Assembly (NCBI GenBank): GCA_021798985.1
Contig: JAJZBI010000008.1
Location: 62,001 to 126,000, forward strand
From: Actinomycetes bacterium
GTDB taxonomy: Bacteria > Actinomycetota > Acidimicrobiia > Acidimicrobiales > Bog-793
Direction: 5' to 3'
Length of the DNA stretch: 64,000 nt
Shown: piece by piece, positions 1-64,000 of the stretch
Layout of the letters: every line of letters begins with the position of its first letter
Numbering within the stretch: the stretch's first letter is position 1
Position numbers and translations under genes: made by a program
The notes under the pieces: model-generated
Seen by the model: only the letters and a program-made list of their open reading frames with translations
Database searches by the model: none
Told to the model about the DNA's origin: nothing

Positions 1-75
1 GGGGCCGTTTGCACGGCCAGGGCGGCGGGGTAGCGCCCCTGCGGCGTCGGTGCTCGTGCGCCGCGAGGAGGGCGT
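1..75. other. Unassigned lead-in to qcrB
   Basis: This stretch should hold the 3' end of the gene before qcrB (a Rieske protein gene is expected there in actinobacteria), but none of the three forward frames gives a recognisable Rieske tail. A GAGGAG ribosome-binding site for qcrB sits at 65-70. Confidence 0.3.
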
Positions 76-1488
76 GTGGTCGGCCGCATCGCGAAGTGGG
101 TGGACAACCGACTCGCGTTCTCGCGCTCGGGCCGCAAGATGATCGACTACATCTTCCCCGAGCAGTGGTCGTTCCTGCTCGGCGAGATCGCCGCCTACTC
201 CTTCATCGTGCTCGTCATCACGGGCATCTTCTTGACGTTCTTCTTCGTTCCGAGCTCGGCGACCGTCATCTACCACGGCTCGTACGCGCCGCTGCACAAC
301 CAGCCGATGTCGGAGGCCTACCGTTCGGCACTCGATCTCTCCTTCAACATCCGTGGCGGCCTGCTCTGCCGCCAGGCGCACCACTGGGCGGCGCTCATCT
401 TCATCGGGGCGATCGTCGTGCACATGGGCCGGGTGTACTTCACCGGCGCCTTCCGGCGCCCTCGCGAGCTCAACTGGATGGTGGGCGCGACGCTGCTGTT
501 GCTCGCGATCTTGAACGGCTACCTCGGCTACTCGCTCCCCGGCGACCTCGACTCAGGCCAGGGCATCCGGATCGGTTACTCGATCCTCGAATCGATCCCC
601 TTCGTCGGCAGCTATCTCGCCGAGTTCCTCTTCCACGGCCAGTTCCCCGGCACGGGCATCTACGAGGAACGGTTCTTCATCTTCCACGTCTTGCTCCTGC
701 CGTTGCTCATCATGGGTCTCCTCGGCGTGCACATCTTGTTGATCATCAAGCCGCACCACACCCAGTTCAAAGACACGGATAAACGCGGCGACAATGTCGT
801 CGGCTCGCCGATGTTCCCGTCGTACGCGGCCAAGAGCACCGGGCTGTTCTTCATGGTCTTCTCGGTGATCCTCGGCCTGGCGGCGGTGGTGCAGATCAAC
901 CCGATCTGGCAGTTCGGGCCCTACCTTCCCTTCCGGGCGACCGACGCGAGCCAGCCCGACTGGTACGTGGGCTGGCTGGAGGGGGCGCTGAGGATCTGGC
1001 CGAACTGGGAGATCAACCTGCCGGGTCACATGGTGCCCGAGCAGTTCTTCCCCGCGGTCTTCCTGCCGGCGGTCACCTGGATCGGCCTGTACCTCCTCCC
1101 CTTCGTCGACCGCTTCCTCACCGGCGACCGGCGCGAGCACCATCTCCTCGCACGGCCCCGCGAGCATCCGGGCCGGACGGCCTTCGGCGTGGCGATGTTC
1201 ACCTTCTACGCCGTGCTCTTCGTCGCTGGCGGCGACGACGTGCTCGCCCAGTACTTCGGGGTCGGCGCGCACGCCATCGTCTGGTTCTTGCGGGTGACCG
1301 TGATCGTCGCGCCCTTCGTCGCCTACGCCGTCACCTGGAAGATCTGTCGAGAGCTCGGCCGGGCTCCGATCGCCACGGCGTCCCAGCGCTACGTGGTCGC
1401 GGTGCGCCAGGCGGACCGCTCGGTCGCGCTGCACGAGCTGCCTCGGGAGATCGAAGAGCCCGAGCCCGAACCGGTCGAGCTCGGCTGA
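76..1488 (+). CDS. qcrB: Cytochrome bc1 complex cytochrome b subunit
   Basis: Membrane cytochrome b of the respiratory menaquinol:cytochrome c reductase. It passes electrons from menaquinol through two b hemes and pumps protons at the plasma membrane. Residues 35-60, 104-125 and 135-155 are hydrophobic helices. Candidate heme ligands are His102/103 with His116, and His204 with His219, in two helices as the family requires. The Qo-site motif appears as PDWY (about residue 297), the form typical of actinobacteria in place of PEWY. The C-terminal region has further membrane helices and ends in an acidic tail. The GTG start at 76 follows GAGGAG. The 470-residue length is somewhat shorter than the mycobacterial protein. 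It would normally be the last gene of a qcrCAB operon. Confidence 0.95.
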   Translation: MVGRIAKWVDNRLAFSRSGRKMIDYIFPEQWSFLLGEIAAYSFIVLVITGIFLTFFFVPSSATVIYHGSYAPLHNQPMSEAYRSALDLSFNIRGGLLCRQAHHWAALIFIGAIVVHMGRVYFTGAFRRPRELNWMVGATLLLLAILNGYLGYSLPGDLDSGQGIRIGYSILESIPFVGSYLAEFLFHGQFPGTGIYEERFFIFHVLLLPLLIMGLLGVHILLIIKPHHTQFKDTDKRGDNVVGSPMFPSYAAKSTGLFFMVFSVILGLAAVVQINPIWQFGPYLPFRATDASQPDWYVGWLEGALRIWPNWEINLPGHMVPEQFFPAVFLPAVTWIGLYLLPFVDRFLTGDRREHHLLARPREHPGRTAFGVAMFTFYAVLFVAGGDDVLAQYFGVGAHAIVWFLRVTVIVAPFVAYAVTWKICRELGRAPIATASQRYVVAVRQADRSVALHELPREIEEPEPEPVELG

Positions 1489-1548
1489 TCCCTCGGCGCG
1501 CCGCGCTCGATCTGACCGCGACGGCGGCGGAGGGATAGCCTGCCGCCG

Positions 1549-2556
1549 ATGACGACAAGCGCCCCTTCCTCAGCGCCGGTGCAGGTCACCGTCACCGGCG
1601 CAGCCGGCCAGATCGGCTACTCGCTCCTCTTCCGCATCGCCTCGGGTCAGCTCCTCGGGCCGAACCAGCCCGTGGTGCTCCGCCTGCTCGAGATCGAGCC
1701 GGCGATGAAGGCGCTCGAGGGCGTCGTGATGGAGCTCGACGACTGCGCCTTCCCCTTGCTCGCCGATGTCGTGACGACCTCGGAGCTGAAGACCGCCTTC
1801 GACGGCACCTCCTACGCCCTCCTCGTGGGCTCGGTGCCGCGCAAGGCCGGCATGGAGCGCAAGGACCTCCTCGGGATCAATGGCGGGATCTTCAAGCCGC
1901 AGGGCCAGGCGATCGCGGCGCACGCCGCTTCGGACGTGCGCGTCCTCGTCGTCGGCAACCCGTGCAACACCAACTGTCTGATCGCCCGCTCCAACGCCCC
2001 CGAGATCCCTGCCGAGCGCTGGTTCGCGATGACGCGCCTCGACGAGAACCGGGCGAAGTCCCAGCTGGCGCGGCGCGCCGGCGTGCCGGTGCGCTCGGTG
2101 AGCAACCTCGCCATCTGGGGGAACCACTCCTCGACGCAGTTCCCCGACGTCTGGCACGCGCGCATCGGCGGTCAGTCGGCCGCAGGGGTGATCGGCGACG
2201 AGGAGTGGCTGCGGGGCGACTTCCTTACGACCGTCCAGCAGCGCGGTGCGGCGATCATCGCCGCCCGCGGCGCCTCCTCGGCGGCCTCGGCGGCCTCGGC
2301 GGCGATCGACTCGCTCGTCTCGGCGACCAACCCGACCGCCGAAGGGGACTGGACCTCGCTGGCGGTGGTCTCCCACGGCGAGTACGGGGTGCCCGAGGGC
2401 CTGCAGTTCGGCTTTCCGGTGCGCGTCGACGCCTCGGGATCCTGGCAGGTCGTGGAGGGCCTCGAGCACGGGGAGTTCGCGACCCAGCGTCTCGCGGCGA
2501 CTACCGAGGAGCTGCTCGCCGAGAGGGCGGACGTCGCCGACCTGCTCGGCGCCTGA
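1549..2556 (+). CDS. mdh: Malate dehydrogenase
   Basis: NAD-dependent malate dehydrogenase, the TCA-cycle enzyme that interconverts malate and oxaloacetate in the cytoplasm. The N-terminal dinucleotide-binding loop GAAGQIG is at residues 17-23. The mobile-loop arginines are in [13 protein letters not shown], the cofactor-site NPCNTN follows, then [13 protein letters not shown], and the catalytic histidine lies in [11 protein letters not shown]. The length of 335 residues is normal for the cytosolic-type group found in actinobacteria. It starts at ATG 1549, 60 bases after qcrB ends, so it may be co-transcribed with qcrB. An alanine/serine-rich stretch (about residues 240-255) carries a small in-frame GGCCTCGGC repeat. 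Confidence 0.96.
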
Positions 2557-2586
2557 GCGACCCTGAGCCGCCGGCGTGCGTCGCTG

Positions 2587-4551
2587 CTAGCCGCCGGCGC
2601 GCGCCCGGGTGAGCGCCAGGTGGCCGAGGGGATGGGCCATGAGGTAATCGGCGAGCTCTCGCACCACCGGGGCGGCCGCATCGGCGCCGTAGCCGGCCTG
2701 GTCGATCTCCACGCAAAAGGCGTAGCGGGCAGGCTGCCCCTTCGGGCCGCCGAAGGCGACGAACCAGCTGACCGGCTGGCCGGCGTGGGTGATCGTCGCC
2801 GTGCCCGTCTTGCCGGCGAGGTTCCACTTCGCGAAGTCAAAGCCCAAGAAGTCGCTGTAGGCCGTGCCGATGGGACTCGTCAGCGCGCCCTGGAACCCGG
2901 CGAGCAGGGCCTGGTCGACGGCGGGGGGCAGGGAGACGTGGCCCATCACCTTCGGCGCGATCCGCCGGATCACCTTGCCGGCCGGGGTCGTCAGGGCGGC
3001 GCCGATCTCTGGCGCGTAGCGAGTCCCGCCGTTCGCGAACGTGGCGTACGCGTTGGCCATCTCGAGCGGGGTGACGAGCGTCTCGCCCTGGCCGAAGGCG
3101 AGCTCTACGTTGTCGCCGACATACCAGCTCGCCGGCGGGAAGACCGCGGGCGCTTGGGCATGCAGCGCGCGCCGCACCGCCAGGCTGTCGACCTGGCCGT
3201 TGTCGACGTTGGGGAGGTCGATGCCACTTTCGACGCCGAGGCCGTAGGCGTGGGCGGCGTTCTGGATCGGCGTCGGGCCGTAGCGTCGCTGTTGGTCGTA
3301 GAAGAGCTCGCCGAGGTTGTAGAAGAAGACGTCGCTTGAGTACGACAGCGCCGAGGAGATGGTGAAGTTCCCGCCGCTGTCGCCTGGAGCGTCGGTGAGC
3401 ACCTGTCCGGTGGGCAAGGTGAAGTACCCCGGGTCGTGGTAGGTGAAGCCGGGCGAGATCAGGCCGTCGTCGAGCGCGGCGGTCGCCGTGGCGAGCTTGA
3501 AGGTCGAGCCGGGCTCTTCGGCGCCGACGACCGCGTAGTTGTTCAGGGGGCTGCCGAGCTCGCCGACGAGGTGCGCGTAGGTGGTCTGGGAGATCGCCGG
3601 GACCCAGTCGTTGTTGTTGTAGGTCGGTGACGACGCCATCGCCAAGACGGCGCCGTCTTGCGGGTCGATGACGACCCCCGCCGCCCATGGCGCGGGGACC
3701 GCGCCCGCCGAGGTGGTGCCGGCGCGTAGCGCGGTCAGCTCGTTGGCGAGGTCGGACTGCAGCTGGGCCTCGAGCCGGGCGCTGAGGTGGGTGACGAGGG
3801 TGTCGCCCGGTCGCGGGGGGCGGACCGACACGGTCTTCACGGCGACGCCGGCCGGGGTGACTTCCTCGATCCTCTGGCCGAGGTGGCCCTGGAGCTCGGC
3901 GTCGTAGTACTGCTCGAGACCGGACTGGCCGACGATCGTGTCGGCGCTGTAGCCAAAGCGCCGGTCGGCTTTGAGCTCGCTGGCGTTGATGGGGCCGACG
4001 TAGCCGATCACCTGGGCAGCGACGCCGCCTTGGGGGTAGCGGCGCTCGTAGGTGGTCTTCACCTTGACCCCGGCAAAGGCCCGGGGGTGCTCGCCGATCT
4101 CGACGAGGGCGGCCGGCGGTGGGTTCGTGGCGAGCGGGACCGCCTGGTACGCGTAGTACTGGTTGCTGGCCAGCTCAACGCGTAGGGCGGAGGCGCGCAC
4201 GCCGAGCAGTGCCGAGAGCCGCCCGAGCGTCCCGGGGTGGGCGAGCGCGGACTGCCGGCTCATCGCCACCTCCTCGACGGGGACGTCGGTCGCGAGCGGC
4301 GCGCCGCCGCGCGCCTCGATCGTCCCGCGCGGCGCGCTCTCGGCGATCACGCGCTGAGAGAGGGCGACAGCCGCACTCGCGTAGCGACGGCGGTGGATCA
4401 CCTGGATCGACCAGAGCCGCACGGCGAGCAGCGAGAAGAGGCCGACCACGACCATCCCCGCGGCGCGCGTGCGCAGCGAGAAACGGGCCGCCGGCGGACC
4501 CTGCTCGTTCTGGCGGCGCGCCGGGGCGAAGATGCGGCGACGCGGGCCCAA
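2587..4551 (-). CDS. mrdA: Penicillin-binding protein 2 type transpeptidase
   Basis: Class B penicillin-binding protein that cross-links peptidoglycan outside the membrane. A single membrane anchor lies at about residues 32-50, then comes a dimerisation/pedestal region, then the transpeptidase domain from about residue 285. The active site reads STFK (Ser349, Lys352), the second motif is SSD at 405-407 where SxN is usual, and KTG is at 581-583 followed by TA. The 654-residue length suits PBP2/MrdA. The gene is divergent from the LysR gene across a 124-base gap. It could instead be an FtsI paralogue; the lack of a PASTA tail and the short cytoplasmic tail favour PBP2. An MreB-like gene lies 15 kb away. 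Confidence 0.88.
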   Translation of the reverse strand: MGPRRRIFAPARRQNEQGPPAARFSLRTRAAGMVVVGLFSLLAVRLWSIQVIHRRRYASAAVALSQRVIAESAPRGTIEARGGAPLATDVPVEEVAMSRQSALAHPGTLGRLSALLGVRASALRVELASNQYYAYQAVPLATNPPPAALVEIGEHPRAFAGVKVKTTYERRYPQGGVAAQVIGYVGPINASELKADRRFGYSADTIVGQSGLEQYYDAELQGHLGQRIEEVTPAGVAVKTVSVRPPRPGDTLVTHLSARLEAQLQSDLANELTALRAGTTSAGAVPAPWAAGVVIDPQDGAVLAMASSPTYNNNDWVPAISQTTYAHLVGELGSPLNNYAVVGAEEPGSTFKLATATAALDDGLISPGFTYHDPGYFTLPTGQVLTDAPGDSGGNFTISSALSYSSDVFFYNLGELFYDQQRRYGPTPIQNAAHAYGLGVESGIDLPNVDNGQVDSLAVRRALHAQAPAVFPPASWYVGDNVELAFGQGETLVTPLEMANAYATFANGGTRYAPEIGAALTTPAGKVIRRIAPKVMGHVSLPPAVDQALLAGFQGALTSPIGTAYSDFLGFDFAKWNLAGKTGTATITHAGQPVSWFVAFGGPKGQPARYAFCVEIDQAGYGADAAAPVVRELADYLMAHPLGHLALTRARAGG

Positions 4552-4675
4552 CGCGCTGCGCTCTCAGGCCGCGGCGTGGCGCCGTGAGGCGGCGCGGCCG
4601 GTGTTGCGGGTGGTCGAGGGCACTGCGCCACGCTGCCGCCACCCATTTGGCCGTTCAAAGAAGTAGAACGCGGGG

Positions 4676-5590
4676 GTGCATCGGTACGCGCCTATCGACC
4701 TGCGGCGGCTGGCGATCTTCCTCGCCGTCGTGGACGAGGGCGGCTTCACCGCGGCGGGCGACGCGCTCGACGTCACCCAGCCGTCGATCTCTCAGGCGAT
4801 CCGCGAGCTCGAGGCCGAGCTCGGTGCCGAGCTCTTCTTCCGCATCGGCCGAACGGTCCGCCTTACGCCGGCCGGCGAGGCGCTCGTGCTGCCGGCACGC
4901 CAGGCGCTCGCCACCGTCGCGCGGGCGTCCTCGGCGGTCCGTGAGGTCGCCGGTCTATCGACGGGACGCCTCGAGATCGCCTGCCTGCCGACGCTCGCCG
5001 CGGCACCGCTGGCGCCGATCATCGGTGCGTTCCGCCGCGCCCATCCCGCCGTGGCGATCACCTTGACCAATGCCGAACACGCCGCGCAGCTCGTGGGCCT
5101 CGTGCGCTCGGGGCGCTGCGAGCTCGGCCTCACCGAGGCGCGCGCCGCGGAAGAGCTGTGCGTCGTGCCGCTCGGCCTGCAGGACCTCCTCGTCGTCCTG
5201 CCTCCCGGGTCGCCGGTGGAGCACCCCTACCCGCTCGGCGAGCTCGCCCGTCAGCCGCTCGTCGCTGCGCCGAAGGGGAGCTCGAGCCGGGACTTGCTCG
5301 ACGAGGCGCTGGAGGCGCGTGGCGGTCTCCACCACTTCGCGGTCGAGACTGCCCAGCGCGAGGCGCTCTTGCCGCTGATCGCTTGTGGCGCCGGTGCCGG
5401 GCTGCTCCCGCGCCCGATCGCCCGCCAGGCCGAGGCGCTCGGTTGCGTGGTGGCCGAGCCGCACCCGGGTGTCTCCCGCCTGCTGGCGATCGTGCATCGG
5501 CCGGGGCCGCTCACCCCTGCGGCCCAGCGATTCGTGGCGATCGCCCGGGAGCGGGCGTCAGCCGACGATCCCTCGACCGGGCTCGCCTGA
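4676..5590 (+). CDS. LysR-family transcriptional regulator
   Basis: DNA-binding regulator with an N-terminal winged helix-turn-helix at about residues 8-66 (IDLRRLAIFLAVVDEGGF, then SISQAIRELEAELGAELF) and a C-terminal periplasmic-binding-like effector domain (about 95-295). The 304-residue length is normal. GTG 4676 is the start that keeps the complete helix-turn-helix. It is divergent from the PBP2 gene, so the shared 124-base gap probably holds its own operator. The effector and targets cannot be read from the sequence. Confidence 0.9.
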   Translation: MHRYAPIDLRRLAIFLAVVDEGGFTAAGDALDVTQPSISQAIRELEAELGAELFFRIGRTVRLTPAGEALVLPARQALATVARASSAVREVAGLSTGRLEIACLPTLAAAPLAPIIGAFRRAHPAVAITLTNAEHAAQLVGLVRSGRCELGLTEARAAEELCVVPLGLQDLLVVLPPGSPVEHPYPLGELARQPLVAAPKGSSSRDLLDEALEARGGLHHFAVETAQREALLPLIACGAGAGLLPRPIARQAEALGCVVAEPHPGVSRLLAIVHRPGPLTPAAQRFVAIARERASADDPSTGLA

Positions 5591-5923
5591 GGGAGCGGGA
5601 GGTTGCGCCGTGCTCGGCTTGGCCGCTCCAGCGCAGCTGCCGGCGTGGCGATCGCCCTCCGGGCGCCGGCGATGCCGACCGGATCGATCCCACACGCGGG
5701 CCCAGGGCCAGGGGCGAGCGCATCGACGCCGCCGTTCCCGGACCGCGAGGTCGCCGAGCCCTTGGTTCTCGGTGCAGAGGCGCCGAGGTCACCCGCCGAT
5801 CAACCCGCAGGAGGTCTGTTCAGCGAGCGCGCCCGACCACGGGCACGAGCACCGACCGCCACGCCGGTTCCGCCTCGAGCGGCGGATCAGCTCGCCGCGG
5901 CCGCCAAGGCGGAGGGGGCTCGC
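5591..5923. other. Non-coding gap between convergent genes
   Basis: The 333 bases between the converging LysR and SCP2-ABM genes hold open frames in both directions, but none has a recognisable protein, ribosome-binding site or good start. I see no clear terminator hairpin with a T-run. Confidence 0.4.
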
Positions 5924-6640
5924 CTAGTCGGCAGCGATGAAGTGCTCCACGACGGGCGGCTCGGCGAAGTACGGGCCGAGGATCGCCCGCCACTCGGCGA
6001 ACAGCGGGGAGTTGCGGAACCCCTCCATGTGGTGGGCGAGGCTGTCCCACTCGACGAGCAACAAGAAGCTCGACGGCGACTCGATCCCGCGCAGCAGGCG
6101 GGCCGAGTTGCAGCCGTCGGCGGACAAGATGACCGCCTGCGCCTCGGGGAAGGCCGCGGCGAAGGCGGCTTCGGTGCCCGGCCGGACGATGATCACCGCG
6201 CGCTCGAGCACGGGCTGGCCGTCATCGGCTCCGCCGGGCTCTCCGGACTCCTCGAAGTGCGTCGTCGCCGCCAGCCGCACGAGGGCGTCACCGAGCGCGG
6301 CGAGCTGCTCTTGGGCAGCGACGAGCGCGTTGGCGTCCCCGCGCAGCTTGATCTTGCCCTCGGCGAGCATCGACGACGCGGCGGCACCCGAGGCGATCGC
6401 CCGCGCCGTCTCGTAGTCCTCGACGAGGACCACGTCGGCGTCCCGCACGCTGCCGGGCACGACCGCCGCCTCGCCACCCCCGCCGAAACGGATCGTGTAG
6501 GCGAGGTCGCCGCCTTCGAGCGTGGGCACGCCGGTGATCAGCTGACCGAGCGCGAGCGCTGGTCCGTCGGCGAGCCCGGGCGCGGCGCGCAGCTGGTCAG
6601 CGAGTTCGGCGAGCCACTCGTCGGAGAGGAAGAGTGCCAT
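5924..6640 (-). CDS. SCP2 sterol-carrier domain fused to antibiotic-biosynthesis-monooxygenase (ABM) domain
   Basis: 238 residues in two parts. Residues 5-120 resemble an SCP2 lipid-binding domain (hydrophobic strands, then a dipping segment SSMLAEGKIKLRGDANALVA typical of its C-terminal half). Residues 140-235 resemble an ABM ferredoxin-like domain (AVIIVRPG, then SFLLLVEWDS and the ending PPVVEHF). The gene begins one base after the sdhB stop codon and should be translationally coupled to the sdh operon. No catalytic role is known to me for this fusion; binding of a lipid or quinone-like ligand near succinate dehydrogenase is only a guess. The start is ATG 6640. Confidence 0.75.
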   Translation of the reverse strand: MALFLSDEWLAELADQLRAAPGLADGPALALGQLITGVPTLEGGDLAYTIRFGGGGEAAVVPGSVRDADVVLVEDYETARAIASGAAASSMLAEGKIKLRGDANALVAAQEQLAALGDALVRLAATTHFEESGEPGGADDGQPVLERAVIIVRPGTEAAFAAAFPEAQAVILSADGCNSARLLRGIESPSSFLLLVEWDSLAHHMEGFRNSPLFAEWRAILGPYFAEPPVVEHFIAAD

Positions 6641-6641
6641 G

Positions 6642-7541
6642 CTAGGCGTCCTTGCTCGCGGCGCTGCCGTGCTTGGCGGCGCCGTTTCGCCACAGCGGGG
6701 CGACCGCGGCCACCTCGGCGGCGCTCTGTGGCGCCTTGCGACCGAGCAGCTTGCGGCCGAGCCAGGCGACCGGGTCGTAGCGGGCATCCACCACGCGCTC
6801 TTTGAGCGGGATGATCCCATTGTCGGTGATGTGGATGCCCTCGGGGCAGACCTCGGTGCAGCACTTGGTGATGTTGCACAACCCGACGCCCATCTGCTCG
6901 CTGATGTAGCGGCGGCGATCCAGGTTGTCGAGCGGGTGCATCTCGAGCTCGGCGAGCCGGATGAGGAAACGGGGGCCGGCGTAGTGCGCCTTGTTGTCCT
7001 CGTGGTCACGGATGACGTGGCAGACGTTCTGGCATAAGAAGCACTCGATGCACTTGCGGAACTCCTGGCTGCGGTCCACGTCGACCTGGGCCATCCGGTA
7101 GGTGCCGTCGGCCTCGCGGGGTCCGGGGCTGAAGGCGGGGATCGCGGCGGCGACGGTGAAGTTGTAGGAGACGTCGGTGACGAGGTCGCGGATCACCGGG
7201 AAAGTCCGCATCGGCGAGACGGTGATCGGCTCGTCCTGGGGCAGCGTGCTCATACGCGTCATGCACATGAGCCGCGGCTTGCCGTTGATCTCGGCGCTGC
7301 ACGAGCCGCACTTGCCAGCCTTGCAGTTCCAGCGCACCGCGAGGTCGGGTGCGCTCGTGGCCTGGATGCGGTGCACGACGTCGAGGACGACCTCGCCCTC
7401 GAGCGCGGGCACCTCGTAGTCGACGAATCTGCCGCCATCGGCGTCGCCCCGCCACAGCCGCAGCGTGACGGCGCGCCGCGCCGTGCTCGACGGCGCGGCC
7501 GGCCTCGTGGTCGACGCGGCCTGCTCGGTCGTGCTTGCCAT
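6642..7541 (-). CDS. sdhB: Succinate dehydrogenase / fumarate reductase iron-sulfur subunit
   Basis: Carries electrons from the flavoprotein to quinone. The N-terminal plant-ferredoxin-like domain has the 2Fe-2S cysteines in NCKAGKCGSC and a later LMC. The C-terminal domain has two cluster motifs, CIECFLCQNVC and CNITKCCTEVCPEG. The length of 299 residues includes an extra N-terminal 25-residue Ala/Ser/Thr-rich leader and a C-terminal tail of about 40 residues. The ATG at 7541 overlaps the sdhA stop by ATGA, so the two are translationally coupled. The order sdhC-sdhA-sdhB-SCP2/ABM is one operon read leftwards. Confidence 0.95.
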   Translation of the reverse strand: MASTTEQAASTTRPAAPSSTARRAVTLRLWRGDADGGRFVDYEVPALEGEVVLDVVHRIQATSAPDLAVRWNCKAGKCGSCSAEINGKPRLMCMTRMSTLPQDEPITVSPMRTFPVIRDLVTDVSYNFTVAAAIPAFSPGPREADGTYRMAQVDVDRSQEFRKCIECFLCQNVCHVIRDHEDNKAHYAGPRFLIRLAELEMHPLDNLDRRRYISEQMGVGLCNITKCCTEVCPEGIHITDNGIIPLKERVVDARYDPVAWLGRKLLGRKAPQSAAEVAAVAPLWRNGAAKHGSAASKDA

Positions 7542-9340
7542 CAGTGACCCTCCTCGAAGAGCGCCTGGAGTTCTGCGGGCATCGTCGGGAGCGGTGACTC
7601 GCTCACCTCGACGACGCCGTCGCGCAGGCGGCTGACCATGTTGATCTTGCCGAAGTGGTCGGGATCGGACTCCCGGTAGTCGTCGCGGGTATGGCCGCCA
7701 CGCGACTCCTTGCGCTCGATCGCCGAGCGCGTCGTGCAGTTGGCCACCGCCAGCATCGACTGGAGGTCGAGGGCGAGGTGCCAGCCCGGGTTGAACTGGC
7801 GGTGGCCCTCGACGCTGACCGTCCCGGCGCGCTCGGAGAAGTCCCCGAGGCGCTCTTTCGCCTCGACGAGCTCGGACTCGGTGCGGATGATGCCGACGAG
7901 GGCCTGCATCGTCTCTTGAAGGTCCTGGTGCACGGCGTAGGGGTTCTCGCCCGAGCCGTCGAAGTAGCCGAGCGCCTCGTTGCACACGGCGTCCACCTGG
8001 GCCTCGTCGACGACCGTCGCGCCCGTGATGCCGAGCGCGTGCTCGGCGGCATAGCGCCCCGCCCGCCGACCGAAGACGAGGAGGTCCGACAGCGAGTTCC
8101 CCCCGAGGCGGTTGGCACCGTGCATCCCGCCGGCCACTTCGCCGCAGGCGTACAGGCCCGCCACCGTGCTCGCCGCCGTGTCACCGTCGACGCGCACGCC
8201 GCCCATGATGTAGTGGCACGTCGGGCCCACCTCCATCGGCTCGGCGGTGATGTCGACGTCGGCCAACTCCTTGAATTGGTGGTACATCGAGGGCAGGCGG
8301 CGCTTGATGTCCTCCGCGCTCCGGCGCGAGGCGATGTCCAAGAAGACCCCGCCGTGCGGGCTGCCGCGCCCGGCCTTCACCTCGGAGTTGATCGAGCGTG
8401 CCACCTCGTCGCGGGGCAGCAGTTCGGGCGGGCGACGGAAGTCCCGCTTGTTCTCGTACCACTGGTCGGCCTCGGCCTCGCTGTCCGCGGTCTCCTTGGC
8501 GTAGAAGTCCGGGATGTAGTCGAACATGAAGCGCCGGCCCTCGGAGTTGCGCAGCACGCCGCCGTCGCCGCGCACGCCCTCGGTGACGAGGATGCCCCGC
8601 GCCGAGGGCGGCCAGACCATGCCCGTCGGGTGAAACTGGACGAACTCCATGTCGATCAAATCGGCGCCCGCCCAGAGCGCGAGCGCGTGGCCGTCACCGG
8701 TCGATTCCCAGGAGTTGCTGGTGAACTTCCAGGTCTTGCCGACTCCGCCGGAGGCGAGCACGACCGCCTTGGCGGAGAAGACCACGAATCGGCCGCTCTC
8801 TCGCCACAGCCCGACGGCACCGTTCACCTCGCCCGAAGGGCCGTGCAGGAGTCGCACGATCTTGCACTCCATGAAGACCTCGACGCCGAGGGAGACCGAG
8901 CGCTGCTGCACGGTGCGCAGCAGCTCGAGGCCGGTGCGGTCGCCGACGTGGGCGAGGCGGGCGTAGCGATGGCCGCCGAAGTCCCGCTGGAGGATGAGGC
9001 CGTCCGGCGTGCGGTCGAACAGGGCGCCCCACTCCTCGAGCTCGAGGACCCGGTCGGGGGCCTCCTGGGCGTGCAGCTGGGCCATCCGCCAGTTGTTGAG
9101 CAGCTTGCCGCCGCGCATGGTGTCGCGGAAGTGGACCTTCCAGTTGTCCTCCGACCAGACGTTGCCGAGCGCGGCGGCGACCCCGCCCTCCGCCATCACC
9201 GTGTGGGCCTTTCCGAGCAGGGACTTGCACACCACGGCGGTGCGCGCCCCGGTCGCGCTCGCCTCGATGGCGGCGCGCAGGCCGGAGCCCCCGGCCCCGA
9301 TGATCAAGACGTCGACGTCATGCCGTTCGAGCTCAGCCAT
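7541..9340 (-). CDS. sdhA: Succinate dehydrogenase flavoprotein subunit
   Basis: Oxidises succinate to fumarate with covalently bound FAD on the inner face of the membrane. The dinucleotide loop is IIGAGGSGLRAAIEAS near residue 12. The expected FAD-linked histidine lies in KAHTVMAEGG. Substrate-site motifs are FHPTGM, TEGVRGDGG and HGANRLGGNSL. The 599-residue length is normal. The start is ATG 9340, chosen because it overlaps the stop of the membrane-anchor gene (ATGA); a longer open frame upstream overlaps that gene and is not coding. Confidence 0.95.
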   Translation of the reverse strand: MAELERHDVDVLIIGAGGSGLRAAIEASATGARTAVVCKSLLGKAHTVMAEGGVAAALGNVWSEDNWKVHFRDTMRGGKLLNNWRMAQLHAQEAPDRVLELEEWGALFDRTPDGLILQRDFGGHRYARLAHVGDRTGLELLRTVQQRSVSLGVEVFMECKIVRLLHGPSGEVNGAVGLWRESGRFVVFSAKAVVLASGGVGKTWKFTSNSWESTGDGHALALWAGADLIDMEFVQFHPTGMVWPPSARGILVTEGVRGDGGVLRNSEGRRFMFDYIPDFYAKETADSEAEADQWYENKRDFRRPPELLPRDEVARSINSEVKAGRGSPHGGVFLDIASRRSAEDIKRRLPSMYHQFKELADVDITAEPMEVGPTCHYIMGGVRVDGDTAASTVAGLYACGEVAGGMHGANRLGGNSLSDLLVFGRRAGRYAAEHALGITGATVVDEAQVDAVCNEALGYFDGSGENPYAVHQDLQETMQALVGIIRTESELVEAKERLGDFSERAGTVSVEGHRQFNPGWHLALDLQSMLAVANCTTRSAIERKESRGGHTRDDYRESDPDHFGKINMVSRLRDGVVEVSESPLPTMPAELQALFEEGH

Positions 9341-10218
9341 CAAAAGATCCTCGGGTCGGTGATGGTGCCGCTGGCAACCAGGTAGATGTACAGGTCGGAG
9401 ACGATGATCGAGAACAGCGAGCACCAGGCGAAGAGCTGGTGGTGCTCGTTGAGGTGCGTGAGCACGTTCTTCCAGAGCCAGTAGCGGCCCTTGTGCTTGG
9501 AGAAGTGCTTGAGGCCCCCACCGCACAGGTGCCGGCAGGCGTGGCATCCGAGCGTGTAGGCCCAGATGAACACGGCGTTGATGACGAGGATGATCGTGCC
9601 GACCCCGAGGCCGATGCCGTTGGCAAAGCGGAAGGCGGCGATCGCGTCCCAGGTCAAGATGCCGGCGAAGATCACCGCGAAGTACCACGTGTAGCGGTGG
9701 ATGTTCTGCAAGATGAGCGGGAAGCGGGTCTCGCCGCTGTAGCGCTTGCGCAGGCCCTGGCCCTCGGCGGTCGAGCCGGCGTCGGGCACCGCGCAGGCGG
9801 GCGGCGACAGCCAGAAGGAGCGGTAGTAGGCCTTGCGGTAGTAGTAGCAGGTGGTTCGGAAGGCGCCCGGGAAGGCGAGGATCAGCCAGGCGGGCGAGAT
9901 GCGCCACCAGCTCCAGCCACCCCAGACGTACCCGGCGGTGGTGCAGCTGTGGGTGAGGCAGGGGGAGTAGAGCGGTGAGAGGTAGTCCCGACCGTACGCG
10001 CCGGCGTAGAAGTCGCCGTTGCGCAGCGCCGCCCAGATCGAATAGGCAATGAAGCCCAACAGCCCGAGCGCGGTGAGCGCCGGCTGGAGCCACCAGGTGT
10101 CCCTGCGCAGGATCTTGCGGAGCGGTGGGCCGCCTCTCACGCCTCCGATGCGGACCGGAATCGGCGCAATCCCGCCATTGGGATTCGGCGCGCCTGGCGT
10201 CTCCTGGACCACCGTCAC
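9340..10218 (-). CDS. sdhC: Succinate dehydrogenase membrane anchor, single-polypeptide type
   Basis: A 292-residue polytopic protein that anchors SdhAB. It has about five hydrophobic helices (for example 48-66, 105-125, 185-205, 210-232 and 265-285). Cysteines cluster in SPCLTHSC and CHACRHLCGG, and histidines in NIHRYTWYF and HLNEHHQLFAW could bind heme. This resembles the fused anchor of the mycobacterial Sdh1 type rather than separate SdhC and SdhD. The start is GTG 10218 after AAGGAGA. It is the first gene of the operon and is divergent from the MoxR gene across 190 bases, which should contain both promoters. The ligand assignment is inference. Confidence 0.85.
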   Translation of the reverse strand: MTVVQETPGAPNPNGGIAPIPVRIGGVRGGPPLRKILRRDTWWLQPALTALGLLGFIAYSIWAALRNGDFYAGAYGRDYLSPLYSPCLTHSCTTAGYVWGGWSWWRISPAWLILAFPGAFRTTCYYYRKAYYRSFWLSPPACAVPDAGSTAEGQGLRKRYSGETRFPLILQNIHRYTWYFAVIFAGILTWDAIAAFRFANGIGLGVGTIILVINAVFIWAYTLGCHACRHLCGGGLKHFSKHKGRYWLWKNVLTHLNEHHQLFAWCSLFSIIVSDLYIYLVASGTITDPRIF

Positions 10219-10408
10219 CGTGCTCTCCTTGCCGTGATGGACTTCACGTGCCGGCGTGCCTCGCCGGGCGCGGCCGCGCCCCCACCGGCGCGCGGTCCGG
10301 TTGGCCCGTTACCACGCGTGGACGGGGGAGCGACGTCGCACATCCTCGCGCCGCCACGCCGTTCTCTGCGAAAACGGCCGCGCAAGCCCCCTCGGTAGGC
10401 TCGGCCCC

Positions 10409-11860
10409 ATGGCCGCTCGCCCCACCCCGCACAACCCCGCCGCCCCGGCCTCGCCGCCGCCGGCGGCTTCCACGCTCGGCGAGCTCGTAGCCCTCGGCTA
10501 CCAGCCGACGCCGGTGCGCGAGGAGCTGCGGCGCAACGTCATCGCCCGCCTGTCGGCCAATCGGCCGATCGTCGAGGGGGTGCTCGGCTTCGAGGACACC
10601 GTGGTGCCCCAGCTCGAGCACGCCCTGCTGGCGGGCCACGACGTGATCCTGCTCGGCGAGCGTGGCCAGGCGAAGTCGCGCATCGTCCGCTCGCTCGTCG
10701 CGCTGTTGGACGAGTGGCTGCCGGTCGTCGCCGGCTCGGAGATCAACGACGATCCCTTCGCCCCGGTCTCTCGCGCCGCTCGAGACCTCGTTGGCGCCAA
10801 GGGCGATGAGACGCCGATCAGCTGGGTGCACCGCAGCGACCGCTACGGCGAGAAGCTCGCCACGCCGGACACCTCGATTGCCGACCTCATCGGCGAGGTC
10901 GACCCGATCAAGGTGGCCGAGGGCCGCTACCTGTCCGACGAGCTGACGATCCACTACGGGCTGGTGCCTCGCACCAACCGCGGGATATTCGCGATCAACG
11001 AGTTGCCGGACCTCGCGGAGCGGATCCAGGTCGGCCTGTTGAACGTGCTCGAAGAGCGCGACATCCAGATCCGCGGGCATCGCGTCCGCCTGCCCCTCGA
11101 CGTCATGCTGGTCGCCACCGCCAACCCCGACGACTACACGAGCCGCGGCCGGATCATCACGCCCTTAAAGGACCGCTTCGGCGCCCAGATCCGCACGCAC
11201 TACCCCCGCGACGTGGCGACCGAGGTCGACATCGTCGCCCAAGAGGCCCGTCCGGTCACCTCGCCGGACGTCGAGGTCGTGCTGCCGGCGTTCATGTCCG
11301 AGCTCATCGCCCGCATCAGCCAGGCAGCGCGTCACAGCGCCCGGGTCTCCCAGCGCTCGGGCGTCTCGGTGCGCCTCTCGGTTGCCAACCACGAGACGCT
11401 GACGGCCGCCGCGCTGCGGCGCGCCCTGCGGCTCGGTGAGCGCGATGCGGCCCCCCGCGTCAGCGACCTTGCCGCGCTCGAGTCCTCCACCCTCGGCAAG
11501 GTCGAGGTCGAGGCGCTCGAGGAGGGCGAGGATCTCGAGGTGCTCAGCGAGCTCATCGACAAGGCGGTGCGGGACACCTTCCGTGACCACGTGCCCCAAG
11601 AGCGCCTCGCCGAGGTCGTCGGGCGCTTTGGCGAGGGCGAGAGCATCGAGACCGGGGCCGGGGTGGCCTCGGCCGACTACGTGGCCTTTGTCGCCGGCTG
11701 CCCGCCGCTCGCCGGGGTGGTGGAGCGCCTCGTCGGCGCCGAGGCGCCCCCCTCGGCGGTGGCGAGCGCCGTCGAGCTCGTCCTCGAGGGCTTGCACCTA
11801 TCGCGCCGGCTGAACAAGAGCGAGAGCGACGCCGGCCTGTCGACCTACGCCCGCCGTTGA
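10409..11860 (+). CDS. MoxR-type AAA+ ATPase
   Basis: AAA+ ATPase related to MoxR and magnesium-chelatase subunits, which act as chaperones that remodel partners through a VWA-domain protein. The Walker A variant is GERGQAKS (about residue 75), Walker B is in GIFAINELPDL, and sensor 1 is in LVATANPDDY. The C-terminal 200 residues are helical and acidic. The start ATG 10409 is the first giving a complete domain; the 483-residue length is longer than classic MoxR. The next gene begins inside its stop codon (TTGA), so the two subunits are translated together. Confidence 0.88.
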   Translation: MAARPTPHNPAAPASPPPAASTLGELVALGYQPTPVREELRRNVIARLSANRPIVEGVLGFEDTVVPQLEHALLAGHDVILLGERGQAKSRIVRSLVALLDEWLPVVAGSEINDDPFAPVSRAARDLVGAKGDETPISWVHRSDRYGEKLATPDTSIADLIGEVDPIKVAEGRYLSDELTIHYGLVPRTNRGIFAINELPDLAERIQVGLLNVLEERDIQIRGHRVRLPLDVMLVATANPDDYTSRGRIITPLKDRFGAQIRTHYPRDVATEVDIVAQEARPVTSPDVEVVLPAFMSELIARISQAARHSARVSQRSGVSVRLSVANHETLTAAALRRALRLGERDAAPRVSDLAALESSTLGKVEVEALEEGEDLEVLSELIDKAVRDTFRDHVPQERLAEVVGRFGEGESIETGAGVASADYVAFVAGCPPLAGVVERLVGAEAPPSAVASAVELVLEGLHLSRRLNKSESDAGLSTYARR

Positions 11861-13899
11861 GCGGCTACCTCGCCCGCTCGCGCTGGCGCTACAGCCGCTG
11901 GGACGGGACCCAGCAGCTCCGGCCCATCGACGGCGCCGACGTCCTCGACCAGATCGCCGACGACCTGCTCTACCACGGCGACCTCGATGCCGCGCTGCGC
12001 CGGCTGATGCACGAGGGCTGGGACGACGCCGAGGGACGGCACATCGCCGGCCTGCGCGAGCTCCTCGAGCAGGTCCGCGACCGGCGCCGCGAGCTCGCCC
12101 GCTCGGACCTGTCCGGCCTCGGTGACGACATCGTGCGCGGGCTCGACGAGGTGCTCGCCGCCGAGCGGCGTGCCATCGACGAGGACGCGATCCGCCGCGC
12201 CGCCGCCGCGCGCCGGAGCGAAGAGGAGGAGGCGGCGCATCGCCAGGCGCTCGAGCGCCACAGCGAGCTCGACCTGCTGCCTGACGACCTTGCCGGAAAG
12301 ATCGCCGCGCTGCGCCAGCACGACTTCGTCTCGCTCGCGGCGGCCGAGCGCTTCGCCCAGCTCACGGAGCGCCTGCGCCACGACCTCGCCCAGCTGCAGC
12401 TCGACCGCTCGGCGGCGGCGCTCGCCGCCGCCGGCCCAGAGGAGCGAGAACACCTGCGTGCCGGCCTCGCGGCGCTCAACCAGATGCTCGCCCAGCGCGC
12501 CGGCGGTGAGCCGATGGACCCAAGCTTCGAGCAGTTCATGGAGCGCTTCGGTGACCTGTTCCCCGGCGCCGCGAGCCTCGACGATCTGCTCGAGCAGCTC
12601 GCCGAGCGCATGGCGGCGGCCTCGGCGCTGCTCGCTTCGCTCGATGCGGACCAACGCGCCCAGCTCGAGGCGCTGAGCGCGGAGCTGCTCGGGGACCTCG
12701 ACCTCGCCTGGCAGCTCGACCAGCTCGGACAGCACCTGCGCCAGCTCGCGCCCGAGCTCGGCTGGGACCAGCGTTACGACGTCGGCGGGGACGGGCCGCC
12801 CGTCGGCCTCGGAGAGGCGGGAGAGCTGTTCTCCGCATTGTCGCGCCTGTCGCGCCTCGAGCAGCTGTTCTCCTCGGCGTCCTCGCCGGCTGTGCTCGGC
12901 GAGGCCGATCCGGGCGAGCTCGGCGAGCTGCTCGGAGCCGACGCGGCGCGCTCGCTCGACGCGCTCGCCGAGCTGACGCGTCGCTTGGAGCAGGCGGGGC
13001 TCGTCTCCCGCCGGGAGGGGCGGCTGCGCCTCACGCCGCGGGGGCTGCGCCAGCTCGGGGCGCGCGCCCTCGACGAGCTGTTCGCCCGGCTCAGTCGCGA
13101 CCGTCTCGGCGACCACGCTATGGCGACGGCGGGGATCGGTCACGATCCCGAAGGCGCCACCAAGGCCTATGAGTACGGGGACCCCTTCCGCCTCGAGGTC
13201 AACGAGACGATCCGCAACGCCATCCGCCGTCAGGCGGGGGCCGGCATCGTCGGCCCGCCGATCCGCCTTGCACCCGATGACTTCGCGATCGAGCGCGCCG
13301 AGCAGGTCACCTCGGCCGCCACGGTCGTCGCCGTCGATTTGTCGCTGTCGATGCCGATGCGGGACAACTTCCTCGCCGCGAAGAAGGTGGCGATGGCGCT
13401 CCAGGCGCTCATCGCGTCGCGCTATCCCCGCGACTACCTCGGCCTGATCGGCTTCTCGGCGACCGCCCGCGAGATCAGCCCCGCCGAGCTGCCCGAGGTC
13501 TCCTGGGACTTCGCCTACGGCACCAACCTCCAGCACACCTTGGCGCTCGCGCGCCGGATGCTCGTGCACCGTCCGGGGTCCAAGCAGGTCGTGCTGATCA
13601 CCGACGGCGAGCCCACCGCCCACGTGCTCGAGGACGGCGAGATCTTCTTCCACTACCCGCCGGTCCCCGAGACGCTACGGGCGACGCTGCGAGAGGTGCA
13701 GCGCTGCAGCGCCGAGCACATCACCATCAATACCTTCGCTCTCGACGCGACGGGCTCGTTGCGCGCCTTCGTCGAGGAGATGACGCGGCGCAACCGTGGC
13801 CGGGCGTTCTTTGCGACCCCCGAGACGCTTGGCGACTACGTCTTGATGGACTTCGTGGCGCACCGCGGCGGGATGCGCCGGCTGGCCCGCGGCGCCTGA
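11857..13899 (+). CDS. VWA-domain partner of the MoxR ATPase
   Basis: A 680-residue protein with a long charged helical N-terminal part (Leu/Glu/Arg-rich, about residues 20-430) and a C-terminal von Willebrand factor A domain. The MIDAS metal site is visible as DLSLSM with a later LITDGEP. The TTG start overlaps the ATPase stop. MoxR-VWA pairs act together in maturation or metal insertion of other proteins; the client here is unknown. A Gln-Ala/Glu-Leu repeat character suggests long helical bundles rather than enzyme folds. Confidence 0.85.
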   Translation: MSGYLARSRWRYSRWDGTQQLRPIDGADVLDQIADDLLYHGDLDAALRRLMHEGWDDAEGRHIAGLRELLEQVRDRRRELARSDLSGLGDDIVRGLDEVLAAERRAIDEDAIRRAAAARRSEEEEAAHRQALERHSELDLLPDDLAGKIAALRQHDFVSLAAAERFAQLTERLRHDLAQLQLDRSAAALAAAGPEEREHLRAGLAALNQMLAQRAGGEPMDPSFEQFMERFGDLFPGAASLDDLLEQLAERMAAASALLASLDADQRAQLEALSAELLGDLDLAWQLDQLGQHLRQLAPELGWDQRYDVGGDGPPVGLGEAGELFSALSRLSRLEQLFSSASSPAVLGEADPGELGELLGADAARSLDALAELTRRLEQAGLVSRREGRLRLTPRGLRQLGARALDELFARLSRDRLGDHAMATAGIGHDPEGATKAYEYGDPFRLEVNETIRNAIRRQAGAGIVGPPIRLAPDDFAIERAEQVTSAATVVAVDLSLSMPMRDNFLAAKKVAMALQALIASRYPRDYLGLIGFSATAREISPAELPEVSWDFAYGTNLQHTLALARRMLVHRPGSKQVVLITDGEPTAHVLEDGEIFFHYPPVPETLRATLREVQRCSAEHITINTFALDATGSLRAFVEEMTRRNRGRAFFATPETLGDYVLMDFVAHRGGMRRLARGA

Positions 13900-13934
13900 A
13901 AGACCCCCCTTGCGCCACGGCGCATCGGCGTCCA

Positions 13935-13968
13935 TGATGACATCGTTGTAATTCCAATGATGTCATCA
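13935..13968. promoter_or_regulatory. 34-bp palindrome upstream of whiB
   Basis: Two 14-base arms, TGATGACATCGTTG at 13935-13948 and CAATGATGTCATCA at 13955-13968, are inverted repeats with one mismatch around a 6-base spacer. The element ends 24 bases before the WhiB start codon and is much more AT-rich than its surroundings, so an operator overlapping the promoter is likely. The protein that binds is not known. Confidence 0.7.
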
Positions 13969-13992
13969 GCGCGCACGAGAGGGGAGGAGCCC

Positions 13993-14286
13993 ATGGAAAT
14001 CGCGGCGCTCCTAGGGCAGACGCTCGGCGGAGCCGAGCGCAGCTGGCAGTCTCGGGCGAACTGCATGGGTGTGGATCCCGAGCTCTTCTTCCCCGAGCGG
14101 GGCTCGTCGACCCGGGAGGCCAAAGAGGTCTGCCGGGGCTGCGTCGTGCAGATGGACTGCCTTGAGTTCGCCATCGCCAACGGCGAGAAGTTCGGCATCT
14201 GGGGCGGCATGAGCGAGCGGGAGCGCCGGCGCGTGCGCCGCGCCCGCCTGCTGCCCAAGCAGCCCGGGCGCGCCGCCGCGTCCTAG
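13993..14286 (+). CDS. WhiB-family iron-sulfur transcriptional regulator
   Basis: A 97-residue WhiB protein. Four cysteines that hold the 4Fe-4S cluster are at 24, 47, 50 and 56 in the family spacing (C then CxxC then C). GIWGG at 68-72 is the conserved turn that contacts the principal sigma factor, followed by a basic DNA-binding tail rich in Arg and Lys. GAGGGGAGGAG precedes ATG 13993. WhiB proteins are confined to actinobacteria and some of their phages. The palindrome just upstream suggests strict control of this copy. Confidence 0.93.
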   Translation: MEIAALLGQTLGGAERSWQSRANCMGVDPELFFPERGSSTREAKEVCRGCVVQMDCLEFAIANGEKFGIWGGMSERERRRVRRARLLPKQPGRAAAS

Positions 14287-14316
14287 CGGTCCGCAGCCAG
14301 GCGGTGATTGCCTGGC

Positions 14317-15201
14317 TCAGGGCGTCGTGACGCGGCCTCGGCCTGAGCCATCCCGATCGGCGAGGCGCGCCTCGATCGTGCGCTCGGTGGCGAGATCGAG
14401 GCGCGCCCAATCGCGTTGCGGGATCGCCTCGAGCAGCGAGCGCGCGAGCAGGCCGACGAGTTCGGTCGCGACGATGCGGACGCCTGCTCGCTCGGCCAGG
14501 TCGGTGAGGCGGGCGAAAGCCTCCCGCGGGCCGACGGCCCATGGGGCCACGAGGTTGCAGGAGACCTGGGCGCCCGCCGCCACGGCGAAGCCGAGCGCCC
14601 GGATCTCGGGCGAGCGCAGCTGCGCGGCGAGGCGCCGAGTGAGGGCGAGGTCGCGCGTCGAGAGCACGAGGTTGTAGGCGACGAGCGCGCGGCGCGCGCC
14701 GGCGCAGATCGCCCCGGCGCGGGGATGGGGCTGCGCCGGCCCGGCATCGGGCTCGAGGTCGCCAAAGGCCCGCTGGCGGAGGTCCACCAGGCTCCGTTCC
14801 CCGTGCTCGAGCGGTCCGTAGCGAAAGCAGGGCACGGCGAGGTCCTTGGCCACCCAGGAGCAAAAGCGGTCGCGGGCGGCACAGGCAGCGCCGAGCTCGG
14901 CGCGGGCGAGCTCGGCGGGAAGGGCGCCGGGTAGCAGGGGGACGAAGGGAACGACGTCAACGCTGCCGAGTCGGGGGTGCACGCCGGCGTGCGCCCTGAC
15001 GTCGATCGCGGCGACCGCCGCTTCGGTGACGGCCCGCGCGGCCGCCTCGCAGACGGCGTCGTCTCCCGCCAGCGTCAGCACGGCGCGGTGGTGGTCCGGG
15101 TCGCGGTGCACGTCGATCAGCGCCGCGCCAGCGCGCGCCGCCAAGTGGTCGAGGAGCGCGGCGTCGCGGCCCTCGCTGACGTTCAGGACACAGCTGAGCA
15201 C
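14317..15201 (-). CDS. Formiminotransferase N-terminal-domain protein
   Basis: A 294-residue protein resembling the formiminotransferase half of FtcD, which moves a formimino group from formiminoglutamate to tetrahydrofolate. Family motifs are VLNVSEGRD at the N-terminus, DPDHHRAVLTLAG, and HAGVHPRLGSVDVVPFVPL, which carries the catalytic His region. There is no cyclodeaminase part, as in many bacterial stand-alone versions. Its true substrate may differ because no histidine-degradation genes are nearby. It reads away from and between two whiB genes. The ATG start at 15201 fits the family N-terminus. Confidence 0.85.
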   Translation of the reverse strand: MLSCVLNVSEGRDAALLDHLAARAGAALIDVHRDPDHHRAVLTLAGDDAVCEAAARAVTEAAVAAIDVRAHAGVHPRLGSVDVVPFVPLLPGALPAELARAELGAACAARDRFCSWVAKDLAVPCFRYGPLEHGERSLVDLRQRAFGDLEPDAGPAQPHPRAGAICAGARRALVAYNLVLSTRDLALTRRLAAQLRSPEIRALGFAVAAGAQVSCNLVAPWAVGPREAFARLTDLAERAGVRIVATELVGLLARSLLEAIPQRDWARLDLATERTIEARLADRDGSGRGRVTTP

Positions 15202-15228
15202 GTCACCAAGATGGGGGTGCTGCGCGGT

Positions 15229-15474
15229 TCAGCGCACCGCCCGCAAGACGAGGTGACGGCGCTGACGGGCGAGGCGGCGCCGCTCGCGCTCAGACGTCCC
15301 GCCCCACACCCCGTGATCGATGTGGTTCTCCATCGCGTACTCGAGGCACGGTGCCTTCACCGGGCAGTCGGCACAGATGCGACGCGCCACGTCGACGCCG
15401 ACCCCGTCGCTCGGAAAGAACGTCTCGGGCGGAAGGTCCCGGCACTTGCCCTGCGCCATCCACTCGGTGTCCAT
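15229..15474 (-). CDS. Second WhiB-family regulator
   Basis: An 81-residue WhiB protein with cluster cysteines at 11, 34, 37 and 43, GVWGG at 55-59 and an Arg-rich C-terminal tail. It has only ten residues before the first cysteine, so it is a short-form WhiB. The start ATG 15474 places the first cysteine as the family expects; GTG 15477 directly upstream is an alternative. It is divergent from the small gene at 15796. Confidence 0.92.
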   Translation of the reverse strand: MDTEWMAQGKCRDLPPETFFPSDGVGVDVARRICADCPVKAPCLEYAMENHIDHGVWGGTSERERRRLARQRRHLVLRAVR

Positions 15475-15795
15475 CACATTCCCCATTCTGCCCGACCGCC
15501 ACGCGAAGCGTGCGGCAAGACATGACGAGCGGACTCCCGGTGGCCAGCGGCGTAGCCCCCCCACGCCGCCGCCACCGGGGTCCTGCCCTATTACGAATAC
15601 GTTACACCGGTTCGCCTCGGCCCGACAAGACGTTCTTCGCCTGTCGCTGCCCGGATGGGGCACGGCCCTTGCTGGCAGCATGCCGGGCGTTGCTGGGAGC
15701 TTGCTGTGACGTCGCGTTCCAGGGTGCCGGCATGTGCTCGGTAGGATCGAGGCGGCGCAACACGGCGCAGCGAGTTCGACCAGCGGAGTCCGCCG
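15475..15795. other. Divergent intergenic region
   Basis: 321 bases between the second whiB and a small hypothetical gene. It includes an AT-richer patch around 15590-15605 (CTATTACGAATACG) that could be a promoter for either side. No convincing gene is present. Confidence 0.4.
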
Positions 15796-16086
15796 ATGAC
15801 GATGACCAACCCAGAGGAGCACACCGAGCCACCCCGCGGCCATGTCCGCGTCGTGTACCTCGGGCCGGTCGCGCCCCACTGGGAGGTCGAGTCCGAGTTC
15901 GGGGAGCGCCCGGTCATCGAGGCCTTCCGCGAGCGGGCGCTCGCCCGGCTGGTCCTCTTGCCCCCCCACGACCCGCAGTTCCGCCGCAACCGCGAGCGGG
16001 TCGTGCGCGACGCCGAACGCGAGAACTTGATCTTGGAGTGGGACCTCGGCCTGCCCGAGGAGGAGACGGCCTCCGCCCCGGCCTAG
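15796..16086 (+). CDS. Small acidic hypothetical protein
   Basis: A 96-residue protein that I do not recognise. It has a hydrophobic strand (HVRVVYLGPVAP) followed by charged helices rich in Glu and Arg, with no cysteine and no membrane segment. AGCGGAG lies before ATG 15796. Its stop overlaps the stop of the convergent Zincin_2-like gene by four bases. Codon use looks like its chromosomal neighbours, so I take it as real. Confidence 0.6.
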   Translation: MTMTNPEEHTEPPRGHVRVVYLGPVAPHWEVESEFGERPVIEAFRERALARLVLLPPHDPQFRRNRERVVRDAERENLILEWDLGLPEEETASAPA

Positions 16087-17312
16087 CGGTCCTTTTGGGC
16101 GGGAAGGTTGACCCGCTCGATCCAAAGCCCCGGGGCGTCGACCTCGGCGGGGGTGGGCAGGTTGGCCTCGACCACCCACAGCTTGGCGAGCTCCACCTCG
16201 CCGCCGCGCTCGAGCACGCCGCGGACGAAGGCCTCCCCGCGATCGACCTGGTCGACGTCGAGCGCCAGGCCGAAGAGCGCCTCGGCGGCGCGGGCCTCGC
16301 TCGTGCGCTCGACGCGGCGCCGGCGCATGGCCTCGCGGACCGCCGAGCGGCCGGCAATCGCCTTGCCGGCGACGGAGTCGGTCACCCACTCGACGTAGCC
16401 GCCGAGGACGGCGCTCAGGGCGTCGAGCTCTGCCTTGATACGCCGCAGCTCGGGGGAGTCGTTCACCTCGGCGAGCGCCGAGGGGTCGCCGAGCAGGCGC
16501 GTGAGGTCGCCGAGGTCAGACAGCTCGCCGCCCGCCGCCTCGCTCAAGCGCTGCTCGAGCGCCTGGGGGTCCGGCCGGAAGCCGGCAGCGTGCGCGACGA
16601 GCAGGCGGGCGAGGCGCTCGGCGACGTGTGGGCGCGACATCACGGCGTGCGTGGCCACGTCGCGCACCGCCAGCCACAACGTGGCGTCGTCGCCCTGCAG
16701 GCTCCAGGACTCGACGAACTCGGCAACGTTGCCGGGCACGACCACGAGCTCGGCGCTGTCGCGCCAGGGCAGCGGCAGCTCGTACTGGCCGAGCGTCTGG
16801 CGGGCGAGGTGGCCGACGACCGAACCGACCTGCATCGCGATCATCGCCGGCGCCATCGCGCTCGCCCACTGGGCGAGCAGCGCGGACAGGTCCTGGTCGC
16901 TCCCGCCCGACAAGGAGGCGCCGAGCGCGCTCGCCAGCTCGGCGCCCGTCGCCGGCTGGCCGGGGTTGAGGGCGCGGGCGATGTCGAGGATGAGCCAGCG
17001 CCACGACTCGAGCGCGCGCCGCGCCCATTCGGTGCGGTTGACGGCGACGACACCGATGCTCCGCCCGCTCGGGTTGACGCTCATGCCGATGACGGCGGCG
17101 ACCTGCAGCTCGGCGATGCGCACGTACTCCTCGAAGCGCATGCGGGCCATTGGGTCGACGTTCGGCTCAGAGGCTCCCTCGCTCGCCACGCTCTGGGCGA
17201 GCTGGAGCGCGAGGTCCCACTGGATCGGGCTGTCGGTGCGCAGCATCTTCAAGAGATCGCCGAGCATGTTTGGGAAGAAGCCGCCCATGCCCTCGGGGAC
17301 GTCAGGGCTCAT
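16083..17312 (-). CDS. Zincin_2-family protein lacking the HExxH motif
   Basis: A 409-residue relative of the actinobacterial zinc-metallopeptidase-like family often annotated as coenzyme F420 biosynthesis-associated. The order of conserved blocks (N-terminal helical FEEYVRIAELQ, NRTEWA, PGNVAEFVESW, LWLAV) is kept. Where family members have LWLALHExxH, this one reads LWLAVRDVATH, residues 212-222, so the first zinc His is Arg, the catalytic Glu is Asp and the second His is Thr or shifted by one. Peptidase activity is therefore unlikely, and a scaffold role is possible. The assignment rests on flanking similarity judged by eye. Confidence 0.75.
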   Translation of the reverse strand: MSPDVPEGMGGFFPNMLGDLLKMLRTDSPIQWDLALQLAQSVASEGASEPNVDPMARMRFEEYVRIAELQVAAVIGMSVNPSGRSIGVVAVNRTEWARRALESWRWLILDIARALNPGQPATGAELASALGASLSGGSDQDLSALLAQWASAMAPAMIAMQVGSVVGHLARQTLGQYELPLPWRDSAELVVVPGNVAEFVESWSLQGDDATLWLAVRDVATHAVMSRPHVAERLARLLVAHAAGFRPDPQALEQRLSEAAGGELSDLGDLTRLLGDPSALAEVNDSPELRRIKAELDALSAVLGGYVEWVTDSVAGKAIAGRSAVREAMRRRRVERTSEARAAEALFGLALDVDQVDRGEAFVRGVLERGGEVELAKLWVVEANLPTPAEVDAPGLWIERVNLPAQKDR

Positions 17313-17370
17313 GTGGCGAATCTAGGCGAGCGGCGGGCAATCCGGTGCGCCGGGCCTAGTGTGGCGCGCC

Positions 17371-17781
17371 GTGGCGGAGTCCCTCTATGAGCGCCTCGGC
17401 GAGCGCCAGGCCATCTTCGAGATCGCGCACCGCTTCTACGCCAAGGTCGCGACCGACGCCGTGCTGCTGCCGCTGTACCCCGAACAAGACCTTGCGGGCG
17501 CTGAGGAGCGCCTCGCCCTGTTCTTGGTGCAGTACTGCGGCGGTCCCGAGGAGTACCAGCAACGCCGCGGGCACCCCAAGCTGCGCCTACGCCACTTCGA
17601 GTTCGCGATCGGCGAGGCCGAGCGAGCGGCGTGGATGTCCGCCATGACCCAGGCGGTCACGGAAACGGCGCCGCCGCCCGAGGCGGCCGCCGAGCTGATC
17701 GCCGCGCTGGCGCGAACCGCGGGCTTCCTCGTCAATCGTGGTGGGCTCAGCCTCGGCACCCGAGGGCTGCCCGGCGCCTGA
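17371..17781 (+). CDS. glbO: Group II truncated hemoglobin
   Basis: A small heme protein of the GlbO type that binds oxygen and related ligands in the cytoplasm. The sequence follows the family closely: LYERLGERQAIFEIAHRFYA, VLLPLYPEQDLAGAEERL, FLVQYCGGPEEYQQRRGHP and LRLRHFEFAIG, where His is the proximal heme ligand. From GTG 17371 it is 136 residues; GTG 17359 would add four residues. It is convergent with the HtrA-like gene. The C-terminus has a Gly-rich extension of about 15 residues. Confidence 0.92.
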   Translation: MAESLYERLGERQAIFEIAHRFYAKVATDAVLLPLYPEQDLAGAEERLALFLVQYCGGPEEYQQRRGHPKLRLRHFEFAIGEAERAAWMSAMTQAVTETAPPPEAAAELIAALARTAGFLVNRGGLSLGTRGLPGA

Positions 17782-17791
17782 GGTGGCGGCG

Positions 17792-19006
17792 TCAGTTGCC
17801 CGAGGGACCCTGGAGGTAGACGCGGTAGAAGAGGTCGGTCGTGCCGCGGCTGATGCCGATGAGCACCGGCTGGCCGCCCGCCAGACCGTAGAGGTGGCCG
17901 CGCAGGCCGATCACCGAGGTGACCCGTTGGAAGTTGACCGAGGTGATCACGTCGCCGGCCCGCAATCCGGCGACTCCCGCCGCGCTGCCGGGCGCCACCG
18001 CCTTCAACAGCACCCCAGCGGGCTGGAAGTTCGCCTGCGGCACGGTCTCGCCGACGACGCCGAGTGTGCCGTGGTGCACCGTCCCGCTCGCGAGCAGCTG
18101 GTCGACGACCGGTCCGGCGATCCACGCCGGGACGGCGACCGCGGCGCCGTCCTTGGCCCCGGCGACCATGCCGACGACTGCTCCGTTGGCGTCGATGAGC
18201 GGGCTGCCCGGGACGGCAGCGAGCGCGGGGATGTCGGTGCGCAGTGCGTCGGTGAGCGAACCGCCGCGCAGCGAGATCGTCGCGTCGAGTCCTTGGAGGG
18301 AGCCGAGGCTGTAGTGGCTGCCGCCCATCGAGGTGATGGCCAGGGCGACCGACTGCTGGTCGAGCGCACCGCTGGCGCCGTTGCTGTTGAGCTGGATCGC
18401 CGGCAGCCCGCTGATGCCGTTCACGTGGACGACGGCGATGCCGCTCGCCCGGTCGAGCGCGACGAGGCGCGCCATCGCCGGTACGGTGTCTTGCGTCTTC
18501 ACGATGAGGCCGGTCGCACCCGCAAGCGCGGGTGCCGGGGCGACGACCATCCCGTCGGAGCGCACCACGAGGCCGAGACAGCGTTGCTCGCTGTGGCCGC
18601 GCAGCACCTCGATGGTCGCGATCGACGCGCCGACGCGGGCGATGTTGGCGTCGAGCGCCGTACCGATCCCGATGGCGCGCGGTGAGACGCCCGGCGTCGA
18701 GGCCGATAGGGGAGCGGCGAGGTCGTGGGCGGGTGCGGCGCGTCCGGTGAAGGCGCCCGCCAGGTGCGTACCGAGGGCGACCAGGCCGGTCGCGAGGATC
18801 GCGCCCACCAGTCCGGCGGTCCACGCGCTCGCCCGAGAAGGCTGCTGGGTCAGCCAGCGGCGCCGGACGGCGACCTCGTCGAAGGGCAGGCCGCCGTTCC
18901 CGCTCCCGAGCTCGGAGGGGTGGCGCCAGAGGCGATCCTCAGGGGGCAGCGGCGCGCTGAACTCATCGTCGGCGAAGTCGTCGAACTCGCCTGGGTACGC
19001 CGCCAT
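17792..19006 (-). CDS. HtrA-like membrane protein with PDZ domain, catalytic triad lost
   Basis: A 404-residue protein with an acidic cytoplasmic N-terminus, one membrane helix at about residues 62-85, a trypsin-like fold and a C-terminal PDZ domain (PAGVLLKAVAPGSAAGVAGL, then AGDVITSVN). In active HtrA proteins, His follows a TNAHV block, Asp lies in DLAVL and Ser lies in GNSGGP. Here the matching segments read VVAPAPAL, RASGIAVV and VPGSPLID, so all three catalytic residues appear to be missing. It may act as a peptide-binding sensor outside the cell. ATG 19006 is chosen because it precedes the acidic segment; the open frame continues upstream. Confidence 0.75.
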   Translation of the reverse strand: MAAYPGEFDDFADDEFSAPLPPEDRLWRHPSELGSGNGGLPFDEVAVRRRWLTQQPSRASAWTAGLVGAILATGLVALGTHLAGAFTGRAAPAHDLAAPLSASTPGVSPRAIGIGTALDANIARVGASIATIEVLRGHSEQRCLGLVVRSDGMVVAPAPALAGATGLIVKTQDTVPAMARLVALDRASGIAVVHVNGISGLPAIQLNSNGASGALDQQSVALAITSMGGSHYSLGSLQGLDATISLRGGSLTDALRTDIPALAAVPGSPLIDANGAVVGMVAGAKDGAAVAVPAWIAGPVVDQLLASGTVHHGTLGVVGETVPQANFQPAGVLLKAVAPGSAAGVAGLRAGDVITSVNFQRVTSVIGLRGHLYGLAGGQPVLIGISRGTTDLFYRVYLQGPSGN

Positions 19007-19163
19007 GTCCGCGCACGCTACCGCTGCGTCGGGCGCTCGTCCCGTCGCCTTGGCACCGCGAGCGGCCAACGGCGCGCGCTCAGGGGTGCCGACCACCCAA
19101 GGCGTCTGGTGCACCACGTTGTGCAGCAAGGGTGCAAGGCCAGGACTGCCGCCAGCTCATAGC

Positions 19164-20207
19164 ATGAGTGGCGATGCGAGCGGCCTGCTGGAGATGAGCA
19201 TGGACCTCGCGATCGACGTGGGAACGGCGTCCATCCGGGTCGCCGAGCACGGCGGTATGGTGCTCGACGAGCCGGCGATCGCCGCCGTCGACGTCGACAG
19301 CGGGCGACTGCTCGCCTTCGGCGCCGAGGCGCTCACCAGTGGTGCGGCAACCGCCGGGCGGGTCCGCCTCGTCCGTCCGGTGCGCCACGGCCAGCTCGCC
19401 GACCTCCGCCTCGCCGAGGAGCTCTTGGCGGCCCTGTTGCGCCGTGCCGGCGCCACGCGGCGCGGCCGCCCGCGGGTCCTTTGCTGTGTGCACGCCGATG
19501 CCACTGCCGTGCAGCGCCGCGCCGCCAAGCGCGCCCTCGAGCACGCCTCGGCCCGTACCGTCCGGTTCTTGGAGCTGCCATTGGCAGTGGCGATCGGCGC
19601 CGGCGTTGCGATCGAGGAGCCGACCGGCTCGATGGTGCTCGAGGTCGGGGCGGCCACCGCCGACGTGGCGGTGCTCGCGCTCGGCGGGATGGTGACGAGT
19701 GCGACGGTCTCGCAGGGCGCGGACGGCTTCGAGGCCGCCGCGCGCTCGCTGCTCGCCCGCCGCCACGGCCTCGTCGTTGACCAGGCCACCGCGCGCGAGA
19801 TTCTGGCAATGATCGGGACCGTCGATCCGTCGGCCGCCGAGGCCCGGGTCGAGGTGCTCGGCCACGATCGGGCGACGGGGCGGCCTTCGGCCGCCGTGCT
19901 GCGCCGCTCCGAGCTTCGCCGGGCGCTCGAGGAGCACCTCGAGCCGGTGCTCGCCGCGACGCTGCGCTGCATCACCGAGTCCCCGCCCGATCTCGCGAAC
20001 GACCTCCTCGGCGCGGGCCTCGTGCTGGCGGGGGGAGCGAGCCAGCTCGACGGCGTCGCCGGGCGCGTCGCCGAGGCGACGGGGATCCCGGTGCGTCCAG
20101 CGGCCGACGCGCGGCGCTGCGCCGTGCTCGGCGCGGCGCGCTGCCTCGCCTGGCTCGACGAGATCCAGACGCCCGAGGACGAGCCGCGCTGGTCGCTCAG
20201 CCGCTGA
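19164..20207 (+). CDS. MreB-like actin-fold protein
   Basis: A 347-residue actin-superfamily ATPase related to MreB. The phosphate-1 loop is AIDVGTASIRV; the family pattern MVLDEPAIAAVD then RVRLVRPVRHGQLADLRLAE follows; LELPLAVAIGAGVAIEEPTG then VLEVGAATADVAVLALGGMV match the MreB centre; the adenosine loop is VLAGGASQLDG near the end. MreB builds membrane filaments that guide wall synthesis. Several otherwise invariant residues differ (GAATADV for GGGTTEV), so it is a diverged paralogue. Starts at ATG 19164 or 19194 are both possible. The PBP2 gene in the same window fits a cell-wall role. Confidence 0.8.
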   Translation: MSGDASGLLEMSMDLAIDVGTASIRVAEHGGMVLDEPAIAAVDVDSGRLLAFGAEALTSGAATAGRVRLVRPVRHGQLADLRLAEELLAALLRRAGATRRGRPRVLCCVHADATAVQRRAAKRALEHASARTVRFLELPLAVAIGAGVAIEEPTGSMVLEVGAATADVAVLALGGMVTSATVSQGADGFEAAARSLLARRHGLVVDQATAREILAMIGTVDPSAAEARVEVLGHDRATGRPSAAVLRRSELRRALEEHLEPVLAATLRCITESPPDLANDLLGAGLVLAGGASQLDGVAGRVAEATGIPVRPAADARRCAVLGAARCLAWLDEIQTPEDEPRWSLSR

Positions 20208-20868
20208 GATCCTCGGCGGCCTGGCGGACCTGCCAGTCGCGGTCGGCGAGGCAGCGCTCGAGCGCGGCGTCGACGTCTGGCCCCTCGAAGGCGGCGAGGG
20301 CCACCACTGCCCGGCGCCGCACGGTCGCGACGTCCTCGAGCGCGGCGAGCACCGCCGCCTTGCCCGCCCCGTCCCCGATCGCTCCGAGCGCGGCGACGGC
20401 GGACTCGCGACACAGCGGCTCGTCGTGGGAGGCGGCGATCGCGGCGAGCGCTTGGACCGCTGAGGCGTCGCGCACCTCCCCGAGGGCGTACGCGGCGGCC
20501 TCGGTGATCGCCGGATCGTCGTCTTCGAGCAAGCGGCGGTAGTCGGCGCCCGGCAGGTGAGGGGCGAGCTCGCACACTGCCCGGCGCACGTCCGGATCAA
20601 GATCGGCGCTCGCCCGCGCGCCATCCTCGGCGCGCGCTGCGCCGAGACGGACGAGGGAGGAGTAGCCGGCGATGCGAACGCTCGGGGCCGGGTCCTCAAG
20701 CGCGGCGCGTGCCGCCGTCTCGTCGCCGAGGTGGCCGGCCATCGCGGCGGCCGCCCGCCGCTCGAGCACCGGGGTTCGCCTTGTCTCGTCGCCGGGGTCG
20801 CCGGCGTCTGCTGCTGCGGCGCGGAGCGCGTCGGAGGAGGCCGGGCGCCGTGGCAGGCTACGGGGCAT
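20197..20868 (-). CDS. HEAT-repeat protein
   Basis: A 223-residue all-helical protein made of about six HEAT/PBS-lyase-type repeats (for example PSVRIAGYSSLVRLG, PDVRRAVCELAPHL and PLCRESAVAALGAIGDG). Such repeats form a curved surface that binds protein partners; no enzyme motif is present. Its 3' end overlaps the end of the MreB-like gene by 11 bases. Its ATG at 20868 lies inside the CATG that also holds the start codon of the next, divergent gene. Confidence 0.75.
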   Translation of the reverse strand: MPRSLPRRPASSDALRAAAADAGDPGDETRRTPVLERRAAAAMAGHLGDETAARAALEDPAPSVRIAGYSSLVRLGAARAEDGARASADLDPDVRRAVCELAPHLPGADYRRLLEDDDPAITEAAAYALGEVRDASAVQALAAIAASHDEPLCRESAVAALGAIGDGAGKAAVLAALEDVATVRRRAVVALAAFEGPDVDAALERCLADRDWQVRQAAEDLSG

Positions 20869-22099
20869 GGACGGGTCGCTCGAGCCGCGCGGCGCTGCGT
20901 CGGAGCACGGCGCGAGCGTACCGGGCGGGCCCGAGCCGAGGGAGCGGGCAGGCGCAGCCACCGGGCGCTCGCGCCGGAGCGGTTGGCTCGGCCGGAGCGT
21001 CGTAGTGTTCTTCGTCTTGCTCGTGATCGCCATCATCGTGGCGTCGTTCGTGCAGATTCCTTACTACGCGATCACGCCGGGAACCGCGATCGACGTCGCG
21101 CAGATGGTCACCGTCCCGCCAAAGTACCGCCATCCCCACCGCGGCGGCGTCTACATGACTGATGTCGACCTCGTGCCCTTGCGGGCAATCCAGTACCTCT
21201 TTTACCGCTGGAACCACGACGATCAGGTGGTGCCGAGCGCCGAGCTGACCGGGCCGGCCAGCTCGGCGCAGTACGACCAGCAGGGCATCATCGACATGGT
21301 GGACGCCCGCCAGGCCGCCAAGGTCGTGGCGCTCTCGGCGCTCGGCTACCACGTGCGCGCCATCCCGACCGGCGTGGTCGTCTACGAGCCCTTCCCCAAC
21401 ACGCCCGCCAGCGCGCACCTCGCGGTGGGCGACGTGATCACGAGCATCGACGGCAAGGCGACGACGACCCTCGCGGGGCTCCAGAAGGTGCTCGGATCGA
21501 AGGCTCCTGGCGATCGCGTCGAGCTCACGACGCACTCCTTTGACGTCCCGCCGCAAAAGGCCCATGGCGCTGCCCTCACCCATGTGGCGGTCGGCCTCGG
21601 GCGCTGGCGCGTGAAGAACGACACGCTCGTGTGCATCCCGCCCGGGGTCACGAGCCGTCTTCGGGCCGCGCCGAGATCCGTCATCGCCCCCGCCTGTCTC
21701 GGCTTTTCGGCCTACCAGGCCTATCGGACCGCCGGCCTGCCCTTCAAGGTGACCATCGACAGCCAGGGCATCATCGGGCCCTCGGCCGGGCTCGCCTTCA
21801 CCCTCGGGCTGCTCGACCAGCTCGACGGCGGCTCGCTGACCGCCGGCAAGCGGGTCGCGGCCACCGGGACGATCGCGATGAGCGGCGCCGTGGGCGAGGT
21901 CGGGGGGGTGGCGCAGAAGACGGTCGCGGTCCGGCGGGCGGGCGCGCAGGTCTTCTTCGTCCCCCGCGCCCAGTACGCCACGGCCAAGGCGCACGCCGGA
22001 GAGCACCTCAAGGTGGTAGGCGTCTCGAGCCTGCACCAGGCGCTCGCCTACCTTGAGCGCACCGGCGGCCGGCTCGGCGCTCGGGCAAAGACCGCCTGA
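20867..22099 (+). CDS. Lon-like PDZ membrane protease (YlbL type)
   Basis: A 410-residue serine protease. It has a cytoplasmic tail of about 42 residues, one membrane helix (about 43-62), an extracellular PDZ domain (about 165-245) and a C-terminal Lon (S16) protease domain. The Lon Ser-Lys dyad is visible as Ser306 in GPSAGLAFTLGL and Lys351 in GVAQKTVAV. The length and order match YlbL proteins of Gram-positive bacteria. ATG 20867 shares three bases with the opposite start codon of the HEAT-repeat gene, so both promoters must lie inside the partner's coding region. Confidence 0.9.
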   Translation: MDGSLEPRGAASEHGASVPGGPEPRERAGAATGRSRRSGWLGRSVVVFFVLLVIAIIVASFVQIPYYAITPGTAIDVAQMVTVPPKYRHPHRGGVYMTDVDLVPLRAIQYLFYRWNHDDQVVPSAELTGPASSAQYDQQGIIDMVDARQAAKVVALSALGYHVRAIPTGVVVYEPFPNTPASAHLAVGDVITSIDGKATTTLAGLQKVLGSKAPGDRVELTTHSFDVPPQKAHGAALTHVAVGLGRWRVKNDTLVCIPPGVTSRLRAAPRSVIAPACLGFSAYQAYRTAGLPFKVTIDSQGIIGPSAGLAFTLGLLDQLDGGSLTAGKRVAATGTIAMSGAVGEVGGVAQKTVAVRRAGAQVFFVPRAQYATAKAHAGEHLKVVGVSSLHQALAYLERTGGRLGARAKTA

Positions 22100-22117
22100 G
22101 GTCCTAGGCTTTGGCCC

Positions 22118-24469
22118 GTGTCCGACCTCGTCGACCCACCGCACGCTGAGCTCGCCCCCGACGAGATCGCCGGCCGCTCGTTCCCATCCGCGCGTCGCGG
22201 CCTCGACGCCGACGCGGTCCGCCGATTCCTCGCCGAGATCGCGGCGCAGATGCGCGCCCAACGAGAGCGCGAGGCGCTGGCGCGCGCCGCGCTGAGCGAC
22301 CTCGAGGCGCGCTTGCTCGCCGCGCAAGAGCGTGCCGCTACAGCCGAGCGGGCGGCGGCGAGAGAGCTCGACGAGGCAACCTTGACGGCGGCGCTCGGCA
22401 CCGAGACCGCGAAGGTGCTGCGCGCCGCGCACGATGCCGCCCGTGAGGTGGTTGCCAAGGCAGAGGCCCGTGCCGGCGAGCTGACCGGCGCAGCCCAAGA
22501 GATCGTTGCCAAGCAGTCGGCGCTCGCCAAGGAAGAGGCCGATCGCATCCTCCAGTCCGCGCGCAGCGAGGCCGAGTCGCTCATCAGCGACGCCCGGGGG
22601 GACTGTCGGCACATGGTCGAAGAGGCGCGCGAGGCGCGCCGGAGGATCCTCACGGACCTCGCCGACCGGCGACGTCACCTCCACGTCCAGCTCGAGCAGA
22701 TTCGTGCGGCCAAGGACGCGCTCGTCGAGATCGTCGATCGAACGGCGGGATCGGTCGAGGACATCCGCCGGCAGCTGACGGGCTCGGAGGACGCGGCACG
22801 CCAGGCCGCCGAGGGCGCCGCGGGCCTCGCCGGCGCCCTGTTGGCCGACGCGGTGCCGATTGAGCAGCTCGTCGCCGAGGTCCTGGCGGGTCCGGCGCCC
22901 GTGCCGAGCGAGAGCGCCCTCGAGCCCGAGACGCCGTCGCCGACCGACGTCGTGCCGGTGGAGGCCGACGTGACGTCGGCCCGGCTCGATGCTAAGGACG
23001 GCTCGTCGCCGGGCAGTGCGGCAGCCGGGCTATCGGGACGCGACGGGGACGACTTGGAGGAGCTGACCCTGCGTGATGGCCTTGCCCAAGACGCCGTGCT
23101 CGCTGGCGTCGAGCCCGCCCCGGGCGAGGTCGGGGCCGAGCTCGCCCCGACCGACCAAGCGGTGAGCGAGCAAGCGCTGAGCGACGGCGCGGAACCGGCC
23201 GGTGCGCTGGCGCTGGTGGTGGCGGGGTCAGAGGGGGGCGCTGTGAGCGAAGCCCTTGTCGTCGAATGGATCGAGCCCTCCGTCGCGACTGAGGCGCACG
23301 ACGATGCGCCTGCGGCTCCCGAGCAGGTCGCGCCGCCGGCACCGGACGAGCTCGCGCCGGCCGGCGCCGAGGCGGCGGCCCCGCCGCCGCCTGGTGAAGA
23401 GCCCACCGCGAACTGGGAAGCCGAGGGGGAAGATGCGCCCGCCGGGGGCGAGGTGCCGGCGAGCGACGCGGAGACGGTCGCAACCATCGAGGGATCGAAG
23501 GACGCCAACGGGGCGCGGGCTGGCGGAGTGCCGAGCGCGGTCGACGAGCTCTTCGCAAAAATCCGGGCGAGCCGTGCGCAAGAGGTGGCCGAGGCGCGCG
23601 CGGTGCTCGGCGCCGAACGCGAGGACGGCAACGTTGCGCCCGCGGTTCGAGCTGAGGGGGCGCCGGTCGCCGATGCGGCCCCCGCCAACAGTGCCAGCCC
23701 AGCGCCGGCGAGCGAAGGGGAGATCCCAGCGGCGGGAACCCGCGCGGCCGGCGAGGGTGAGGACGGAAGTGACCAAGAGCCGGCGCCAGGTATCGGGGCG
23801 CGGCGGGACGCGCTCTTGGCGCCGGCGGTCGGCGAGCTCGCCCGGTCGCTCAAGCGCACCCTGCGCTCGCAGCAAAACGAGCTGCTTGCGGCGACCCGCT
23901 CGTCGGGCGGGGATGGTCTTGGGGACCTGCTGGCGTCCGAGGAGGTCGCTGCCGAGATCGCGCGCGGCGCACGGCCCCAGCTCATCAACGCCTACGTGGT
24001 GGGCATCGAGTTCGCCGCCGACGTGCTGGGCGAGGCGCGCTCGGACGTCGCGCCCCTCGTGATCCCCGAGGCCGGGCTCGTCGAGGCCGAGATCGAGCCG
24101 GTCGTTCGCTCGCTCGCCGACGAGGTCGTCGGTCGCATCGTTGAGCAGCTCGCCGCGCCGGCTTCGGCCGGCCAGGAGGATCCGGCCCGTCTCGTCGGGG
24201 CGGCGTTTCGTGAGTGGAAGGGCGAGCGCGTCGACCAGCTCGTCGGGGACGCGGCCAACCGCGCCTTCTCCCTCGGTATCCTCGGGCACTCGATGCGCAG
24301 CGAGGTCCCGGTCGTGTGGGATCTCGCAGAGAACGAGCAGCCCTGCCCCGAGTGCGATGACAACGCGCTCGCCGAGGACCAGCGTCCCGGAGCGGCCTTC
24401 CCGACCGGCCACCTCAGCCCGCCAGCGCATCCGGGATGCCGCTGCGTCGTGGTGCCGGTGGCCGGCTGA
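22118..24469 (+). CDS. DivIVA-like coiled-coil protein with MuF-like C-terminal domain
   Basis: 783 residues in three parts. Residues 15-50 resemble the DivIVA membrane-binding start (FPSARRGLDADAVRRFLAE). Residues 50-230 form a long coiled coil rich in Ala, Glu and Arg. Residues 230-560 are a low-complexity Pro/Ala/Glu linker. The last 170 residues form a helical domain ending in CPECDD, then FPTGHLSPPAHPGCRC, like the metal-binding tail of phage Mu gpF / SPP1 gp7 head-morphogenesis proteins. GTG 22118 follows the ylbL-like gene by 18 bases. A role in polar growth or in organising an envelope complex is likely for the N-terminal part; the tail's role is unknown. Confidence 0.75.
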   Translation: MSDLVDPPHAELAPDEIAGRSFPSARRGLDADAVRRFLAEIAAQMRAQREREALARAALSDLEARLLAAQERAATAERAAARELDEATLTAALGTETAKVLRAAHDAAREVVAKAEARAGELTGAAQEIVAKQSALAKEEADRILQSARSEAESLISDARGDCRHMVEEAREARRRILTDLADRRRHLHVQLEQIRAAKDALVEIVDRTAGSVEDIRRQLTGSEDAARQAAEGAAGLAGALLADAVPIEQLVAEVLAGPAPVPSESALEPETPSPTDVVPVEADVTSARLDAKDGSSPGSAAAGLSGRDGDDLEELTLRDGLAQDAVLAGVEPAPGEVGAELAPTDQAVSEQALSDGAEPAGALALVVAGSEGGAVSEALVVEWIEPSVATEAHDDAPAAPEQVAPPAPDELAPAGAEAAAPPPPGEEPTANWEAEGEDAPAGGEVPASDAETVATIEGSKDANGARAGGVPSAVDELFAKIRASRAQEVAEARAVLGAEREDGNVAPAVRAEGAPVADAAPANSASPAPASEGEIPAAGTRAAGEGEDGSDQEPAPGIGARRDALLAPAVGELARSLKRTLRSQQNELLAATRSSGGDGLGDLLASEEVAAEIARGARPQLINAYVVGIEFAADVLGEARSDVAPLVIPEAGLVEAEIEPVVRSLADEVVGRIVEQLAAPASAGQEDPARLVGAAFREWKGERVDQLVGDAANRAFSLGILGHSMRSEVPVVWDLAENEQPCPECDDNALAEDQRPGAAFPTGHLSPPAHPGCRCVVVPVAG

Positions 24470-24481
24470 GCGCACCGCGCA

Positions 24482-27400
24482 ATGCGCGTTCCTCCTGACA
24501 TGCCGCCGATGCGGCCCGCGAACCGCCGCCACAGCCTGGCGGTGCTGGTCGCGCTCGGCGTGCTGCTCGTCGTCATCCTCGCGGTGGAGGGGCTGGCGGG
24601 GCTCTATGCCAACTTCTTGTGGTTCCACTTCAGCGGGGTGGGCAACGTCTGGACGACGGTGCAGTGGACCAAGGTCGGCCTCGGCGCGGCTTTCGTCGCC
24701 TTCGCCTTCGCGCTGTGCTTCGTCAGCCTCCTCCTCGTCGACGCCGTGGCCCCTCGCGTGTTGTTCATGGCCTCCGACAGCGAACTCGTCCGCCGCTACC
24801 AAGCTGCCGTCGGCCCGCACGCGGTGGGCATCCGCAGTGCCGTATCGCTCGTCGTCGCCTTGCTCTTGGGGGTCGGGGCGTCCTCGCAGTGGCAGCACTG
24901 GCTGCTGTTCGTGCACTCCACGCCGTTCAATCGCTACGACCCGCTCTTCCACCTCGACGACAGCTTCTTTGTCTTCCAGCTGCCATTCCTCTCCTTCCTC
25001 GTCGGCTGGCTCCTCGTCGCCCTGGCGGTCGTCACGGTGCTCAGCGCCGTCGGGCACTTCCTGAACGGCGCCATCCGTTTCCATGGCTCGCCGCGGATCG
25101 AGCCGCGCGCGCTCGCGCATCTGTCGTTGCTGCTCGGCGCGATGGCGCTCGTTCGCGCCTGGGGCTACTACTTCGTCGACCGCTACCGGCTGGATCTCTC
25201 CCAGAGCGGCTTTGTGCAGGGGGCGAGCTACACCGATATCCACGTCCGGCTCCCGGCGATCACCTTGCTCGCCGTAGTGAGCCTGGCGGCCTTCGCGATG
25301 TTGGTGTTCAACGCCTACCAGCGCTCGCTGGTGCTCCCAGCGATCGCCATCGGCCTCTGGGCGCTGCTCGCCTTCGTGCTCGGCATCGTGTATCCCGACG
25401 CGGTCCAGGCGCTGCGCGTCACGCCGGCCCAGGCGTCCCTCGAACGGCCGTCGATCCGCAACAACATCAACGCGACGGAGTTCGCGATGGGCATCGGTGC
25501 CGTCACGACCCAGCGCTTCCCCGCGAACCAGGACCTGACCCCCGCCGCGCTCGCGCAGTATGCGACGACGCTCAACGACGCCCAGCTGTGGGACCCGACC
25601 TACACCAAGTCCGCGTTCGACCAGTCCCAAGATGAGTCCCCCTACTTCCGCCTGAGCCCGCTGCAGGTCGACCGATACCGCCTCGGGGGAACCCTCACCC
25701 CGGTCGTGATCGGCGCCCGGGAGCTCAACGCCAGCCGGACGACCAGCCAGGGTTGGGTGAACGCGCACCTCGCGTACACGCACGGATATGGCGCGGTCGC
25801 GGCGCCGGCGAACCAGGCGGTGGACGGACTCCCGAACTTCGACGTCTCCGGCTTGCCGCCGGTGGCGAGCGACAAGGCGCTGCGTATCACCCAGCCCCGC
25901 GTGTACTTCGCGCCGGGCGAGAGCGGCTACGCGGTCGTCGGGACCACCCAGCCCGAGGTCGACTACCAGGGCGCGCACGGCGCCGTCGAGAGTCACTACC
26001 ACGGCAACGGCGGGATCCCGCTCGGTTCGCTGACGGCGCGCCTCGCCGAGGCGCTGCAGTTGAAAGATCTCAACTTGTTGATCTCGCGCTCGATCACCTC
26101 GCGCTCGCGGCTGATCACCATCCCCGACGTCCGCTCCCTCGCCCAAAAGGCGCTGCCGTTCCTCACGGTCGGGAACGACCCCTATCTCGTGATCGACCAC
26201 GGGCGCCTCGAGTGGGTGCTCGATGCCTACACCACGAGCACCACCTTCCCCGACGCCGAGCACGCGATCACCGGTGAGCTCCCCCAGACGAGCGCACTCG
26301 GCGCCTCTTCGAGCTTCAACTACGTGCGGGACGCCGTGAAGGTCGTCGTCGACGCCTACAGCGGCCGCATGCGCTGCTACGTCATGGACCCCGCCGATCC
26401 GGTGATCTCGGCCTGGGAATCGGTCTTCCCCAAGATGTTCCAGCCGCGCTCGGCAATGGACGCGACGCTCGCCCAGCATCTGCGCTATCCCCGATCGCTG
26501 CTCGAGGTGCAGGCGACGATGTATGGCCTGTACCACGTGAGCGGTGACAACCCCTCGGCCTTCTACACCCGTTCGAACGCCTGGCAGGTCTCCGAGACGT
26601 CGTCGTCGGCGAGCGGGTCGCCGAAGGCATCACTCACGACGGCGTCGGGTGCCGCGGCCGCTTACCGCCCGATCTATGAGCTGCTGCAATTGCCCGGCGA
26701 GAAGGTGGCGAGCTTCGAGGCGGTCGAGCCGCTCGTGCCGCTGTCGGCGGCGAACCAGAACCAGCTCCAAACGCTGTCGGCCATCCTGTTCGCCGGATCG
26801 GGAACGAACGACTACGGGCGCCTCGAGGCCCTTCTCACACCCCGTGGCGGCATCGACGGCCCGGCGCGGGCGAATGCCGACATGCTGCGCGACCCGAAGG
26901 TCTCGGCCAAGCTCGCGGCGCTGGATCAGGGAGGCACTTCGGTCACGCTCGGCACGGTCCAGATCCTGCCGATCGACGACTCCCTGCTGTATCTCCGCCC
27001 GCTGTATGTCTCGAGCTCGCAAGCCAACCTGCCGGCATTCGCTGATGTCATCGTCGCGTATGGCAAGAAGATCACCATCGAGCCGACCCTCGCCCAGGCG
27101 ATTGACGACATCTTTGGAGCCGGCGCCGCCTCGGGGATCACGAGCGGCGGCACCGCGCTCGGAGGATCGGTCGGGACCGAGGTGAAATCGCTCTTGGCGG
27201 AGGCGAACCACGACTACACGGCGGCCGAGCGAGCGCTCAAGGCCCAGAACCTCGCGACCTACCAACGCGATGTTCAACACGCGGCCGAGGCCACCGCTCA
27301 AGCCGGCCGGCTGTTGGCAGGCAAGAGCGGCCACCACGCCTCCGCCCGCTCGATCCGTCACGCCAGCGCATCGGCTAGGGGCGCGGCGCAGCGTCATCTG

Positions 27401-27520
27401 CGCGCCCGCGTGATCCCGAAAGCGGCGACCCGGCAGGTGCCCGGCCCGGTGGAGGAGCCGGCCGCTCCCCAGGCCGGCTTGCCGACCGGCGCCGCGACCA
27501 CCACGCGACCCAAGGGCTGA
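24482..27520 (+). CDS. UPF0182-family large membrane protein
   Basis: A 1012-residue protein of the UPF0182 family, common in actinobacteria and cyanobacteria and of unknown function. Seven hydrophobic helices lie in residues 18-330 (for example 18-40, 58-80, 110-130, 165-190, 210-228, 250-275 and 282-305). A large extracellular region of about 570 residues follows (PSIRNNINATEFAMGI, then FLTVGNDPYLV and WVLDAYTTST). The tail after residue 910 is Ala/His/Pro-rich. ATG 24482 starts 13 bases after the previous gene, so co-transcription is likely. Confidence 0.92.
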   Translation: MRVPPDMPPMRPANRRHSLAVLVALGVLLVVILAVEGLAGLYANFLWFHFSGVGNVWTTVQWTKVGLGAAFVAFAFALCFVSLLLVDAVAPRVLFMASDSELVRRYQAAVGPHAVGIRSAVSLVVALLLGVGASSQWQHWLLFVHSTPFNRYDPLFHLDDSFFVFQLPFLSFLVGWLLVALAVVTVLSAVGHFLNGAIRFHGSPRIEPRALAHLSLLLGAMALVRAWGYYFVDRYRLDLSQSGFVQGASYTDIHVRLPAITLLAVVSLAAFAMLVFNAYQRSLVLPAIAIGLWALLAFVLGIVYPDAVQALRVTPAQASLERPSIRNNINATEFAMGIGAVTTQRFPANQDLTPAALAQYATTLNDAQLWDPTYTKSAFDQSQDESPYFRLSPLQVDRYRLGGTLTPVVIGARELNASRTTSQGWVNAHLAYTHGYGAVAAPANQAVDGLPNFDVSGLPPVASDKALRITQPRVYFAPGESGYAVVGTTQPEVDYQGAHGAVESHYHGNGGIPLGSLTARLAEALQLKDLNLLISRSITSRSRLITIPDVRSLAQKALPFLTVGNDPYLVIDHGRLEWVLDAYTTSTTFPDAEHAITGELPQTSALGASSSFNYVRDAVKVVVDAYSGRMRCYVMDPADPVISAWESVFPKMFQPRSAMDATLAQHLRYPRSLLEVQATMYGLYHVSGDNPSAFYTRSNAWQVSETSSSASGSPKASLTTASGAAAAYRPIYELLQLPGEKVASFEAVEPLVPLSAANQNQLQTLSAILFAGSGTNDYGRLEALLTPRGGIDGPARANADMLRDPKVSAKLAALDQGGTSVTLGTVQILPIDDSLLYLRPLYVSSSQANLPAFADVIVAYGKKITIEPTLAQAIDDIFGAGAASGITSGGTALGGSVGTEVKSLLAEANHDYTAAERALKAQNLATYQRDVQHAAEATAQAGRLLAGKSGHHASARSIRHASASARGAAQRHLRARVIPKAATRQVPGPVEEPAAPQAGLPTGAATTTRPKG

Positions 27521-27559
27521 ACGATGGTCTGCCGGGCGCTGCTATCATGACCAAATCGC

Positions 27560-27633
<74 letters not shown>

Positions 27634-27657
27634 CTACACATCCGAGAATCGGACGCG

Positions 27658-27683
27658 AAGGCCCAGCGCTGAGCTGGGCCTTT
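27658..27683 (+). terminator. Rho-independent terminator after tRNA
   Basis: A perfect 10-bp stem AAGGCCCAGC / GCTGGGCCTT around the 5-base loop GCTGA, ending in TTT. It lies 24 bases after the tRNA 3' end. Confidence 0.85.
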
Positions 27684-27752
27684 GTCGCGCCCGGTCCCGG
27701 CTAGGGGGCCCTCCGGGGGCCGTTTATCAGATGGTCGGGTGGGCGCTGCACG

Positions 27753-27860
27753 GGCTGCACACCCCTGCCCACCCGCTCGGGACCAGCAAGCCACCAGCTC
27801 CCGGCGTTGCCGCCGTCGGCGCCTGTGCGAGGGGTGTGCAGCCGCGCCACCTGCACACCT
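27753..27860. repeat. Inverted and direct repeats upstream of excisionase-like gene
   Basis: GGCTGCACACCCCT at 27753-27766 is exactly repeated in inverted form (AGGGGTGTGCAGCC) at 27830-27843, and a partial direct copy CTGCACACCT lies at 27851-27860. The sites lie between the tRNA and the excisionase-like gene, where arm-type integrase or excisionase sites are expected. The rest of the gap 27684-27961 has no gene that I can support. Confidence 0.6.
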
Positions 27861-27961
27861 GCCCGAAGGGGAGAGCCCTCAGCGCTCGATTGCGCGCCGG
27901 CGGGGCCAGCGAACCGTCGCTTCCCGCCGGGGCCGAAGGCGCCCCGAGAGGGAAGCCACCG

Positions 27962-28420
27962 ATGGCCGAGACGAACGCCTGCGAGATCGTGGCGAGCACC
28001 GAAGGGCACGCTTCGCCTGGCGCTCCCGAGCGCGGTACCCCCGAGCCCGGCACCTGGGTGGCCCAGGAGGAGGCGGCGGCGCTCTGCGGCCGCTCCTATG
28101 ACACGATCCGCCGCTACCGCCGCAACAACAAGCTCCGCTCGCGCACGCGTGCCGACGGCGCCGTCGAGGTGCCGATCGTCGATCTCGTCGCCTGCGGCTT
28201 GCTCGACCCGCTCCTCGCCCGCGAGGACGTGGCGGGGCTTGCCACCAAGAGCCGCGCCGAGCGCGACCTCGTAGCGGCCCGCCAGGAGCTCGCCGTGCTC
28301 TCAGCCCGCCTCGAGGCGGCGACGGCGCGGGCCGAGCGCGCCGAGCGCGAGACGCGCGTGCTGCAACAGCTGCTCGAGGGCTCACAGCGCCTCCTCGACG
28401 CCTCACTGAGGGGGGCCTGA
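27962..28420 (+). CDS. Excisionase-like MerR/HTH protein with coiled coil
   Basis: 152 residues. About residues 30-75 form a winged helix-turn-helix of the excisionase/MerR type (WVAQEEAAALCGRSYDTIRR then YRRNNKLRSRTRADG), followed by an Ala/Glu/Arg coiled coil (about 95-150). The start is ATG 27962 after GAGAGGGA; the open frame extends upstream but lacks a better site. Its stop overlaps the integrase start (TGATG), so the two are co-translated. By position it is a candidate recombination directionality factor for the adjacent recombinase. Confidence 0.7.
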   Translation: MAETNACEIVASTEGHASPGAPERGTPEPGTWVAQEEAAALCGRSYDTIRRYRRNNKLRSRTRADGAVEVPIVDLVACGLLDPLLAREDVAGLATKSRAERDLVAARQELAVLSARLEAATARAERAERETRVLQQLLEGSQRLLDASLRGA

Positions 28421-30576
28421 TGCCTCGGACGCTCGAGGGGAGCATCACCCAGCGCGGCGACGTCTTCGATGCCAGCGTCCCGCGGTTCAAGGGAAAGAAG
28501 ACGCGCGTCACCTGCACCTTCCCCACCCATGCGGCGGCAGCGGCCTGGAAGGCAGAGCAGATCGCTCGGCTCAACCGCGGCCTCGCCGCCGAAGCGGCAC
28601 CCTCGGAGGGCCGGCTCCGGCGCGCGGCTCGGAGTCGCCGGCCCCGTGTCGACGCGATGGGGCCCGACCTCCTCGCGACGGCGCAGCAGATGGTTCGCGA
28701 GGACTACGACATCCTGCGCAAGGGCCTCCCGGACCGGGCGCGGGACGTTCTCGCCATCACCACGAAGCACCTCGCACCGCTCTTCCCGGCGGGCATCCCG
28801 ACCGACGCCGAAGCCGCCTCGGCGCGGACGATCGAGTGGGTCGTGGCGTCAGCCGGCCGGCGACTCGCCGACGAGGACCTCCCCTCGCGCCACCGCCTCG
28901 GGCTGGAGCCGGTGCCGCCCCCCGCCAAGCCCGTGGCGCGGAGCACAATGACCGAGCGGCTGCGTGTCCTGCGACGGATCCTCGACTACGCCGCGCTGCG
29001 CGACGCGAGGGTCGTGAACTTCGCCAAGACCATCGAGGCGCAAGAGCCGTCGGGGAGCGTGGAGAAGGTCGACAAGCTGCTCTCGCTGCCCGAAACGCGC
29101 CTCGTCGCCGGACAGATGCACGTCGTCCACCAGCTGACGTTGTGGATGGTGCGGCTGCTCGGGCCGCGCCTGTCCGAGCCGTTCGGCGTTTTGGTGGGGG
29201 ACTTCATGGACGACGACGACGTCGCCGTGCTGCTCCTGCAGGCACAGGGCGGCCGGCCGTTCGCTCTCTGGGGCGACGAACTCGGCGAGGTCGTCGTCAC
29301 CGGCCACAAGAAGGGTGGGAAGACTAAGGCCGCCTACCGCCTCGTCGGACTGCCCCGCCAGCTGGCGTCGCTGATCCGCGTCGTGATTGCGGCCTTCCAC
29401 ACCGACCCGCTCACCGGGGAGGTCGACCTCGCCGCTCGCCTGATCCCGGCGATCCAGGCAGGGAAGGGCGGCCAGGCGGGCTTCCGCTGCGGGCTCAGCC
29501 GTGCCACCGAGCGCTCCGGGCTCGTCCTCAACGGCGACGAGCGGCTCATCCCGCACGGCCAGCGCAAGGCGCTATGCACGGACTTCGCCCGCGACCCGGC
29601 GATCGACGCCTTCCTGGCGCGGCGCTGGGCCGGTCACTGGACGAGCGACGACGTCCACGGTCGCGTCTACGTTCGCGACCTCTTCCGCATCGAGGACCTG
29701 CTGCCGGCGACTCGCTCGCTCGAGCGACGCATCGACGAGGAGCTCGGCGGCTCGCTGATCGTCCCGACAACCCTGCGCCCGCTCTACGGCGTCGGGCGGC
29801 CGAAGGAGGTCGCCGTTCACGCCGACGCGGTGCTCGGCGCCGCCGGCTGGCAGCTGGACGCGTTCGAGGGCGGGTGGCTCGGCGCGGCGGAAGCGGCGGC
29901 GTTGCTCGGCGACATGTCGGTGACGGCGACCCGGAGGCTGTTCCCCGGGCGCATCCCCGCCCAGAAAATCGACGGCGAGTGGCGGGCCAGGGTGGAGAAC
30001 ATCCTCGCCTACAAGGATCGCCTCGAGCACTTCGTGTTCCTCGAGGACTTGATCGACGAGACGCGGCGCAGCTACCACCAGCTGTACCGGCTGCTCGGAC
30101 ACCTGGGGCTCGAGACGCAGCGCGACAGCTACAGCCGCCAGCTGCTGCTCACGACCGGGCAGGCCGAGCAGATGCGTGCCGAGTGCCGACGCATCGACGC
30201 CCTGCGCGCCCGGGCCGTGCCGGTCTCGGTGGCCTGCCGCCGGCTCGGCGTCAAGCACACCGCGATCCCGGCCATGGTGCGCGCTGGGCGGCTCACCTAC
30301 GACCCCGAGAGCGACACGACGAGGATGCGCTTCATCACGCTCCAATCGCTCGACGCGGCCGCTACCGTTCGCCACCCGGCACCATTGGTGATCAGCACTA
30401 CAGCGCTGAAGGCCGTGACGGGTCTTGGCGACGGACAGCTTCAGGCGCTGTGTGACGAGGGACTGCTTGTTCGCGCCCGACGTGGCGGGTTCATTGGGTC
30501 GTCGGTGCGTGCGTGGGCCGTGGGGTATCGGCCCGAACTGCTGCATTCTCCACTCCTCGCCGGGTCGCTGGCCTGA
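28420..30576 (+). CDS. Tyrosine recombinase (integrase) with long HTH-rich tail
   Basis: 718 residues. The catalytic signature is complete: Arg250 in LLGPRLSEPFG, a beta-hairpin Lys near 298-301, His379-x-x-Arg382 in IPHGQRKALC, His406 in RRWAGHWTSD and Tyr417 in HGRVYVRD. The N-terminal 240 residues carry an arm/core-binding region. Unlike normal integrases of about 400 residues, some 300 residues follow the Tyr. They contain at least three winged-helix-like segments (WLGAAEAAALLGDMSVTATR, then VACRRLGVKHTAIPAMVRAG, then LKAVTGLGDGQLQALCDEG). Position next to tRNA-fMet argues that it integrates there. There is no frameshift. Confidence 0.85.
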   Translation: MPRTLEGSITQRGDVFDASVPRFKGKKTRVTCTFPTHAAAAAWKAEQIARLNRGLAAEAAPSEGRLRRAARSRRPRVDAMGPDLLATAQQMVREDYDILRKGLPDRARDVLAITTKHLAPLFPAGIPTDAEAASARTIEWVVASAGRRLADEDLPSRHRLGLEPVPPPAKPVARSTMTERLRVLRRILDYAALRDARVVNFAKTIEAQEPSGSVEKVDKLLSLPETRLVAGQMHVVHQLTLWMVRLLGPRLSEPFGVLVGDFMDDDDVAVLLLQAQGGRPFALWGDELGEVVVTGHKKGGKTKAAYRLVGLPRQLASLIRVVIAAFHTDPLTGEVDLAARLIPAIQAGKGGQAGFRCGLSRATERSGLVLNGDERLIPHGQRKALCTDFARDPAIDAFLARRWAGHWTSDDVHGRVYVRDLFRIEDLLPATRSLERRIDEELGGSLIVPTTLRPLYGVGRPKEVAVHADAVLGAAGWQLDAFEGGWLGAAEAAALLGDMSVTATRRLFPGRIPAQKIDGEWRARVENILAYKDRLEHFVFLEDLIDETRRSYHQLYRLLGHLGLETQRDSYSRQLLLTTGQAEQMRAECRRIDALRARAVPVSVACRRLGVKHTAIPAMVRAGRLTYDPESDTTRMRFITLQSLDAAATVRHPAPLVISTTALKAVTGLGDGQLQALCDEGLLVRARRGGFIGSSVRAWAVGYRPELLHSPLLAGSLA

Positions 30577-30772
30577 GATGACGGGCGCTGCGTTCGCCCG
30601 GAAACTGGACCCTGGCGAACGCAACATCGCGCCTGACGGCGCTGTCAGGGGTCCACTACGGCAACAGGTGGGGGAGATGAGCGCGCATTTCTCGACGCGG
30701 CGTGAGGGGTGAGAGGGGTGGGGGGACGACTTCCCGGGCGCACCGGCTGACGGCGGCACCTGCTCGCCTACA

Positions 30773-32504
30773 TCAGACCCTGATATTGCAGCGGGGTCAC
30801 CGGATGGGGAAGATTGTCGCTTTCCTGGGCGCAACGGCGGCGTCGAGCACCAGAACGGTCACCATTCCGCCCACAGGTGAGCAGCCATTGCACGCGTGAG
30901 GGGATCCCTCGCGCTGCATCCCGCTTTCGGGCAGGGCTCCGCCCTGGTCTGGTTGAGGTCAGGGCCGGATTGGGTGCTCAGGCAAAGCGCGGGAGTCGTC
31001 GCAGGCGTTCCAGTGCGACGATGAACGCCTCGGTGTGCCGGTAGGCAGAAGGAAGGCGGAGCACGAGGCGACGAGAGCGACGAACGACCCGAGCCGCGAT
31101 GTTCACGAAGCTCGTCCGTAGCCGCTTGCCCCGACAGGTGGCGAACGCCGGGGGGAGGGCGATGACCCGCAGCCAGCGGGCGATGTTGTGCGACAGCGCC
31201 GCGGCGAGCCACCAGACCCAGTTGCCGAAGAAGTTCTGTACCGGGGCGTGGTTCATCCCGAAGTCCTCCTTCAGCTGGCGGATCGCCTCCTCTGCGGCGC
31301 CGCCCCGGAGGCGATGGTGGTGGTCGAGCTCCGCGGCCGAGTGCTCCTTTGAAGCGTTGGTGATGAGGGCGAAGAACCGAAAGCCGCCAAGATCATCGAA
31401 GCTCAGCTGCTCGCCAGCGGACTTCTTCTGGCGGCGGATGACAAGGCGGAGGTCGTGCTTCGCGAAGCGATAGGTCGTCTCGGCGATCTCCGAGCCCGCA
31501 AGCTCGCCGTCCGCGTCGTGTGCTGGTCTCCAGATTGTCGCCTCGTCCATCGCGAGCTTGCCGATCGCGGCGCGCACCGGCTTGGTCTGCTCGGCGGTGA
31601 CGGTGAAGGTCGCCTGGTGGCGGATTGCCGTGTTGACCACGGCCTTGGAGAACCCGGCCGAGTCGACGCGGATCCACAGCTCGTAGCGGTCCCGGGCAGA
31701 GCTTGGGACGGCTGCGACGCACTCGTCGATGAAGCTCGCGAGCTTGCGTCGCGGGCTTGCGTTGCCGCCCCGGGCGCGGATAGCGAGCACGTCGCCGCTC
31801 TCGCCGATCAAGCCGACGAGCGGGGACATCTGGACTTCGCCCTTGTAAGAAAAGCGCGAGCCCTCCTTGTGCTTGCCGTAGGTGTCGATGTAGGTGGCAT
31901 CCGGATCGATCGTGAGCCGTCCGGGCGCCGGCGCGGCGCCCATCGCCCAGGCACGCTCGAGCAGGTCGGTATTCGTTGCCTGGGCTCGCTTCACGCGCCC
32001 GAGATCGGAACCGGCGAGGAAGCGGAACAGCGTCGTGTGGGAGGGCAGGGCGTGGCTCCCGCGAAGGCGCTGTGTGGCCTCGTCCCGAAGGAGCGAGACG
32101 TCGGAGAGGAAGTCACCACCGGCGAGCCGGGTCTCGACGACGGCGCGGTAGCACTCCCCGCCGCTGTAGCCGCCAGGGCCGATCGGGCGCAGGTGGTGGC
32201 GGTCGGCCACCTCGACAAGGCCGAGGCGATCGAGCAGCTCACCGAAGAGCGCGATGCCGGCCACACCGGTGACATTGTCCTCGCTCGCCTCGACGGCGAC
32301 GGGCGTCACGCGCCACAGCGCTCGCGTCGGGGAGACGGCAATGTCCTCGATCGGGAAGGCGAGCGGAGTAGTCTGCACTTGGTAGGTGCTCCTTCTGCTG
32401 GGCTGACGTGGTGTTGTGGTGACTCACATCATCCCAGGCAGAGGGGCACTTTCCGCGTCTTTCAGATCCCTGCTGAGCAGCGCGGCTGCAATATCAGGGT
32501 CAGA
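30773..32504. mobile_element. IS1380-family insertion sequence with 5-bp target duplication
   Basis: The element spans 30778-32499 (1722 bp). Its terminal inverted repeats are CCCTGATATTGCAGC (30778-30792) and the exact reverse complement (32485-32499). The direct repeat TCAGA flanks it at 30773-30777 and 32500-32504. One intact transposase gene fills the element on the minus strand. Size, ends and 4-5 bp duplication fit IS1380. The intact ends suggest recent insertion between the integrase and the restriction operon. Confidence 0.9.
30978..32378 (-). CDS. IS1380-family transposase
   Basis: A 466-residue DDE transposase. Likely catalytic residues are Asp in LTIDPDATYIDTYG, Asp in LWIRVDSAGF and Glu in RGGAAEEAIRQLKEDFG; the last is the family-type Y/F-containing block with NHAPVQNFFGNWVWW next to it. 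The start is GTG 32378 after GGAGCACC. The C-terminal end is Arg-rich. There is no internal stop, so the element may be active. Confidence 0.93.
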   Translation of the reverse strand: MQTTPLAFPIEDIAVSPTRALWRVTPVAVEASEDNVTGVAGIALFGELLDRLGLVEVADRHHLRPIGPGGYSGGECYRAVVETRLAGGDFLSDVSLLRDEATQRLRGSHALPSHTTLFRFLAGSDLGRVKRAQATNTDLLERAWAMGAAPAPGRLTIDPDATYIDTYGKHKEGSRFSYKGEVQMSPLVGLIGESGDVLAIRARGGNASPRRKLASFIDECVAAVPSSARDRYELWIRVDSAGFSKAVVNTAIRHQATFTVTAEQTKPVRAAIGKLAMDEATIWRPAHDADGELAGSEIAETTYRFAKHDLRLVIRRQKKSAGEQLSFDDLGGFRFFALITNASKEHSAAELDHHHRLRGGAAEEAIRQLKEDFGMNHAPVQNFFGNWVWWLAAALSHNIARWLRVIALPPAFATCRGKRLRTSFVNIAARVVRRSRRLVLRLPSAYRHTEAFIVALERLRRLPRFA

Positions 32505-32666
32505 GCACCCAGCGGCGGGCGTTGGTGGGACGCGCGCGTCCGGGCGCGTCGCGGGGCGCCCCGCGCTCGGTGGGGCTTGATCCTCAATCGTCCGACGCAG
32601 ATGCCGCCGCGACGCCCCCGGGCGCTCAGGGGCCGTCAGCGGTGTCGGCTCGTGGGACGGGCGGTG

Positions 32667-35266
<2,600 letters not shown>

Positions 35267-35270
<4 letters not shown>

Positions 35271-36934
35271 TCTGACAGCTCCATCGGGCGCACGATCGAC
35301 TCGATGAAGGCGATCTCATCGGTGGACAGGCCGTACTTGGCGTACAGGTCGGCATCGGTCCATTGCCTCGTCCACTGCTGCTTCGGGACGAAGGTGTAGA
35401 CCTTCTTCGTCACATGCTGCGACGGCTTGTGCAGAAGGATGAGGAACCGGGTGAGCCGGCACGTGAGGTAGGACAGAGCGCTCTCGGCCTCGTCCTTGGT
35501 CTCGAACGGTCCGATGCACAGGTAGGTCTCGGAGGAGATGGAGCCCGACTCGCCGAGGAATGGAGTGGGCAGGATCCGGTGAGGGTAGGTGTCCTTGTTC
35601 CCGGTCCCCGGCGCCGCGTATCCGATGTAGACCTTCCAGGCGTCGATGAGGTCGGAGCCGGTCGTGATGTCCTTCCTGGGCGTGTAGCCGACCCCACCGT
35701 TCTGGTACACCTTCACGTCCCCGGCACGCTTCGCCGAGCGCGCACGGAACGTAGTCTCCAGCCCGAAGGGCTTCCGGGAGCTCACGAGTCCGTCGAAGCG
35801 CTGAGATGCCTCGAGGGCGAGCTTCTGGTCCTGTCCGGTCTCGACGGCGACCACCTTGCGGAGGATCGACAGTCCCTCGTTGAAGCGGATGAAGACCTCG
35901 AGGCCCGGCTCCAGCAGAGGTCGCGTCGCGGTTGACACGTCCCCGTTCGGGGCATGTGTGGTGACGCGGCAGTCGCCCGGGTGGTCCCGGTCCCACACGA
36001 AGTAGCAGACGCCGCCCTTGAGCCCGACGCCGGAGAACACGTCGCTGGCGTTGAGGTAGTCGTCCAGGGAGCGCAGTCGCTGATCGGCCAGCATCTCCTC
36101 CCGGAAGTCGTCGAGCCCCTTGCCGCCGGAGAACCAGCGCGATGGGATGACGAGGCTCAGCAGCCTAGGCTCGAGCGCCTTGGCCTGCTCGACGAACTTC
36201 TGGTAGATCGGGGCGGCCGAGGTGCCGAACCCGCCGTCGGACAGCTGGTAGGGCGGGTTGCCAATGATGACGTCGAACTGCATGGCCTCTCCCATGATCT
36301 CGCTGATCCGTGCGGTGATGTCGTCGGTGTGAATGAAGACGTAGGCGTGTGTCTCGAGGTCCTCGCCGCGCCCGTAGTCGCCCTCGCCGGCGCCGCAGTA
36401 GCGGCAACGGCGGCCCGAGTAGACGGTCATGTCCTCGCCCTTGGTGGGGTGGGCTTGGATCTCGGGGGGACCGCCCTCCCAGGTGTGCTCGGTCCGCTCG
36501 AACCAGATGTTGCCGGCGGGCGTGGTGAACGACTTGGCGATCGAGTGCTTGCCGTTCGCGTCCTTCGAGCAGTAGAGGCTGCGACGTGCCAGCAGCGCGG
36601 TCAGCCTTGTGATGCCGATGCCGTAGACCTGCCGCGTCAGGATGTGGTCGACTCGGTCGTTGAGGTCGGGGATGGACGGTTCAAGCCCGGCAACCAGCCT
36701 GCGGGTGATCTCGCGCAGGAACACGCCGGACTTGGTGAACGGGTCGAGGAACGTCACGTCCGGGTCGGCCCAGATGCTGGCGCCGTTGTTCGCGGCGGCC
36801 CACCTCTCAGCGACCAGGTCGAGCATGGCGTTGGCTAGATCCGGCGGGGTGAACACCTCGTCGTTGGAGAGGTTCGCGATCGACGTGAGGATGTCGGGGT
36901 TGTGGCCGCGCAGGGTGAACGGTGCCTTCGTCAT
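35267..36934 (-). CDS. Eco57I-type DNA adenine methyltransferase subunit
   Basis: 555 residues. The amino-methyltransferase catalytic motif is NPPYQL (226-231). The AdoMet motif I is DPFTKSGVF (64-72), an unusual form in place of DPACGSG. A small CxxC pair (CRYCGAG, about 177) sits in an inserted loop, and the C-terminal half, with repeated Lys/Arg/Tyr-rich segments, is the likely target-recognition region. The ATG overlaps the upstream methylase stop by ATGA. It would protect host DNA by N6-adenine methylation and set specificity for the helicase-nuclease. Confidence 0.85.
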
Positions 36935-37629
36935 CGTTCCCCCCCGAGCTCGGCGAGGTCTGCCACAGTCAGAGGCGGGTAGGTCGTGGACGGCGTGAAC
37001 AGCGCGTGGCCGAGGCCCGCGAACAGGGAGCCCTCGACCTCGAACGCTGCCCGGTAGGTGAGGTTCTCGTACAGGAAGTCGCGACGCTGGAACCGGCCCT
37101 TGCCCAGGTAGCCCCACTCGGCGAAGGTGATCGGCTTCCCGTCCGGCGCCGCCATTGTCAGGGCGTCGCCCCGCACGATGTTCGCAGCGAGGACGGCCCG
37201 GGCGGCGCGTGCCCACACGTCGTCGTCATCGACGTCGAGGAAGACCGCGAACGCGTCGGCGAGGTTGTCGCGGCACTCGTCGGCGTTGTCTGGAAGCAGC
37301 TCGATCCCGTACAGGCACATGAGGGCGAACAGCGCGTAGTGGCGCTTGGCGAAGTCGCTGCCGGAGTGGCGGGCCTGGACCGTTGCCAGCTTGCGGTTGA
37401 GGACAGCGACGAGGAAGTTGCCGGAGCCGCAGGCCGGCTCCAGCACCCGGGCGTCGATGCGCTCGGCGTCGTCGCCGACTCGATCGAGCATCTCCTCGAC
37501 GAGCCACGGCGGCGTGAACACCTCGCCGTGGTCGACGACCCTCTGCTTGGACTTCACCAAGGCCGCAGCATCGGTCCGCATCCCCGTCCCCTCGCTCATG
37601 TCGTGCCCGCTACCCACCGTAGGGGTCAT
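36931..37629 (-). CDS. Small N6-DNA methylase-like subunit with AdoMet motif only
   Basis: 232 residues from ATG 37629. It has a canonical AdoMet-binding motif LEPACGSG (63-70) and GIEL, but no NPPY catalytic motif, so it cannot methylate alone by the usual mechanism. The following gene has NPPY but an altered motif I, and the two may form one enzyme. ATG 37629 is chosen because it overlaps the stop of the upstream broken gene by ATGA; ATGs at 37599 and 37581 are alternatives. Confidence 0.75.
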   Translation of the reverse strand: MTPTVGSGHDMSEGTGMRTDAAALVKSKQRVVDHGEVFTPPWLVEEMLDRVGDDAERIDARVLEPACGSGNFLVAVLNRKLATVQARHSGSDFAKRHYALFALMCLYGIELLPDNADECRDNLADAFAVFLDVDDDDVWARAARAVLAANIVRGDALTMAAPDGKPITFAEWGYLGKGRFQRRDFLYENLTYRAAFEVEGSLFAGLGHALFTPSTTYPPLTVADLAELGGER

Positions 37630-37950
37630 CGGCTGTCCGCCTCGTTCGGGTGGGGCGCGCGCTCTCGCACCACAGTGTCGGGACGGCGCAGCTGGTAGCG
37701 GTAGGCGTGGCGCACGCGGTCGGGGCGCAACTCGACGGGTGCGGGTGTGCGCAGGCCCTTGGCGGCCGGGCGTGCCTTGCGGTGCGCGGCCGCCTGGCGG
37801 GCGGCGATGGTGCGCTGGTGGGGTCCGTCGAACCACATGTCGAGCTCGAGGTAGCCGGGGTCGGTGGTGGCCTTGGTCCGCATGAGCTCGACGAGCGCGG
37901 CGATGTCGGGGTCCTTGGCCGGGTCGGTCTGCCAGTGGCGTGCGGCCCGC
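37626..37950 (-). pseudogene. 3' fragment of the first gene of the restriction operon
   Basis: A frame of about 105 codons that reads as real protein (RHWQTDPAKDPDIAALVEL, then GYLELDMWFDGPHQRT) and stops at 37626 with a 4-base overlap into the methylase start. That coupling shows it was the upstream member of the operon. Its N-terminal part is lost at about 37950, where the sequence switches to coding-like DNA on the other strand. I do not recognise the family. Confidence 0.55.
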
Positions 37951-37966
37951 CCACATGATGTGGCTG

Positions 37967-38090
37967 CCCAATCGACGAGGCCCACCGCAAGCGCCTGACC
38001 ACCCGCCGCCTGGACATCCTCGACAAGGCCATCGCCCGCAGCGTGCACGAGCACGACCCGCGCCTGGCCCTCGAGGCCATGTCGTGCATG
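37967..38090 (+). pseudogene. Inverted coding fragment in a rearrangement scar
   Basis: About 40 codons on the plus strand look coding (IDEAHRKRLTTRRLDILDKA, then HEHDPRLALEAMS) and are bounded by stops. They sit between two minus-strand coding fragments. The 13-base palindrome CCACATGATGTGG lies at the left edge. The piece is too short to identify. Confidence 0.4.
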
Positions 38091-38302
38091 CCCTGGGCGG
38101 GCCAGGTGTCCATCTTGCGGTCCTTGCCGGTGTCCCACAGGTCGTCCTTGACGCGGCGGTAGAACAGTCTGACGGGCTCGCCGTTCTTGGTGTGTCCGTA
38201 GTCGAGGGCGCGGCGGATGAGCAGGAGCACGGTGGTGTCCTACGGGCACGGGTGCCCGTTCGCGCAGTGCGGGCAGTAGGTCGATCGGGCCGACCCGGGC
38301 GA
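38060..38302 (-). pseudogene. 5' fragment of an unknown protein
   Basis: From GTG 38230 a minus-strand frame reads LLLIRRALDYGHTKNGEPVR then KDDLWDTGKDRKMDTWPAQG and dissolves near 38060. Just before it, separated by a TAG, is a zinc-ribbon-like YCPHCANGHPC. It may be the N-terminal part of the gene whose 3' end lies at 37626-37950. At 38302 the DNA joins a truncated MerA-like gene. Confidence 0.4.
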
Positions 38303-39368
38303 CCTCGGGATCGCAGAAGGTCACCCACGGCACCGCGGACGCGTCGAATCGGCGTCGCCGCAGGCGCCCGAGCGCGTTGGCGACGGCGATCCGCCCCATC
38401 TCGTCACCGACGTGCGTGAACTGCAGGCGACCGGTGACGTCACCGATGGCGAACACGCCCGGGGCAGTGGTCCGCAGGCGGTCGTCGGTCCGGATGTAGC
38501 CGCGCCCGTCGAGGGCCACGCCGCCGATGGTGCAGCCGAGCTCGGCGGTCCGTGGCGTCCGGCCCGTGGCGACGAGCACGGCGTTTGCGAGCAGTGGCGA
38601 CCCGTCCTCGAGCTCAACGGCGACGCTCCCGCCGGTGGCGCGCACCGCGCTGGCACGGCGGCCAAGGTGGAGCGCCACCCCGTCGGCCCTCGAGAGCGGC
38701 GGCGATGACGGCGCTTGCGGCGGGCTCCTCCTTGGACAGCACGGGTTCGCCGGACCCGACGAGGTGGACCTCGGCGCCAAAGCGGGCGAAGGCCTGGGCG
38801 AGCTCGCAGCCGACCGGACCGCCCCCGAGCACGACCAGCGAGGCCGGCAACCGCTCGAGCTCGAAGACCGACTCGTTCGTCAGGTAGCCGGATTCGGCAA
38901 GACCGGGAATCGGTGGAAGCGCCGGCGCGGAGCCGGTGGCAAGGACGACGCGGCGGGCGCGCACGGTCCGTGTCCCGGCGGCAAGGGTACGGGGTGCCAC
39001 GAAGCGGGCCGAGGCGGACAGGAGCTCGACGCCTTCATGCTCGAGCGCGCCAGCATCCTCGCTGGCGGCGATCGCCGTGACGGCCGAGCGCATCGCCACG
39101 AGCGCCTCGGCGAAGGAGCGGCGCTGGGCCGCCGCCTCGATCAACGCCTTGGAGGGAACGCAGCCAGTGAAGGTGCATTCCCCGCCGGGGCGGTCACGCT
39201 CGATGAGGAGCGTCCGGGCGCCGCGTCGCACCCCGGCCGCGCTGCCGAGAGGCCGGCGGCACCACCGCCGACGACCACGACGTCGTAGGGCGCCGAGGGC
39301 GCGGGTCGACCGCTCGACGGGCGCGTCCGTGGCGGCGTGTCCGCCGCCGGCTGTGTCGTTACGGCCAC
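38303..39368 (-). pseudogene. Decayed MerA-like pyridine nucleotide-disulfide oxidoreductase
   Basis: It retains the FAD loop YDVVVVGGGAAGLSA, the redox pair GGECTFTGCVPSKAL, the second nucleotide loop SLVVLGGGPVGCELA, VLVATGRTPRT and VFAIGDVTGRLQFTHVGDEM, and ends at TFCDPEVARVG, where it is cut off. The reading frame shifts near 39240 and near 38690, and the C-terminal dimerisation domain is missing. A mercuric reductase or relative is expected because a MerR gene lies directly upstream on the same strand. The GTG at 39368 is a plausible original start. Confidence 0.8.
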
Positions 39369-39607
39369 GGCGTCACCGCCATCCACATCGAAGCGCTCGG
39401 CCGGGGGACGGTCGCTGGCCGCCTCGCCCGGCGCCGTCGATCGTCCAGAATCGTGATAGCCACTCCGTCGTCGTGCATGGCACGGTATCGAAAGCCGGTC
39501 GACCCGTCCGCTATTCCATGTTCGGGTGACCACGGGCGGGTCACGCGACGGCAACCGTTCGCAGGTGAGGGCTCCTCGAGCCGAGGGCGTAGTCGCGCCG
39601 CCGCCAG

Positions 39608-40015
39608 TCAGGCGTCCTGGCGGATGACATGGCAGACGAGCTTCGGGTCGCAGCGACGAGGGTCGAGCGTGGCGGCGCGCTTCGTCAGGTGGCGCAGCTC
39701 GTCGCGAAGGGTCACCAGCTCGTCGATGCGGGCGTCGAGCTCGTCGGCACGCCGGCCGATCAGCTCGACCACGTACCCACAAGGCGTCTCGCCCCGGTTC
39801 CGCAGCGCGAGGATCTGCCGGATCTCGCCGAGGTGCAGCCCGACGGCCTGGGCAGCCCGGACGAAGCGGTAGCGCTCGAGGGCATCGTCGCCATAGAGGC
39901 GGTAGCCGGCCTCACTGCGCTCCTCGGGCTGCAGCACGCCGACGCGGTCGTAGTAGCGGATCGTCTTGACCGACGTGCCGGCGCGCTCGGCGAGCTCCCC
40001 GATCTTCATCGCCAT
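39608..40015 (-). CDS. merR: MerR-family heavy-metal-responsive regulator
   Basis: 135 residues. The N-terminal winged helix (MKIGELAERAGTSVKTIRYY then YDRVGVLQPEERSEAGYRLY) is typical. A dimerising helix follows. Metal-ligand cysteines are in ETPCGYVVELI, DPRRCDP and KLVCHVI, the three-Cys layout of mercury/metal MerR proteins. It is divergent from the thioredoxin-like gene, and a MerR-type promoter lies in the 54-base gap. The metal cannot be fixed from sequence; mercury is favoured by the MerA-like neighbour. Confidence 0.9.
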   Translation of the reverse strand: MAMKIGELAERAGTSVKTIRYYDRVGVLQPEERSEAGYRLYGDDALERYRFVRAAQAVGLHLGEIRQILALRNRGETPCGYVVELIGRRADELDARIDELVTLRDELRHLTKRAATLDPRRCDPKLVCHVIRQDA

Positions 40016-40031
40016 GCGCGCACCCTCCCGC

Positions 40032-40062
40032 TTGACTCTCCCCTTGAGGGGAGACTTTAGGT
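40032..40062 (+). promoter_or_regulatory. MerR-type promoter-operator with 19-bp spacer
   Basis: The -35 is TTGACT (40032-40037) and the -10 TTAGGT (40057-40062), separated by 19 bases. Between them is the dyad TCTCCCC-TTGA-GGGGAGA (40037-40054). A long spacer with a central dyad is the hallmark of MerR-activated promoters. The expected transcript start is at or just before ATG 40070, so the message is nearly leaderless. Confidence 0.85.
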
Positions 40063-40069
40063 TGCCATC

Positions 40070-40390
40070 ATGGCACGAAAGATCACGATCCTCTCCACCC
40101 CCGGGTGCCCAAACGTCACCGTCCTACAGGAGCGTCTCGCCGATGCCCTCGCCCGCAGCGGCGGGCCGGCGCCGACGGTCATCGTCGAGGAGATCACCGA
40201 TCCGACCGAGGCGTCCCGCCGGGGCTTTCACGGCTCGCCTGCCCTGCTCCTCGACGGCGTCGACGCCTTTGCCACCTCCGACAGCCCCACGGGATTCGCC
40301 TGCCGCACCTACCGCACCGAGACGGGCATCCAAGGCGCCCCGTCGGTCGAGCAGCTCGTCATCGCGCTCGCCAACGGGGAAGGGCGCTGA
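40070..40390 (+). CDS. Thioredoxin-fold protein of the mercury/metal locus
   Basis: 106 residues with a thioredoxin-like N-terminus (KITILSTPGCPNVTVLQERL) where only one cysteine of the usual CxxC is present (GCPN). A second conserved cysteine is in FACRTYRTETGIQGAPSVEQ. Such proteins sit next to MerR in actinobacterial mercury clusters and may deliver or detoxify thiol-bound metal; the exact role is unknown. It is transcribed from the MerR-type promoter. The rhodanese-CBS gene follows directly in the same frame. Confidence 0.75.
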   Translation: MARKITILSTPGCPNVTVLQERLADALARSGGPAPTVIVEEITDPTEASRRGFHGSPALLLDGVDAFATSDSPTGFACRTYRTETGIQGAPSVEQLVIALANGEGR

Positions 40391-41125
40391 GCGGTAGTCA
40401 CCTCGCTGCACCGCGACGACGTCGCGCGGCTGGTCGCGGAGGGAGCACAGCTCGTGGAGGTGCTGTCCGAAGCCGAGTACGACGAGGAGCACCTCCCCGG
40501 AGCGGTCAACGTCCCCCTGAGGCTGCTCGACCAGGCGGCCATCGGCGGGCTCGACCGGTCCCGGCCCGTGATCGTGTACTGCTGGGACGGTCTCTGAGAC
40601 ATGAGCCCGCGAGCCGCGTGCCGGCTCGAGACACTCGGCTTCCGCGCCGTCTACGACTACACCGCGGGCAAGTCCGACTGGCTGGCAGCTGGACTGCCAA
40701 CGGAAGGCCCATCGTCGGCGACGCCCCGACCCGGGCATCTCGCCCGAACCCCGGTTCCCACTTGTGGGTTCGACGAAACGGTTGCCACCGCACGCGAGCG
40801 GGCCATGGCCGCGGGCGAGGACCGCTGCGTAGTTGTCTCTGAGCGCGGCGTCGTGCTCGGGGTTCTTGATGCAGCACGGCTCGCCGGAGACGAAGATGCG
40901 ATCGTTCAGTGCACGATGCGAGAGGGTCCGCCCGCCGTCCGGGCGCACGAAGAGCTTGGCGCGTTACTCGATCGGATGAATGTGCGAGAGTCCGCCAAGA
41001 TCCTGGTCACCGATCCCGACGGTCGGCTCGTGGGCATGCTCCACCGCGATGACGTCGCGGCTGCCCTCGATCGTCAACATCGGTCCCGGCGAGGGCCGGG
41101 CGGAGCTATCCATCCGACGGTCTGA
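40391..41125 (+). pseudogene. Rhodanese-CBS pair gene interrupted by in-frame TGA
   Basis: The frame after the thioredoxin-like stop encodes a rhodanese domain (AEYDEEHLPGAVNVPLRLLD, then RPVIVYCWDGL), then TGA at 40595-40597, then continues in the same frame as [15 protein letters not shown] and a CBS-domain pair (about 41125 end). From memory, relatives have Cys at the TGA position, giving WDGLCDMSPR. No ATG/GTG start is obvious at the beginning (GTA where a start is expected). ATG 40601 right after the TGA could restart translation of the CBS half. Either the gene is dead or TGA is read as selenocysteine; see findings. Confidence 0.65.
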
Positions 41126-41270
41126 GACGCGAGGGTGCGGAGGATCGTCGCGGACCTGAACCCAGCTGAACGCCGCCGCCGACTCCTGGGCCGGTCAGGC
41201 GCCACGCAGGGTCTTCGTGGTCGCGAGAAGTCGGCCTTCGACGACCAGCGGCCGACCGCAGCGCATCGTC

Positions 41271-42089
41271 TCACGGCATGATCGTGCGGCCATCCGCCTT
41301 GGTCCGGCCGGCGACGGCAGGGAGAACTCCTCCGTCCGTGGTGGTTGCATTTGTGGGGTCGAAGCCGGGACGGCGTCGGCGATCGTCGTCCCGGAACAAC
41401 CGTTGAAGCGCGGGGCCGAGGTCTAGCTCGTCGGGATATGCGGCGAGGTAGGAGTCGCGGGTGCGCTGCTGCTCTCGGAGCGCCACGAGCTTGTAGCGGG
41501 CGCGCAGAGCAGCAGCCACGCCTTTCCCGGGGGCCCCGAGGTCGCGGAACGCCCGTTGCTCGCCCTGGCGTGTCACGGCGATGTTGTCCTCGCCGATGCG
41601 TCGTAACTGTCGCGCCCGCATGCGCCGGACAGATGAGCGCGAGGTGTGGGAGTCACGGCGACGCTCGCTTCGATCGCGAGCTGGCGTGCAGCGGCTTCTC
41701 GGAGTGCGACTTCGGCCGGGGGCAGGTTGTCACGGCGTTCGAGCGCAGCGATCTCGTCCCGCCGGCTCCCTCCCCACGCGCGCCTCGATGCGCTCACAGA
41801 GCACGACCTGCAGGCCCCGGAGGAGCTCGCGGTCCTCGGGGCGGGCGAGCTGCACGCATAGCACCTCGTGCGGCGAGCGGTCGGCCCCGTCCCAGCGGTG
41901 TACCTGGGCAACTGCTCGGTCCCCGAGGCGGCGACGGGACGCACGTGCTCGTCTGGGCCGCTCTCGGCTCCCCCCTCCGGCATCGGCGGCGAGGTGGAGC
42001 GCGGTGACCTCGATCATCACCCGCTGCGCTGCCTGCCCAGCCACGGCACCGACCGGGATCGTTCTCCTACTTAGCTGCGGCCGCCTCAT
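41271..42089 (-). pseudogene. Decayed mobilisation-like gene
   Basis: Three minus-strand pieces in different frames look protein-like: DRAVAQVHRWDGADRSPHEV (near 41870-41960), then DEIAALERRDNLPPAEVALR (near 41690-41760), then RRIGEDNIAVTRQGEQRAFR and AYPDELDLGPALQRLFRDDD (41390-41620). Their order is consistent with one gene carrying at least two frameshifts. The style resembles the tail of MobF-type relaxases from actinobacterial plasmids, but I cannot prove it. No intact gene is present between 41126 and 42416. Confidence 0.4.
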
Positions 42090-42416
42090 TGCGGCACCGG
42101 GCGGGTGGGCGACGATTCAACTCCTGCGCCTCCTGCAGCCCGGCCGACCACCGGTGTATCGCCCGTCAGAGGGGCCTTTGGTTGCGCGCCCTGCTCACCG
42201 GAGCAGAAACAGCGAGGGCGATTCCGAGGCACCGAGCCCACAGCATCACCTGGCGCGCACGTGGCAGGGAGGACAGGCCCGACAGACGCTGCGACGACAT
42301 GGTCACCGTCGCGGCGCGGGCCGTGGGAGCCGTCTCGGCTCCGTTGCCTTTTCGCTGGCCCTGAACGAGAGCTCGACCATGCGGCGCAACTCGCTCGTCC
42401 CCGGACGATCGCTCCC

Positions 42417-42617
42417 ATGGCCCCGCACCGCAGCCCCGAGTCCAGTTCAGCCCCGTACTCCGTCGCAACGGCATTGGAGGAGCTGCTCGCACTCGACAGG
42501 AACGAGCGCCTCCGTCTACTCAGACACCGCGACGAGCTCACCGCTTCTCCGGTGGTTGCGACCGTGACGGTTGTCGTGAGGTCCCTGAGGAACGACCCGG
42601 TCGAACAGGCCGATTGA
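42417..42617 (+). CDS. Small hypothetical protein
   Basis: 66 residues from ATG 42417 (YSVATALEELLALDRNERLR, then VVATVTVVVRSLR). Its helix-then-strand pattern and lower GC bias suggest coding, but no family is recognised. It lies just upstream of the giant recombinase-like gene. It may be a remnant. Confidence 0.35.
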   Translation: MAPHRSPESSSAPYSVATALEELLALDRNERLRLLRHRDELTASPVVATVTVVVRSLRNDPVEQAD

Positions 42618-42726
42618 GACTCCTGAGTGCGCATTCTTCGGCGGTGACTACGCCACACTCAGGCAGCTGAGCCGCACGTAAGCACAGGTGCGTGCATTCC
42701 GGCACCTACCCCGCACCGTCTCGCCC

Positions 42727-45700
42727 ATGCCGATCGACGACGTGAAGACAAACGGAACAACCTTGAGCCGCGCTCTGCGCCGGCGGGTCGCGCGCGATGT
42801 CGTAGGGGCAAGCGATGTCCACCCCTTGGTGGCATCCCTCGTTGCCCGCCTTTGCCTCGTCCCGGGAGCCCGCTACAAGCTCGGACTCCTGCGGGTCTCG
42901 AGCAAGGGGAACCTCGAGAAGCTTGACGATCAGCGTGGAACCGGAGTTGCCGTCTACGAGGATCTTCCGGACTTCGCCGCATTGAAGGTCATGAGCATTG
43001 ACGTCGTCGCGCGGGAGTGGCTCCCGATCCGCTACTGCGACCTGAACCCACGAGCGAGCACGACGGTGTTCGGGTGGGTGGGTCTCGTTGGGCAGACAGT
43101 CTTCGTCGCAGTTGCCGACTCGGCGCTCGAGGCCAATCTGCCTCCCGACCCGCACGATCCGGCCCACATCGGTCGCAACGCCTACATCGATCTCGTCGCG
43201 GCGGCCGCGATCGCGGGCTTCGCTTCCGACATCTACGCGCCCTTCCGGAGTCGCTGGTGGCGAAGTGACCTCTACGCGAACCAGCTCATGACCGCCATCA
43301 ACCGCCATCTTCCCGGGTGCACCCTCTGGGAGGGCCCGAAGAAAGTCGCGACCGCGGGCGCCGAGAAGGTGATCACTGACGTCACGGGCCGGACCGAGGG
43401 TTCGGGCAATGCGGAGGCCTTTGCCGAGCAGACCTTCACGAAGGGGATCGAGCACCTCGAGGAAGGTGGCCAGTGGGATCGCCGATCCAGCGAGCTTCCA
43501 CTCGGAATGGAGCGGCGCCGCACGACGATGGCGGATGGGACGGCGAAGAAGGCACTCGAGGTCGTCGAGTCACCCCTGCGCGCCGTTGCCGAGGAGGCGC
43601 TCAAGATGCGCTCGCGCGGCGCGTCCTGGGAAGACGTCGGCGCTCTGTTCAAAGAGCGCGGCGTGCCGATGTGCGGCACGAAGGCTGCGGGGCGGACGTA
43701 TGCGCAGTTCTCGTCGACGCGGGCGAGGACAGAATCGGCGAGAAGCTACCTCCTGCGTCACCTCCGCTGGTACCGCACGGGCGAGTGGACCGTGCGTCGG
43801 ACCACGAAACTCCCGCGCGACGAGGTACGGGGTCAGCAGCTCAGCTTCGATCCCACGACCGGGCGTCGCTACAAGGACGTGAAGGTCCGCCTCCCCTGGC
43901 GCCCGTTCCTCACCGAGGAAGAGTGGGCAGCCTTCGATACCCACGAGGCCAAAGACGCCGCCGCGCGGGCGGCGAGTCGCAAGACCGGTGCCGCGGCGCA
44001 CGAGCACTCCGCGCTCGGCGCGGCTCTCCAGGGCGTGCCGAGCTGGGGAAATGGCGAGACGCTCGCGCCCGAGACGGCGACCGCCTACCGCTGGCGCGTC
44101 GGGGGTGAGATCGAGGCGACCCTCCGCCGCCAGCTCGTACACCGGCGCATGGGGATCGCGCTCATCGAGGTCCTCCGCCACCTCGACCGTCCGCTCGCCG
44201 CGACGCGCTTTCGCTCGGCGAGCGAGGATCCACTGGCTCCGCTGCAGCGGCGCGTCGAGGGGCTCGAAGCGGCGGTCCAGGGTCAGCGAGCTAGCTCCAC
44301 GGCCGCCGACAAGGAGCTGCTCGACGCTCGCACCGACGGGCGGGACGACAGCGAGGTCGAGCACTGGCGCGAGGTTGGCACGGAAGCCCGCCGAGAGGCA
44401 CGACGTCTCGAGGCAGAGCTCGACCGGGCGAGAGCGGACCTCGAGCTTGCGCGCGAGGAGGTGGTGGAGGTCGAAGAGACGCGCTCGGCGGAGGTGAGCG
44501 AGCTGGCTCTGTTCGCGTCGATCCTTGCCGAGGGAGAAAAGCGCGTGGACCCGCTCGTGACGGAACTGTGCAACCGCTACGGCCTCGCCGAGACACTGCG
44601 CTGCGCGTGGGACGACGACCCCGGCGCCCGGCGGCGGCCCGACCAGCGCCCCGGACGCCCGGTCCGCTTCACAGCGACGGCCTCGCTCCCGCTACTCGAG
44701 GGTGGGATCTACGAGGTGCCCGTCAGCTGGACGGTCGAGGATAGCTACGCAGCCCCCGGCGATCTCGCCCTCAGCGAAGCGATCCTGCGCGCGTGGGCAA
44801 CAGGGGCGAGCTTCGAGGAGATCGCCGCGAGCTACCCGAACCTCGACGCAGGTCGGGTGCGCCGGCGCATCAGCGAGCGGCTCCGAACGGCGGGCGTCGT
44901 CGTACGCGACCGGCGGCGCTCGCTGCTCGTGCTGCCCGTCACCGCCCCGAAGGCGATCCTTGCAGCGCTGGCACTCCGCGACCCATCGCTCGCTGCCGGC
45001 TATGCCGACGCGCTGAAAAGGGACATCACCGCGGCGTATCTCGACGGCGCTTCCGCGCACGCCGACCTCTGGTGTGACACGGCCCATCTCGAGGAGGATC
45101 GCCGCGTTCTGGAGGTCCTGGCCAGCCCGGAGCTCGGCGACGACGGCATGGACATTGCCGCCCTCGCGCGCAACGCCGGTGTCTCGCACCAGCAGGTCTG
45201 GAGCATGAACCGCCGGCGACTGCTGGAAAAGGTCTCGCTCAACGCGGTGCGGGTCAAGCGTTGCGATTTCCGCGCGCCACGAAGCAAGACGGCGTGCGGA
45301 GGCCCGATGACGATCTACACCCCGGCGCCGGAGGCGGGTCTCATCTGTGCGCAGTGCTGGCGTCCCGAAGGCCGCGCCGGCCAGCTCGGCGAGGAGTACA
45401 CGTGGCACTGGATCCGCGACGCCGACGGCAGTTACCGCGTCGCGAACGCGCCAATCGTGTCCCCGGGACGCCGTTCTCGTGACCGGCACCTCACCATCGC
45501 CGAGGTCGGCGAGCGGCTCGGCCTCTCCGACTACGCCGTCCGCGAGCTCGACCGTGAGGAACAGCTCCTCCCCGACAGCCGCGCCGGCATCAACGGGGGG
45601 CGCCTCTATCGCGCCGAACGCATCGACGCCATCCCGCCAGATGCCCGTGAGCGGTGGCAAGCACGCTTCGGCGCGCGGGCTGAGTACGCGCTTCTCCGCA

Positions 45701-46242
45701 CCGGCGACGTCGCAGTGCTGCTCGAGTGCTCGGTGGCCGTCGTTCGGGATCTCGCAAACGACCGGGTGCTCAGAGTCGCGGCCGTGACAGCCGGCAATCA
45801 GCGACGATTCGAGCGCGCCGATGTCGATCGCGTGGATCCGGCCATCGTGGCCGCCTACCGTCTTTGCCCCGTCGGGGATGCCGCCAAGATGTTCGGACTC
45901 GGCGCATCCACGCTGCGGCAGCTCGCCAATGAAGGAAGCGTGCACTTCCAGACAACCCCGACCGGGCATCGCCGCTTCGACCTCGAGACACTTCGGGGCG
46001 ACCTCGAGCGGCTTCATCTCGATGGCAGCGAAGGCAACGCCATCGTGTCGATCGGAGAGCTGGCGCGGCACGAGAGCGTCCGGCTCAGTACCGGAATCGT
46101 GCGTCAGCTCACCGATCGAGGGGTGATCCGCTGCGCGGGGCGCCTCGGCGGCAAGCGCCGCTACCGCCTCGCCGACGCGCTGGCCGACATCGCCGCCGGT
46201 CGGCGGCAGTCCCTGATTCCTCCATTGGGAGCCGGCGGCTGA
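42727..46242 (+). CDS. Giant divergent serine-recombinase-like protein with multiple HTH domains
   Basis: 1171 residues from ATG 42727 (GTG 42688 would add 13). Residues 45-270 align by pattern with the resolvase catalytic domain: LLRVSSKG at 54-61 holds the nucleophile serine, FRSRWWRSDL near 178-187 matches the LDRLaRs arginines, then a segment like AEFERETISERTRKG. Residues 290-420 resemble the Recombinase domain (MRSRGASWEDVGALFKERGV, then RPFLTEEEWAAFD). A coiled coil is at about 510-600, a Cys-rich ribbon at about 845-880 (CDFRAP, then CGG, then CAQCWRP), and four excisionase/MerR-like HTH units follow (for example LTIAEVGERLGLSDYAVREL and PVGDAAKMFGLGASTLRQLA). Ordinary large serine integrases have 450-700 residues. 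The catalytic assignment is by eye. Confidence 0.65.
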   Translation: MPIDDVKTNGTTLSRALRRRVARDVVGASDVHPLVASLVARLCLVPGARYKLGLLRVSSKGNLEKLDDQRGTGVAVYEDLPDFAALKVMSIDVVAREWLPIRYCDLNPRASTTVFGWVGLVGQTVFVAVADSALEANLPPDPHDPAHIGRNAYIDLVAAAAIAGFASDIYAPFRSRWWRSDLYANQLMTAINRHLPGCTLWEGPKKVATAGAEKVITDVTGRTEGSGNAEAFAEQTFTKGIEHLEEGGQWDRRSSELPLGMERRRTTMADGTAKKALEVVESPLRAVAEEALKMRSRGASWEDVGALFKERGVPMCGTKAAGRTYAQFSSTRARTESARSYLLRHLRWYRTGEWTVRRTTKLPRDEVRGQQLSFDPTTGRRYKDVKVRLPWRPFLTEEEWAAFDTHEAKDAAARAASRKTGAAAHEHSALGAALQGVPSWGNGETLAPETATAYRWRVGGEIEATLRRQLVHRRMGIALIEVLRHLDRPLAATRFRSASEDPLAPLQRRVEGLEAAVQGQRASSTAADKELLDARTDGRDDSEVEHWREVGTEARREARRLEAELDRARADLELAREEVVEVEETRSAEVSELALFASILAEGEKRVDPLVTELCNRYGLAETLRCAWDDDPGARRRPDQRPGRPVRFTATASLPLLEGGIYEVPVSWTVEDSYAAPGDLALSEAILRAWATGASFEEIAASYPNLDAGRVRRRISERLRTAGVVVRDRRRSLLVLPVTAPKAILAALALRDPSLAAGYADALKRDITAAYLDGASAHADLWCDTAHLEEDRRVLEVLASPELGDDGMDIAALARNAGVSHQQVWSMNRRRLLEKVSLNAVRVKRCDFRAPRSKTACGGPMTIYTPAPEAGLICAQCWRPEGRAGQLGEEYTWHWIRDADGSYRVANAPIVSPGRRSRDRHLTIAEVGERLGLSDYAVRELDREEQLLPDSRAGINGGRLYRAERIDAIPPDARERWQARFGARAEYALLRTGDVAVLLECSVAVVRDLANDRVLRVAAVTAGNQRRFERADVDRVDPAIVAAYRLCPVGDAAKMFGLGASTLRQLANEGSVHFQTTPTGHRRFDLETLRGDLERLHLDGSEGNAIVSIGELARHESVRLSTGIVRQLTDRGVIRCAGRLGGKRRYRLADALADIAAGRRQSLIPPLGAGG

Positions 46243-46456
46243 CCCGCGAGGGGGGAGGAGAGGTCTGCAGCGTTCGGATGTGAGCAGAGACCACCGGAGA
46301 ATCGCCTGCTCCGCTCGAGCACTTGGAGGTGGTGTCGTAGTTACGTCGCGACGCCCGTGCGGACTCACCGAAGTGGCGAATGCACGCACCTTCATGTCCA
46401 GCACCGTGTGCAACCGACCCGCTCCAGATCGAGCGGGCCCGCACAAGGAGGACGAT

Positions 46457-46783
46457 GTGACCGTATCTCCCTTGAACACCGACAGTGCCCCGAACACTCG
46501 GCCTGGGGTCGCCGCCTTGGATGCGTTCCTCGGACGCATGTTGCGACTCAAGGTGGTGCCTGCACTCGACGATGTCCTCAATGCAATCTGGGGCACCGGA
46601 TTCGAGCTCATCGAGGCGGCCGAAGCCGCTCTCGCCCTCCCAGGACTCGACCTCGCGGCCAACGAGCAGTTCGAAGCCGCGAGCGATCAGCTGTGGCGCA
46701 GCCTCGAGATCGCCGACCGCCTGTACTGCGAGCTCGAGCATCTCTGCGCGTCGCTCGAGCCCCCGGCGGCTCCGCAGCGATGA
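46457..46783 (+). CDS. Small helical protein coupled to NurA-like gene
   Basis: 108 residues, unrecognised. It is helical and rich in Leu, Ala and Glu (LDAFLGRMLRLKVVPALDDV, then LWRSLEIADRLYCELEHLCA), with no membrane segment. GTG 46457 follows AAGGAGG with ideal spacing. Its stop overlaps the next start by ATGA, so the two products are made together and may bind each other. It lies 214 bases after the giant recombinase-like gene. Confidence 0.65.
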   Translation: MTVSPLNTDSAPNTRPGVAALDAFLGRMLRLKVVPALDDVLNAIWGTGFELIEAAEAALALPGLDLAANEQFEAASDQLWRSLEIADRLYCELEHLCASLEPPAAPQR

Positions 46784-47700
46784 GCGCGTCGGTAGCCGAG
46801 CTCGTCGAGCGCTTTGGCGCCGGATTCGTCCCCGATGTCGCTCCGCCCTACGACCTACGCGCCCTATGTCGGCGCCTTGGGCGCGTGCCCGGGCCGCTCC
46901 CCGAACTCCCGCCGCGCATCCAGGTGCGCATCCTCGAGCCCACGGGCCCCCGGCGGGTGGACGCGGAGCCTGCCGCAGTCTTCGGCGTGATCGACGGGAT
47001 CCAGCCACCGTCGCGAGTCGCATGCTGGCGCGGCGGCCGCCCGGTTGGGCTGCTGTACGTGGCGGCGGGCTGCCTCGAACCGGCGAGCGGCGCGGCGCGT
47101 GCGCGCGAGGAGCGCCTGCTCCTCGTCGTTAGCCACCTCGATGAGACCTGGGCACGCGAGCTCGGCTCCGGCGTGCCGATCGCGGTGGTCCGTGAGCGCT
47201 ATCCAGCAGAACTCGTGAGTGCGATCTCCGAGCTGCACCGCCGCCTCCGCCACCGCCTCGAGCGCGACGTGCTCGGAGCAGTGCGCGCGGCCGGCCGCCT
47301 TGTCGTCGTGGATGGTCACCTCCGCGACGTTGCACCGGGCGCTGGCGCGGTCGCCGGTGTCGTGAAGGCGCACCCGCGCCAGTACTTAGGGGACGAGCGT
47401 GAGATCGCGAATCTCGGCGAGGGTGAGCTGTCGACGCCTTTCCTCCTTCCCGCTGCCCGTGACGGTGAGGCCGATCGCTTCTCCGCCTATCTGCGGCTCC
47501 ACCGTGCGGAGGACGCCGAGTGGCCTCACGGCCTCATCCGCCTGGAGACGACGGACGAGGGCCTACTCGAGCCCGTCGCGTCCTGGGCGCTCGTCAGTCG
47601 GCAGGGACCGAGCGCCGGTCCGCGCTGGCCGGTCCATCTCGCCTCCACCGCGTACTGCGAGACGTGGCTTCGGTCGCGCGTCCCGCCCATTCTCAGCTGA
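46780..47700 (+). CDS. NurA-domain nuclease-like protein
   Basis: 306 residues resembling NurA, the 5'-3' nuclease that works with the HerA translocase in end resection and in some defence systems. Features are VIDGIQPP near residue 65 (first acidic motif), VVVDGHLRDV, GVVKAHPRQYL, then FLLPAARD, SAYLRL and WPHGLIRLE, in the family order. No HerA ATPase is encoded nearby, which is unusual. ATG 46780 overlaps the upstream stop. The family call is by pattern, not by search. Confidence 0.65.
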   Translation: MSASVAELVERFGAGFVPDVAPPYDLRALCRRLGRVPGPLPELPPRIQVRILEPTGPRRVDAEPAAVFGVIDGIQPPSRVACWRGGRPVGLLYVAAGCLEPASGAARAREERLLLVVSHLDETWARELGSGVPIAVVRERYPAELVSAISELHRRLRHRLERDVLGAVRAAGRLVVVDGHLRDVAPGAGAVAGVVKAHPRQYLGDEREIANLGEGELSTPFLLPAARDGEADRFSAYLRLHRAEDAEWPHGLIRLETTDEGLLEPVASWALVSRQGPSAGPRWPVHLASTAYCETWLRSRVPPILS

Positions 47701-47787
47701 ACGAGCAATACGGCGCCTTGCGCGCGAGCACGGCGCGCTGACCGGTCACGCCGCCGGCCATGCCGGCCCCCACAGGAAGGAGTCCCA

Positions 47788-48150
47788 ATGCCTCCACCAT
47801 CCGGAAGTCTCTTCCGCGTCGCACACGCCCGCATCGACCGACTGCAGGACCGCCTGCCGGCACGTGCGCGGCGAGACCTTGCGCCGTTTCTCGCGGCTCT
47901 CAGTGAAGACGTGGATGAGCTGCTCGTCCTGACCGATGGGGCGCGCAGCGCCCCGAGCGTGGCGACGCCCACCCTGCAAGCCCGAATCGAGCGCCTGAGC
48001 GCGCGGTGCGCCGTCCTCGAGGACGCGCTCGGAGCCGACGGAATGAGCGCCGCGGCCCAGCGAGCACTGACGGCCGTGATCGAGGCGTGCGCGGACATAG
48101 CGACCTGGGTAATGGAGGCACCGCCCTCCGCGCCGGCACAAGTCGCGTAG
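47788..48150 (+). CDS. Small helical protein (intact copy of a duplicated gene)
   Basis: 120 residues, unrecognised. It is helical with no cysteine-based or membrane motif beyond one Cys region (HARIDRLQDRLPARARRDLA, then LTAVIEACADIATWVMEAP). It begins at ATG 47788 after AGGAAGGAG and ends 43 bases before a strong terminator, closing the cluster that starts with the giant recombinase-like gene. Its C-terminal third and terminator are repeated in degenerate form at 49.7-49.9 kb. Confidence 0.6.
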   Translation: MPPPSGSLFRVAHARIDRLQDRLPARARRDLAPFLAALSEDVDELLVLTDGARSAPSVATPTLQARIERLSARCAVLEDALGADGMSAAAQRALTAVIEACADIATWVMEAPPSAPAQVA

Positions 48151-48192
48151 CAGCGTGCGGCCGCGTCGCCGGCCGTGCGACGATTCCCCAGA

Positions 48193-48220
48193 GCAGGGCC
48201 GCCGCGTGCGGCCCTGCTTT
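48193..48220 (+). terminator. Rho-independent terminator, copy A
   Basis: A perfect 10-bp stem GCAGGGCCGC / GCGGCCCTGC with loop CGCGT, followed by TTT. The same hairpin recurs at 49869-49896. Confidence 0.85.
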
Positions 48221-48790
48221 CGCGCGGAGGCGCCAGGAGTCGAAGCCGTCTCCGTGGGTTGGAGCTCGAGGGGTGCCTCACGGACGGCCCCGCGTGTGAC
48301 TTTGTATCGAAGTGGTGGCGGGTGTCATGGCTTGGACAGGGAAGTTTGCTGGCCACCACACAGCAGGCTGCGCTCCCGTGAAATGAAGCTCACGTCGGGG
48401 AGCTCGGTGGCGGCTGCTCATCGCCTCATGTTGATTGGCGTCGCAGGGACACGCCAACCCCCCGTCTCCGGTTGCGTTCCTGGCTTGATCGCTACGCTTG
48501 CGCAACGACGCTCCAGCTCCGGCCCCAAGATCCGAGCGCACCCTGCTGGCTCATCGCCCTGTCGACCAGGTCGCCGGCGTTCAAGCCTCGCCCCGCTCGC
48601 CGCCGAGGAAGCGAGCGCTGCGGCGCTCGCGACCGACGCAGCACCTGGGGTCAGGAGGCGGTGCAGGAGGCAGTTGCGCGCCCCGTCACTGAGCGCGACG
48701 CGCGGTCTTCGGCGCCTGGCAAGAACGGTGTGGCAGTGGATGCAAAGTCACACGCTGCAACGGCTTTGTCAATGTTGCGAGAATAAAGGG
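48221..48790. other. Non-coding gap before the DUF2971 gene
   Basis: 570 bases with no gene that I can support. Base composition falls toward the 3' end, matching the AT-richer gene that follows, so part of this may have arrived with it. Confidence 0.4.
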
Positions 48791-49525
48791 ATGTACGAAC
48801 GACACCCTTCCTTTCGCCCACCCGAGGGCGTGGCGCATCTTTGGCGCTATTTGTCCTTCGCGAAGTACATCAGTCTGCTAGAATATAAGGCTCTTCACTT
48901 TGCACGTTCGGACATCTTGGGCGATAGGTTTGAAGGTGCGCTCACGGAGGCCGACAAAGAAGGCATCCGAACCGCCTTTGCTGCCCATCTGCCGAAGTCT
49001 GCGCAGGATGGACTCCTAAAGAACTTCAGCGAGACGATGCGGCAAATCCGGCGCGCCATGTACATAAGCTGTTGGCACGAGTCCGAGTATGAACTCGACG
49101 CAATGTGGCGGATTTACGCTGCGGATCACGGCATTGCCGTACGCACCACATTTGATGATCTCACGCTGAGTTTGGAGTATCCCGAGCCGATCCATGCGGG
49201 GAGAGTCACCTACATCGACTTTCGTACTGACACGGCCTTCTATGACGCGTATCTCTTCTCGGTCTTCTCCCGAAAGCGGCTGAGTTTCGAGCATGAGAAA
49301 GAGGTCAGGCTTCTACTCGTGCGCGACATGGAGGGGATCCTCGGAGGCGCCGATGCGCCAGACGTTGTCGCGGCTCCCGTCGACGTCACCCGGATGATCA
49401 AACACGTATTCGTGTCTCCCTACGCTCCCGCCTGGTTGCACGACACCGTTGCGCGCGTGACCAAAACATACGGATTGTCGTTTCCAGTGACTCAGTCCCA
49501 CCTGGCGAAGGACCCCGTGCTTTGA
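48791..49525 (+). CDS. DUF2971-family protein
   Basis: 244 residues. Family-type blocks are LWRYLSFAKYISLLEYKALH then FARSDILGDRFEG near the N-terminus, and MYISCWHESEYELDAMWRIY then AADHGIAVRTTFDDL in the middle. The biochemical role is unknown; members occur often on islands near defence genes. GC content and codon choice (TTG, AAA, TAT, AGA use) are clearly less GC-rich than the neighbours, a sign of separate transfer. ATG 48791 follows AATAAAGGG. It is a single-gene unit. Confidence 0.75.
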   Translation: MYERHPSFRPPEGVAHLWRYLSFAKYISLLEYKALHFARSDILGDRFEGALTEADKEGIRTAFAAHLPKSAQDGLLKNFSETMRQIRRAMYISCWHESEYELDAMWRIYAADHGIAVRTTFDDLTLSLEYPEPIHAGRVTYIDFRTDTAFYDAYLFSVFSRKRLSFEHEKEVRLLLVRDMEGILGGADAPDVVAAPVDVTRMIKHVFVSPYAPAWLHDTVARVTKTYGLSFPVTQSHLAKDPVL

Positions 49526-49709
49526 ACTCACCCGTCCGCCGAGCACGACATGCCCGTATTCGCTCGAATCCATCGAACAGCGAGGCATGTCAGCCGCCTT
49601 CCGCGGCAATGCCTTGAAGCCGAGCGGCTCGTCGTTCGTCTGCGCGGCGCGCCTCCGTGGCCGTGGGGCGCACGGGTGTTCACCGGCTGGTTCGCTCTCC
49701 GTCGTTGGG

Positions 49710-49825
49710 GTGGCGGACGGAGTGACCGCCGCGGCTCAGCGAGCGCTGGACGCTGTGATCGAGGCGTGGACTTGGCGACCTGGGTGATGGAGGCACCTGC
49801 TTCCGCTCGGGCGCAGGTCGCATAG
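49710..49825 (+). pseudogene. Degenerate copy of the 3' end of the gene at 47788
   Basis: GVTAAAQRALDAVIEAW in one frame, then DLATWVMEAPASARAQVA in another, match the last 40 residues of the 47788 gene, with a small deletion causing the frame change. The following terminator is repeated as well. The upstream part of the gene is absent. Confidence 0.75.
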
Positions 49826-49868
49826 CGACAGCCAACCGCTTCGCTGGCAGGCCGGCGATTCACCCAGA

Positions 49869-49896
49869 GCAGGGCCGCCGCGTGCGGCCCTGCTTT
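49869..49896 (+). terminator. Rho-independent terminator, copy B
   Basis: The same 10-bp stem and CGCGT loop as at 48193-48220, with TTT after it, following the degenerate gene copy. The surrounding 49526-49709 and 49897-50126 hold no supportable gene. Confidence 0.8.
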
Positions 49897-50126
49897 CGCT
49901 CAGATGGACACGCGCCGAGTCTCGTGCTGGCGATCTGGCTCCCGGACCGACTGCGCGCAACGCCTGGGAGCGCTCGCGGGATGGCGGTTCTACCTGGTGC
50001 GGCACCGCTGCGACCTCCGTACTCCGGCGGGCACAACGCATTTCGGCTCATGGCGGTGGAAGTAAGGTCGCAGCGCAACGATCGTCGGCGAGTGCACCGA
50101 GCAGGCGAACCCGCAAAGTCAGATCC

Positions 50127-50738
50127 ATGAAGACCATTCCTGTGACCGACGTTCGGACGGCCTGGCCCACTGCTCGCGGCGGGAGGATCGACAAGGGCTG
50201 GGTACGAGCGCTCGTCAACGCGGACGAGCTCGCCCCGATCGTCGTCTCCAGGGACGAACACCAGCTGATCGACGGGCAGCACCGGCTCGCCGCGGCCATC
50301 GCCCGAGGTGATAAGTACATCGAGATAGTCGAGCTGGACGTCCGCGACGAGCTCGACGCTCTCGAGCACAGCGCCCGGGCGAATGCGCACCACGGACTCC
50401 CGCTCACCACCGCCGACAGGCGAGCGCTCGTGCGGGCGATCCTGCTGCGAGCGCCAGAGTGGTCGGACCGGCGTGTCGCCACCATTGCCGGCGTATCGCC
50501 GACCACCGCCGGCGCCGTACGGCAACGGTTGCAGGATGAGGGAAGTGTCCAGACTGGACAGTTTCGTGTCGGCCGCGATGCCCGGACCAGGGAGTACGTT
50601 GCCAAGTCACCCGGTCCCGACGGGCAGCACGTCGTCGGCGTCGGTCCGGTGAGCGCTGCACCCAGGTGCCGTGGATGGCACCTGTTGGAGCGTCTGCGCC
50701 GGTTGGTCCGCTCCATCCTCACCGCGCTCCGCCATTGA
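50127..50738 (+). CDS. ParB/Srx-domain DNA-binding protein
   Basis: 203 residues. A ParB-like nuclease/CTPase fold is at residues 1-95 (IPVTDVRTAWPTARGGRIDK, then PIVVSRDEHQLIDGQHRLAA; the IDGQHRLAA block is the family signature). A helix-turn-helix follows (ANAHHGLPLTTADRRALVRA, then WSDRRVATIAGVSPTTAGAV). The C-terminus is basic. This resembles the regulator-type ParB proteins, not chromosomal ParB; there is no ParA nearby. ATG 50127 is the first start. DNA binding on the island is likely, and the target is unknown. Confidence 0.8.
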   Translation: MKTIPVTDVRTAWPTARGGRIDKGWVRALVNADELAPIVVSRDEHQLIDGQHRLAAAIARGDKYIEIVELDVRDELDALEHSARANAHHGLPLTTADRRALVRAILLRAPEWSDRRVATIAGVSPTTAGAVRQRLQDEGSVQTGQFRVGRDARTREYVAKSPGPDGQHVVGVGPVSAAPRCRGWHLLERLRRLVRSILTALRH

Positions 50739-50846
50739 GCGCACCCATGAATCGTTGACGAGAACCAGTCGCGTCCAGGCCAGCGTCGCCGTTCGCCGGA
50801 CCGGGCGGTGAGCGCAGCCCCGTCGGATCGAGGTTCGTCAGCCTGA

Positions 50847-51750
50847 CGACTCGTCGCCGAACGGTCCGACGCGGTCACTGCGGTACCGAGCGAACAGCTG
50901 CCAGGTCGAGAGGTTGTCCTCGGCGATCTCGTCGCGCTGAAGAAGATCCGCCTGCCCGCCGACGCGCTCGTCGCCCAGGGGGAGCTCGCTGCTCTCGAGC
51001 TGCCGACGGGGCACGCCCGGCGCCTCGCCCGGGCCCTCGCCGGCTTCGCAGCGCCGAGCCCCGTTGTCGACGCGCGCGGCCGCCACCTCGGTGGTGCCCA
51101 CGGCGAGCCTGCGCGCCCATGCGCGGCGCATCATGGAGGCCTGGGAGGCACAGCCCGAGCTGTCGGGGCCGGGCCTCGCCGCTGCCCTCGAGGCAGCGGT
51201 CGGCGCGGTGGCGCGGCTCCGCTCGAGCCAGAGCATCGACCTCGTCTGGACGGGCCCGGCAACCGCGGAGGTGCCCGTGCGCCTCACCGCCGAGGTGCTC
51301 GCCGAGGTCATCGGCTCGGCCACCGGGCGCCTCATCGTCGTCTCCTTCGCCGCCTACCGCGTGCCCGAACTCGTGGCCGCGCTCGTCGCCGCGGCACGGC
51401 GTGGCGTCGAGGTCCGCCTCGTGCTCGAGGACGGCGACGCGGACGGCGGGACGCTCAAGGTGCCAGCCGCTGCCGCCTTCGGCGAGCTTGAGGGCCCCGT
51501 CACTTCTTCTCCTGGCCCCGCGAGCGAGCGCCCCGTGCTCCCCGGCGGGAGCCGGGCCTCCATGCACGCGAAGGCGGCCATCGCGGATGAGCACACGAGC
51601 CTCACGACGAGTGCGAACCTCACCGGCCATGGGATCGAGGCGAACACGGAGCTCGGCCTCCTCATCCGGGGCGGTCCCATCCCTAAGCGCCTCGCCCGCC
51701 ACTTCCGCCAGCTGATGGCGCTCGGCATCTTGCGCCCGGTCGGCGAGTAG
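50847..51750 (+). pseudogene. drmC: DrmC-like phospholipase D-fold protein, frameshifted at its N-terminus
   Basis: From TTG 51064 a 228-residue frame matches the DISARM-associated PLD protein DrmC: DLVWTGPATAEVPVRLTAEV, LIVVSFAAYRVPELV, VEVRLVLEDGDADGG, then the PLD catalytic block SMHAKAAIADEHTSLTTSAN (HxK present) and GGPIPKRLARHFRQLMALG. The family N-terminus (ELPTGHARRLARALAGF) is in another frame at about 50990-51060, joining near 51065-51085, so a frameshift is likely. No drmA, drmB or methylase is adjacent, so this is an orphan piece of DISARM. Confidence 0.65.
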
Positions 51751-51982
51751 GCGCGACCGGAGGTCCCGGTGGAGAGGGCCGACGCGGTGCCGGTGGTCCA
51801 GGGACGGAGGCTCAGCGCCCGATAGGCCGATCGCTCTGGGCAGTGGCCACGCTGGGCGAGCTTGCGAGCCTCCACCGCCGGCAGGCGGAAGTCGAGGAGC
51901 TCGAGCCCGGCGAGCCGGCCGGCCGCGTTCCTTGCTAGCGCGTCCTCATTTGTCGAGAACCGCGAAGGGACGGCGAGTCGAG

Positions 51983-52390
51983 CTAGCGGCCAGATCGATC
52001 TGACCATCGCCAGAGCCGAGTCCACCATCGGCTCGGCGCCGGGGGAGCAGGTGTTCGTTGAGCTTCGACCGCTCGCTGATCAGCTGCTCGGACCTCGACC
52101 ATTTCGCCAACGTCGAGTTTGCGATGCCAGTCGATGCCGCCCCGGGTGATGAAGTAGTGAGAGTTGCACGGTAGCCCCGTCGCCGCGACTGACGGCCACA
52201 GCGAGACCTCGCCGTCGAAGGTGACCTTCCACCTGACTGGGGACAGCTTGGTGACGACCTCGCATCCGCACCCGCACGGGCAGATGTGCCCGGCCGTCGA
52301 GTAGGACGTCGAGACGTAGAGAATGCCCGGCTGCATGGGCGTCGGGAACGACTCCACGAACTCTGCCGTGTAGTGCTCGATGCGGCTCAC
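51983..52390 (-). CDS. Cysteine-rich DUF6527-like partner of the ubiquitin-like cassette
   Basis: 135 residues. A compact metal-binding cluster HICPCGCGC (His35, Cys37, Cys39, Cys41, Cys43) with a distant GLPCNSH (Cys75, His78) suggests a zinc site. Strands around KVTFDGEVSLWPSV and FITRGGIDWHRK follow, then a proline-rich and tryptophan-rich tail. GTG 52390 overlaps the ThiF-family stop (GTGA). I take it for the DUF6527-type protein found beside bacterial Ubl/E1 genes. It could carry the transfer cysteine or only bind zinc. Confidence 0.7.
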   Translation of the reverse strand: MSRIEHYTAEFVESFPTPMQPGILYVSTSYSTAGHICPCGCGCEVVTKLSPVRWKVTFDGEVSLWPSVAATGLPCNSHYFITRGGIDWHRKLDVGEMVEVRAADQRAVEAQRTPAPPAPSRWWTRLWRWSDRSGR

Positions 52391-53547
52391 GCCCCCTCCC
52401 CGTTCCGCAGCTCGTTGAGGTAGAGCTTGTACACGGTCTGGTTCTTCTTCTCGTGCGTGGCGTAGAAGCCGAGGTACCGCTTCCATTGGATCACGGCGAG
52501 GGCAGCGTTCAGGCCGTTCAGCTCCGCGATCTGGATGTTGCTGCCATAGTCGTCCCCTCCTGGCGTAATGGCCGGAGCGCTAGGCAGAGTGACGTCCTCG
52601 CCGGGGAGATAGGCCGTCACCTTGGCGATGCCGGTGAGCCCGCCTTCGCCTTCCCGGAAGCTCATGCCGACGTCGATGAATGGGATGCCCCTCTCCCAGA
52701 GCCACTGCATGATCTCCGGGCGTGACTGCGCGTCGGCAGCCGCCAGAAATACAAACGTGGCCCCTTCGAGGAGATGGAGGTTGTTCCGGGTGAGAGCGAC
52801 CGGGTGAGCAGTAATACCAGTGTGCATCCGGGAGTACTCCTCGGCGAAGTACTCGGCCTTGTTGCGCTTGGCTCTGAGAATCTCGTGGGCGGCAGCGCCG
52901 GGAGCACGGTAGGCGTTGTGGTTCTGGAACTCGTCGCCGTCGATGATGATGATCCGGTCCACCCACGTTTTGGCGACTTGGTCGAGGATATAGCTGCCCG
53001 TGCCGCCGACGCCGACGATCGCGATGGTATGACCGCGAAAGCGGTTGTTGAGGGTGGTCAGGCCCGCGCGTGTCGTGTTCGTGTCGCGGTAGACGAGGGG
53101 CAGGCCGTCCTCGACGACCTGGAAGGCTGCGCCGGGTGTATCCGTGACGGTCGGGTCGACGTGCTGCGCCGCGTCTCTCAGAATGTGAGCGTAGTGGCGG
53201 ATCTTCCCCAGGAGGTGCGGGTAGCTTCCGCTGGCGGGCTTGAAGGACAGCAGGTAACCGGCGACCCGCCCGCCGCCGTAGTCGTGCTGGTTCGAAGACG
53301 CGAGCGCCCTCCCGTTCTCGTCGCGGGGTTCCTCGCCAGCGAACCAGATCCGGTGGTCAGTGGCGTCGGTGATGACGCCGTTCGTGTCGTTGATTGGCAG
53401 GATGAGGCAGCCGTCGTGGTGAAGGCCCGATGGCCCGAGGTACGGCAGGCGACGGATGACCAGGTGCCCATGCTCAAGCACCATGTCATAGCCGTCGGCC
53501 AAGAGCTCGGCTATCGAGTCATCAGGACCGGTTGGCGGGCTCGACAT
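52387..53547 (-). CDS. E1-like ThiF/HesA adenylyltransferase with N-terminal DUF6791-like domain
   Basis: 386 residues from ATG 53547. Residues 1-165 form a separate domain (LVIRRLPYLGPSGLHHDGCL, then AGYLLSFKPASGSYPHLLGK). The ThiF/E1 adenylation domain follows, with GVGGTGSYI at 179-187, IIDGDEFQNHNAYRAPG at 201-217 and WERGIPFIDVGM. It would activate the C-terminus of the neighbouring ubiquitin-like protein with ATP. The whole protein contains only one cysteine, Cys47, in the N-terminal domain, so the usual E1 catalytic cysteine is absent. The start overlaps the Ubl gene by 26 bases. Confidence 0.85.
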   Translation of the reverse strand: MSSPPTGPDDSIAELLADGYDMVLEHGHLVIRRLPYLGPSGLHHDGCLILPINDTNGVITDATDHRIWFAGEEPRDENGRALASSNQHDYGGGRVAGYLLSFKPASGSYPHLLGKIRHYAHILRDAAQHVDPTVTDTPGAAFQVVEDGLPLVYRDTNTTRAGLTTLNNRFRGHTIAIVGVGGTGSYILDQVAKTWVDRIIIIDGDEFQNHNAYRAPGAAAHEILRAKRNKAEYFAEEYSRMHTGITAHPVALTRNNLHLLEGATFVFLAAADAQSRPEIMQWLWERGIPFIDVGMSFREGEGGLTGIAKVTAYLPGEDVTLPSAPAITPGGDDYGSNIQIAELNGLNAALAVIQWKRYLGFYATHEKKNQTVYKLYLNELRNGEGA

Positions 53548-53782
53548 CGAAGACCATTCCCTCCTTGACCTCGACGCTCCGGCCGGGGCGCAGCGAGTGG
53601 TCGGGGCCGTGTCCGCGGCTGTACTCAACCGTCGTGCCCTCCGGGTCGTACGGCTGGCCCGGAAAGGCGAGCTCGACTACCTGCTCGAAGCTGATCTTCT
53701 TCTCCTCCCACGGGATCTGCCTGGTGTTGACGATGATCGACACCGTTTCGGCCTTCTCGGCGACCGGTTCGACTGCGGTCAT
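53522..53782 (-). CDS. Ubiquitin-like (multiubiquitin-domain) protein
   Basis: 86 residues with the beta-grasp pattern of the Multiubiquitin family (VSIIVNTRQIPWEEKKISFE, then QVVELAF, then TTVEYSRGHG and GRSVEVKEGMVFDVEPANRS). It has a single domain and ends in NRS with no diglycine, so conjugation, if any, must use another end or need no processing. There is no protease gene beside it. ATG 53782 follows AGGAGG at 53791-53796. It is the first gene of a three-gene operon with the E1-like and Cys-rich genes. Confidence 0.8.
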   Translation of the reverse strand: MTAVEPVAEKAETVSIIVNTRQIPWEEKKISFEQVVELAFPGQPYDPEGTTVEYSRGHGPDHSLRPGRSVEVKEGMVFDVEPANRS

Positions 53783-53848
53783 GGAAGCATCCTCCTATCC
53801 AGGCTCACGGGCTCTATGCTGGTGTGGCGAGTCCGACGCGCTGTGCCG

Positions 53849-53876
53849 AGTATAGCGCAGGTGGGTCGACTTTCAA
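53849..53876 (-). promoter_or_regulatory. Promoter of the ubiquitin-like operon
   Basis: On the minus strand, TTGAAA (53871-53876) and TATACT (53849-53854) lie 16 bases apart, giving a leader of about 60 bases before the Ubl start codon. The promoter sits in the 143-base gap shared with the divergent XRE gene, where that repressor would be expected to bind. Confidence 0.65.
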
Positions 53877-53925
53877 GCAGTGCGCTGGAAGTGCGACACT
53901 GGAGCCCCGAGGGCAGAGGAGACCT

Positions 53926-54303
53926 GTGACAAGAACGAAGATCGACGTCCACGGTTTATACGCCGCTTTGGACGCAGAGCGCACCGCCCGTGGTTGGTCA
54001 TGGAGGCAGCTGGCGAAGGAGATCGGTGTGAGTCCGTCGCTTCTCTCCCGCCTCGGTAACGAACTACGCCCCGATGCTGACGGGTTCGCGACGCTTGTGC
54101 GGTGGCTCAACATGCCAGCCGAACAGTTCATGATCGACGTCGACGGCCAACGCGGGACCCAGACAGAGCCCGATCTCGTCACGCAACTGGCGCCCCTCCT
54201 TAGAGCACGGCAAGACCTCGACAAGCGTGACGTCGCCTACCTTGAAGAAGTGATTCGAGCGACAGTGCGGCATGTTCACGCGGCCCGGGATGCAGCCGGG
54301 TGA
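53926..54303 (+). CDS. XRE-family helix-turn-helix regulator
   Basis: 125 residues. A Cro/C1-type helix-turn-helix is at about 8-65 (LYAALDAERTARGWSWRQLA, then KEIGVSPSLLSRLGNELRPD). A helical tail follows. GTG 53926 follows AGAGGAGA. It overlaps the ImmA-like gene (GTGA), a classic repressor-protease pair, and is divergent from the ubiquitin-like operon, which it probably represses. Confidence 0.85.
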   Translation: MTRTKIDVHGLYAALDAERTARGWSWRQLAKEIGVSPSLLSRLGNELRPDADGFATLVRWLNMPAEQFMIDVDGQRGTQTEPDLVTQLAPLLRARQDLDKRDVAYLEEVIRATVRHVHAARDAAG

Positions 54304-54881
54304 CGGGCAGGCGCAGCGTGAATAAGGCAGCGTGCAAGCGCCTTGCGGCTGAGCTGCGCGCCGAGATCGGACTCGGCCCGATGGACGCACTCGACCCCTG
54401 GAGGCTGGCGGAACTTTACGGCATCGGGGTCATCGCGCTGAGCGCTCTTGCGCTGAGCAGCGAGGTCCGCGAGCACTTCACAGTCGTCCGGCCGGACGCG
54501 TTCTCCGGAGCGCTTGTACCGGTCAGGACCGGTGCTGTGATCATAGAAAACGACTCGCATCTGCTTACTCGTCGTCGGTCCACTATGGCGCACGAGCTTG
54601 CTCACGTCTTCGGCGAGCACAAGTTCGGAACGAGCCTGGTCAACGAGCGCGGCTGCCGCTTGGCGAATCAAGCCCAGGAAGACGAGGCCGCCGAGATTGG
54701 GAGCGAACTCCTCATCCCATTCGAGGCGGCGAAGCGGCTCGCTTGTCGCAAGGCGACCAACGAGGAGGTCGCCCTCCAGTTTGGCGTGAGCGCCGATCTT
54801 GCTCGCTGGCGGATGGACGCAACCGGCGCCCGGCTAATCGCGCGACGACAGGCAGCCGCTCGGCGGGCCAGCGGCACGTAG
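54300..54881 (+). CDS. ImmA/IrrE-family metallopeptidase
   Basis: 193 residues. The zinc-protease motif is intact: STMAHELAHVFGEH (HExxH). The surrounding fold (LDPWRLAELYGIGVIALSAL before it, and EDEAAEIGSELLIPFEAAKR after it) is typical. Such proteases cleave a partner XRE repressor in response to a signal and so switch on an element. The start GTG 54300 overlaps the XRE stop. The natural target here is the repressor encoded just upstream. Confidence 0.88.
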   Translation: MTGRRSVNKAACKRLAAELRAEIGLGPMDALDPWRLAELYGIGVIALSALALSSEVREHFTVVRPDAFSGALVPVRTGAVIIENDSHLLTRRRSTMAHELAHVFGEHKFGTSLVNERGCRLANQAQEDEAAEIGSELLIPFEAAKRLACRKATNEEVALQFGVSADLARWRMDATGARLIARRQAAARRASGT

Positions 54882-55288
54882 ATCGGGAGAGCGTAATCGT
54901 GATATGACGACATCGCGGGGCGACGTCGGCTGGTTCGTCATTTGGTGGACCGCCGCGTCGGCGGTAGGCGCGCCTGACTGGCAAGGACCGCGGGCCGACG
55001 ACTCGCCTGATTCCCAGTGGGCTCCGTAATCGTCCGTCGTCGCGCCGCCGGCCGGGACGCGTGAGAGAGGTCAGCCGCCCGGTATACGGGAGTCCGACGA
55101 GGGCTGCAGCCCGGCCGGTGCAGCCTCGGCAGACCTCCGATGACCTGCCTTGGGAATCTGTTGGGAATCTACTGCGCCGACCTTGGGCCACGAGCGAACG
55201 AGCCACCACGCGAACGCCCTGGTCAGGGCCGTCGCGGTGGAGCGGAGCACACGCCATGGACGGTTGGTAAGGGTTTCCTCGACGCGCG
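54882..55288. other. Gene-free stretch after the ImmA gene
   Basis: 407 bases with no supportable gene. A direct repeat TTGGGAATCT occurs twice in tandem around 55149-55169. Confidence 0.4.
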
Positions 55289-55570
55289 TCAACGGATGTT
55301 GGGACTGTGAAGCGTCGTCGCAAGGGCGCTGAAGGTCACGATCTCCGCGCCGCGATCCACGCGAACAACTCGACGTCTCACGTCGAGCCAGGCCTTGGCA
55401 TGCGAGTGTGTCGTGTTCGCGCTTCGGTCGAGCCACCAGGCGTCGTGCCTTCGCGCTGACGCAGGTAGCCGAAAGCCGAGCAGTCGCTCGATGTCGCCGA
55501 AGGCCATGGTGAGCGGTTCGCGCACGGCCTCGAGCAAGAACTTCTTGAGAGGTTCGTATTTGGAGGACAT
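55289..55570 (-). CDS. DUF7662-like small protein
   Basis: 93 residues from ATG 55570 (GTG 55579 is an alternative). The pattern KYEPLKKFLLEAVREPLTMA, FGDIERLLGFRLPASARRHD, then AWWLDRSANTTHSHAKAWLD and RVDRGAEIVTF is one I associate with the DUF7662 family, small proteins of unknown role often beside restriction or mobile genes. No enzyme motif is visible. There is no clear ribosome-binding site. Confidence 0.65.
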   Translation of the reverse strand: MSSKYEPLKKFLLEAVREPLTMAFGDIERLLGFRLPASARRHDAWWLDRSANTTHSHAKAWLDVRRRVVRVDRGAEIVTFSALATTLHSPNIR

Positions 55571-55719
55571 GGAGAACACGTTGCGCTATCGCGATGCAAA
55601 CATTCAAGGTTTACATTTCGGGGCCTGTCGAGCGAACTTCTGCAGCGCCTACGCGCAGAGCTGTTCGGCACCGAGCCCTTCACGTCCTGGGCGAGAGGCA
55701 AGGGCTACCGTGGTTGTAC

Positions 55720-56400
55720 ATGAGCGTCTGGATCGCTGCCCTGGCGGCCGCAGTCGTGGTGGGGCTGGCCGCGTCGCTCTTGGCCCCGGTGCGACATTGG
55801 CTTGTTGACGCATGGAAGCGCCTCATCGGCAGGCCGCATAGTCGGCTCCGCATCCGGCGCGCTGGGCCAATGCAGCTCTACTGGAGCGTCTCGCCAGGGA
55901 GCGAACGCCGAGTGGTATGGCAGGGGACACTCCTCGTCACGAACGACGGGAACCGTGTCAACGCCGTGGTGAACGGAACGATTCGCCACTGGCGGCTGCA
56001 GGGTGAGTTCGGGGAACTGAGCTTGTCGTCGTCCAACACGCACGTCGAGGAACTCGCTGGCGATGGCCATTCGAGGATGTTCCTTCTCAGCTTCACGGAG
56101 AAGACCTACGCGGCCAAGCCCCGCAGGGGAACGATGCACTGTCTCGTGACGTTCCGTGACCGCTATGACCGCAAGTACCGAATGATTCTTCGCTTCGCCG
56201 AAGTCCCCGAACCGCCAGCACCTCTGCTCCAAGCGGTCTCCGCCGAAATAGCGGATGGTGCGACGCCAGGGGAGGAGCGGCGGGATTCGGTCCTCCCGGA
56301 ACGAGCGCCCCCTCAACATGGTCTGTTTCACCGCTCGCTTACTCGCAGACCTTCTCGATCTGACTCCGGAGTTCGTCGAGGCGTCGGGGATGGGCCTTGA
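55720..56400 (+). CDS. Hypothetical membrane-anchored protein
   Basis: 226 residues. An N-terminal hydrophobic helix is at 3-24 (VWIAALAAAVVVGLAASLLA), then a beta-rich domain (GPMQLYWSVSPGSERRVVWQ, then WQGTLLVTNDGNRVNAVVN and MHCLVTFRDRYDRKYRMILR), ending in a charged low-complexity tail. The family is not recognised. ATG 55720 gives a short signal-anchor-like start. The gap to the next gene has no signal that I can name. Confidence 0.5.
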   Translation: MSVWIAALAAAVVVGLAASLLAPVRHWLVDAWKRLIGRPHSRLRIRRAGPMQLYWSVSPGSERRVVWQGTLLVTNDGNRVNAVVNGTIRHWRLQGEFGELSLSSSNTHVEELAGDGHSRMFLLSFTEKTYAAKPRRGTMHCLVTFRDRYDRKYRMILRFAEVPEPPAPLLQAVSAEIADGATPGEERRDSVLPERAPPQHGLFHRSLTRRPSRSDSGVRRGVGDGP

Positions 56401-56579
56401 CCCGGTCGATGAACGGTTGAAGGTGGGTCAATGCGGTGATGGCGGTTCCAGTCATCGGGCTCCGGGCGCTTGAGCTGGACCCTTAGATCCAATGGAGCTG
56501 GGCCAACTGTTGGAACCCCCCACGCCGCAACTCAAGCCCCGCAACATCTAGAGTACGTTCTTGCGCTCAGCTGGAAGGG

Positions 56580-56945
56580 GTGGCGATGGCGGGGCCAGTT
56601 GATCTCGTTGACGAGTTCACTCGCGAGCTCGGGCGGAGGACTCTGTCACCTGATGCCAGGTTACTCGTACACAGATTGCTCGACGCCGCTTTTTATCGTG
56701 CACAGTCCGAGGAGGGAAGCGCTCGAGAAGAAGAGGAACCTTGGAGTCGGCGCGACATGTCTCGGCTTGAGCGCTTCTACGTCAGGTCTGGCTCAAATGT
56801 GACAGAAACGCCGATTCCGTTGTTGCGCGCGGTTTGGACCCTGTCTGCCGCGGTCCGCCATGTCGTCAAGTCTGGAGACGAGGTTCGCCCTCAGCACGTC
56901 GAGGTTGCCATGCGAGGTCTTTGTCCACTATGGCCGATCTGCTGA
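56580..56945 (+). CDS. Hypothetical soluble protein paired with membrane protein
   Basis: 121 residues from GTG 56580 (ATG 56586 is possible). It is mostly helical (DLVDEFTRELGRRTLSPDAR, then RLLDAAFYRAQ and RAVWTLSAAVRHVVKSG). The family is unknown. Its 3' end overlaps the next start by 16 bases, so a pair is likely. GC content is lower than in the first 27 kb. Confidence 0.5.
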   Translation: MAMAGPVDLVDEFTRELGRRTLSPDARLLVHRLLDAAFYRAQSEEGSAREEEEPWSRRDMSRLERFYVRSGSNVTETPIPLLRAVWTLSAAVRHVVKSGDEVRPQHVEVAMRGLCPLWPIC

Positions 56946-57349
56946 TCAACCAGTCGGAGTTTGACGCTGCCCGAGATACCTGCAAGCAGGTACTTACACT
57001 GTCAACGGCGATCGTAACCATCACGGTCACCTTCCTGACATCGGTCATAAAGCAAGCCGCACCGTCAACCAGGTTGTGGATACACCTCTCCTGGCTGGGA
57101 TTCGCGTTGGCCGTGCTCTTCGGCGTCTGGACCTTGCTGGCGCTATCGGGAAGCGTTGCGACGAGGACAGAACGGACGTCGCGGAAATCAGGTGATGCTC
57201 GGGGAAACGCCACTGCTGGCGCGGCGGCGTCTGCTGCTCCCTCGATCTATTCCGCCAACGTCCGAATGCCGGCCCTGCTCCAAATGGTCTGCTTTGTTGC
57301 CGCGTTAGTATGCACGATTGTCTTCGGTTGGTATGCACTTTCCGCGTGA
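56930..57349 (+). CDS. Small membrane protein with three predicted helices
   Basis: 139 residues. Hydrophobic segments are at about 22-42 (VLTLSTAIVTITVTFLTSVI), 50-72 (WIHLSWLGFALAVLFGVWTL) and 115-137 (LLQMVCFVAALVCTIVFGWY). A polar Ser/Ala-rich loop lies between the last two. The layout of a soluble protein followed by a small multi-helix membrane protein is seen in some membrane-effector defence pairs, but no family is recognised and the role is unknown. Confidence 0.5.
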   Translation: MADLLINQSEFDAARDTCKQVLTLSTAIVTITVTFLTSVIKQAAPSTRLWIHLSWLGFALAVLFGVWTLLALSGSVATRTERTSRKSGDARGNATAGAAASAAPSIYSANVRMPALLQMVCFVAALVCTIVFGWYALSA

Positions 57350-57592
57350 CTCGCGGTCCAAGGTTCTTTGGGAGCGGTCGAGCGCAAACGCCTCGGCCTT
57401 CGCGTGAGCTGCAACCACTCGCGAGTGGGTCAGCAGTTACGATCCCGCACCGTGACCGCTGAGCCCGCGCTGGCGAGAAGCGACGGCTGCGATCGGCGAT
57501 CCTGTTGCCGCCGTATCTCGGATTCGCGTGCGGCCGCCATCGCGGAAACGGGGTGCAGAGGGGGGTGCAGAGGGCGTGCACACGTGCGATGG

Positions 57593-57654
57593 TCTGGTCA
57601 TTTGTCGGGCGTGCAACCCGAAGGTCGGGACAGCGACAGGGGCCCCCGCCACCA
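57593..57654 (+). repeat. tRNA-fMet-derived relic, possible attachment-site remnant
   Basis: TCTGGT, GTCGGGC and AACCCGAAGGTCG match the D-arm and anticodon arm of the tRNA at 27560 without gaps (27 of 35 bases), and after an unrelated 15 bases of equal length CCCCCGCCAC matches its 3' end. No T-loop or 5' acceptor is left, so it is not a working tRNA. It is in the same orientation as the tRNA. The rest of 57350-57936 has no gene. Confidence 0.6.
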
Positions 57655-57936
57655 AGTACGCGTGCTTTCGCGCCCTTTTGCGTATGCACAGGCCGCTGAC
57701 CAGCATGTCTGGTCGGCGGCTTCTGTGTTTCTGGGGACAGTTTGTGGGGACCTACTCAACCCCTGCGTATGCAGCCTGTGCAGGGTCGCGCAAGAGCGTG
57801 CGGCCCTGCGCTGCAGATTCGCGGCCGAGGCACGGTTCGGGAAAGGCGTTGCATACGCATGCCCTGGGCACGCGGATGCAGTTGCCCTGCTCAACTCCGC
57901 GCCCGTCGCCCAGCCGCTTGGGCTCGTGGCGCGAAG

Positions 57937-58407
57937 TCAGTCATCATCTTCTGCGTCCCCGGCTACGGCGAGCGGGTTGCTCGTCAGCTCGGCGAACTCC
58001 CACTGGTGTCCCTCCGGGTCGAGGACTGCGTAGCTGCGCACCCCCCATGGTTGGTCCGTTGGTTCCCCGAGTACCGCCGCGCCGTGTTGCGTGGCCCGGC
58101 CGAAGTGGGCGTCGACATCGTCCACTACGACGGAGATGGCGTGGGTCAGCAGCGGCCAGGACCGCCCTGTCGCCTCCTCGAAGCGGGGCGCTCGCTCGCG
58201 CATCCACTCCTTGAAGTCGTCCTCGGAGCCCGAGATCATCACGACCCCGCCGTCCGGTCCTTTCAACCGCGCAGTGAGGTTGTGATCGCCTCGATCGAAT
58301 CGACGCGCTTCGGTGAAGCCGAACACCTGGCACAGCCCACTCGAGCGCGGCGAAGGGATCTTCGTAGGAGAGGTGCGGCACCACCCTCTGCTGTTCGCGT
58401 CGGACCA
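57937..58407 (-). pseudogene. VOC-superfamily (glyoxalase-like) gene with frameshift
   Basis: The N-terminal strand-helix (RVVPHLSYEDPFAALEW) starts at ATG 58407 and the remainder (FGFTEARRFDRGDHNLTARL, then LLTHAISVVVDDVDAHF and YAVLDPEGHQWEFAEL) is in another frame. An extra G near 58333 (TGGGCTG for TGGCTG) explains the shift. Metal-binding His/Glu positions typical of VOC proteins are present (HLSYEDPF, HQWEF). A single-base error in the assembly would restore it. Confidence 0.75.
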
Positions 58408-58507
58408 TGTTCACGACGATACGACTCGCCGACGCCAGGGCGGCACCGAGGCTGGCGTGTGGATACAACGGGCCGCCCGCCGCCTGCTCTGGCGTACTTG
58501 TAATCAA

Positions 58508-58958
58508 GGAGCCGAGATAGCCCTCGGTGCGGATGATCTCGAACACGCTCGTCGACAACAGGCGCGACGGCGGGGCGATCAGGGCGTCGATGCGGGCCGA
58601 CCAGCGCTCGTCGACGACGCGCTCGGTCTCGTTCACCCGTCGCTTGGCCGGCGGGCCGCCAGCAGCGCGCCACTTCGAGATCGTGGCGGGGTGATAGCCG
58701 ACCCGCTCGGCGATCTCGGCGACGCTCCAGCCCTGACGGCGGAGCTCGAGCACTTCTTCCACGTACTCCTTGGGCCAACATGGCGGGGGTCCCTCCAGTC
58801 CCTCGTGCGTGTGGTGCTCACGAGGCTGGAGGGCCCACCTCTGCCGGTGGTGGATCCCTCAGAGGAACGCGACCGGGTCAGGTCAGAGCGCGAATTCTGT
58901 TGATCGCGGAGCGCGAGTCGCGCTGATCATCGAACGCGACTTCTGGTGATCGCCCACA
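58508..58958 (-). mobile_element. IS21-family remnant: left end and IstA fragment
   Basis: The end at 58958 reads TGTGGGCGATCACC on the minus strand, as IS21-type ends do, and three related units of about 22-23 bp (near 58889, 58911 and 58934, each ending in GATCG or GATCA) form its multiple terminal repeats. Inside, an IstA-like N-terminus (VEEVLELRRQGWSVAEIAER, then GYHPATISKWRAAGG) runs from 58762 to about 58508 and stops there. The rest of istA and all of istB are gone. Confidence 0.75.
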
Positions 58959-59215
58959 GAAGGCGACGAGCCCACCCACCATCACCTTCTTCGCCCCCGG
59001 CGGTCGACGACGGCGCCGAACACCGGCTTCAGGACGACCTCGGCGGCGTCGTAGACGCCGAGGATGAGGCCGAGCTCGAGGAGCGAGTCGTGCCGGCCGA
59101 GCGCGTAGGCACCGAGGTTGGCGGCGACGGCGTGCGCCCCGAAGGCGGCGCCGAACCCCGCCCCGTAGACGGGGAGCACCTGGCGGCGCCCGACCGCCGC
59201 CGAGGCGGTGCTCAC
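58959..59215 (-). pseudogene. MFS transporter truncated by the IS21 remnant
   Basis: GTG 59215 overlaps the chrB stop (GTGA). The first two helices of a major-facilitator protein are readable (VLPVYGAGFGAAFGAHAVAA, then LILGVYDAAEVVLKPVFGAV), including the loop DRRG. A run of five G near 58993 shifts the frame; in the next frame GAKKVMVGGLVAF continues up to the IS21 end at 58958, where the gene is cut. Confidence 0.8.
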
Positions 59216-59739
59216 GGGCGCTCGCGGGCCTCGTAGACGCGCTCGGCGAAGTCCTCGAGCAGCTCGCTCACCTCCTTGAGGCGCCGCTCGCCCTGTCCGG
59301 CCGAGGGGGCGCCGAAGAGGTCCTTCGCCCGCAGCTCCCGGTACCAGCGCCGCAGCCGGTCGACGTTCTGCTCCTCCTCGTCCAGCTCGGCCAGGGTGAA
59401 CTTCTGCTTCTCGATCTCTCGGTGCAGCTCGGCCTCGGCCTTGTCGCACTCCGAGCAGAACTCGACCCACTCGGCCTCGCGCTCGGCGGTGTACAGCGCC
59501 TCGACGGCGGCGACGGTCTCTTCCGAGGCGGCGACGTCGAAGCACAGCGCCTGTCCGCCCGAGCGCTTGACGAGCGCGGTCGCCCGCTCAAGACCCTCGT
59601 CGAAGCGGTCGCCGGTCGGGACCGCCCACGTCGCCGACTGCAGGGCGACTGCCCCCACTCGGCGCAGCTCCCGCCACACCGCCACTCGATGGCGGGACTG
59701 GTCACCGGACAGCCGGTAGGTGAGGACGCGCCATCCCAT
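59212..59739 (-). CDS. chrB: Chromate-resistance ChrB-like protein (N-terminal domain)
   Basis: 175 residues matching the N-terminal ChrB domain: WRVLTYRLSGDQSRHRVAVW, then RRVGAVALQSATWAVPTGDR, then LRRWYRELRAKDLFGAPSAG. ChrB acts as a chromate-sensing regulator or accessory protein. The C-terminal half present in long ChrB proteins is absent, which is common in actinobacteria. ATG 59739 starts it. The coupled MFS exporter is destroyed, so the pair probably no longer gives transport. Confidence 0.8.
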   Translation of the reverse strand: MGWRVLTYRLSGDQSRHRVAVWRELRRVGAVALQSATWAVPTGDRFDEGLERATALVKRSGGQALCFDVAASEETVAAVEALYTAEREAEWVEFCSECDKAEAELHREIEKQKFTLAELDEEEQNVDRLRRWYRELRAKDLFGAPSAGQGERRLKEVSELLEDFAERVYEARERP

Positions 59740-59835
59740 GTAACGCAGGCTACATCTCCATGAGGCTGGTTGTGCTACGTTCCAGTCACTGTCCGTTCAC
59801 GCTCTGGTCACCAGCCAGTCACCCGAAGAAGCCTT

Positions 59836-60672
59836 GTGGAACCCTTCGCCGCCGCGCAGACGTCAACTCCGCCGAGCCCGCCAGCCGCCCTCACCGGCGT
59901 GCGAGTGCTGCCACCCAAGGGGCTCAACAACTCGCTCTACCTCGACCTCAATCGGTTCTCCCGCCACACCGCATGGGCGCACGGGTTCATGCACGCCTAC
60001 GCGCTGTGGCTCGGACCGGTGCTGCTGGCCGGCGCCTTCGTCGCCGTCTACGGGATCGCGTGGTGGCGGCGGGCGCCACGAGCCGCAGCGCTCCTGCTCC
60101 TGGGAGGCATCGGCACGGTCGTCGCCCTCGGTCTCAACCAGCTCGTCGGCCACGCCGCCAAAGAGCTGCGGCCCTACGTCGCCCATCCGAACGCCCTGGT
60201 CCTGGTGGCAAAGGCCAACGACTACTCGTTCCCCTCCGATCATTCGGTCGTCGCCGGCGGCCTCACCATCTCAATCCTCCTGGTGCTCGCCAGCGGAGCG
60301 TGGCGGCGTCGCCGGCACGCACGACGCGGTCTTCCCCAAGCAGAGGCGACCGGAGCCAGCGTGCCAGGGGTCGTTCGCATCCTCGCAGCCGCCAGCGTCA
60401 TGCTCGGCCTCTTCCTGTGCTTAGCCCGGGTCTACGTCGGCGCCCACTACCCCGGCGATGTCGTCGCCGGCTACCTGCTGGCCGCCGTCGCCGTATTCGT
60501 CGTCTCGCTCCTTCGCCCCTTCGCCTACTGGGCGGTCGACGTCGTCGAGCCGACCGCCCTCGGGACCCTCCTGCGGCGCCCGGGAGCCGAACCCACCCTC
60601 GGCGAACCGGCACCCGAGCCACAGCTTCGGCCGGCCCTGGCCCCCGAGCCGCAACGGCGGAGCGCCCCGTAG
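59836..60672 (+). CDS. PAP2-family membrane phosphatase
   Basis: 278 residues from GTG 59836 (an upstream ATG at 59770 gives a longer, unlikely tail). The three acid-phosphatase motifs are intact: KELRPY, SFPSDHSVVAGG and RVYVGAHYPGDVVAGY. Several membrane helices surround them. Members dephosphorylate undecaprenyl pyrophosphate or phospholipids at the outer face of the membrane. The C-terminal tail is Pro/Glu-rich. It stands alone. Confidence 0.88.
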   Translation: MEPFAAAQTSTPPSPPAALTGVRVLPPKGLNNSLYLDLNRFSRHTAWAHGFMHAYALWLGPVLLAGAFVAVYGIAWWRRAPRAAALLLLGGIGTVVALGLNQLVGHAAKELRPYVAHPNALVLVAKANDYSFPSDHSVVAGGLTISILLVLASGAWRRRRHARRGLPQAEATGASVPGVVRILAAASVMLGLFLCLARVYVGAHYPGDVVAGYLLAAVAVFVVSLLRPFAYWAVDVVEPTALGTLLRRPGAEPTLGEPAPEPQLRPALAPEPQRRSAP

Positions 60673-61010
60673 GGGCTGGCAACAAGCGGCGCCGGCGATC
60701 AACCTAGCGGCCCCCGCGTTGGCCCGCCCGCGCCGCTCGCAGCACCGGGATGAGCCCAGCTCCCTCCGACAGGGGTCGAGCCTCGCTCCGACGCCCGTAC
60801 GCTGCCGAGCCGGTCCTGGCGCAGCCCCGAGCGACTCGACGCCGCAGGTACGCACACGGACACTCATTCGCCGACGGTGGCTCAGATCAGAGCCCCGTAG
60901 TCTGCCGGTGACCCGCCGAGCGACAACCCCTGCGTCCTCGTTGCGAGCCCTCGCTACTCACGGACGTCCCGACTCGGCCGTTCTGCGCTCAAAGACAACC
61001 TCGCGAGCGC
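60673..61010. other. Non-coding stretch before the toxin-antitoxin genes
   Basis: About 340 bases with no gene that I can support, ending at the promoter at 61011. Confidence 0.4.
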
Positions 61011-61038
61011 TTGCCCGCATCATCATACGGACTATAAT
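61011..61038 (+). promoter_or_regulatory. Strong promoter of the toxin-antitoxin operon, nearly leaderless
   Basis: TTGCCC (61011-61016) and a perfect TATAAT (61033-61038) are 16 bases apart. The predicted start falls about two bases before ATG 61047 and no ribosome-binding site precedes that ATG, so a leaderless message is expected. Confidence 0.75.
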
Positions 61039-61046
61039 TCTGGTCG

Positions 61047-61328
61047 ATGACGACGTTGCCGCTGTCCGAGGTCAAAGCCCGGCTGTCCGAGATCGCCGAG
61101 GAGGTGGCGACCACTCACGAGCGGGTCCAGATCACCAAGAACGGGCGCGAGTACGTGGTGCTCGTCGCTGCCGAGGACCTCGAGTCGATCGAGGCCACCC
61201 TCGAGCTGCTCGCCGACCCCGACGCGCAGGAGCGCCTGCGGGCAGCCGAAGCGGACGTCGCCGCGGGCGAGGTCCTCGATGAACGAGCAGTCCGAGACCT
61301 CGTCTCCCGCCACCATCACCAGCAGTAA
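61047..61328 (+). CDS. Phd/YefM-family antitoxin
   Basis: 93 residues with the Phd/YefM DNA-binding N-terminus (LPLSEVKARLSEIAEEVATT, then VQITKNGREYVVLVAAEDLE) and an acidic C-terminal arm (ERLRAAEADVAAGEVLDE) that would cover the toxin. Antitoxin first and toxin second with a 2-base gap is the standard order. Expected to repress its own promoter, which overlaps the start. Confidence 0.9.
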   Translation: MTTLPLSEVKARLSEIAEEVATTHERVQITKNGREYVVLVAAEDLESIEATLELLADPDAQERLRAAEADVAAGEVLDERAVRDLVSRHHHQQ

Positions 61329-61330
61329 CG

Positions 61331-61597
61331 GTGAGCTTCCGGGTCGTCGTGGCCCGTAGTGCGGCGCGGCGCCTGGCCGAGCACCTGCCCGAGTCGGTCG
61401 CCGCGGCGTGCATCGAGTTCGTCTTCGGCCCGCTCGCGGAGGACCCCCGCCGAGTAGGAGCACCGCTGCGGAAGCCGTTCGAAGGGCAATGGCGGGCCCG
61501 TCGGGGCGAGTACCGGGTCCGCTACCGCATCGACGACGAGACCCGGACCGTCTACGTGCTCGACATCGACCACCGTCGGGACGCCTACCGCAGCTGA
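61331..61597 (+). CDS. RelE/ParE-family toxin
   Basis: 88 residues from GTG 61331. RelE-type strands and the basic cleft are clear: RVVVARSAARRLAEHLPESV, then PLRKPFEGQWRARRGEYRVR, then RIDDETRTVYVLDIDHRRDA. RelE proteins cut mRNA at the ribosome. The C-terminal RDAYRS ending is typical. It is paired with the Phd-type antitoxin. Confidence 0.9.
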   Translation: MSFRVVVARSAARRLAEHLPESVAAACIEFVFGPLAEDPRRVGAPLRKPFEGQWRARRGEYRVRYRIDDETRTVYVLDIDHRRDAYRS

Positions 61598-61748
61598 GAG
61601 GCGACTGCGCACACCCCCTCGGCAATCGAGGGCGAGGTGGGGTGTGGCGCGTCACCTGGTGGGTCTCCCGTGGTCGCTCGGCGGGTGGTCTCTCAGGTGA
61701 CGGCGACGAGCCAGTCGAGTGGCCACAACCATGGGTCGAGGCCTTGGG

Positions 61749-62093
61749 TCAGGTCACCGGCGCGGTTCCGCTGTCGGTGACCTCGACGCCACGCTCGCGC
61801 AGGGCCGCTTCGAAAGCTGCGGGATCGTCGGGGGTTATGAACGGCTTGACCGCCTTCCCAGCGTCGACGAGGAAGGCGACCGCCTTGCGCGGGCGGTTCG
61901 GGTCGAAGTTGGCCCAATAGCCGGGGTTGGCGGTTCCCCAGATGCGGCCCCTGCCACGAAGTGCGCCCATGTCGGTCCGGCGGACCGAGCGGATGGCGGC
62001 CAGCGGAACGCGCTTGACGGTGCCCGGGAAGTAGTAGCCCTTGATGATGAGGGCATCGTCGGTCACGCTGATGGAACCGTCCTGGTAGGCCAG
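61749..62093 (-). CDS. Small PH-like domain protein
   Basis: About 114 residues if it begins at CTG 62093, which sits 4 bases after GAAGGAGGG; the first GTG (62066) would cut the first strand (LAYQDGSISVTDDALIIKGY). The pattern of short strands followed by a C-terminal helix (DPAAFEAALRERGVE) is like bacterial PH domains, with a Trp/Tyr-rich loop (IWGTANPGYWANFD). The role is unknown. It is notable for a likely CTG start. Confidence 0.55.
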   Translation of the reverse strand: MAYQDGSISVTDDALIIKGYYFPGTVKRVPLAAIRSVRRTDMGALRGRGRIWGTANPGYWANFDPNRPRKAVAFLVDAGKAVKPFITPDDPAAFEAALRERGVEVTDSGTAPVT

Positions 62094-62618
62094 GGACCCT
62101 CCTTCGCTCCTACAGGCAGCAATGCTATTGGTGCCCGCTCCGCCCCCGCAGGCTCGAGGCCGATGCCCTTTCGGCGCCGCTTCCGGAACTCGACCTTCGG
62201 GCCGTGAACCCGGAGGTCGATGCGTCCACGCTCGCTCATGAGCCGTTTCTGGGAACCCGAGGCTACGGTTCTCCGTGAAAGCGGCTCTGCCCTGGTCGCC
62301 ACGGGACGTACCGGTTGATCAAGGCTGCATGGGGCGGCATAGGCGCTTGCCTGGTGCATAGGTGCGAATTTGCTGGTCGGCCCGAGTGCCCGTCGGACCG
62401 CACAGCCGGCGAACCTAACGCGTGGCGTGTCCGTCGTTCTCGTTGTCGAGCCCGATGTGGATGGCGCTGGCGATGGGTGGCAGTAGCCGGCCGAGGAGGA
62501 GTCCGGCTACTCACCACAGCGCGGACTGCATGCCGTGCGGCGGCGATGCAGGTGGGTTCAGGGGAAGCGCGCTGGCGACCGTGGCCAGCGCCATGCAGGG
62601 CGGTCGGCTGAGCGGGCT
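62094..62618. other. Gene-free stretch
   Basis: 525 bases without a supportable gene on either strand. Confidence 0.4.
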
Positions 62619-62951
62619 TCACGCCTTGTCGGTGGGTCCGCCGGTTTGTGCGAGACGGCGGACTCGGGCGCGTAGCTCGGGGGTGTGGTCCCCGGCCCTG
62701 ATCTGCTCCAAGATGCGGTCGGCTTCTGCTGGGTTGAGGTTGCCTGAGTCCACGGCTGCTCGAAGGCTGGCAGCGGCGTGGCGAGCCCGGATCGAGTTGA
62801 GCACGCCCTCGGCTTGGCCGGTGAGCTGCGCTGCACGTAGCTGGTCGGCCTCGTCGGCGGTGAGACGTCCCGACGCGACGAGCTTGTCGAGCCGGCGAGG
62901 CAGTCTCCGGTTTCCTTCCGGAGAGCGGCGGTGAGCGTGGTCTGTTGACAT
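62619..62951 (-). CDS. Small helical hypothetical protein
   Basis: 110 residues with three helix-loop units (LDKLVASGRLTADEADQLRA, then AVDSGNLNPAEADRILEQIR and HTPELRARVRRLAQTGG). It has a SHOCT-like look: short helices with xGxLxxxEAD. The family is not certain. It is divergent from the TetR gene across 76 bases and is a likely target of that regulator. Confidence 0.6.
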   Translation of the reverse strand: MSTDHAHRRSPEGNRRLPRRLDKLVASGRLTADEADQLRAAQLTGQAEGVLNSIRARHAAASLRAAVDSGNLNPAEADRILEQIRAGDHTPELRARVRRLAQTGGPTDKA

Positions 62952-63027
62952 GCCGCCACGTTATCGAGACACAATGTTCGAATCAATACGTCGTGTAGCT
63001 GCCCATACGATATGTAGGCTGTCGAGG

Positions 63028-63621
63028 GTGCCGAGGTTGTGGACCCAGACGATCGAGACCCATCGCCGAGAGGTCGGGGATGCCATCTTGGACACGACCG
63101 TGGCGCTCGTCGCCGAGCGCGGCATGCGGGGCGTGACCATGTCGGAGATCGCCGAGCAAGCTGGCGTTGGTCGGGCAACGCTCTACAAGTACTTCCCTGA
63201 CGTGGAGTCGATCCTTCTCGCCTGGCACGAACGGCACGTGGCTGGGCATCTCGCTCACCTCGAGCGGCTCAGCGACGGGACCGACGACCCTCGAAAGGCG
63301 CTCGAATCGGTGCTCGGGGCCTACGCGCTGGTCGTCCACGAGCGCGCTCGCGCTCTAGGCGGGACCGACGTCGCCGCCCTGGTCCACCATGGTGAGCAGG
63401 TCGGCCCGATCGAGGCGCAGCTCGATCGCTTCCTCTCGGGCCTGCTCGCCGACGCCGGCCGAGCCGGAGCGCTACGGACCGATGTCGCCGTCCCCGAGCT
63501 CGCCAGCTACTGCCTGCACGCGCTCGGCGCCGCGGCCAATGCCCCCAGTAGGGCAGCAGTCCGGCGTCTCGTCGCACTCACCCTGGCCGGCCTGGACAAA
63601 GAAGCGGAATCGCGCGCCTGA
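63028..63621 (+). CDS. TetR-family transcriptional repressor
   Basis: 197 residues from GTG 63028, which sits after GTCGAGG and gives the normal helix-turn-helix position (AILDTTVALVAERGMRGVTM, then SEIAEQAGVGRATLYKYFPD). The C-terminal ligand domain is helical (ALESVLGAYALVVHERARAL). The gap upstream is AT-rich and should hold the operator. The effector is unknown. Confidence 0.9.
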   Translation: MPRLWTQTIETHRREVGDAILDTTVALVAERGMRGVTMSEIAEQAGVGRATLYKYFPDVESILLAWHERHVAGHLAHLERLSDGTDDPRKALESVLGAYALVVHERARALGGTDVAALVHHGEQVGPIEAQLDRFLSGLLADAGRAGALRTDVAVPELASYCLHALGAAANAPSRAAVRRLVALTLAGLDKEAESRA

Positions 63622-63677
63622 TCGGCAAGGACGACCCGCACGTCATGTGCCGTCCTGGCCCGGCATGCCGCTCGGCG

Positions 63678-64000
63678 TCAGCGACTGCGGTCCGCGGAGC
63701 TGACCGGGCGCTGTTCCCTCGGCGTCGAGCCGTGGCTTTCCTGCAGGAGGTCGCGTAGCCGGCGGTACTCCTCGGCGTCGATGTCGCCGCGCGCCAGGCG
63801 CTCGTCGAGGATGCGCTGAGGATGCGCTTGGGGTCAGCGGTGCCGGGCCGGTCACCTTCCAGCCGCTGGTCTTGGGGCCGGCTTCCTTCGGATCGGCGCG
63901 TGACTGCCGTGACGAAATACCAGACCGCCCAGATGAGGACGCCCCAGAAGGCGACCATGGCGAGCGCGCCGAGCAGCCATCCCCACCAGTGGACTCCTCC
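63678..64000 (-). pseudogene. SHOCT-domain membrane protein with frameshifting 11-bp duplication (partial)
   Basis: The gene enters from beyond the window end (GGVHWWGWLLGALAMVAFWG, one membrane helix), runs through a charged linker, and is shifted at 63807-63828 by a tandem 11-bp repeat GAGGATGCGCT. In the corrected frame it continues as the SHOCT signature ILDERLARGDIDAEEYRRLR and stops at 63678. Confidence 0.85.

Follow-up and report, generated by a model that had tools for sequence, protein, structure and literature searches.

Three adjoining genes of an Actinomycetes bacterium (Acidimicrobiales; Bog-793) probably encode a ubiquitin-like (Ubl) conjugation system that works independently of cysteine, is derepressed upon DNA damage and is related to the bacterial ubiquitination-like (Bub) pathways, with the domain DUF6791 replacing the E2. 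The window analysed is a stretch of 64,000 nucleotides (assembly GCA_021798985.1, contig JAJZBI010000008.1, positions 62,001 to 126,000). The genes for a Multi_ubiq Ubl, a DUF6791-ThiF E1 and a Cys-rich DUF6527 protein lie together on its minus strand at 51983-53782 and diverge from XRE and ImmA/IrrE genes at 53926-54881. An earlier note had read three overlapping genes for a Ubl, an E1 and a Cys-rich partner from the sequence, and all three were indeed found there, with their families assigned by Pfam. The XRE gene had been read in the correct frame, but its likely start is the GTG at 53926, giving 125 residues. The features are listed by position in the window.

53522..53782, minus strand: Ubl gene, 86 aa, single Multi_ubiq (beta-grasp) domain (Pfam PF14452, E=4.6e-16)
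52387..53547, minus strand: E1-like gene, 386 aa from ATG; DUF6791 at residues 12-156 and ThiF at about 163-384 (Pfam)
53080..53514, minus strand: DUF6791 ("domain X") region of the E1 (Pfam PF20590, E=3.6e-24)
52546..52548, minus strand: codon of Tyr334 of the E1, which is invariant and immediately precedes the ThiF domain's last long helix
53522..53547, minus strand: overlap of the Ubl 3' end and the E1 5' end, 26 nt
51983..52390, minus strand: DUF6527 gene, 135 aa, GTG start (Pfam PF20137, E=4.4e-20), product predicted to bind metal
52265..52288, minus strand: DUF6527 motif H35-x-C37-x-C39-G-C41-G, first half of the predicted metal site
52157..52168, minus strand: DUF6527 motif C75-x-S77-H78, second half of the predicted metal site
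53849..53876, minus strand: promoter-like TTGAAA-N16-TATACT upstream of the Ubl gene
53783..53925, no strand: divergent intergenic region of 143 bp, presumed operator/promoter
53926..54303, plus strand: XRE-family repressor gene (CapH-like), 125 aa, GTG start (HTH_3, 4.7e-6)
54300..54881, plus strand: ImmA/IrrE-family Peptidase_M78 gene (CapP-like), 193 aa, HELAH motif (Pfam 1.9e-13; PADLOC capP 5.1e-12)

The cassette recurs in bacteria and archaea

In a search of other genomes, the cassette was found in many bacterial phyla and in archaea. Every one of the 83 loci whose 5' end is intact (the window counted in) has the order Ubl, E1, DUF6527, and so consistent a recurrence puts the association of these families far beyond chance. 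Two further records stop just short of the Ubl gene, so that 85 sequences were compared for the E1 and DUF6527 and 83 for the Ubl. In 81 of the 83 loci the E1 start codon lies exactly 26 nt ahead of the end of the Ubl gene, and the E1 and DUF6527 genes of the window overlap by 4 nt. Viral contigs gave only two partial matches.

A sister form of the Bub pathways

The layout, which the earlier note did not know to be characterised, is not new: it is the "domain X" subset of operon type 6e in the account of Iyer, Burroughs and Aravind 2006 (PMC1779556), and Bub operons under CapH+CapP control have also been published (PMC13373217). Type 6e was described with one to three Ubl repeats, an E1 whose JAB is replaced by an unrelated N-terminal domain and a Cys/His metal protein; proteobacteria and Frankia, an actinobacterium, were given as carriers of its domain-X subset (PMC1779556). 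The window cassette has one Multi_ubiq domain, a ThiF E1 fused to the non-JAB domain DUF6791 and a Cys/His neighbour with the C-x3-C signature (C37-x3-C41 ... C75-x2-H78), the last two residues standing in a different order from the signature as printed. We infer that domain X is DUF6791 and that the metal protein of 2006 is DUF6527. Type 6e was put forward in that paper as a prediction, and the 2006 description of these operons mentions neither the XRE/M78 pair nor an invariant C-terminal Ser (PMC1779556).

The canonical Bub operon of a Citrobacter plasmid encodes Multi_ubiq+Prok-E2_E, Prok-JAB+ThiF and DUF6527. The window cassette is a sister form, without JAB and without E2, of these Bub pathways, a name that dates from 2025-26. 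With Bub (Citrobacter BubA/BubB/BubCD + DUF6527; PDB 9ea4, 9ea5, 9ea8, 9eae and 9eav) it shares a Multi_ubiq Ubl, a ThiF E1 and DUF6527 in one operon, CapH+CapP-type control and a Cys-poor chemistry, taken for Bub from the PDB titles and PMC13373217. It differs from canonical Bub in that Prok-E2_E (BubB) and the JAB fused to the E1 (BubC) are missing, DUF6791 stands in the place of the latter, and the Ubl has a native C-terminus ending in Ser. Bil (BilABCD) and CBASS Cap2/Cap3 are further bacterial systems in which an E1 takes part in Ubl or Ubl-like conjugation, but they use a Cys-based E1/E2 and a JAB protease, unlike the window cassette; the PADLOC E1-E2 models matched the window E1 weakly and only within its ThiF stretch.

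The Ubl ends in an invariant serine

The 86-residue protein was indeed a single-domain Ubl without diglycine, ending in ...FDVEPANRS, and its reading as beta-grasp was upheld by the profile search (Multi_ubiq, E=4.6e-16). Its C-terminal residue is Ser in 83 of 83 loci. Because all four TCN codons are used for this Ser while residue 8 of the E1, read from the other frame of the overlap, can be R, L, P or H, selection for Ser acts on the Ubl, and a by-product of the E1 frame is ruled out. A solved relative is PDB 9cd2 ("ZDHYS365 multi-ubiquitin domain protein"), which is near-identical to the Ubl of a Buttiauxella locus (L020) with the same DUF6791 type of cassette; it ends in TQTDKS and has three repeats, whereas the window Ubl has one.

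E2 and JAB genes do not recur beside the cassette

A JAB peptidase and a separate E2 are absent from the window cassette, in agreement with the earlier note, and no E2 or JAB gene that could have contradicted it recurred near the homologous loci. Prok-E2_E was not detected in the cassette by Pfam nor in the organism's own genome by a search that did find a match in a Bradyrhizobium genome. A Prok-E2_E gene was not found in 45 of the 46 host genomes searched, the remaining one having a match. JAB matches were present in 25 of the 46 and not detected in 21, and they occurred in 8 of 14 control genomes as well. JAB proteins occur widely in pathways of other kinds; the organism's own genome has a single JAB gene, which lies in a CysM/CysO-like cluster. 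That neighbouring or distant genes of the genome provide an E2 or JAB was rejected on these grounds: a recurrent neighbour is lacking, Prok-E2_E was found in one of the 46 host genomes, and JAB occurs in control genomes too.

The E1 has no conserved catalytic cysteine

The E1 matched DUF6791 (3.6e-24) and ThiF (1.1e-13), with no JAB match in the protein. Its only cysteine, Cys47, lies within DUF6791 and outside the adenylation domain, as had been noticed before. The corresponding alignment column is mostly Thr, and Cys47 is incidental because six of the 85 E1s, including that of the closest relative (Nocardioides locus L007, 75% identical), contain no cysteine at all. Conservation thus rules out Cys47 as a catalytic residue and as the Ubl carrier that had been considered. 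The conserved catalytic Cys of a classical Cys-thioester E1 is missing from this family, and the claim that the classic thioester step is impossible was borne out to the extent that the step cannot be general in these E1s. The adenylation residues GxGGTG, D203, D205, R214, K230 and D292 are kept; in the window E1, Ala takes the place of the usual D271 and is directly followed by Asp. Tyr334 is invariant (85/85 E1s). From a sequence alignment that contains an unaligned insert, we infer that it may be equivalent to Y370 of Citrobacter BubCD; in sequence comparison, canonical Bub E1s keep a Tyr in this region, and the title of PDB 9eav reads "BubCD(D104A/Y370F)".

In DUF6791, H65 and S101 are invariant and K103 and Y119 near-invariant. 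Its elements are predicted to follow one another as helix, four-strand meander and long helix, which would suit an E2/RWD domain. With Prok-E2_E, hhalign gave a full-length collinear alignment at a nonsignificant E of 0.09; 110 of 150 column-permuted controls scored higher, and none aligned 90 or more columns. Our hypothesis is that DUF6791 may be a hidden Prok-E2_E-like domain. A literature search found no account of the biochemistry of a DUF6791-type E1. Alternatively, DUF6791 might be a peptidase that replaces JAB in deconjugation, Ubl being transferred directly from Ubl-AMP to the targets. A peptidase was suggested by Iyer et al. 2006 (PMC1779556), and the domain does sit at the JAB position of the fusion and has the invariant H65 and S101, but the Ubl C-terminus is native and fixed, so that maturation is unneeded, and scans of Pfam and PDB profiles with DUF6791 gave no significant similarity to any other family, peptidases included. 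We regard this alternative as possible but doubtful.

Another alternative is that the reaction of the E1 stops at adenylation or yields an adduct with a small molecule or peptide, as in ThiF, MoeB or MccB, no Ubl being transferred to proteins. This would suit the lack of Cys and E2; ThiF, MoeB and MccB were among the closest folds, and MccB was also one of the nearest sequences with a solved structure. However, the best fold match of the AlphaFold model (pLDDT 88), at the top of the Foldseek and VIA matches, was Citrobacter BubCD (Z 23.8, rmsd 2.2-2.7 over 212-216 residues, ThiF part only), and among proteins of solved structure the nearest relatives, in sequence as in fold, are BubCD enzymes, whose structures were determined in complex with BubB (E2) and BubA (Ubl). 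Ubl and DUF6527 are also common to Bub, and no sulfur-transfer or biosynthetic genes recurred near cassette loci, all of which makes this alternative unlikely. The fold search with the whole E1 model was dominated by the ThiF part.

DUF6527 resembles a metal-binding protein

The DUF6527 protein of the window contains H35-I-C-P-C-G-C-G-C. H35, C37, C41, C75, S77 and H78 are invariant and C39 is present in 83 of 85 sequences. Since C37, C41, C75 and H78 are invariant, they look like a metal site. The AlphaFold model (pLDDT 89) had no match in the PDB by fold, nor did the protein by sequence. The earlier note also considered this protein as the Ubl carrier, and it might act as one through a Cys thioester, in the role of the E2; in favour of this, it always adjoins the E1 and is the sole cassette protein with invariant cysteines. 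No positive evidence for such a carrier was obtained, and we consider it very unlikely: the invariant set is metal-like, a Zn finger was predicted for the metal protein in 2006 (PMC1779556), C39 is not invariant, and DUF6527 is also found with canonical Bub operons, in which an E2 is already present.

A repressor-protease pair lies upstream

The XRE/ImmA pair proved to be a recurrent partner of the cassette: an M78 gene lies within 2.5 kb upstream in 54 of 69 loci and downstream in 0 of 67. As in CapH + CapP, an XRE repressor and an ImmA/IrrE protease adjoin an immune-type operon and diverge from it; the PADLOC match was clear for capP (5.1e-12) and weak for capH (0.028), and activation by ssDNA and repressor cleavage are presumed here by analogy. 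CapP is activated by ssDNA and cleaves CapH (Lau et al. 2022, as described in PMC13373217), and 219 of 544 Bub operons adjoin CapW or CapH+CapP (XRE+ImmA) switches (PMC13373217). The canonical JAB-type Bub operons that we retrieved carry the same pair, and a site similar to TTGAAA-N16-TATACT is present in the intergenic regions of L007 and of a further locus, L097. By this analogy, the pair probably switches the cassette on after DNA damage. That it merely adjoins the cassette without controlling it, having come for instance with a mobile element, is most improbable: mobile DNA often carries such pairs and 15 of 69 loci have no upstream M78 gene, but the bias to the upstream side, the divergence over one promoter region and the control of other immune operons by the same pair (PMC13373217) argue against it.

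Proposed mechanism and implications

In our model of a Bub-related, cysteine-independent conjugation system, the XRE protein would repress the divergent promoter in the resting cell; ssDNA or another DNA-damage signal would activate the M78 protease, which would cleave the repressor. The E1 would then adenylate the C-terminal Ser carboxylate of the Ubl, which would be handed on without a cysteine thioester, either straight to target amines or via a hydroxyl, that of Tyr334 or of one of the invariant residues in DUF6791. The fused DUF6791 would do the job of the separate E2 (BubB) of canonical Bub, and JAB maturation would be unnecessary because the Ubl is made with its final C-terminus. DUF6527 would be a shared accessory factor for target recognition or Ubl removal. 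The read-out may be phage defence or a DNA-damage response; as to the anti-phage function brought up in the earlier note, protection has not been shown even for canonical Bub operons (PMC13373217). A more far-reaching version, tentative at best, is that one polypeptide is a cysteine-free Ubl ligase with an obligatory C-terminal Ser on its Ubl and an oxyester hold, DNA-damage induced, spread over bacteria and archaea and free of E2, JAB and thioester.

The invariant Ser of the Ubl, Tyr334 and the DUF6791 residues are open to direct test. Should the cassette conjugate, a single Ubl, a two-domain enzyme and an accessory protein would make up a very small system for Ubl ligation that has no cysteine step; it would reveal which parts of ubiquitination are dispensable and offer a tractable case for oxyester-based or direct transfer. 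Since the cassette is paired with a probable DNA-damage switch, a role in stress or defence is suggested.

Conservation and distribution of the cassette

Three overlapping genes on the minus strand (51983-53782) encode a single-domain ubiquitin-like protein (Ubl; Multi_ubiq), an E1-like protein composed of DUF6791 and ThiF, and a DUF6527 protein. When GTDB-type genome contigs were searched with the E1 alignment in a two-pattern scan, 217 relatives were obtained and 80 loci retained; two viral-collection contigs, two loci from the window's phylum and the window itself brought the set to 85 records. E1 and DUF6527 genes were present in all 85; the 83 records whose 5' end is intact all carried the Ubl gene as well, and their gene order was Ubl, E1, DUF6527. 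Bacterial hosts include Actinomycetota, Pseudomonadota, Bacteroidota, Acidobacteriota, Planctomycetota, Chloroflexota and Nitrospirae, and further Omnitrophota, Elusimicrobia and Patescibacteria; archaeal hosts are Nitrosopumilus and Nitrososphaerota. Identity to the window's E1 is highest (63-75%) in Nocardioides, Agreia and other Actinomycetota, a Rhodococcus plasmid encodes an E1 with 67% identity, and the plasmid collection by itself contained 118 matching records. Since DUF6791 was found in only 3 of 396 sampled genomes of the window's phylum, the cassette is sporadic, as expected for a mobile accessory system.

The operon type was described in outline by Iyer et al. 2006 (PMC1779556), and for one member the structure of the Ubl, nearly identical to the one of locus L020, has been solved (9cd2). 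BubB (Prok-E2_E) and BubC (JAB), both tested for, are missing, and therefore the cassette is not classed as canonical Bub; as far as the 2006 outline goes, it belongs to the subset with the non-JAB N-terminal E1 domain X.

Conserved residues of the E1 and DUF6527 proteins

The nucleotide-binding and adenylation residues of the E1 are retained (G179xGGTG, D203, D205, R214, K230 and D292). Column 75 is Cys in 71/85 sequences and column 269 in 59/85, and column 47 is Thr in most. Since no cysteine is conserved in the 85 E1s and six have none at all, among them that of the relative L007 (75% identical), a cysteine thioester on the E1 cannot, judging from the alignment, be a general step. Tyr334, immediately ahead of the last long ThiF-domain helix, is invariant (85/85). 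Eight canonical Bub E1s have a conserved Tyr in the matching region, and Y370 was mutated to obtain the complex entitled 'BubCD(D104A/Y370F)-BubB-BubA(155-229)' in the PDB; across an unaligned insert, Tyr334 would correspond to this canonical Tyr. Because three of the four standalone canonical BubB-type proteins inspected also have 0 or 1 Cys, cysteine-poor chemistry is a trait of the wider family, not of the window locus; the missing Cys of BubB-type proteins was already remarked in the 2006 outline (PMC1779556). At E1 position 271 (52732-52734), usually Asp, the window's clade has Ala, with Asp at 272, a change seen in six sequences.

In DUF6791, H65 and S101 are invariant and K103 and Y119 near-invariant. 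The predicted order of elements is similar to that of an E2/RWD domain; sequence-profile comparisons gave no significant support for this relation. DUF6527 has invariant H35, C37, C41, S67, C75, S77, H78 and Y79, with C39 in 83/85, and the pattern of its Cys and His residues resembles a metal site. Its model was confident (pLDDT 89) and had no match in the PDB.

Regulatory genes and neighborhood

Next to the cassette in the window are:

53926-54303, XRE gene, divergent from the cassette, GTG start
54300-54881, M78 protease gene, overlapping the XRE gene

Of the 69 loci with enough sequence, 54 have an M78 gene no more than 2.5 kb upstream, accompanied by XRE in 43; none of 67 downstream stretches contains one. 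A UvrD helicase takes the upstream position in five loci and on one Klebsiella plasmid:

L065:1780-5172 and L075:2125-5520, also L033, L069 and L070, UvrD-type proteins of ~1130 aa, directly upstream of the Ubl gene and co-directional
L108, Klebsiella plasmid, UvrD gene in the equivalent place upstream of the Ubl gene

The two UvrD proteins scanned against Pfam (L065 and L075) carry an M78 domain at the N terminus as well as a PD-(D/E)XK domain, and such a protein is possibly a fused DNA-damage sensor-protease. The XRE/ImmA association is already known for the wider family: PMC13373217 counts CapW or CapH+CapP beside 219 of 544 Bub operons, describes cleavage of CapH by ssDNA-activated CapP, and notes that phage protection by Bub operons has not been demonstrated.

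The 143-bp region between the cassette and the divergent XRE gene contains a promoter-like TTGAAA-N16-TATACT (53876-53849) directed at the Ubl gene (1 found versus 0.1 expected). The corresponding region is recognizable in the relatives L007 and L097, where, read by eye, the promoter lies inside an inverted repeat (CACTGC-N14-GCAGTG and CATTGC-N14-GCAATG, respectively); in the window, the right arm is degenerate. The repeat would fit an operator over the promoter, with three sequences being too few for proof.

Convergent with the cassette is a gene (51064-51750, plus strand) for the phospholipase D-like DrmC of DISARM (NCBIfam DISARM_DrmC_I, 4.8e-61); no further DISARM genes were found among the large ORFs scanned in the window. 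Since the window also carries two adjoining type IIG restriction-modification-like genes (32667-37216, minus strand; ResIII/T5orf172 and Eco57I methylase), the cassette may lie in a defense-rich stretch. A DUF2188 gene is immediately upstream of the Ubl gene in ~9 DUF6791-type loci (e.g., L057:5447-5728) and at L093:2094-2321; one canonical Bub operon is among the DUF2188 cases.

E2 and JAB genes and the Ubl C terminus

The earlier note had described the window locus as free of a JAB peptidase and a separate E2. Indeed, E2 or JAB genes are not consistently present in homologous loci: when all ORFs of the loci were clustered to detect recurrent neighbors, only XRE/M78 regulators, the DUF2188 gene (9 loci) and the UvrD helicase family (7 loci) recurred, and Prok-E2_E had a single match (Bradyrhizobium) in 46 host genomes. 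Prok-JAB matched in 25 of the 46 and in 8 of 14 control genomes; JAB genes are widespread in unrelated pathways, and the sole JAB gene of the window's genome adjoins a CysM/CysO-like pair.

The C-terminal residue is Ser in each of the 83 Ubl proteins, and the tail leading up to it does not vary in length (F77-x-V79-x-x-T-x-x-S85, domain numbering). In 81/83 loci, the E1 start codon is exactly 26 nt ahead of the Ubl gene end; this out-of-phase overlap (53522-53547 in the window) is retained across phyla and in archaea, and the Ubl tail is therefore dual-coding. The constraint on the terminal Ser acts on the Ubl, since all four TCN codons are used (TCG 36, TCT 20, TCC 15, TCA 12), E1 residue 8 varies with them (R, L, P or H), and L082, the sole locus without the overlap, retains the Ser. 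Outside the main Bub papers, we found no earlier statement of the invariant Ser with the conserved overlap, of Cys-free E1s in some members or of the genome-wide lack of Prok-E2_E, and priority is uncertain.

Standalone canonical BubA of Rhizobium and Synechocystis, in contrast, ends in Gly (TTTEG), and in several canonical loci BubA is fused to BubB, so that cleavage would be required. Since Mycolicibacterium BubA also ends in Ser, this residue, by comparison of the tails, is constant in DUF6791-type cassettes and not unique to them. A native Ubl C terminus would account for JAB being dispensable in these cassettes.
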